DNA of 10,513 nt from Caryophanales bacterium UBA970. GTDB taxonomy: Bacteria; Bacillota_I; Bacilli_A; RFN20; CAG-826. The notes below the pieces were generated by a model. It worked only from the letters and a program-made list of their open reading frames with translations. It did no database searches and had not been told where the DNA came from. The stretch spans positions 321 to 10,833 of the forward strand of contig DBCA01000003.1 of assembly GCA_002292805.1 (NCBI GenBank). Direction: 5' to 3'. A program made the position numbers and the translations under genes. Shown piece by piece: positions 1-10,513 of the stretch (the first letter of the stretch is position 1; every line of letters starts with the position of its first letter).

Positions 1-440
1 GACAATAGATCATAAAACGTTTCATCAATCGCCAACCATTGTTGTTGACCATGCATCGCATTGAGCATTTTCAGATTATGAAAGACTGCTGAATTTGGGT
101 CATCAGGATTGGATAAAAATTCATGATGGCGATCGCCATACCGGTGAAGACGTTGAACTTCTTCCTCCAAAAGATCACTCACTTGTTGTTTTTCTTCAAT
201 CGATGCTTTCGCTTCATAGTTAGCAAAAAAGATCGTATAAAAAGGATCGAGTCGTTCACCTGTTCGATCGCGAACATCAATGTTATAGGCTAGCAATTGA
301 TAAGGATTGACCCCTTGTTGCACAGGCGTGATCCAAACAGTGGAAGACAAAATGATGGCACTAAGTAACGTGGCAATCGAAAGAATGAACCATTCCTTGG
401 GCGAGAAAAAAGATTTTAACGTGTAAAAGAATCTTTTCAT
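1..440 (-). CDS. apbE: FAD:protein FMN transferase (ApbE family), 3' part beyond the left edge
   Basis: ApbE enzymes move FMN from FAD onto a Thr/Ser of exported flavoproteins such as RnfG, RnfD/NqrB and FMN_bind proteins, acting on the outer face of the membrane. About 146 residues are visible, read from ATG at 438-440. One hydrophobic segment (about residues 17-37) follows a basic start. No lipobox cysteine is visible, so it looks like a membrane-anchored rather than lipoprotein form. From residue ~66 the pattern FYTIFFANYEA, then EVQRLHRYGDRHHEF, then NLKMLNAMHGQ matches the N-terminal ApbE core (a helix ending in LH...D, followed by the N-x-LN...G segment). The FAD- and Mg-binding motifs lie outside the window and cannot be checked. 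Its start overlaps the stop of the upstream Gx-transporter gene by 4 bases (ATGA), so the two are translationally coupled. The natural substrates are the RnfG and RnfD encoded upstream. Confidence 0.85.
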   Translation of the reverse strand, partial: MKRFFYTLKSFFSPKEWFILSIATLLSAIILSSTVWITPVQQGVNPYQLLAYNIDVRDRTGERLDPFYTIFFANYEAKASIEEKQQVSDLLEEEVQRLHRYGDRHHEFLSNPDDPNSAVFHNLKMLNAMHGQQQWLAIDETFYDLL

Positions 441-943
441 CGCTGCATGCCTTCAAGTCGCACCAACACTTGTTGACTTAATTTTGCGACCACCAAGCCC
501 GCGAGTAATCCTGAAACAATTAATACCGGTAAATAATTGATCATCAAGATGGTTTGGTATAACCACGCCACCATCAAAATTTGCCCCACCCCGTGAAACA
601 CGGCAGACATCATCGATAAACCAAAAATGGATAATTGATGGATTCTCCGAAAGCTAATCACTGCCAGGGATGCAAACAACCAACCACTCAAGGCAATTAA
701 AAAATTAAAACCAAACCCTGTGAATAAACTGGTCATGAGCACGCGCATGAATCCATAAAAGAAATACGTTGAGTCATCATATTCATACAAAACAATCAAT
801 CCAACGGTATTCGCAATCCCTAATTTCACCCCAGGAGAAATAAACGCGGTGGGTAAAAACATCACTTCGGCATAATTGAGTAAGACGCCAAGTGCCAATA
901 ACATCGCAATCCGAGTTAGTTTTTTGACGGATGTATGCTTCAT
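437..943 (-). CDS. Gx transporter family / HepI-like integral membrane protein (EetB-like)
   Basis: This 168-residue, mostly hydrophobic protein has about five membrane segments. It carries the family hallmarks of the 'heptaprenyl diphosphate synthase component I / Gx transporter' group (ECF S-component-like): PGVKLGIANTVGL near residues 38-50, an R-V-L-x-x-L-F-x-G-F segment near 67-78, and SAVFHGVGQI near residues 113-122. The exact substrate of the family is not settled. By memory, members next to NusG-domain-II proteins in Listeria and lactobacilli are called EetB and belong to flavin-based extracellular electron transfer loci. Its ATG overlaps the stop of the NusG-II gene by 4 bases and its TGA stop overlaps the apbE start by 4 bases, so the three genes form one unit. 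The name heptaprenyl diphosphate synthase is a legacy label; no prenyltransferase DDxxD motif is present. Confidence 0.8.
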   Translation of the reverse strand: MKHTSVKKLTRIAMLLALGVLLNYAEVMFLPTAFISPGVKLGIANTVGLIVLYEYDDSTYFFYGFMRVLMTSLFTGFGFNFLIALSGWLFASLAVISFRRIHQLSIFGLSMMSAVFHGVGQILMVAWLYQTILMINYLPVLIVSGLLAGLVVAKLSQQVLVRLEGMQR

Positions 944-1323
944 AGGATGGGTGCCTCGATGACCGCCATGAAATAATTAGGAGCACAGATCAGCGGTAGT
1001 CCAGGTGTCGCCACCCATCCTTGTTCAGAGCACACATTCAATGGGGAGGTTTCTTGTTCGATACGGATGCGTTGATCATCAATCGCCAGGACAATATCAC
1101 CTAGAAGAATTGGATAGGTGGTTTGTTGAAATGTTAGGGTTTGTTTTTCATACAATGAATATTGGTTCACCAATTGGTTTTCAATATAGACCGAAACATA
1201 AAGGTCTCCACTTGGTCGATTATAAATATTGATCAACGATAATAAGAGAGATAACGCCAATAACAAAATAGAGAAGGCATACACGTCGGCGGTTTTTTTC
1301 TTTAATGTAAAGTTAGGTTTCAT
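940..1323 (-). CDS. NusG domain II-containing membrane-anchored protein (EetA-like)
   Basis: A 127-residue protein with a basic N-terminus, one membrane segment (about residues 14-34) and a C-terminal NusG_II-type beta domain. The signature CSEQGWVATPGLPLIC (Cys98 and Cys113) followed by APN matches the family pattern C-S-x-x-G-W-x..P-G...I-x-C-x-P-N. This stand-alone domain is unrelated in function to transcription factor NusG. It commonly neighbours Gx transporter, ApbE and FMN-binding genes, and I recall it as EetA in flavin-based extracellular electron transfer loci. The domain should face outside, where the two cysteines could form a disulphide. Its start codon directly abuts the T-run of an intrinsic terminator and no Shine-Dalgarno sequence precedes it, which is odd. 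The next in-frame Met (residue 119) lies near the C-terminus, so this start is the only sensible ATG. Confidence 0.8.
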   Translation of the reverse strand: MKPNFTLKKKTADVYAFSILLLALSLLLSLINIYNRPSGDLYVSVYIENQLVNQYSLYEKQTLTFQQTTYPILLGDIVLAIDDQRIRIEQETSPLNVCSEQGWVATPGLPLICAPNYFMAVIEAPIL

Positions 1324-1349
1324 AAAAAAAGACTAGGGTGTACCTAGTC
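1324..1349 (-). terminator. Intrinsic terminator after the Rnf-like operon
   Basis: On the minus strand a perfect 7-bp stem (GACTAGG at 1349-1343, CCTAGTC at 1337-1331) with a 5-base loop is followed by seven T residues at 1330-1324. This is a classical rho-independent terminator for the rnf-like operon. The T-run ends at 1324 and the next gene's ATG begins at 1323, so there is no room for a leader or ribosome binding site between them. Confidence 0.8.
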
Positions 1350-1385
1350 AAATTATCAAGGAAAATCAAAGAAAAATCAAGATAG
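1350..1385. repeat. Short degenerate direct repeats upstream of the terminator
   Basis: In the gap after the 68-residue gene, the plus strand shows three copies of ATCAA(G/A) separated by A-rich spacers, at about 1356, 1366 and 1377, a spacing of 10-11 bases. This helical-turn spacing could be an operator or a bent A-tract region, or chance in AT-rich DNA. No factor is identified. Confidence 0.25.
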
Positions 1386-1391
1386 AATCGG

Positions 1392-1598
1392 TTATTTTGA
1401 ACCATCTATTTTTTGAACTTTTTGTTCAAAACTGCATGCACCTGTATTGCCACAGCATCCACCTTGTGGGTTGGTGTCGCAACTTTCAGCTTGATTGGCA
1501 AGAATGGTTTTTCTGCGAATATTGGTCACCAATGCATAGACAGCAATCATGACAACAATCACACCGATACCTAGTAAAAATCTTACGATTTCATTCAT
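1392..1598 (-). CDS. Small single-span Cys-rich membrane protein in the rnfB slot (NqrM-like architecture, tentative)
   Basis: A 68-residue protein with one hydrophobic segment (about residues 6-26), a positive RRK patch (28-30) and a short tail holding four cysteines: C40, C48, C49 and C55. The positive patch after the membrane segment suggests that the tail lies in the cytoplasm. A strong AGGAGG eight bases before the ATG supports translation. It starts one base after the rnfA stop and is the last gene of the operon, exactly where rnfB stands in the usual rnfCDGEAB order. It does not show RnfB's C-x2-C-x4-C pattern or any ferredoxin domain. The layout of one TM, then RKTI, then a Cys cluster recalls NqrM (an Nqr maturation factor) and FeoB-associated Cys-rich proteins, but the Cys spacing fits neither clearly. 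A role in metal handling for the complex is inference. Confidence 0.75.
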   Translation of the reverse strand: MNEIVRFLLGIGVIVVMIAVYALVTNIRRKTILANQAESCDTNPQGGCCGNTGACSFEQKVQKIDGSK

Positions 1599-1599
1599 G

Positions 1600-2169
1600 T
1601 TAAAGTCCTCCTAGACCAACTAATCCCATCGCGATCAACGCGAGGATGATGAGGGTGATACTTAACCCTTGAAAAGGGGCAGGAATTCGACTGGTTCTAT
1701 CCAGTCGTTCTTGGTAAATCACCATCAGCATGTTTATCATAACAAATCCAAACGGAACTGCCAATGAAGAGACAATCACATCCCATAAGCTAAGGTTACT
1801 GGTGATGAAAGACATCAAGACAAAGGTAATCACCGCATTGGTGGTCACCAACGGAAAATAAAATCCATACGCTTCATGCCATTTGGGAAAGTAGCGTTTA
1901 AGTACCCACCATTCTCCTTGACTGACTAGGGCAATGATCATCACTGAGGAAAGAAATGATAAAAAGGTTAAATCCATCGGCACCAAAACTAAATGATACA
2001 TTCCATAAAAGATGAGGCCACTGACGAGCGTGATGTCGATCATGAACATCCCAACAAAAAAAGCGACATCTAATTTTCTTAAATTTCTTAATAAGGTAAT
2101 ATCTACAAACTGAGTTAAGACGATGTTTCCACCAATGATGGCCGTGAGGATCACAGACATTACATTCAT
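1600..2169 (-). CDS. rnfA: RnfA/NqrE-like membrane subunit, lacking all cysteines
   Basis: A 189-residue, about six-span membrane protein, close to the usual RnfA/NqrE length. Family landmarks are visible: GNIVLTQF near the N-terminus (family: NNxVLxxF), FPLVTTN at 105-111 (family: LPLITTNC), and the C-terminal P-x-x-F-x-G-x-x-I segment (163-171). In Nqr and Rnf, one Cys in the first helix (V. cholerae NqrE C26) and one in the TTNC loop bind an intramembrane [2Fe-2S] cluster with the paired Cys of RnfE/NqrD. Here these positions are Thr25 and Ala112, and the whole protein has no cysteine. The start is set by an AGGAGG eight bases upstream; the ATG overlaps the rnfE stop by 4 bases. It probably forms the inverted heterodimer with RnfE, but the normal electron route through it appears broken or changed. 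Confidence 0.85.
   Translation of the reverse strand: MNVMSVILTAIIGGNIVLTQFVDITLLRNLRKLDVAFFVGMFMIDITLVSGLIFYGMYHLVLVPMDLTFLSFLSSVMIIALVSQGEWWVLKRYFPKWHEAYGFYFPLVTTNAVITFVLMSFITSNLSLWDVIVSSLAVPFGFVMINMLMVIYQERLDRTSRIPAPFQGLSITLIILALIAMGLVGLGGL
1607..1612 (-). promoter_or_regulatory. Strong ribosome binding site for the 68-residue Cys-rich gene
   Basis: A perfect AGGAGG on the minus strand lies inside the 3' end of rnfA, 8 bases before the ATG at 1596-1598. It matches the one before rnfA itself (2178-2183, same spacing). It argues that the small Cys-rich ORF is a real gene expressed with rnfA. Confidence 0.8.
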
Positions 2170-2789
2170 GCTTGCTTCCTCCTAAAATTCTGAACGAAGG
2201 CAATCCATAAAGCAGCAAGGATGAGTAAACCAATCGCTCCTTGAGGTCCCAAAAAGATAGGCATACGGTACGCCGGAGCTAAAATCGTGACATCAAATAA
2301 TGACCCAGAACCTGTAGGTGAGGCAAAGGTGATCACACCCAAACCAAGCAGATCCGAGAAGAAACCTATCGGTAACACCAACATCGCAAACCCAACGACT
2401 GAACCTAGCCCATGAAAGAAAATGTTTGGTAAGGTTTCGGTTTGAACCACGGTTTCTATGCGGGCTAAAATCAATCCACTGATGGCAATGAACGGTAAAT
2501 AGATTTCAATGCCAACAACCCAACCAGGTAAAAAGGCAACTGCGAGCATCTGAAACCACGTGGCGACACTCACCATCACCAGCATGATCAATAACCATTT
2601 ATTGTCTTCGGTAAAATACTTTTTTAAGTAATATAGAATCGTGCTTGATAACATTAAATTAAAGAATAACGCCAAGGTCATCATCCATGCACTCGTCAAG
2701 GATTGACCTCCTGCGAGCAAAATAAATAAGCCTAAACCTAAAGAAAGAATCAGGTGTTGTTGTTGATAAGCGTCTTTAAAAGCTTTCAT
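2166..2789 (-). CDS. rnfE: RnfE/NqrD-like membrane subunit, lacking all cysteines
   Basis: A 207-residue, about six-span membrane protein homologous to RnfE/NqrD. It aligns with the family at SLGLGLFILLAGG (residues 16-28; family: LLGLCPALAVT) and at YLPFIAISGLILARIET (97-113; family: IPLIVVNCLILGRAEA). The two cysteines that bind the intramembrane [2Fe-2S] cluster with RnfA are replaced by Gly20 and Gly105, the preceding Asn is Ser104, and no cysteine exists anywhere in the protein. The C-terminal region with P-x-F-L-G-P-x-G-A-I-G-L is family-like, so this is not a random hydrophobic protein. It lies 2 bases after rnfG and overlaps the rnfA start by 4 bases. The ribosome binding site is weak (GGTGG region), suggesting coupling to rnfG translation. 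Confidence 0.83.
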   Translation of the reverse strand: MKAFKDAYQQQHLILSLGLGLFILLAGGQSLTSAWMMTLALFFNLMLSSTILYYLKKYFTEDNKWLLIMLVMVSVATWFQMLAVAFLPGWVVGIEIYLPFIAISGLILARIETVVQTETLPNIFFHGLGSVVGFAMLVLPIGFFSDLLGLGVITFASPTGSGSLFDVTILAPAYRMPIFLGPQGAIGLLILAALWIAFVQNFRRKQA

Positions 2790-2791
2790 CC

Positions 2792-3337
2792 TTATCCACC
2801 CATCCTATTAATATAATCAATGCGAATGGCTTTTAACACATTCACGATGCCTCGTCTAGTCATCGTTGAACCGGTAGAGATAGCGACTAAACTCGCTGTC
2901 CAAATAGACTCTTCTTCGATACGTAGATTCTCAAGAGCGTCAGGAACATTCACCAACACATCGGCACCATAGCCTACTGATTCTCCATGGGCATCGACGG
3001 CAAATTGAGTGATGATGCCATTACGAATGCCAACACGAAACAATAAGCCGCTGGCATAACCCGTGGTGGATCCAGTATAAGCAACTGCGTTTAAATCATT
3101 GTTGAGATAAAAGGGTTTGATTTCCGTGATGCCAGCGGTGAGTAAATCTCCTGTTGGAAGGATGACATCACCGACTTCATAATCACCAAGTGAATCAAGG
3201 TTAAGTAAATCTAGGTATCGTTGATTCACTCTATTTTCTAAAATAGGAGCAGTCAAGACACTGGTGGCAAATAAAACTGAAAACGCCGTGACTGCGGTTA
3301 TCCCTAAGACCAAGATTGAAGAAGTTGTTTTCGCCAT
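2792..3337 (-). CDS. rnfG: RnfG/NqrC-like extracytoplasmic FMN-binding subunit
   Basis: A 181-residue protein with one N-terminal membrane anchor (about residues 8-30) and one FMN_bind domain outside the membrane. The domain shows HGESVGYGAD (117-126; family: H-x-E-T-P-G-L-G) and the flavinylation site STGSTMT (154-160). Thr158 is in the place of the Thr that carries covalent FMN in RnfG/NqrC, but the usual SGAT has become TGST. Length fits RnfG rather than the longer NqrC. An AGGAG six bases upstream (overlapping the rnfD stop) supports the start. In Rnf it passes electrons between the membrane cluster and RnfD; ApbE, encoded downstream, would attach the FMN. Confidence 0.85.
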   Translation of the reverse strand: MAKTTSSILVLGITAVTAFSVLFATSVLTAPILENRVNQRYLDLLNLDSLGDYEVGDVILPTGDLLTAGITEIKPFYLNNDLNAVAYTGSTTGYASGLLFRVGIRNGIITQFAVDAHGESVGYGADVLVNVPDALENLRIEEESIWTASLVAISTGSTMTRRGIVNVLKAIRIDYINRMGG

Positions 3338-3338
3338 C

Positions 3339-5156
3339 TTAATCTCCTAAGGCATTCAATAATGCTTGATGTAATCGAACAAAACTAATCGTCGCTCCAC
3401 TTTCAGTTGGATTGAAGTTTAGATAGATAGGTAACGTGGTTAACGCAATCACTTCATTTGTTTTTTGGCCAAGATAGAAATCTTGGATACCGGTTAGTTC
3501 TTCAGTGACAATTGTCAAATAAGGGTTACTGGTGGCGAGGGTTCCTGTCCAATCTAAACCAACCAACATATTATCTCTGGTATCCACATAAACCGTTGCA
3601 TACACCACATCTTCTGTATCACATTGATTACAGGCATAACTTTGAGCAGAGCCTTTGAAGATAGTGATGTTGTGAAACGCTTGTTGCATCGCTTTCAATA
3701 ATCGTGAGGTGGTGATTGACGAACCAGTGATGGTTATATTTTCAGGGATTAGTTGATCATCGATGGCCAATAATTCGTCCACATTCATGGATAAATAAGT
3801 ATGGATGATCGAAGGACCTTGACTTGCCCAGGTTGGTGCAAAACCGCTCGTAGAAATGCCAGAGATGATATCAATCTTCACAAGGTTAAATGATCGGTCA
3901 ACACCGACATCAACCACCAGATTCGTTGGGGTGTCATCCTCATCATAAAAATACGATGAATATTCACCGCGGTAAGTAGCATAGGGAACAACAACCACTT
4001 CTGAGGAAGAAGGACTTGAACTTGAGTCAGCCGTGACAATCGTCGGTAAAATCGTCACACCAATGGATAAGACCATCAAACCTGATAACAAAGCGTAGCG
4101 TTGTTTTAAGAATTGATTCGTTAATCCTACCGTGTATTTATCAATGATTGGCGAGGCTAAATTTGCCACGGCAATCCCATACACCACCCCTTCAGGAAGC
4201 GCAGTTTGTGTGCGAATGATCAACACGACAAACGCGGCAATGATCCCAATCATCGCTTTGCCATAATTGGACGTCGGTGAGGTCACCGGATCAGTGAGCA
4301 TAAACATGCCGCCAAAAAAGACAGACCCTAAACTCACAAACGTAAAGGCATACCATATTGGATTTAATCCATGGACCAAGCCAAGGAAAAAAGCTCCTAA
4401 CCAAAGGGTTGATAAAAAGAAAACGGTTGGTCGCCAATTATGAGCTTTTAATAACGTTAATATCACCCCAAGCACGACAATCAGTAGCACCGATGTTTCT
4501 CCTAATGCCCCAGAGTAATTGCCAAAGATTAACTGCCATAATGAATTCACTGGTAATCCTTCTAAGCTGTTACCAATCCAGTTTGCATAGGTGCTTGCAA
4601 ATGCGGTCGTGATGGTTTGACCCGTTGAAGTAAGGGAAGGAACATCACCAAGATAATTGCCGAGCGAACCAGGAATGAAGGCAGTCAGCTGACCACCAAA
4701 CGCAAGCCCAACAAAAATTCTGCCAAACGCAGCAGGATTGAAGATGTTCATCCCGAAACCACCAAAGGTATATTTCACAATCAACGTTGCAAATAAGTTA
4801 CCAACAATGACAACGTAATAAGGCGTACCAATGGGCAAGGTTAAGGTCATTAACACCGCGGTGACATAAGAGTAATTTTTTCTGATGCTGTGAATGATAG
4901 AAGGCAATAGTCGACCATCTTTGGCTTGATAACGTAAAGCAGCGACGAACATATCGGCAAGCAAGGTGATGAGTAAAGAGGTCACCATCATGCCAATGGC
5001 TTTGATACCATATTCGATGCCATGGGTTAACCAATGAAAGCCAGTTGAAAAACTAAATAAACCAAGTAAGCCAATCGTATAATCTCGCATGGCCCGTTTC
5101 GTTTGGGCAAGAGGATTTCGTAAATATGGACCAGCGGATGTAACAAATTGGGTCAT
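3339..5156 (-). CDS. rnfD: RnfD/NqrB-like subunit fused to two C-terminal FMN_bind-like domains
   Basis: A 605-residue protein, far longer than normal RnfD (about 310-350). Residues 1-350 form the multi-span RnfD core: FGMNIFNPAAFGR (134-146), FGNYSGALGETS (211-222), FMLTDPVTSPTS (285-296) and SPIIDKYT (335-342). The usual core FMN-Thr motif (SGAT) appears as STGQT with Thr181 as candidate. After the core come an extra membrane segment (354-373), a Ser-rich linker (378-385) and two FMN_bind-like units. Unit 1 (about 387-497) starts YRGEYSSYF and ends ITGSSITTSRLLKAMQQA, with Ser480 at the flavin position. Unit 2 (about 516-605) ends with a canonical ESGATISFVRLHQALLNAL, Thr589 being the likely FMN-Thr. 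A CNQC motif (C509, C512) separates them and holds the only cysteines. The extension should lie outside the cell membrane. The ATG overlaps the rnfC stop by 4 bases. Confidence 0.9.
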   Translation of the reverse strand: MTQFVTSAGPYLRNPLAQTKRAMRDYTIGLLGLFSFSTGFHWLTHGIEYGIKAIGMMVTSLLITLLADMFVAALRYQAKDGRLLPSIIHSIRKNYSYVTAVLMTLTLPIGTPYYVVIVGNLFATLIVKYTFGGFGMNIFNPAAFGRIFVGLAFGGQLTAFIPGSLGNYLGDVPSLTSTGQTITTAFASTYANWIGNSLEGLPVNSLWQLIFGNYSGALGETSVLLIVVLGVILTLLKAHNWRPTVFFLSTLWLGAFFLGLVHGLNPIWYAFTFVSLGSVFFGGMFMLTDPVTSPTSNYGKAMIGIIAAFVVLIIRTQTALPEGVVYGIAVANLASPIIDKYTVGLTNQFLKQRYALLSGLMVLSIGVTILPTIVTADSSSSPSSSEVVVVPYATYRGEYSSYFYDEDDTPTNLVVDVGVDRSFNLVKIDIISGISTSGFAPTWASQGPSIIHTYLSMNVDELLAIDDQLIPENITITGSSITTSRLLKAMQQAFHNITIFKGSAQSYACNQCDTEDVVYATVYVDTRDNMLVGLDWTGTLATSNPYLTIVTEELTGIQDFYLGQKTNEVIALTTLPIYLNFNPTESGATISFVRLHQALLNALGD

Positions 5157-6475
5157 GATGCTTTCACCAATTGCTTTGCCAATTCAATTCGCGTCTTGGC
5201 CTTGCCTTGACGAACCGCTTCTGTGACTTCAATCTTTGATGGGCATACATACGTGCAAATGCCACACTCCACACATTTCATCGCGTCGAGTTTAAGTAAG
5301 CGAGCGTTGTTGTGACTATCAAGGGCTAATTTTATTTCAATCGGTTGTAAGTTGGCTGGACAGTTACTCGTGCATGCCCCGCATCGTAGACATGTTTCTT
5401 CTTGTGATGAAATAGGTGCTAACACGGTATACCCACCAAAGTGTGGTTGAACGGCAAATTGATCATCTTTGACTGCTTTTGCGGACATCGGTCCGCCAAT
5501 AAAAGCTGTCACTGAATCCATCGCATAACCACCAATCGCCTTGACGACATCACTCATCAACATGCCCACTGGAACCCGAACATTGACTTCTTGATGTAAG
5601 CCTGCACCCGATAACGTTAAAATCCGTTCGGTCACGGGTTGACCTAGGATCACCAAGTCATGAAGGGCAATCGCTGAGGTAATATTAGAGACAATCACTT
5701 TTGCTTCTAAGGGAAATTTATCGTAGTCCCGATGGAGAACAGTTTTCACCAAGGTTCGTTCCCAACCCATTGGATAGACATCAGGTACGGAGCGAACTTC
5801 AATATGTGGGTACTGAGTTAAATAGGGTTGTAAAGCTTCTTTGATGGCAACTTTGGTGGACTTAAACGCAATGATGACCTTGTCAGCACCGGCAGCAATG
5901 CGAAATAATTCTGAGCCTTTCAGCACTTCTTCGGCATACACCTGGGCGGCTTGATAATCCGTGGATAAATACGGTTCACATTCCACGCCATTGATTAATA
6001 CGTATTCAACATCCTTGGCCGATTGATATTTAAAGTAAGTGGGAAACCCTGATCCACCAAGTCCGGTTAAGCCACCTATTTTCATTTGATTGATGATTTG
6101 ATCTTGGGTGGCGTTCATGCTTAAAGGTTGGATGGAGGAGGCTTTTACATTTTTACCATTATTCTCGATCACAAAATGAGGGACTGGTCGACCCACCACA
6201 GGATGATACTTATTTTCTTTTCTTACAATCGTTCCTGAGACACTTGAAAAAAAAGGCACGTGCATGTCTTTGCGCACCCCAATCACGTGGCCAATGGTAA
6301 CGTGATCACCAATTTTGGAGGTTAACTCTATCTCCACGCCATTAGGTCCAACCAAAGGAATGTAAATCCATTGTTTGGATTCAATTGGTAAATCTAAAAT
6401 GGGAGCATGCGCACTACGTTCTTTTCTTCCGTCGATATGGAGGGGTTTTAAGGCAGTAAAAACATTGATATTCAT
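5153..6475 (-). CDS. rnfC: RnfC-like NADH/FMN and 2x[4Fe-4S] subunit
   Basis: A 440-residue cytoplasmic electron-input subunit. Visible parts: an N-terminal barrel-sandwich region ending VPFFSSVSGTIV (73-84); the nucleotide/flavin-binding segment GLTGLGGSGFPT (135-146) with INGVECEPYLSTD (161-173), typical of the complex I 51-kDa-like fold; an SLBB-type region (about 280-320); and two complete [4Fe-4S] sites, C362-C365-C368-C372 and C401-C404-C407-C411 (each C-x2-C-x2-C-x3-C-P). The iron-sulphur motifs mark it as RnfC, not the cluster-free NqrA. The N-terminal GG-x-HP and QHIG patches of typical RnfC are altered. By family knowledge it accepts or donates electrons with NADH. It is the first gene of the operon; no Shine-Dalgarno precedes the ATG, although homology begins right at this Met, so the start is probably correct. 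Confidence 0.93.
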   Translation of the reverse strand: MNINVFTALKPLHIDGRKERSAHAPILDLPIESKQWIYIPLVGPNGVEIELTSKIGDHVTIGHVIGVRKDMHVPFFSSVSGTIVRKENKYHPVVGRPVPHFVIENNGKNVKASSIQPLSMNATQDQIINQMKIGGLTGLGGSGFPTYFKYQSAKDVEYVLINGVECEPYLSTDYQAAQVYAEEVLKGSELFRIAAGADKVIIAFKSTKVAIKEALQPYLTQYPHIEVRSVPDVYPMGWERTLVKTVLHRDYDKFPLEAKVIVSNITSAIALHDLVILGQPVTERILTLSGAGLHQEVNVRVPVGMLMSDVVKAIGGYAMDSVTAFIGGPMSAKAVKDDQFAVQPHFGGYTVLAPISSQEETCLRCGACTSNCPANLQPIEIKLALDSHNNARLLKLDAMKCVECGICTYVCPSKIEVTEAVRQGKAKTRIELAKQLVKAS

Positions 6476-6490
6476 ATGAAATTAGTATAA
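6476..6490 (-). promoter_or_regulatory. Possible -10 element just before rnfC, suggesting a leaderless start
   Basis: On the minus strand TATACT (6489-6484) lies only 8 bases before the rnfC ATG and just after the ribBA terminator T-run. If it is a -10 box, transcription would begin at or within a base or two of the ATG, giving a nearly leaderless message, in line with the missing ribosome binding site. No convincing -35 box is seen at the right spacing. Confidence 0.3.
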
Positions 6491-6492
6491 AC

Positions 6493-6520
6493 AAAAAAAG
6501 TCTATAGATATAGACCCTTT
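6493..6520 (-). terminator. Intrinsic terminator after ribBA
   Basis: On the minus strand a perfect 7-bp inverted repeat (GTCTATA, TC, TATAGAC; 6515-6500) is followed by seven T residues (6499-6493). The stem may extend through G-U and A-U pairs between the AAAGG before it and the T-run. It separates the riboflavin operon from the rnf-like operon. Confidence 0.78.
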
Positions 6521-6553
6521 GGGCAAATAAATGTTATAAAAGCGTTTTCAGGC

Positions 6554-7759
6554 TTAGTGGGTTCTTGACTTCCCCTTAAACTTGAGCATATGTCCCATTT
6601 TTTCTTGTTTTGTTTTCAAATAAAATTCGGTACGTTCATGATGATTCAATTGAATTTGCACGCGATCAACGATTTCAATACCAAATCCAGATAAAGATCG
6701 AATCTTGGTTGGGTTGTTGGTCATCAAGTGGACTTGAGAAATGCCTAGTTGTTTTAAGATCTGTGCACCGATGCCATATTCACGTAAATCTTCAGGAAAC
6801 CCTAATGCTAAATTCGCTTCCACAGTATCTAAGCCCATGTCTTGTAACGCATAAGCGCGGATTTTATTGATGAGACCAATCCCGCGACCTTCTTGACGCA
6901 TGTATAACAACACCCCACGACCTTCTTTTTCAATGCGTTTTAATGCTGCTTGAAGTTGTTGCCCACAGTCACAACGCTGGGAACCAAAAGCATCGCCCGT
7001 TAAACATTCAGAATGAACACGAACCAACACCGGTTCTTGTGAACTGACATCTCCCTTGACTAACGCCACATGATGTTCGCCATTGAGTTTGTTCACAAAA
7101 CCAATCATTTTGAAAACACCAAACTTGGTTGGCATGTCGGCCGTGGCAATGCGTTCGATGTAAGATTCTTGTTTGCGTCGAAAGGAAATCAATTCGGCAA
7201 TGGATAAGGTTGGAACTTCTTCTTTCAGTTGTTGAATGTCAATCCCGCTCAGCATACGACCAACACCGTCACAACTTGGCGATAAAATCCCAACAGGTTC
7301 TACTTTTCCTAACTGTGTCAAATCGATGATCGCTTCAAACGGAGAAGCCTTTTTGAGGGTGCCCCCTAATTTAACAGGATACGTTTGATAGCCAACATCA
7401 AAACGAAAATCTTCATGAGTTGAATCGGCTTTCACTAACGTTTTCATCAAACTAGTAAAAAATTGATCATTGAGGGCATACCCTAGATTTGCCGCGCCTA
7501 ATGTCACCATCGGAATCATGAATTCATTGTTCGTGTCTTTGAGTGCATTCGATACCGAAGCATATTTATCGTAACCCAACGCAATCATCACCATGCCTGG
7601 TACTGAATGAAGCAACGATAGTTTATTGGTTTCTAACGCAGACTCTGCAAATTGAACGTAGTGGCTAGGGGAATCTAATTTTTCATCATCGACAAGTAAA
7701 ACTTTTTCACCTGAGAGCAAGCGTGTGACCGCTTCTTTGACGGATAAAAATTTTAACAT
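6554..7759 (-). CDS. ribBA: RibBA-type protein: intact GTP cyclohydrolase II fused to a degenerate DHBP synthase domain
   Basis: A 401-residue protein with the two-domain RibBA layout. The C-terminal half (about 205-395) is a convincing GTP cyclohydrolase II: Zn ligands C252, C263 and C265 in [18 protein letters not shown], then [11 protein letters not shown] (286-296), [11 protein letters not shown] (311-321) and TNNPTK (347-352). It opens GTP to start riboflavin synthesis. The N-terminal half (1-200) keeps the RibB fold pattern but has lost its catalytic motifs: the RENEGD stretch after VDDE reads LDSPSH (28-33), the TTGIS region reads NLGYA (91-95), and GHTEA reads SPFEA (139-143). It should be inactive as 3,4-dihydroxy-2-butanone-4-phosphate synthase. 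The reading frame is unbroken, so the domain is kept, perhaps structurally. The ribosome binding site (AGGAAA, nine bases before the ATG) overlaps the ribD stop. Confidence 0.9.
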
Positions 7760-7770
7760 CGTTTAATTTC

Positions 7771-8514
7771 CTATTCTTGTTTAGTGGATATGATGATTAT
7801 ATCTTGACCGATTTTAAAAAGGTTGCTAAACGCAACACGAGTTGCATCTTTTAGTAAAGGAAAGCCCAAACCCTCGACTGGAGTTTTCGCTTTTTTTCCA
7901 CCGATAAGCATTGGAGAAATTTGCGCATAAATTCGATCGACATATTGTTGGCGAATAAAGCTTTCATGGACGGTCCCGCCACCTTCGACCATCACGGAAC
8001 GAATGTTTAGTTTTAACAATTGCTTCATCAACCAAGGCAAATGAATACGTTTGGATTGATATGGGTCCAACAAGACCATGACGCCCATGGATGAAAGCTG
8101 ATCCACTTTACTTTGATCCGCGACATTGGCTTTGGCAACAAGAATGGTTTTCGCTTCACTTAACTGATGAAGCATGGGTTCATCAAGGGAAATTCTTAAT
8201 TGGGAATCAAGGATAATTCGATGTGCATCTTTGCCTTGAATGGTGGTTAATCGTGTGGTGAGTAAAGGATGATCGTTCATCACCGTTTGAATGCCAACCA
8301 AAATTGCATCATGACGATGTCTTAAATGGTGGACAAAACCACGTGCTTCTTGACCAGTGATGTATTTAGAATCACCTTTTCTTGTGGCGATTTTTCCATC
8401 AAGGGACATGCCAAAACTTAAGGTAATCCAAGGCCGAGTCCATGATGCTGACTGGAGAAAAGAAGTTAATAAGTGTTCTAATAAGGTGAGTTCTTGTAAA
8501 GCGTTTGCATCCAT
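7771..8514 (-). CDS. ribD: Reductase-only RibD (5-amino-6-ribosylaminouracil-phosphate reductase domain)
   Basis: A 247-residue NADPH-dependent pyrimidine reductase of the RibD_C family. Visible motifs: ITLSFGMSLDGKIAT (30-44), GDSKYITGQEAR (47-58), H-x-L-R-x-x-x-DAILVG (63-74), HRIILDS (98-104), VMVEGGGTVHESF (174-186) and PMLIGGKKA (201-209). A full bacterial RibD is about 360 residues with an N-terminal zinc deaminase (H-A-E, P-C-x(n)-C motifs). Here only a 28-residue stub resembling the inter-domain linker precedes the reductase. The region upstream is the divergent photolyase gene, so the deaminase is not simply in another frame. The start has AGAGGGG very close to the ATG. It forms an operon with ribBA 11 bases downstream. 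The deaminase could be encoded elsewhere, or the order of steps could be reductase-first as in archaea and fungi. Confidence 0.87.
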   Translation of the reverse strand: MDANALQELTLLEHLLTSFLQSASWTRPWITLSFGMSLDGKIATRKGDSKYITGQEARGFVHHLRHRHDAILVGIQTVMNDHPLLTTRLTTIQGKDAHRIILDSQLRISLDEPMLHQLSEAKTILVAKANVADQSKVDQLSSMGVMVLLDPYQSKRIHLPWLMKQLLKLNIRSVMVEGGGTVHESFIRQQYVDRIYAQISPMLIGGKKAKTPVEGLGFPLLKDATRVAFSNLFKIGQDIIIISTKQE

Positions 8515-8550
8515 ACCCCTCTATGATACTACTTATGCTACATTGAGAGC
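8515..8550. promoter_or_regulatory. Divergent 36-bp intergenic region between ribD and phrB
   Basis: This short spacer separates two divergent start codons, so promoters for both directions must overlap it or reach into the genes. AT-rich -10-like hexamers exist on the plus strand (TATGAT at 8522-8527, TATGCT at 8534-8539), but no well-spaced -35 could be assigned. It is too short for an FMN riboswitch. Confidence 0.35.
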
Positions 8551-10014
8551 ATGGGAAACACTCTATTTTTATGGTCTCATCAACTTCATCCCCTTTACCT
8601 TCAAGAGGCAAAGCTCAACAAAAAAGAGGATGGGATTATCTTCATTGATTCCGATGATCAATGGACGTATTACCATTTTAACAAACAACGAATTCTCTTA
8701 CATTTATCCGCGATGCACCATGTTGTGCGTTCATACCAAAAGCTTGGTTGGAAAATCAAGGTCATTTCTGCTAAGACCATTGTCCAAGGACTATCTTCAA
8801 TGAAGAACTTGATTGTGTTTCGCCCCACCAATCATTATGAACAACGCTGGATCGAACAAAGTAAGCCAAAGAAAATCCTTGATGATCCTCTGTTTTTAAT
8901 TTCCTCTGACGCATGGGCAGACTTATTGCCCAAGGGACAATCGTGGAAACTTGATCCGTTATATCGCCTCTTTCGCAAACAATTTTCCATACTCATGGAT
9001 GGGGATCAACCCGTTGGTGGAAAGTTTTCTTTTGATACAGAGAATCGTAAATCACCGACCAATGATGTTAGCTTTACACCAAGCCAATGGTTTGTCATGG
9101 ATGAGCTCACCACCAAACTTAAGGCTCAGGTGGAAAAGCGATTTGATGATCATCCCGGAGCGTTGAATGATTTTAGTTATCCTGTCACCCGTGAAGATGC
9201 ATTGGCGTTACTCAAACATTTTTTAATTCACCGTCTTCCCACCTTTGGGGATTATCAAGATGCGATGCTGACCAACCAACCTTGGATGTCTCATTCTTTG
9301 ATTGCCAGTAGTTTGAACCTTGGTTTACTCAGTCCAAAAGAAGTCATTGAAGGCGCAGAAACCATGTATCAAGAAGGCAAAGCTCCTTTAGCAGCAACCG
9401 AAGGATTTATTCGTCAAATTCTTGGATGGAGAGAATATGTTCGAGGTATTTATCTTGTCTTGGGTGAAGATTATTTGACGTCAAACCATTTCAACCATGA
9501 TCGACCACTACCTGAATTTTATTACACAGGGAAGACCGACATGAACTGTTTAAAGACCACGGTTGAAGAAACCATTGCCCATGGGTATAACCATCACATC
9601 CAACGCTTGATGGTCTTAAGTAATTACGCCAACCTCGCTGAGGTCAATCCTCAATCTGTTAATCGGTGGTTTAACGAGATGTATATTGATTCATCCGAAT
9701 GGGTTGTCGCGGCCAATGTCTTGGGCATGGGACTACATGCCGACGGTGGGAAGATGGCAACCAAGCCCTATATTTCTTCCGGAGCCTACATCAACAAGAT
9801 GTCAGACTATTGTGATGATTGTGCTTTTCAAGTCACCTTAAAAACTGGAAAGAAAGCTTGCCCTTTCAATAGTCTCTATTGGCATTACTTAGCAACCAAA
9901 AAAGATAGTTTCCAAGCCAATCCCCGGATGACGATGATGCTGAGTGTTTGGAAAAAAATGGACCCCAAGGATCAATTTGATATTCTTCAAAGAGCCAAGG
10001 AGTTATTAACTTAA
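8551..10014 (+). CDS. phrB: FeS-type bacterial cryptochrome / (6-4) photolyase (PhrB family)
   Basis: A 487-residue light-dependent DNA repair enzyme of the FeS-BCP group. The N-terminal alpha/beta domain begins TLFLWSHQLHP and contains HFNKQRILLHLSAMHH (42-57), as in the DPRP/PhrB group. The C-terminal helical FAD domain contains ATEGFIRQILGWREYVRG (282-299), NHHIQRLMVLSNYANL (347-362) and NRWFNEMYIDSSEWV (371-385). All four [4Fe-4S] cysteines are present: C333, C421, C424, C437, each offset by exactly 17 from those I recall for Agrobacterium PhrB (350, 438, 441, 454). The His pair H348-H349 and R352 show the same offset, matching its (6-4) repair residues. PhrB uses FAD plus 6,7-dimethyl-8-ribityllumazine as antenna, a link to the riboflavin genes next door. 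The next photolyase gene starts immediately after its stop. Confidence 0.93.
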   Translation: MGNTLFLWSHQLHPLYLQEAKLNKKEDGIIFIDSDDQWTYYHFNKQRILLHLSAMHHVVRSYQKLGWKIKVISAKTIVQGLSSMKNLIVFRPTNHYEQRWIEQSKPKKILDDPLFLISSDAWADLLPKGQSWKLDPLYRLFRKQFSILMDGDQPVGGKFSFDTENRKSPTNDVSFTPSQWFVMDELTTKLKAQVEKRFDDHPGALNDFSYPVTREDALALLKHFLIHRLPTFGDYQDAMLTNQPWMSHSLIASSLNLGLLSPKEVIEGAETMYQEGKAPLAATEGFIRQILGWREYVRGIYLVLGEDYLTSNHFNHDRPLPEFYYTGKTDMNCLKTTVEETIAHGYNHHIQRLMVLSNYANLAEVNPQSVNRWFNEMYIDSSEWVVAANVLGMGLHADGGKMATKPYISSGAYINKMSDYCDDCAFQVTLKTGKKACPFNSLYWHYLATKKDSFQANPRMTMMLSVWKKMDPKDQFDILQRAKELLT

Positions 10015-10513
10015 ATGAACAAACCACAAGTGTCGGTCGTCTTCTTTCAACATGATTTACGAATCGATGATCAATTGAGTTTAGCCAAGGCAATCAAACT
10101 AGGTTTACCGGTCATTGGGGTTTATCTTTATCCTGCCAATGATGGTAAACCCACGACTTGGGGTTTTAATCCAAGCGGTCCTTTCCGGCAACAATTTTTA
10201 TGGGAAAGTTTATTTGATTTAAAAAAGAATTTACTACGCTTGAACATCCCCATGTATGTTTGGATGGAAAATCATCTTCAACCTGAGATGTTTTCCTCTT
10301 TCGAAGTTGTTCAATTGTTTGCCGCTGTCGAACCAGGCGAAGAAGAAAAACTTCGATTTCAACATTTGGTTAAGACATTGGGCAATCCACCTTTGACGTT
10401 GGTGCATGATAAACCTTTATGCTCGCCATTAACTTATCCTTGGTTATTGACTAACTTACCTCAACGGTTCACCGATGCTCGCATCGAGATTGAAAAAAAT
10501 ATCCGGATTGATG
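10015..10513 (+). CDS. Second photolyase/cryptochrome, DASH-like, 5' part (runs off the right edge)
   Basis: The first 166 residues of a DNA photolyase N-terminal (antenna-binding) domain. Visible: VVFFQHDLRIDDQLSLAKA at the start (family: W-F-R-x-D-L-R-x-x-D-N-x-x-L-x-x-A), VIGVYLYP, then FRQQFLWESLFDLKKNL (R-x-x-F-L-x-x-S-L-x-D-L), a segment with GEEEKLR, and LPQRFTDARIEIE near the end. The last resembles the LPxxFTxFRKxVE stretch typical of cryptochrome-DASH proteins, so DASH is the best guess, but the FAD domain is outside the window. The canonical Asn after D-D is Gln here. The ATG follows the phrB stop with no gap, and AAGGAG within the phrB end, 12 bases upstream, could serve as ribosome binding site. 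Together the two genes form a light-repair operon. Confidence 0.85.
   Translation, partial: MNKPQVSVVFFQHDLRIDDQLSLAKAIKLGLPVIGVYLYPANDGKPTTWGFNPSGPFRQQFLWESLFDLKKNLLRLNIPMYVWMENHLQPEMFSSFEVVQLFAAVEPGEEEKLRFQHLVKTLGNPPLTLVHDKPLCSPLTYPWLLTNLPQRFTDARIEIEKNIRID

Follow-up and report, generated by a model that had tools for sequence, protein, structure and literature searches.

The Locus

The window studied here is the whole of a 10,513-nucleotide stretch of DNA from Caryophanales bacterium UBA970 (assembly GCA_002292805.1, contig DBCA01000003.1). Read along its minus strand, it carries genes for a RibD-like protein, RibBA, RnfC, RnfD, RnfG, RnfE, RnfA, a protein of 68 amino acids, a NusG_II protein, a Gx-type protein, and the start of ApbE (Table 1).

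Table 1. Genes of the flavin and Rnf region of the window, with the basis of each assignment.
Feature	Position	Strand	Length	Basis
ApbE flavin transferase, truncated at the window end	3-440	minus		similarity to L001 ApbE
Gx-type small membrane protein (Hpre_diP_synt_I family)	437-943	minus		PF07456, 94.4 bits
NusG_II-domain protein	940-1323	minus		PF07009, 57.6 bits
Single-helix protein with 4 Cys, in the rnfB slot of relatives	1392-1598	minus	68 aa	synteny
RnfA homologue without Cys	1600-2169	minus	189 aa	PF02508
RnfE homologue without Cys	2166-2789	minus	207 aa	PF02508
RnfG-like protein, single FMN-binding domain, motif TGST	2792-3337	minus		PF04205
RnfD (residues 1-345) with 260-aa tail	3339-5156	minus		PF03116, 181 bits
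RnfC, FMN/NADH domain and 8 cluster Cys	5153-6475	minus		TIGR01945
RibBA-type flavin biosynthesis protein	6554-7759	minus		NF006803, TIGR00505
RibD-type reductase-like protein (flavin biosynthesis)	7771-8514	minus		reading of translation only

RnfC scores 295.8 bits against TIGR01945, above the cut-off of 245.95, and the RnfG-like protein scores 20.0 bits against PF04205, slightly under the cut-off of 22. The RibBA-type protein is above the cut-off of TIGR00505 (ribA) and reaches 376 bits against NF006803, under the equivalog cut-off. The truncated ApbE matches the full-length ApbE of a related locus, L001, with 176 bits; the latter, in turn, scores 121.7 bits against PF02424. A preliminary description of this DNA had asked whether relatives without the cysteines discussed below share this operon layout. 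Two of them, L001 and L002, do have the gene order of the window as far as their contigs reach. The NusG_II gene is also present in the Rnf operons of relatives.

Immediately after apbE, L001 carries a lipoprotein-like gene (L001:4165-4944) with a TTGAT motif. Its product matches no Pfam family above cut-off and is a candidate flavinylated carrier. The plus strand of the window (8551-10512) has a photolyase-related (DPRP) gene and, after it, a photolyase-like frame (reading of translation only); both point away from the flavin and Rnf genes.

RnfA and RnfE Without Cysteine

The preliminary description claimed that neither RnfA nor RnfE contains a single cysteine. This is true of both translations. 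It also took the two proteins to be genuine members of the RnfA/RnfE family, and their scores against PF02508 (73.1 bits for RnfA and 70.4 bits for RnfE, with a cut-off of 23.8) bear this out. Against the subfamily models TIGR01943 and TIGR01948, neither reaches the cut-off.

Four residues had been named as standing where canonical proteins have the ligands of the [2Fe-2S] cluster: Thr25 (codon 2095-2097) and Ala112 (1834-1836) in RnfA, and Gly20 (2730-2732) and Gly105 (2475-2477) in RnfE. The codons are correct. The positions were compared by aligning family profiles to solved Rnf/Nqr chains, over the full length of RnfA and over residues ~19-153 of RnfE. Here, Ala112 takes the place of the second RnfA ligand and, against the NqrD/RnfE chains, Gly105 that of the second RnfE ligand. 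Thr25 takes the place of the first RnfA ligand in one alignment; in the profile alignment, that ligand falls on a one-residue deletion adjoining Thr25. For the first RnfE ligand the assignment was two residues off, and the residue aligned with the NqrD/RnfE chains is Phe22, not Gly20.

Other pairs of this kind were sought among close relatives. None of 37 RnfA relatives (P0001-P0037, including two fragments) and none of 89 RnfE relatives has a Cys at a ligand position that it covers. The RnfE rows number 91, six of them fragments; these are the window and 90 matches, of which one (P0040) is identical to the window RnfE. None has a Cys at columns 20-22 or 104-106. Stray cysteines do occur at non-ligand sites, one each in the RnfA relatives P0026 and P0027 and one each in three of the 91 RnfE rows. 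The same search delivered two canonical RnfA proteins, P0038 and P0039, that keep both cysteines. A sequencing artefact, which the preliminary description had held out as a possible undoing of its claim, is therefore excluded, because the relatives also lack the ligand cysteines. The loss belongs to a conserved family.

That family is stable, since several residues are invariant across many rows. Asp23 of RnfA (codon 2101-2103), which adjoins the former ligand, is found in 36/36 full-length Cys-less rows; the two canonical RnfA rows have Gly. The RnfA alignment (A1) contains the two canonical rows, and the fragments P0036 and P0037 were left out of it. In RnfE, His12 and Phe22 are each present in 85/85 rows covering the position, and Gly105 in 91/91. 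A smaller RnfE alignment (A2) is made up of the window row and 27 of the 90 matches, 28 rows in total.

An AF2 model of RnfA matches the RnfA/NqrE chains of Rnf and Nqr, with a mean pLDDT of only 63 and with residues 12-30 below 50. Placing Asp23 from this model was rejected, as that region is too poor even though the RnfA/NqrE fold is recovered. Each of two genomes of the window clade (G001 and G002) has just one PF02508 pair, the Cys-less one. A search of viral contigs found no relative.

Loss of the Ligands and Loss of RnfB

How often are the ligands lost, and in what company? A search of 95 relatives of G001 found PF02508 in 56 genomes. The loci of these genomes, together with the window and 11 further picked loci (some of them top matches, some not), make 71 loci. 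Two were left out (L127, which is partial, and L150, where no Rnf genes were found), giving 69 with a readable A/E pair. A phylum-wide search with A1 supplied nine loci; no count of Cys-less pairs is based on it, because A1 includes two canonical rows and only the best matches were listed.

All four ligand cysteines are present at 60 of the 69 loci, and in 60/60 of these RnfB (57 loci) or NqrF (three loci) adjoins. The RnfB that follows RnfA at the 57 loci is short, about 90-136 aa and mostly ~105. Fewer than four ligand cysteines are found at the remaining nine, and RnfB or NqrF adjoins in 0/9. At the window, L001, and L002, 0/4 are present, and the 68-aa protein sits in the RnfB slot. L037, L038, and L039 keep 3/4, the second RnfA ligand being replaced by Ser or Ala. 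L043, L044, and L045 have lost both RnfA ligands and the first RnfE ligand; for the second RnfE ligand of L043 and L044, a two-residue shift could still align a Cys. Fisher's test of ligands against RnfB/NqrF gives p 1.8e-11, a value that ignores kinship; counted as evolutionary events, there are two co-losses. RnfA of the second lineage, that of L043-L045, retrieved four proteins from the protein collection, one of them identical to the query.

The two events are separated in the trees. In a tree of 60 RnfC sequences, the window, L002, and L038 form one clade (100/98), whose sister is L107, a locus with RnfB and all four cysteines (100/99). L043-L045 are placed elsewhere, and the starred branches of the tree force two changes; 0% of 200 bootstrap trees need a single change. 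A tree of RnfD (a quick method, 63 rows) unites the window with L002, L038, and L039 in a single group (100) and also needs two changes. An AU test on this tree rejects a single clade of lost loci (p 5e-7). The nearest canonical rows in the RnfD tree are L118 and L102, not L107. In this tree and in that of RnfC, the branch leading to L134 is long. The ligand cysteines and RnfB have thus been lost together at least twice, independently.

The preliminary description had all four cysteines disappearing at once. Kin just outside the window clade do not support this. These keep 3/4 cysteines and already lack RnfB, so the loss looks stepwise. For the window line, the simplest order is that RnfB was lost along with one Cys, and that all four were lost thereafter.

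Uneven Conservation Within the Complex

Conserved columns were defined on canonical rows only, with one threshold (>=95%) for all four proteins. Lost loci deviate at 0-2/45 columns in RnfC (6 loci) and at 0-1/29 in RnfD (7 loci); they deviate at 13-22/29 in RnfA and at 8-20/26 in RnfE (9 loci each). Among canonical rows, the median deviation is 0 in all four proteins and the maxima are 21 (RnfC), 8 (RnfD), 3 (RnfA), and 3 (RnfE); an individual canonical row may thus depart far from the rest, by up to 21/45 in RnfC and 8/29 in RnfD. At 90% columns, the lost loci deviate at 1-7/60 in RnfC, 0-3/40 in RnfD, 17-28/37 in RnfA, and 16-27/40 in RnfE. Neither of the two columns at which the window RnfC deviates (2/45) is a Cys.

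Pairwise distances give the same picture. Over 1431 canonical pairs, the ratio of the (A+E) distance to the (C+D) distance has its median at 0.76 and never exceeds 1.14. It is 2.09 for window-L002, 2.25 for window-L038, and 2.36 for L002-L038 and, in the second lineage, 1.81 for L043-L044, 1.45 for L045-L043, and 1.43 for L045-L044. Divergence of RnfA and RnfE in the lost clades is 2-3 times above expectation.

Such acceleration, with so many conserved columns changed, is what one would see were RnfA and RnfE decaying remnants heading for loss. We consider this very unlikely, given the 36 full-length RnfA rows and the large RnfE family with their many invariant residues, and given that the window, L001, and L002 retain the genes and their order. 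Because the two proteins are retained with invariant residues of their own, they must do something.

RnfD and Its Tail

The membrane subunit RnfD keeps the residues by which it is expected to hold flavin. Asn140 and Asp289 are present in 66/66 rows, and Thr181, in the covalent-FMN motif, in 61/66 overall and in all 7 lost rows. By alignment offset, Asn140 and Asp289 of the window protein match Asn123 and Asp249 of Acetobacterium woodii RnfD. The latter two coordinate riboflavin, and ferredoxin-dependent NAD+ reduction is abolished when they are changed (PMC11889175). The window RnfD scores 147.4 against TIGR01946, under the cut-off of 207.05. At E 0.001, the 605-aa protein matches PF03116 only, with no PF00175 NAD-binding domain.

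The tail of the window RnfD has two repeats, ending in the flavinylation-type motifs TGSS and SGAT. It scores 15 bits against PF04205 (cut-off 22), and its motifs point to a tail of the FMN-binding type. Many canonical relatives also have an RnfD tail, and the fusion is therefore older than the loss of the cysteines and RnfB. A model of the tail, built on two sequences, was not used; it is poor, has no match at E 0.001, and resembles IscU and NqrC (3lwx, E 0.03) weakly. The motif of RnfG is TGST or TGAT in the window family; no clear [ST]GA[ST] motif is found in RnfG of the 3-Cys loci. Between the tail repeats lies a CxxC pair, CNQC in the window and CDEC in L002. The tail of a 996-aa RnfD (L138:10974-13964) has four flavinylation-type motifs.

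The 68-Residue Protein in the RnfB Slot

RnfB is absent from the loci of the window, L001, and L002 and from the genomes G001-G005, where TIGR01944 has 0 matches. The same model gives 65.1 and 63.6 bits, to the N-terminal part, in the canonical genomes G012 and G062 (cut-off 68.7). In G081, G092, and G095, genomes of the second lost lineage, it gives <=32.5 bits, to a ferredoxin-like part away from the operon. RnfB at L101-L159 is itself mostly ~105 aa, with one helix and one 4-Cys FeS domain, and lacks the long ferredoxin-like region known from the textbook protein.

What stands in the slot is the 68-aa gene, separated from rnfA by one base in the window and located at the same position in L001 and L002. 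All four of its cysteines are kept in 3/3 sequences. It might be proposed that this protein replaces RnfB in minimal form and, with the Cys-less RnfA and RnfE, still carries electrons across the membrane on the A/E side, the cluster ligands having moved to another subunit. Its exact position and its conserved cysteines speak for this. However, a profile comparison built on the three sequences gives a probability of only 3-6% for homology to RnfB, and charged residues past the helix suggest cysteines that face the cytosol rather than the middle of the membrane. Further, the gene was not found at the 3-Cys loci or at the G081 locus. A replacement of this kind seems unlikely. Against the FeoB_associated family the protein scores 10.5 bits, with a cut-off of 27.

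Metabolic Setting

The POR_N domain of pyruvate:ferredoxin oxidoreductase (PFOR) is found in 0/5 genomes of the window clade, which are of 0.7-1.0 Mb, MAG-sized, and may be incomplete. It is found in 16/18 canonical genomes (the exceptions being G012 and G024) and in 3/3 of the second lost lineage (G081, G092, and G095). Pyruvate dehydrogenase E1 scores >300 bits only in G002, G003, and G004 (3/5 of the window clade) and in the canonical G019; G008 has a partial match of 66.6 bits. Because POR_N is absent and pyruvate dehydrogenase E1 is present in 3/5, pyruvate oxidation in the window clade looks, on its gene content, to be NADH-linked and not ferredoxin-linked.

Here, loss of the ligands and of RnfB accompanies loss of PFOR, which suggests that the pump is trimmed once the supply of ferredoxin disappears. 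Scarcity of ferredoxin is not the general cause, however, because the second lost lineage keeps PFOR in 3/3.

A Proposed Path for Electrons

In the A. woodii Rnf (PMC11889175; review PMC12174285), electrons from ferredoxin pass from RnfB to the A/E cluster, to the FMN of RnfG, to the flavins of RnfD, to RnfC, and then to NAD+. Changing cysteines of the B8 cluster or of the A/E cluster abolishes ferredoxin:NAD+ activity (PMC11889175; PMC12174285). Taking away RnfB and the A/E cluster leaves the RnfD-RnfC half which, run in reverse, would lead from NADH to extracytosolic FMN.

This is the explanation that we favor, with some confidence: the window encodes an Rnf-derived complex that has dispensed with its ferredoxin arm (RnfB and the A/E [2Fe-2S] cluster) and would use the NADH arm alone, one way, outwards. 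NADH would reduce the FMN of RnfC. From there, electrons would pass through the two [4Fe-4S] clusters of RnfC to the riboflavin and covalent FMN of RnfD, and it is at RnfD that they would cross the membrane. They would leave by FMN domains in the RnfD tail, by RnfG, and perhaps by a downstream lipoprotein, to reach an acceptor outside. RnfA and RnfE would serve as structural or ion-handling partners and would transport no electrons. The losses, their co-occurrence in two lineages, and the conservation of RnfC and RnfD are read directly from the sequences, as is the lack of a PFOR match in the window clade; from them we infer the outward direction, the outside acceptor, the flavins in the tail, and the role of RnfA and RnfE.

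The context in the operon (ApbE, the FMN-type tail of RnfD, and the flavin genes) supports this explanation. Counting against it are the four-Cys protein in the RnfB slot, possibly a working electron carrier, and the retention of RnfA and RnfE with invariant residues of their own. The PFOR of the second lost lineage, the sub-threshold Pfam score of the RnfD tail, the want of a clear RnfG motif at the 3-Cys loci, and the possible incompleteness of the kin genomes (with POR_N lacking in the canonical G012 and G024 too) weigh on the same side. Cytochrome bd, as an oxygen outlet, is found in 0/26 genomes. The preliminary description had suggested that electrons might take another route, from flavin to flavin. 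That part survives, with RnfD as the route, as the best explanation; what finds no support is the simultaneous loss of all four cysteines. In these uncultured bacteria with small genomes, the complex is probably an exporter of electrons in one direction and not a textbook ion pump.

What RnfA and RnfE Might Do

Another proposal is that RnfA and RnfE form a cluster-free cation path or antiporter in which the charge of Asp23 replaces the redox-switched cluster, whether or not it is coupled to the electrons moving through RnfD. The distribution of Asp23 in RnfA suggests this, as does the invariant His12 of RnfE, where canonical loci mostly have Asn. The equivalents of the R67-E115 ion pair of A. 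woodii are largely maintained, as Lys64 (K 76, R 4, Q 8, H 1, gap 2; n=91) and Glu112 (E 87, D 4; n=91). Further, in A. woodii, Na+ movement is assigned to A/E beside the cluster, not to RnfD (PMC11889175). On the other side, Asp23 lies within the part of the RnfA model that has pLDDT <50, the 3-Cys loci have Gly in its place, and the faster divergence of RnfA and RnfE fits a mere scaffold as well. We regard such a path as improbable.

Rather doubtful, too, is the larger idea that would join this to the electron path: a split pump in which electrons move via RnfC-RnfD while RnfA and RnfE have been rebuilt around the invariant Asp as a cluster-free cation gate. Were it true, the electron and ion paths would be uncoupled, or newly coupled, in one living respiratory pump.

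Our preferred reading remains outward electron flow through RnfC and RnfD. The variant matters because the ion-pumping step of Rnf/Nqr is debated, being placed either in A/E with their cluster or in D/B. A natural complex that lacks the cluster ligands and the donor subunit, while keeping RnfC, RnfD, RnfA, and RnfE, could be used to test whether RnfC and RnfD suffice to send electrons outwards. It could also show whether pumping persists without the cluster, and what RnfA and RnfE then do.

Comparison With Known Systems

The window shares with Rnf (RnfABCDGE) the order RnfC, D, G, E, A. Its genes for NusG_II, Gx, and ApbE proteins also have counterparts in canonical relatives, L107 among them. 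It differs in having neither RnfB nor the A/E ligands, and in the two FMN-type repeats of its RnfD tail. Among the features that define Rnf, it has RnfC (with its NADH/FMN domain and two [4Fe-4S] sites), the flavin residues of RnfD, and the PF02508 pair; the four A/E [2Fe-2S] Cys ligands and RnfB are missing. Judged by sequence, this is a real, conserved, and new variant of Rnf with at least two separate origins. Among the open-access literature matches listed, which cover few subscription journals, none reports a Cys-less RnfA/RnfE or an Rnf without RnfB.

The NQR/RNF-like system (Meheust et al., 2021, PMC8238504; PMC11334425) resembles the proposed complex in having a single path from NAD(P)H to the outside, which runs through an NqrB/RnfD homologue and then an FMN subunit on the extracytosolic side. 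That system consists of two subunits, an NqrF-type NAD-binding domain being fused to RnfD, and its RnfD has no flavinylation site (PMC8238504). The window, in contrast, has RnfC as its NADH subunit, keeps Thr181 of RnfD, and retains RnfA and RnfE. In their counts, Meheust et al. accepted RNF only where RnfB was present (PMC8238504). The Cys-less variant would therefore escape that definition.

Flavin-based extracellular electron transfer of the Listeria type also has ApbE and flavinylation-type extracytosolic proteins, which here are putative carriers by motif, and L001 has its lipoprotein downstream. Ndh2 and demethylmenaquinone genes are typical of that system. The window differs in that its entry subunit is derived from Rnf.

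With Na+-NQR, the window shares a homologous membrane core. According to one proposal, NQR derived from an Rnf that lost rnfB (PMC4014512). Na+-NQR keeps the D/E cluster and has, in NqrA, a redox-inactive relative of RnfC; the window has silenced the opposite half. The window operon has no NqrF, and models of NqrA are far under cut-off both for the window RnfC and in G001-G005. Besides their 3-Cys loci, the genomes of L037-L039 have an Nqr-like operon (L040-L042) in the order NqrB-C-D-E-F, where none of the four cysteines is missing; NqrA (TIGR01936) was not found in these genomes. Upstream of the Nqr-like operon, L040 has a 518-aa gene that is regulator-like on reading.
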